From: Clostridia bacterium
GTDB taxonomy: Bacteria; Bacillota; Clostridia; Oscillospirales; Acutalibacteraceae
Direction of reading: 5' to 3'
NCBI GenBank assembly: GCA_900764115.1
Contig: CAAFMR010000343.1
Coordinates: 1 to 9,602 of the forward strand
Length of the DNA stretch: 9,602 nt
Shown here piece after piece: positions 1 through 9,602 of the stretch (position 1 is its first letter; every line of letters starts with the position of its first letter). Position numbers and translations under genes: made by a program. Under the pieces are notes generated by a model. It worked only from the letters and a program-made list of their open reading frames with translations, did no database searches and was not told the origin of the DNA.

Positions 1-2
1 AA

Positions 3-56
3 AATGAACAAGAAAAACGGTTTATTGAAATTTGGCTGCCGGTCATGCAAAAATAG
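3..56 (+). CDS. C-terminal tail of a possible GyrI-like/AraC effector-binding domain protein (partial)
   Basis: Frame 3 of the plus strand is open from the window edge to a TAG at 54-56 and reads NEQEKRFIEIWLPVMQK. The ending with E-I-W-[LI]-P-V a few residues before the stop resembles the last beta-strand of GyrI-like small-molecule-binding domains, found alone or at the C-terminus of AraC-family and BmrR-type regulators. The rest of the gene lies outside the window. It would converge on the minus-strand HD gene, with about 125 bp between the stops. Only 17 residues are visible, so this is a suggestion from a short motif; the overlapping longer frame starting at position 4 has no family resemblance. 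Confidence 0.35.
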   Translation, partial: NEQEKRFIEIWLPVMQK

Positions 57-181
57 CCTTTCTGCCGACCGTATCATTTTTCTTGGTGCAGCCTTCTGTA
101 TTCCCGTAATCCGCAATGGTCCTGCTGGGGGAAATTTATGCGGCTATCTTCAAATCCGGCGGCTTGCCGGTTGGATGGATT
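57..181. other. convergent intergenic stretch, no convincing feature
   Basis: This lies between the possible plus-strand stop at 54-56 and the minus-strand HD gene stop at 182-184. A short CCGGC/GCCGG inverted repeat (about 158-172) is present, but it is not followed by a clean T-tract on either strand, so I do not call a terminator. No RNA gene or plausible small gene is visible. Confidence 0.4.
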
Positions 182-686
182 TTACGGGATGTCCGTGCTC
201 CTGAGATACATACTGTCCAGCAGCGCTGTGCCTGTGGCGGTGCGGAACACGCGCCGGCGGAAATTCTCGATTGCCGCGCGTGTATAGTTGCTCTCGCCTG
301 CATTCACCAGAAAATCCGCTTCCAGCAGAATCTGATGATCCGGTCCATCCACATTGGAGTAGGTATGATGGTGGGCAACCAGCCACGAAATGCGTGCCAC
401 ATCGCCGCCCTCGACAGGCATTTCCTCAAAAAACGCCTCCACCAGCGGCGGACTTTCCAGCTCCTGGTGCTTGCCGGCTGTATTGCCGTATTTTTCCCGG
501 CACAGGGGACAGGCAATATCATGCACCACCGCGGCAAGCTCCAAAACTGTTTGTGTGTGCTGGTCCAACCCCTCCGGCTCTCCGATCGTCTTTGCCAGTG
601 CCCATACCTTGAGAAAATGCGGCAATATCGTGGATATTGCCTTTGTAAAAATCCGTCATTTTTTGCGTTGCAGCGGCAATAATCAT
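182..686 (-). pseudogene. HD-domain phosphohydrolase-like protein, apparently frameshifted near its N-terminus
   Basis: The main frame (182-625, TTG at 625) encodes 147 residues of a small HD-superfamily protein, a metal-dependent phosphohydrolase fold. Visible metal-ligand candidates, numbered from the TTG, are His3 in HFLKV, His35-Asp36 in VVHDIA, the His85-87 triplet in LVAHHHTYSN, and Asp104 in LEADFLVN. A TTG start would put the first ligand His at residue 3 and remove the helix before it. Upstream in a different frame is an ATG at 684-686 with a strong GGAGG site (697-701) ten bases away, encoding MIIAAATQKMTDFYKGNIHDI, which looks like the missing N-terminus. Removing one base near 623 joins the two frames as ...NIHDI-PHFLKVWALAK, a protein of about 167 residues. 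The start lies about 20 bp after the ogt stop, so it is the last gene of the alkA-ogt operon. The substrate is unknown. The break could be a real mutation or a sequencing/assembly error. Confidence 0.72.
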
Positions 687-696
687 CCGTTTCTTT

Positions 697-701
697 CCTC
701 C
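697..701 (-). promoter_or_regulatory. ribosome binding site of the HD gene
   Basis: GGAGG inside GGGGAGGAAAG on the minus strand lies 10 bases before ATG 686-684, between that ATG and the ogt stop. It shows that translation was meant to begin at 686 rather than at the TTG at 625, which supports a frameshift downstream. Confidence 0.7.
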
Positions 702-704
702 CCA

Positions 705-1238
705 TTATAGCGCAGTGCCCTTTTTCGGCACAAAAAATCCGGCCATATCGGTATGCTCCAGCTCCAGCAGCCTCATCTTCTTATCCATTCCCCCGGCGTA
801 CCCGGTCAGGCTGCCGCTTGTGCCAACCACCCGGTGGCAGGGAATGAGGATGGAGATTTCGTTGTGCCCCACCGCGCCGCCGACCGCCTGGGCGGACATC
901 CGGGGAAGCCTCTGCTTTTCGGCAAGCTGCTGCGCGATTGCGCCGTAGGTTGTGGTTTTTCCATAGGGGATTTGCAAAAGGATTTCCCACACCGCCTGTC
1001 GGAACGCGGAGCCAATGGGGTGCAGCGGCGGCGTAAAATCCGGCTCTTTGCCGGTAAAGTAACAATCCAGCCAGCGCTTGGTTTCCGAAAGAGCAGCCGT
1101 GTCCCGTTCCATACGCTCCGTCGGCAGGTCACGGGCAAAGTATTTCTGCCCATCAAACCACAGACCGGTCAGCCCGACCGCATCTGCTGCCAATAAAATA
1201 CCGCCCAGCGGGGAATTGTAACGCTGAATATAGGTCAT
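705..1238 (-). CDS. ogt: methylated-DNA--[protein]-cysteine S-methyltransferase
   Basis: A 177-residue suicide DNA-repair protein that transfers an alkyl group from O6-alkylguanine (or O4-alkylthymine) to its own cysteine. The catalytic motif is IPCHRVVG (Cys134, His135), preceded by the conserved GGAVGHNE segment with the hinge Asn126 and followed by GSLTGYAGG. The N-terminal part (residues 1-70) fits the ribonuclease-like domain of the family and the length is normal. At the position of the DNA-intercalating 'arginine finger' (usually ARAVG) this protein has AQAVG (Gln117); from memory, this occurs in other Firmicute homologues, so it is not an inactivation sign. ATG at 1236-1238 is preceded by a GAGGTG-like site. 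It follows the alkA-like gene by 59 bp and precedes the HD gene by about 20 bp on the same strand, suggesting one alkylation-repair operon in the cytoplasm. Confidence 0.95.
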   Translation of the reverse strand: MTYIQRYNSPLGGILLAADAVGLTGLWFDGQKYFARDLPTERMERDTAALSETKRWLDCYFTGKEPDFTPPLHPIGSAFRQAVWEILLQIPYGKTTTYGAIAQQLAEKQRLPRMSAQAVGGAVGHNEISILIPCHRVVGTSGSLTGYAGGMDKKMRLLELEHTDMAGFFVPKKGTAL

Positions 1239-1297
1239 ACCTTACACCTCGAAATAAGAATTGAAAGTCTGTGTGGCTTGTGCAGTGCTGCACGGCT

Positions 1298-1936
1298 TTA
1301 TCCGTTTTTCGGCTTGTAATCGTGCATCTCCGGGATGGCTCCGCCTGCCACAGCCCAAAGATACAAGCTGGCTACGCTGCAATAGGGGCTGAATCGGCGG
1401 CGGTATTTTTCAAACAGCTGGCGGTCAATGCGGCGGTGATGATAAACCATGCGCAGCCCGCGCTGGATGGCAAGGTCGTCATAACTGAAAATATCCGGGC
1501 GCTGCAGACAAAAGAGCAGGATCATTTCTGCCGTCCAGACGCCAATACCCTTCAGACTGCTCAAAGCCCGGATAGCGTCTTCGTCGCTCATGTGTTCCAC
1601 TGCATCCAGACGGAACGCACCGGAATGGACTTTTTCGGCAAAATCCGTGATGTACTCCGCCTTACGGAATGTCATACCCAGCCCCTGCAGCCTGGGAACG
1701 CCGGCTGCCAGAATGGTTTCGGCGTTAACCTCCCCCAGCGCCCCCAGCATCCGCTGCCAAATGGTTGCCTGCGCCTTGGTCGAGATCTGCTGCCCGACGA
1801 TGTGGTGCACGACAGAGGAAAACAGATCGGTATCCACCACCCGGTCGATATGCCCGATGCGGTCAATGACTGCGCAAAGCCGCTTGTCCCTTTGCCGCAG
1901 ATAGGAAAGCGCGGTTTCCCCATATAGAAAATACAC
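1298..1936 (-). CDS. alkA: DNA-3-methyladenine glycosylase II (AlkA-like, HhH-GPD family)
   Basis: A base-excision-repair glycosylase that removes N3-alkylpurines from DNA. The helix-hairpin-helix motif is LKGIGVWTAE (residues 131-140 counted from the GTG at 1945), followed after about 15 residues by FSYDDLAIQRGL. The second Asp there (Asp157 in that count) matches the catalytic Asp of E. coli AlkA. An upstream segment with HHIVGQQISTKAQ (47-59) is the usual QQ-containing helix. It lacks the N-terminal domain of E. coli AlkA, like the short Gram-positive forms. Two GTG starts are possible. The one at 1945 sits directly on the ribosome binding site, while the one at 1936 lies 8 bases after AGAAGG, so I prefer 1936 (212 residues). 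It is the first gene of the alkA-ogt-HD group. No AdaA-type regulator is visible beside it. Confidence 0.9.
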   Translation of the reverse strand: MYFLYGETALSYLRQRDKRLCAVIDRIGHIDRVVDTDLFSSVVHHIVGQQISTKAQATIWQRMLGALGEVNAETILAAGVPRLQGLGMTFRKAEYITDFAEKVHSGAFRLDAVEHMSDEDAIRALSSLKGIGVWTAEMILLFCLQRPDIFSYDDLAIQRGLRMVYHHRRIDRQLFEKYRRRFSPYCSVASLYLWAVAGGAIPEMHDYKPKNG

Positions 1937-1942
1937 GTTTTT

Positions 1943-1950
1943 CACCTTCT
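1943..1950 (-). promoter_or_regulatory. ribosome binding site deciding the alkA start
   Basis: The minus strand reads AGAAGGTG, 7-8 bases before GTG 1936-1934. The GTG at 1945 is part of this same sequence and cannot be spaced from it, which favours the downstream start. Confidence 0.65.
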
Positions 1951-1975
1951 TGCAGTTCTCTGAGTGGATGATACG

Positions 1976-1984
1976 AGTATATCA
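1976..1984 (-). promoter_or_regulatory. candidate extended -10 promoter element of the alkA-ogt-HD operon
   Basis: The minus strand reads TGATATACT, i.e. TG-N-TATACT, an extended -10 for the housekeeping sigma factor, about 40 bp before the alkA start. No good TTGACA is seen at 16-18 bp; a weak ATGGCA lies about 19 bp upstream. Its position between the preceding operon's terminator and alkA supports an independent promoter. This is a pattern match only. Confidence 0.5.
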
Positions 1985-2047
1985 CATATACAGGAAAAAT
2001 GCCATCGGAAGATAACCTATATCAAAAGCTATCCGAACGCAGCAGGT

Positions 2048-2091
2048 AAAAAAGCACCGCGATCAGCCCAATATGGCTTCTCGCGGTGCTT
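2048..2091 (-). terminator. rho-independent terminator of the surface-protein operon
   Basis: On the minus strand an 11-bp perfect stem (AAGCACCGCGA at 2091-2081 pairing with 2062-2052) encloses an inner AGCC/GGCT stem (2078-2075 with 2068-2065), and a run of six T follows (2053-2048). It lies about 140 bp after the GH26-like gene stop and before the alkA promoter, so it separates the two transcription units. Confidence 0.9.
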
Positions 2092-2114
2092 CCTTTATTG
2101 CAAGTCCGGTTTAT

Positions 2115-2154
2115 GCGTATCGGGTTTGCACTTCGTCAACCCGAACCCGAACGC
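2115..2154 (-). repeat. inverted repeat in the 3' UTR of the GH26-like gene
   Basis: GCGT-A-TCGGGTT (2115-2126) pairs with AACCCGA-ACGC (2144-2154), giving 11 base pairs with one bulged A and a 17-base loop. The arm contains a tandem AACCCG duplication, so two registers are possible. There is no T-tract on either side, so it is not a terminator by itself. It could protect the 3' end of the transcript. Confidence 0.5.
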
Positions 2155-2186
2155 ACAGTGCCTTTTGGTGCTATCCCTGCCGTTTT

Positions 2187-2223
2187 CCGTTTGATTCAAT
2201 GGCGTATGGGGTGGCTCAAACGG
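2187..2223. repeat. inverted repeat just after the GH26-like gene stop
   Basis: CCGTTTGA (2187-2194) and TCAAACGG (2216-2223) form a perfect 8-bp stem with a 21-base loop. On the plus strand it is followed by CGTTTTT, which resembles a weak terminator, but no plus-strand gene is apparent upstream. On the minus strand it is the first hairpin of the 3' UTR. Confidence 0.45.
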
Positions 2224-2228
2224 CGTTT

Positions 2229-4505
2229 TTATGGCTGCTTTGCATTGCCTGCGGCGGTATGTGCCGCTTTTTTTCGGCGGCGCAGAAATACGACCACAAC
2301 AACGGCAGCCACAGCAATGATGCCGCAGCCGATGGCGGCATAGCCCCACCACGGGAATGCCTGCGCTGTCACGGTACGGGTCACCCGGCGTCGCTTGGTC
2401 GTTTTTTCCGGTTCGCTGTTCTGCGGCTCGTCGCTTGGGGCGGAATCGGTGGGCGCATCGATCTCCGCATCGTCGTCCCCGGTGAAATCCGGTTCAACAA
2501 AGGATGACTCCTCCTGGGAGGGGACGGACGCCGGCTGCGTGGTCAATAATCCGTACAGCTGCCATTCCACGATTGTCATTTGCCGGCTGTCGGCGCCCTG
2601 GGTAATGGCGTTGGGAGCCGTAATCAGCAGCCGGAAATACCGGGCATTCACCGGTGTCGTCAGCGTGCGGTCGGTGACGCTCAGACGGTTGTTTGTCACC
2701 GGGTCGGCGGTCAGCCAGTTCTGCCCATCCAGACTGTATTGGAGGGCAAAATCCTTCGTGTTGTAGTTGGATACGATCCCAACGCTGCCGGCATGACGCA
2801 CCACCCAGCGATTGACTGCATAGGTCGCGCCCAGATCCAGCATCAGCCAGCCGGTGCCGCTGTCGTCGGTTTGTCCCTCCCAGCGCGTATAGGCGCCGTC
2901 GTTGGCTTTCCAGGCGTCCGCGTCGTTGTCGCTGGCATATATATCCGCCTCGTGGGAAACCACCTGGGGCGCCAATACCTCCAGAGAACGGATCTTGCCT
3001 GCCGAGAGCAGCTGGCGTGCGTCCGCGGTGCCGGAAAGGTAGCTCCAGACGGTGCCCTGTCCGTTATCCTGGGAGAAGCAGCGCAGCGCATATCCGGTGT
3101 TGATGTGGAAGCTGGCAATATCCGCCGGGTCCAGCCCCAGCTCCTTTAGCTCTGCATAGCGATACAGCCGCTGCTCCAAGCCATACCATCCGCCGGTAAG
3201 GGTGTCGCCGTTTCCGCCGAAATTGGCAGTCGTATAGAGCTGCACCACCCCCGGCTTCTCCATATCCTGGTGCCGGTAATCCGGCAGCGCCTCCCGGTTG
3301 ATGGAAAAGGGGCTGTGTAAATACCAGTAGCCGTCGTCGTTGCCGTTTTCCGTATTGCCGTCGGTCTCGTTGAGCAGGGAATAGGCGCCGTCGCCCCAGC
3401 AATTCACCCAGCTGACCCGGGGCCAATTGGTTTGCATGGATTTCAGTGCCTGATACCAGCTTTGCCGTCCGTCCTTGGTGATGGATGCCCACATACCGGT
3501 GCGGCAGGAGGTCTCGGATAAGCCGATCGGTTTGCCGGTCTTGACAAACCAGCTGTAATCCTCAAATTGTGTCGGCACATAGGTGCCGCCCTCACCCGGT
3601 ATGGCAGAGGGATTTTCGGAATACATCGTGACGGAGAGCACGTCGATATAGGCGGCGCCGGGGTAGCAATCGCCGGTGGCGCTGGCAGCGCCGGGGGAGT
3701 AGGTCACCAGAAAGCCGGTCAGCCCCGATGCCTGCATCCGCTCCACCGTCTGCCGGTACACCCGGGTGAAGGCAGCCTTTCCCTCCTCGCCCGTGCCGAA
3801 AAAGGCGTGATAGTTGAATTCGATCCAGGGGCGCCACAGATACGCCTTGACGCCGTTGTCCTCCAACTGCTGCAGGGCAGCAATGAGGTTATCCTGATAG
3901 CGCACCCACGCCGCATAGGTCAACAGATCCCGGTCGGGATTGGTGCTGTCCAGCTCCCGGATGCCATCGGCGCCGGTCGGATATTCCTCCGGGTGGTTTT
4001 GCAGCAGAATCTGGGGGCAGATATTCCGCAGCACCCCGTCGCTGTGGATCAGCAGAATGTTCCCTTGGTCGTAATGCTGCTTGAGCTGTGCATTGGCTTG
4101 CGCCACGTTGGTGAACGCCAGCACGTCGTCATCCAGCTGATCGGCGGCGGTCGCCGTGCTGTTGACCGTCAGCAGCTTTTTCCCGGTATCCACTACATAA
4201 CGGGCTGAATACAGCCCCGGCTCCGCGCCGAATTGTTCCCGGATGCGGTTGTAGACTCCGCTGTCGGTCGCCATATCAAAGGTGCCGGTGATAAAGCTGT
4301 TGGTGTCGTTAAGGGTCTGCAGATATGCCAGCAGGTTTTTGGCTTCCCGGCTGGCATGGGGATTTACGGCGGACAGCTGAACCGCCGTTATATCCTCCTC
4401 CGGTGCGGTTGAATCTGCGCCGACAGCCGGCGCACTCCATGCGCAGGTCGCCAGCAGACAGATTGCCGCCAAAAACAGTAACGCCCGGTAACCGATTCGG
4501 TTCAT
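2229..4505 (-). CDS. secreted, membrane-anchored GH26-like glycoside hydrolase with beta/gamma-crystallin-like and F5/8 type C domains
   Basis: A 758-residue extracellular enzyme, probably an endo-acting beta-mannanase or related beta-glycanase. Order of parts: signal peptide (1-30); GH26-like TIM barrel (about 47-410); beta/gamma-crystallin-like domain (about 418-511), with LYTTANFGG in the first Greek key and GYALRCFSQDNGQG in the second; F5/8 type C (discoidin/CBM32-like) domain (about 513-652); acidic Pro/Ser/Thr linker (655-703); RRR patch; membrane helix (719-741) and RRRKK tail. No LPXTG motif is present, so it is held by the helix. The candidate acid/base is Glu229 in LWRPWIEFN and the nucleophile Glu331 in KPIGLSETS, 102 residues apart as expected for GH26. 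The His that usually precedes the acid/base (RP-x-HE) is Ile228, so this is a divergent member. The beta/gamma calcium motif looks degenerate. The start ATG overlaps the preceding gene's stop (ATGA), with AAAGGGGG about 10 bases upstream, implying translational coupling to the repeat protein. The substrate is inferred only from the family. Confidence 0.82.
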   Translation of the reverse strand: MNRIGYRALLFLAAICLLATCAWSAPAVGADSTAPEEDITAVQLSAVNPHASREAKNLLAYLQTLNDTNSFITGTFDMATDSGVYNRIREQFGAEPGLYSARYVVDTGKKLLTVNSTATAADQLDDDVLAFTNVAQANAQLKQHYDQGNILLIHSDGVLRNICPQILLQNHPEEYPTGADGIRELDSTNPDRDLLTYAAWVRYQDNLIAALQQLEDNGVKAYLWRPWIEFNYHAFFGTGEEGKAAFTRVYRQTVERMQASGLTGFLVTYSPGAASATGDCYPGAAYIDVLSVTMYSENPSAIPGEGGTYVPTQFEDYSWFVKTGKPIGLSETSCRTGMWASITKDGRQSWYQALKSMQTNWPRVSWVNCWGDGAYSLLNETDGNTENGNDDGYWYLHSPFSINREALPDYRHQDMEKPGVVQLYTTANFGGNGDTLTGGWYGLEQRLYRYAELKELGLDPADIASFHINTGYALRCFSQDNGQGTVWSYLSGTADARQLLSAGKIRSLEVLAPQVVSHEADIYASDNDADAWKANDGAYTRWEGQTDDSGTGWLMLDLGATYAVNRWVVRHAGSVGIVSNYNTKDFALQYSLDGQNWLTADPVTNNRLSVTDRTLTTPVNARYFRLLITAPNAITQGADSRQMTIVEWQLYGLLTTQPASVPSQEESSFVEPDFTGDDDAEIDAPTDSAPSDEPQNSEPEKTTKRRRVTRTVTAQAFPWWGYAAIGCGIIAVAAVVVVVFLRRRKKAAHTAAGNAKQP

Positions 4506-7500
4506 CCGCGTGCGCCCCCTTTCCGTTTACGCCGGAGCGACAATACCCCGATACCTGTCATCACGACGATAGCGCCGCTTAATATTCCGAACATTGCTAC
4601 AGCCCCTGGTGCCGCCTTCTGTGCGGCGCCTGCCACCTGTGTTTCGGTATAGCTGCCGCCCGCCACGCCGCAGCGCTGCGCCAGCCCGTCGCTGTAGACC
4701 AGCCGCACCAGCCGCAATGATGGAACGGCTTCGCCGATCAATGTGTTCTGCCCATCGGTGCGGGAATTGACCACCCGCACCACAGTATCGCCCTGTATGG
4801 CTCCCAGCCCCTGGCTATGCCCGCTTTCGTTGGCCATATATACATCCAGGCGGCGGTCGCCGTATTCCTCTGCCGTCATCACCGAGCCGTCCTGCTTAAT
4901 CAGGCGGAATTCATACACGGTGGTGTCCGTGGGGTCCACCCGCAGCCAGCCATCGTCCCACGCCCCCAGGAGAGAGTCCGGGCAGGCGAAGCGCTGCACC
5001 TCCAGATGGCTGATTGCCGTGTAGATATCCCGGTCGTCGTTATTGAGCGGATTGAGGGTCAGTGTATAGCCGGTTGCGGCGTCCCGGAAGGTGGTATTCG
5101 GGAAGGTCTCCACCCGATCCGCCGGCAGCGTACCGAACACTTCGATTTCGTTGACCCGGCACACGCCGTAGCCCAGCACATCGGAGGCATGGGCACGGGT
5201 CACCACGATGGCGACATACCGTCCTTGCCGGGGCTGGCTGAAGGTGACCCGCATACACCGCTTGCGCACGTCGGTGGCGGGATCTAGCACCGTGTTGCCG
5301 GCGTCATCCGTGACGGTCTTCTCGCCGCCGGAGGCATATACCCGGTTTTCCGGGGCAAACAGCTCCGTCAGCCGGGTGCCTACATAGAAATCGGCGCCGC
5401 CCAGATAGAGCCCCTTTTCCGCTGTGCTGGTCAGCAGGATTTCATTGATGTTCGCCGTGCCGCCCAGATAATAGATCAGCACTGTCCAGGGAGAATCGGT
5501 GTCAATATAATTGCCGTGCTGCCGTCCGTCCAGCGCATGGTTATACCAGCTGCAGCGGGTGTCGTACCGCCCGTCGGTCAGCCGCATCGCCGACTCCGTC
5601 CAGGTGAATGTGTGCAGATAGCCGTTGGCTTCCTCGTGGTACTTATCCGGCATACCCCGCTCGCAGATATATGCCTCCATGGGCGTTTTTCCCGCCAGCA
5701 GGTTTACCGCCGCATTCGGATCCTGCGGATCCCCCAGCAGCGTGCCGAAAGCGCCAATCTCTCCGATCCGCACCCGGCTGTACCAGTGGCTCTGCGCCGG
5801 AATCCGGAACGCCACATAGCGCCCGACGGTATTCTCCGGCAGCGCCAGCACCATACCGATGCTGTGCTGGAAATTGATATGGATGGCGGGCTGCTCCAGC
5901 AGTTCCACCAGCGTATCGCCGATGAAAACATCCGCCTCGTATATCCAATACGGCTCCCGATCCCAGGTGTTGGCAGCCAGCAGGATGTGCGTCAGCTGCG
6001 CATCCACCCCCAGATCGTACACTAGCACATTGTCCGGCGTCTTTTCGTAGACCATTCCGTTGTTCAGCCCTGTATTGGGTGCCTCCCGTTTCTGGGTGAT
6101 GCCCACAATAATGCCGTCGGTGGCGTTGGCTACCGGGGTCTCCGGCTCAATCGCCGCGCCGCCGGCGGTGCGGGGGGTCAGACCTCGTAGTAGATTATCA
6201 CCGGTGGGCAGCTTATCGACATCCGCCGTATCGTTCAGCCGGACGCCGTCGGTGGGCGCCTGCCCGGAGGCAGCGCCATAGGCTGCCAGCTCGCCGATAC
6301 GCAGCAGCCCATACCAGGGAGCCGACCAGAAACCGCCCGGGTTCTTGAAGGCAAAGCCCACATACCGACCGTAGGTCAGCTCGCCTTTGAGCTGATAGTT
6401 GCCCGCCGTCACATCCGCCGCCTCTGCCACCAGATGCTTCTCCTGATATAACGTCTCCCGGTCAAAGCCCACATACACCCGCACATTCTTCAGATATTGT
6501 TGAGCACCGTATTCCGAGCCGATGAGGAAGTGGGTAAATCCGACGATTGCCTCCGTGTCAAAGGTCAGCTGCGCCCATTGTCCCGCCGGCACGGTGGGAT
6601 TCAGGTTCAGCTGTACCCGATTGGCGTTATCCGCCTGCACCAGGACACCGTCGGTGAGCCATGCCAGCTCGCCTGCATCGGCTGTCCATTGTTCCCCGGT
6701 GCTGCCGATGGCGGGCAGCTTGCCGGCGATTTGGCTGTTCGCCTCCACCGTCTCTGCCGGTCGGTAAAAGCCCTTAGCCGTCTGGCTCCAGGGCACCTCC
6801 TCCGTCTCTGCTGTGCCGTATGCCGCCAATTCTCCGATGCGCAGCAGCCCATACCAGGGTGCTGACCAGAAGCCGCCCGGATTCTTGAAAGCAAAGCCCA
6901 CATACTGTCCGACGGTCTCATCCCCCCGGATGAAGTAATTTCCCAGCTGCACACCGGTAGCCTCCGCCACCAGGGAGGTATCGCTGTACAGCTCCGCCAG
7001 CTCTTTGCTGACATACACCTTCACATCCGTCAGATACTGCGCCTTTCCGGCTTCCGAACCAATCAGAAAGTGTGTGAACCGTACCACTGCCCCGGTGTCA
7101 AAGGTCAGCTGCGCCCATTGTCCTGCCGGCACGGTGGGATTGAGATTCAACTGCACCCGATTGGCGTTGTTGGACTGGATCAGGGCGCCGTCGGTGAGCC
7201 ACGTCAGCTCCCCGCCGTCGGCTGTCCATTGCTCTCCGGTGATGCCCCGGGTCGGCAGCAAGCCGGCAATCCGGCTGTTGCTCTCCGCCTGTTCCGCCGC
7301 CTGCACATATCCCTTGGTTGCCGGGGTGGCATCGCTCCAATCCAGGGCTGTGCTGCCATACACCGCCAGCTCGCCGAACCGGATCTCCCCATACCAGGGC
7401 GCCGACCAGTATCCGCAGGGATTAAGGAAGGTGAATCCCACATAGCGCCCGGTTTTGGCGGTGCCCCGGATGAAGTAATTGCCCAGCGTCACTTCGGTGA

Positions 7501-7987
7501 CCTCCGCCACCTTGTTGGTATCCTCATACAGCGTTTCCAGAGCGTCGCTCACATACACCCGCACATCCGTCAGGTATTGCGCCTGCCCCGGCTCCGAGCC
7601 GATGAGAAAGCGGTCGATTTCCGTCGCCGCATCCAGCGTGAAGGTGAATGCCGCCCAGCTGCCTTTGTTGTAGTCGTGCTTCCACAGCTCATACAGCACC
7701 CGGTCGGCTGCAGTTGTGCAGAATTGCCCGTCCGTCAGCTTATCGGCGGCGGCAGAGCCGCTCTTGACCTCCCACGCCGTGTCGGTGGTGCCGACGGTGG
7801 GGATTTTTCCGGTGATAAGGCTGCCCGCCGGCACCGAGTCGGCGGCGATATACTGCCCCAATACCCCGTCGGTCGCCGCCGACCAGTCCGGGCTTTCCGC
7901 CGCTGCCGCCCGTCCAAAGCCTACGCTTGCCGCGGCTACTGTCAGCGTCAGGGATAACAACCACGCCAGTAGTTTTCTCTTATGCAT
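4502..7987 (-). CDS. large secreted, membrane-anchored protein with five repeated F5/8 type C-like (galactose-binding fold) modules
   Basis: 1161 residues from the ATG at 7987; an ATG at 8053 would add 22. I prefer 7987: AAAGGCGGG lies 5 bases before it and the signal peptide begins there (MHKRKLLAWLLSLTLTVAAA), while the 8053 start has no ribosome site and would translate a GC-rich palindrome. In residue numbers from 8053, modules lie at 57-233, 239-413, 422-593 (closely related), and about 612-771 and 781-974 (diverged). Each has a variant of LTHFLIGSE...QYL..V.VYV, then GRYVGF.FKNPGG, and ends R-I-G-E-L-A-A-Y-G. About 985-1135 is an unrecognised domain. The end is a membrane helix (1151-1173) with RRKRK; there is no LPXTG motif. 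No catalytic motif is visible, so I infer a carbohydrate-binding or scaffolding role at the cell surface. It lies between a paralogue upstream and the GH26-like enzyme, whose ATG overlaps its TGA. The module is F5/8C-like by pattern and may be a distinct family. Confidence 0.78.
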   Translation of the reverse strand: MHKRKLLAWLLSLTLTVAAASVGFGRAAAAESPDWSAATDGVLGQYIAADSVPAGSLITGKIPTVGTTDTAWEVKSGSAAADKLTDGQFCTTAADRVLYELWKHDYNKGSWAAFTFTLDAATEIDRFLIGSEPGQAQYLTDVRVYVSDALETLYEDTNKVAEVTEVTLGNYFIRGTAKTGRYVGFTFLNPCGYWSAPWYGEIRFGELAVYGSTALDWSDATPATKGYVQAAEQAESNSRIAGLLPTRGITGEQWTADGGELTWLTDGALIQSNNANRVQLNLNPTVPAGQWAQLTFDTGAVVRFTHFLIGSEAGKAQYLTDVKVYVSKELAELYSDTSLVAEATGVQLGNYFIRGDETVGQYVGFAFKNPGGFWSAPWYGLLRIGELAAYGTAETEEVPWSQTAKGFYRPAETVEANSQIAGKLPAIGSTGEQWTADAGELAWLTDGVLVQADNANRVQLNLNPTVPAGQWAQLTFDTEAIVGFTHFLIGSEYGAQQYLKNVRVYVGFDRETLYQEKHLVAEAADVTAGNYQLKGELTYGRYVGFAFKNPGGFWSAPWYGLLRIGELAAYGAASGQAPTDGVRLNDTADVDKLPTGDNLLRGLTPRTAGGAAIEPETPVANATDGIIVGITQKREAPNTGLNNGMVYEKTPDNVLVYDLGVDAQLTHILLAANTWDREPYWIYEADVFIGDTLVELLEQPAIHINFQHSIGMVLALPENTVGRYVAFRIPAQSHWYSRVRIGEIGAFGTLLGDPQDPNAAVNLLAGKTPMEAYICERGMPDKYHEEANGYLHTFTWTESAMRLTDGRYDTRCSWYNHALDGRQHGNYIDTDSPWTVLIYYLGGTANINEILLTSTAEKGLYLGGADFYVGTRLTELFAPENRVYASGGEKTVTDDAGNTVLDPATDVRKRCMRVTFSQPRQGRYVAIVVTRAHASDVLGYGVCRVNEIEVFGTLPADRVETFPNTTFRDAATGYTLTLNPLNNDDRDIYTAISHLEVQRFACPDSLLGAWDDGWLRVDPTDTTVYEFRLIKQDGSVMTAEEYGDRRLDVYMANESGHSQGLGAIQGDTVVRVVNSRTDGQNTLIGEAVPSLRLVRLVYSDGLAQRCGVAGGSYTETQVAGAAQKAAPGAVAMFGILSGAIVVMTGIGVLSLRRKRKGGARG
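6275..6790 (-). repeat. binding module 3 of the membrane-anchored repeat protein
   Basis: It begins WSQTAKGFYRPAETVEANSQ and ends RIGELAAYG. It is closest to module 2: both contain NRVQLNLNPTVPAGQWAQ and NPGGFWSAPWYGLLRIGEL, also similar at the DNA level (for example around 6298-6364 against 6838-6904). Its FLIGSEYGAQQYLKNVR segment instead resembles the last module of the upstream paralogue. Confidence 0.8.
6815..7339 (-). repeat. binding module 2 of the membrane-anchored repeat protein
   Basis: It begins WSDATPATKGYVQAAEQ and ends RIGELAAYG. It shares long near-identical stretches with module 3 at protein and DNA level, consistent with a recent internal duplication. Confidence 0.8.
7355..7885 (-). 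repeat. binding module 1 of the membrane-anchored repeat protein
   Basis: It begins WSAATDGVLGQYIAADS and ends RFGELAVYG. It is most similar to the first visible module of the upstream paralogue, including a DNA block (7736-7859) identical to 9479-9602. Confidence 0.85.
7736..7859 (-). repeat. 124-bp perfect direct repeat, copy 1
   Basis: Every base matches 9479-9602. The match starts right after a mismatch at 7735/9478 and runs to the window edge, so its true length is unknown. It encodes the N-terminal part of module 1 (from GQYIAADS to about AAADKL). Confidence 0.97.
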
Positions 7988-8003
7988 ACGTGCCCGCCTT
8001 TCT

Positions 8004-8035
8004 ACGGCGCCCCCCCGCAGCGGGGGAGACGCCGT
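8004..8035. repeat. GC-rich palindrome between the two repeat-protein genes
   Basis: ACGGCG (8004-8009) pairs with CGCCGT (8030-8035), and a C run (8011-8016) pairs with GGGGG (8022-8026) around a GCAGC centre. It sits between the stop of the upstream paralogue (8060) and the start at 7987. It is not followed by a T-tract in the direction of transcription, so it is not a standard terminator. It could be a REP-like dispersed palindrome or an mRNA-stability hairpin that adjusts expression of the two genes. Confidence 0.6.
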
Positions 8036-8059
8036 TTGAATGGAGTTCTTCATTGCCGC

Positions 8060-9602
8060 TTATGACAGCAGATCGCTGACGGAGCGGGAGACGGTCTCCC
8101 CGTACAGAATTTTGGTTCCGGCGGCGCTCTCATATTCCACATACGGCGCGGCATAGAGGGTTACCGATTCCTTGCCCGCCGGGATTTTCGCGATCACCGC
8201 CGTAAACCGCACCGTCTTTTTCTCCACGGCATACAGGTTTTGCGCTATCACATTCAGGATATGCTTGTCGTCCACATCGTCTTTGGTTAATTCCTCGCCA
8301 AAATTGGCTGTGTTGGAGACGATCGCGCCCATATCCAGCAGCTTGCACTTCTCTCCGTTAACGGTGATGTACGCCTTATCCAAATTGCGGGCATAATTAT
8401 GCGCCTGCGCCGGGTCGGCGCTGGCATAGGTGATACCGGTGCCGGCAACATCGAATCCAAACCGCAGCGCATAGCCGTCGGTGGCAGCGGGATCCCGCAG
8501 CTGCGCCCCGCCGGAGGACAGCACCACCGGCTCCCCGTATGCTGCCAGCTCGCCGATGCGCAGCAGACCATTCCAGGGCGGCGACCAATATCCGCCGGGG
8601 TTCTTGAAGGTAAAGCCCACATACCGTCCGGTGGCTGTTTCGCCTTTGAGATAATAGTTGCCCAGCATGCCCTCCGATACTTCCGTCACTAAGGATGCCT
8701 CGCTGTATAGCTCTGCCAAGCTACTGCTGACATAGATGCGTACATTCTTCAGATATTGTTGAGTGCCGTATTCCGAGCCGATGAGAAAGTGCGTCAGCCG
8801 CGCCGTGTACCCTATATCAAAGGTCAGTTGTGCCCACTGCTGCGCTCCCACGCCGACAGCCTGGAGATTTAGCTTCACCCGATCCGCGTTGTCTGCATTG
8901 GTCAGGATCAATGTGCCGTTTGTTATGTAAGAAAGCGGTTTGGTATCCTCCCAGGTGCAGAGCGGCCATTCATCGCCGTTGATGCCCCGGGTTGGCTCCA
9001 GCCCGGCGATGAGACTGCCCGGCTGTAGCCGCCCGTCTGCGGCAACGCACTGCCCTTTCGCCACCTCCGTGGCGTATGTCCAGTCCGGCTCGCCCACGCC
9101 GTACACCGCCAGCTCGCCAAACCGGATTTGATCATACCAGGGTGCGCCTGAACCGCCGGGGTTTTTGAAGGTAAAGCCTACATAGCATCCGGTCTTAACA
9201 GCGCCCCGGATGAAGTAGTTTCCCAGCGTGACACCGGTGACCTCTGCCACCTTATTGGCGTCCTCATACAGCGTTTCCAGCGTCTCGCTCACATACACCC
9301 GCGCATCCGTCAGATATTGGGCGCTGCCGGCCTCCGAGCCGATGAGAAAGCGGTCGATTTCTGTCGCCGCATCCAGCGTAAAGGTGAACGCCGCCCAGCT
9401 GCCGCTGTAGTAGCCGCGGGGTGACAGGTCATATATCACCCGCTCGGTTGTATTATTGGTGCAGAATCGCCCGTCCGGCAGCTTATCGGCGGCGGCAGAG
9501 CCGCTCTTGACCTCCCACGCCGTGTCGGTGGTGCCGACGGTGGGGATTTTTCCGGTGATAAGGCTGCCCGCCGGCACCGAGTCGGCGGCGATATACTGCC
9601 CC
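8060..9602 (-). CDS. repeat protein paralogue with two visible F5/8 type C-like modules and a soluble C-terminal domain (5' end outside the window)
   Basis: The frame is open to the window edge (first residues GQYIAADSVPAGSL), so the start and presumed signal peptide are outside; the GTG at 9577 is an internal Val. Visible parts, counted from 9577: module a (to residue 160), module b (166-348), and a C-terminal domain (about 354-505) with YALRFGFDV, KLLDMGAIVSNTANFG, VRFTAVIAKIPAG and APYVEYES, ending GETVSRSVSDLLS. That domain resembles beta-rich C-terminal domains in uncharacterised clostridial surface proteins (from memory). Unlike its downstream paralogue it has no membrane helix or sorting motif, so it is probably released or held non-covalently. 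No catalytic motif is visible; a polysaccharide-binding role is inferred. The next gene starts 72 bp downstream on the same strand, with a GC-rich palindrome between them. Confidence 0.75.
   Translation of the reverse strand, partial: GQYIAADSVPAGSLITGKIPTVGTTDTAWEVKSGSAAADKLPDGRFCTNNTTERVIYDLSPRGYYSGSWAAFTFTLDAATEIDRFLIGSEAGSAQYLTDARVYVSETLETLYEDANKVAEVTGVTLGNYFIRGAVKTGCYVGFTFKNPGGSGAPWYDQIRFGELAVYGVGEPDWTYATEVAKGQCVAADGRLQPGSLIAGLEPTRGINGDEWPLCTWEDTKPLSYITNGTLILTNADNADRVKLNLQAVGVGAQQWAQLTFDIGYTARLTHFLIGSEYGTQQYLKNVRIYVSSSLAELYSEASLVTEVSEGMLGNYYLKGETATGRYVGFTFKNPGGYWSPPWNGLLRIGELAAYGEPVVLSSGGAQLRDPAATDGYALRFGFDVAGTGITYASADPAQAHNYARNLDKAYITVNGEKCKLLDMGAIVSNTANFGEELTKDDVDDKHILNVIAQNLYAVEKKTVRFTAVIAKIPAGKESVTLYAAPYVEYESAAGTKILYGETVSRSVSDLLS
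8534..9082 (-). repeat. binding module b of the unanchored repeat protein
   Basis: It begins WTYATEVAKGQCVAADG and ends RIGELAAYG. FLIGSEYGTQQYLKNVR and GNYYLKGE tie it to module 3 of the anchored paralogue, while its N-terminal part (SLIAGLEPTRGINGDEW) is closer to module 2. This is a mosaic pattern. Confidence 0.8.
9098..9602 (-). repeat. binding module a of the unanchored repeat protein (cut by the window edge)
   Basis: It is a close copy of module 1 of the anchored paralogue, ending RFGELAVYG. It differs in the middle (NNTTERVIYDLSPRGYYSG in place of TAADRVLYELWKHDYNKG) and by a one-codon length change, while the flanking DNA is identical or nearly so. Confidence 0.85.
9479..9602 (-). 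repeat. 124-bp perfect direct repeat, copy 2
   Basis: Identical base for base to 7736-7859 at an offset of 1743 bp. It reaches the window edge and may continue. Confidence 0.97.

What the first reader, a model, noticed from the sequence alone, without database searches (positions are those of the whole stretch)
2229..9602. Candidate surface polysaccharide-capture and cleavage system: two multi-module binding proteins plus a coupled GH26-like enzyme
Three consecutive same-strand genes encode an unanchored binding-repeat protein, a membrane-anchored binding-repeat protein and a membrane-anchored GH26-like enzyme. The last two overlap by ATGA. No transporter, regulator or sortase motif is in the window. 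This suggests a cell-surface complex in which the repeat proteins gather glycan and the enzyme cuts it, outside the usual LPXTG or cellulosome arrangements. The functional link is inferred from gene order and domain type.
Basis: partly seen in the sequence, partly recalled or inferred. Interest (0 to 1): 0.7.

Follow-up and report, generated by a model that had tools for sequence, protein, structure and literature searches.

The report
Glycan-catching surface proteins plus cutter
A bacterium that could not be named carries three neighbouring genes, one for an enzyme of a known polysaccharide-cutting family with a predicted membrane anchor and two for proteins built from repeated, probably sugar-binding, modules; together they would hold and cut polysaccharides at the cell surface, likely a new arrangement of familiar parts whose target sugar is unknown.

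The parts
8060..9602 (-). G1: repeat protein without membrane helix, 5' end cut by the window edge (513 of about 556 aa): two modules (m1 9601-9092, m2 9091-8522) and a C-terminal domain without Pfam match (8521-8063)
   Evidence: ORF; modules; 7 relatives of 548-566 aa; no helix; no Pfam match
8004..8035 (-). 14-bp GC-rich hairpin without T run between the G1 stop and the G2 ribosome site; perhaps an mRNA processing or stability element
   Evidence: RNA fold; not listed as terminator-like
4502..7987 (-). G2: repeat protein with C-terminal helix, 1161 aa: N-terminal hydrophobic stretch, modules m1 7888-7349, m2 7348-6806, m3 6805-6266 (46-69% identical to each other), divergent m4 6265-5723 and m5 5722-5120, C-terminal domain 5119-4613
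4544..4600 (-). G2 C-terminal hydrophobic helix followed by RRKRK
   Evidence: hydropathy (2.17 over 19 residues)
4502..4505 (-). ATGA overlap of G2 stop and G3 start
2229..4505 (-). G3: 758-aa GH26 enzyme with C-terminal helix
   Evidence: PF02156, PF00754, PF22633; 30 proteins, the first differing from G3 at 4 residues
3258..4388 (-). GH26 catalytic domain of G3; acid/base Glu229 (3821-3819) and nucleophile Glu331 (3515-3513)
   Evidence: residues invariant in 29 of 29 aligned rows
   Evidence: profile of 29 rows hits Clostrillin 3sny E 4.3e-11 and protein S 1prr E 4.6e-11; no Pfam hit when the piece is scanned alone
2547..2975 (-). F5/8C (CBM32-like) domain of G3
2283..2400 (-). basic juxtamembrane collar (KRRRVTRTVT..PWW) and C-terminal helix of G3; an acidic linker precedes it
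   Evidence: 29 of 29 helix-bearing proteins among P0001-P0030 have 4-8 Lys/Arg in the 30 residues before the helix
2048..2091 (-). intrinsic terminator after G3: 11-bp outer stem, -28.5 kcal/mol, T6
   Evidence: not listed by the scanner, whose loop limit is 8
9459..9602 (-). 144-nt stretch of G1 99% identical to 7716-7859 of G2, a probable gene-conversion tract; the window ends here
   Evidence: (D8), identity profile

Best explanation
The locus encodes a GH26-family enzyme with a predicted membrane anchor together with one predicted-anchored and one unanchored protein made of repeated, predicted F5/8C-fold modules, which likely hold a polysaccharide at the cell surface while the enzyme would cut its backbone. 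Steps: (a) shown by sequence: domain order, catalytic pair, overlap, terminator; shown by predicted model: GH26 barrel and the fold of G2 modules m1-m3; (b) inferred: export and anchoring by the C-terminal helices; (c) inferred: modules bind glycan, with avidity from the seven copies; (d) inferred: the retaining GH26 reaction on a beta-linked backbone, mannan-type being the first guess; (e) inferred: products go to a transporter outside the window. The G1 and G2 modules probably recombine with each other, which keeps module 1 alike and may now and then swap module 2.
Confidence: 0.62

Rival explanations
1. Split roles: the G1/G2 modules are adhesins for host mucin glycans (or another surface) that place the cell, while G3 independently digests a passing dietary or microbial polysaccharide; gene order reflects shared regulation, not a joint substrate.
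For: Matches of the modules include fucose-binding and GalNAc-binding folds (fucolectin 3cqo, ZmpB CBM32 7jnd/7jnf, lectinolysin 3lei; the two-module rows with rmsd 14-15). A review passage places CBM32 on host mucin O-glycans in mucin foragers (PMC13003330, passages). G3 has its own F5/8C domain, so it does not need G2.
Against: G2 and G3 overlap by ATGA, which suggests matched dosage. No host-association data for this window.
Confidence: 0.2
2. Self-directed: the enzyme trims the cell's own or a neighbour's exopolysaccharide, and the repeat proteins are matrix proteins that bind it.
For: No nutrient transporter in the window; an unanchored and an anchored binder would suit a matrix; weak similarity (24.5%) of G3 to a 'glycosyl hydrolase' on three Klebsiella plasmid records, whose role is unknown.
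Against: No glycosyltransferase or export gene among the six genes scanned; the closest solved folds are beta-mannanases. The window is cut, so neither absence weighs much.
Confidence: 0.1
3. The modules are not lectins: they bind protein, lipid or other partners, and G1-G2 is a surface scaffold or adhesin unrelated to glycan use.
For: F5/8C folds with protein ligands rank among the matches; six of seven modules miss the Pfam cut-off.
Against: Three relatives join the modules to GDSL esterase domains, one of them also to a nucleoside-hydrolase domain, and the neighbour is a glycoside hydrolase.
Confidence: 0.08

Closest known systems
RiGH26 of Roseburia intestinalis (PMC6385246; passages read)
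   Same: Surface-displayed multi-module GH26 that captures beta-mannan with its own binding modules and cuts it, in a gut Firmicute.
   Different: [quoted passage not shown] the passages name no separate surface binding proteins, but an ABC transporter, GH130 enzymes and esterases upregulated with it. G3 has beta/gamma-crystallin and F5/8C domains, a C-terminal helix, and two repeat-protein neighbours.
Bacteroides ovatus galactomannan PUL with BoMan26A/B and two glycan-binding proteins (PMC5217682; abstract and passages)
   Same: GH26 enzymes encoded with dedicated glycan-binding proteins, one enzyme surface-exposed.
   Different: Gram-negative system with an outer membrane; its binding proteins were not compared here with G1/G2.
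CBM32 family / F5/8 type C domains (Pfam PF00754; EndoD 2xqx, ZmpB 7jnd)
   Same: Match and fold of the G3 domain and predicted fold of G2 m1-m3.
   Different: Six of the seven G1/G2 modules lie below the Pfam cut-off; ligand unknown.
Bacterial beta/gamma-crystallins (Clostrillin 3sny, protein S 1prr)
   Same: Profile match of the G3 middle domain, E 4.3e-11.
   Different: Here placed between GH26 and F5/8C; calcium binding not tested. No paper in the library holds both 'crystallin domain' and 'GH26'.
Sas proteins of Ruminococcus bromii (multi-CBM starch-binding surface proteins; recalled, only search listings seen)
   Same: Non-catalytic surface proteins with several binding modules beside separate enzymes (recalled).
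   Different: Starch-specific modules (recalled); not compared by sequence here.

Membership tests
Glycoside hydrolase family 26 (G3) | Sequence match to the family over its curated cut-off | tested here: met
   PF02156 53.5 bits against cut-off 20.2; 28 of 29 aligned rows match at E 0.001
Glycoside hydrolase family 26 (G3) | Clan GH-A barrel like solved GH26 enzymes | tested here: met
   [not shown]
Glycoside hydrolase family 26 (G3) | Two catalytic Glu (acid/base and nucleophile) | tested here: met
   E229 and E331 invariant in 29 of 29 rows and aligned with those of 6q75 and 7eet
beta-1,4-mannanase (activity) | Hydrolysis of mannan | not testable with these tools
   Fold prefers mannanases, but the His before the acid/base in the three distinct solved enzymes shown is Val/Ile in 29 of 29 rows
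CBM32 / F5/8 type C (domain of G3) | Profile match over cut-off and beta-sandwich fold | tested here: met
   [not shown]
CBM32 / F5/8 type C (modules of G1 and G2) | Profile match over cut-off | tested here: inconclusive
   G2 m1 passes (39.5 bits); of the other six, G2 m2 and m5 reach only E 0.029 and 0.24 and the other four show no F5/8C hit; all seven are linked to one another by BLAST
CBM32 / F5/8 type C (modules of G1 and G2) | F5/8C beta-sandwich fold | tested here: met
   [not shown]
CBM (any) | Carbohydrate binding | not testable with these tools
   No binding data
Beta/gamma-crystallin (G3 middle domain) | Profile match | tested here: met
   Clostrillin E 4.3e-11, protein S E 4.6e-11 with profile A1; the single piece gives no Pfam hit
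Sortase-anchored (LPXTG) surface protein | LPXTG-like motif | tested here: not met
   No LPxT[GA] or NPxTG in G1-G3
Mannan-utilisation locus / PUL | Adjacent transporter and regulator | tested here: inconclusive
   None among the six genes of the window, but the window ends inside G1 and no whole genome is held

The most novel reading that the evidence does not exclude
A previously undescribed surface capture-and-cut machine of an uncultured lineage: a GH26 clade with a rewired active site (Val/Ile for His beside the acid/base Glu, a GKPxG-x-x-E-x-SCR signature) that cuts a polysaccharide other than plain mannan, held on the cell by an acidic-stalk, basic-collar, membrane-helix tail, and fed by a free and an anchored lectin array that keep changing their binding modules by recombination between the two neighbouring genes.
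Probability: 0.22. Interest if true: 0.62.

Novelty: new variant of a known kind. Interest (0 to 1): 0.4.

Why it matters
If the reading holds, a bacterium can build a surface polysaccharide-degrading station from one membrane-anchored hydrolase and two lectin-array proteins without sortase or dockerin parts. It would give a testable specificity question for a GH26 clade with a changed active site, and a natural example of binding-module exchange between paralogues, which bears on how bacteria retune what they stick to.

Tried and rejected
Synteny in relatives: genome contigs was scanned with the GH26 alignment (10 stretches matched a pattern, none confirmed) and with the G2 alignment (39 stretches, none confirmed); G1 was not scanned there. 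Viral contigs was scanned with A1, A2, G1 and G3 (62, 6, 1 and 4 stretches, none confirmed). Each scan uses two to six short peptide patterns, so absence is not proof. Plasmids and phages: G3 gave only weak partial matches, G2 none; G1 was not searched there.

Naming the host: the downstream alkA-like gene is 69-79% identical to copies on three other scaffolds. None of those stretches carries G1-G3, and the gene may move between lineages, so it does not name the host. A gut Clostridia lineage is my impression from GC near 60% and recalled protein features, not a test.

Considered and rejected: cellulosome part (no dockerin or cohesin family in the Pfam scan); sortase anchoring; G1 as an assembly artefact of G2 (full-length P0046 has its own N-terminus and C-terminal domain). 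The basic collar of G3 as a new sorting signal is not excluded, but membrane-helix anchoring explains it more simply.

Papers: nine searches were answered. I saw listings, and passages of three papers (PMC6385246, PMC13003330, PMC5217682). No description of this three-gene arrangement was seen in them; the library leaves out most subscription papers.

Full report
What is there. The window carries six minus-strand genes: G1 (cut by the window end), G2, G3, then an alkA-like DNA glycosylase (1945-1298), an O6-methylguanine-DNA methyltransferase (1238-705) and an HD-domain protein (625-182). G1-G3 are the finding. G2 and G3 overlap by ATGA at 4505-4502, with AAAGGGGG just upstream of the G3 start; the better start of G2 is 7987, with AAAGGCGG upstream and the starts of P0031-P0033. 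G1 stops 72 bases before that start, and a 14-pair GC-rich hairpin without a T run lies between them (8035-8004). After G3 there is a strong intrinsic terminator at 2091-2048 (-28.5 kcal/mol, T6); the scanner did not list it because of its loop limit. In the scanned stretch 1900-9602 the two minus-strand promoter-like hits are one inside G2 at 5532 and one upstream of alkA at 2005-1976; promoter counts do not exceed shuffles (3 found, 2.9 expected), so this is weak evidence. Taken together, G1-G2-G3 probably form one transcription unit that ends before alkA; co-transcription is inferred.

The stretch between GH26 and F5/8C (about 3254-2976) matches beta/gamma-crystallins when the 29-row profile is used: Clostrillin 3sny E 4.3e-11, protein S 1prr E 4.6e-11. 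The single piece gives no Pfam hit, so this rests on the profile. Calcium binding was not tested. The library of papers holds none with both 'crystallin domain' and 'GH26'.

Anchoring. Of the 30 proteins P0001-P0030, 29 have a C-terminal helix; P0030 has instead a domain related to the G1 C-terminus (E 1e-23). All 29 have 4-8 Lys/Arg in the 30 residues before the helix and 9-17 acidic residues in the 30 before that; of the 15 proteins P0031-P0045, eight pass the helix threshold and have 0-3 such basic residues, and seven do not pass. The G1-type C-terminal domain is found in 11 of 52 proteins, four of them not G1-type (P0030, P0042, P0043, P0045). No LPxTG-like motif is present in G1-G3. None of the seven G1-type relatives has a helix after residue 40.

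Link between genes in relatives. Gene order elsewhere could not be read: no genome is held, two genome-contig scans confirmed no relative, and four viral-contig scans none. There is indirect evidence for G1 and G2. I grouped relatives by identity into lineage A (window, P0032, P0046-P0048) and B (P0033, P0049-P0052). In B, module 1 of the four G1-type proteins is 93-96% identical to that of the G2-type P0033, while all 25 between-lineage pairs of module 1 are 70-77%; a tree puts the five B modules in one clade with 100/100 support, and P0051 has a module 2 98% identical to that of P0033 instead of its own type (70%). In A, module 1 of G1-type and G2-type is 79-90% identical (6 pairs), and the tree leaves their order open. 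In the window, 144 nt of G1 and G2 are 99% identical, followed by lower identity. Recombination between two genes of one genome explains this best; chimeric assembly could explain single cases such as P0051. For G3 there is only parallel divergence: P0002 67% (G3), P0033 67% (G2), P0050 60% (G1); that P0002 belongs to lineage B is a guess.

How it likely works. Shown: domain order, catalytic pair, gene overlap, terminator; by model only: folds. Inferred: export, anchoring, glycan binding, backbone cleavage, product uptake by genes outside the window. The picture is a surface station: G2 holds the polymer near the membrane, G1 coats or bridges it outside, and G3 cuts it.

Comparison. Working like: RiGH26 of Roseburia (surface GH26 with own binding modules; PMC6385246 passages) and the B. 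ovatus galactomannan locus (GH26 enzymes with glycan-binding proteins; PMC5217682). Membership: G3 meets every GH26 feature tested; it is not shown to be a mannanase. G1 and G2 are repeat proteins with a predicted F5/8C fold; CBM32 membership is inconclusive. The finding is a new variant of a known kind: known parts, a combination not seen in these searches, and a clade with an altered active site.

Limits. The organism, habitat and upstream genes are unknown; relatives come from a database that names no organism; the G2 model is of middling confidence; neither binding nor activity can be computed here.

Noticed in passing
window 9459-9602 and 7716-7859: 144 nt 99% identical between G1 and G2; the window ends inside this repeat, probably why the contig broke here.
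   Followed up: yes
window 8063-8521 (G1 C-terminal domain): Domain of about 150 aa without Pfam match; it recurs in P0030 (in place of the membrane tail of a GH26 relative), P0042, P0043 and P0045, so it may be an alternative C-terminal attachment or surface domain.
   Followed up: partly
window 2283-2400 (G3 C-terminus): Acidic linker, basic collar (KRRRVTRTVT..PWW), helix and basic tail in 29 of 29 helix-bearing GH26 relatives; basic residues on both sides of the helix could be a sorting or wall-binding signal.
   Followed up: partly
window 8004-8035: 14-pair GC-rich hairpin without T run between G1 and G2; could set different protein amounts from one mRNA.
   Followed up: no
window 1298-1945: AlkA-like DNA glycosylase 69-79% identical to copies on two human-faecal scaffolds deposited as phage (L004, L005) and on an IMG/VR contig (L006); L004 looks bacterial rather than phage (own reading of its ORFs).
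   Followed up: partly
P0041, P0042, P0043 (relatives): Large relatives join the same kind of module to GDSL esterase domains and, in P0042, a nucleoside-hydrolase domain.
   Followed up: no
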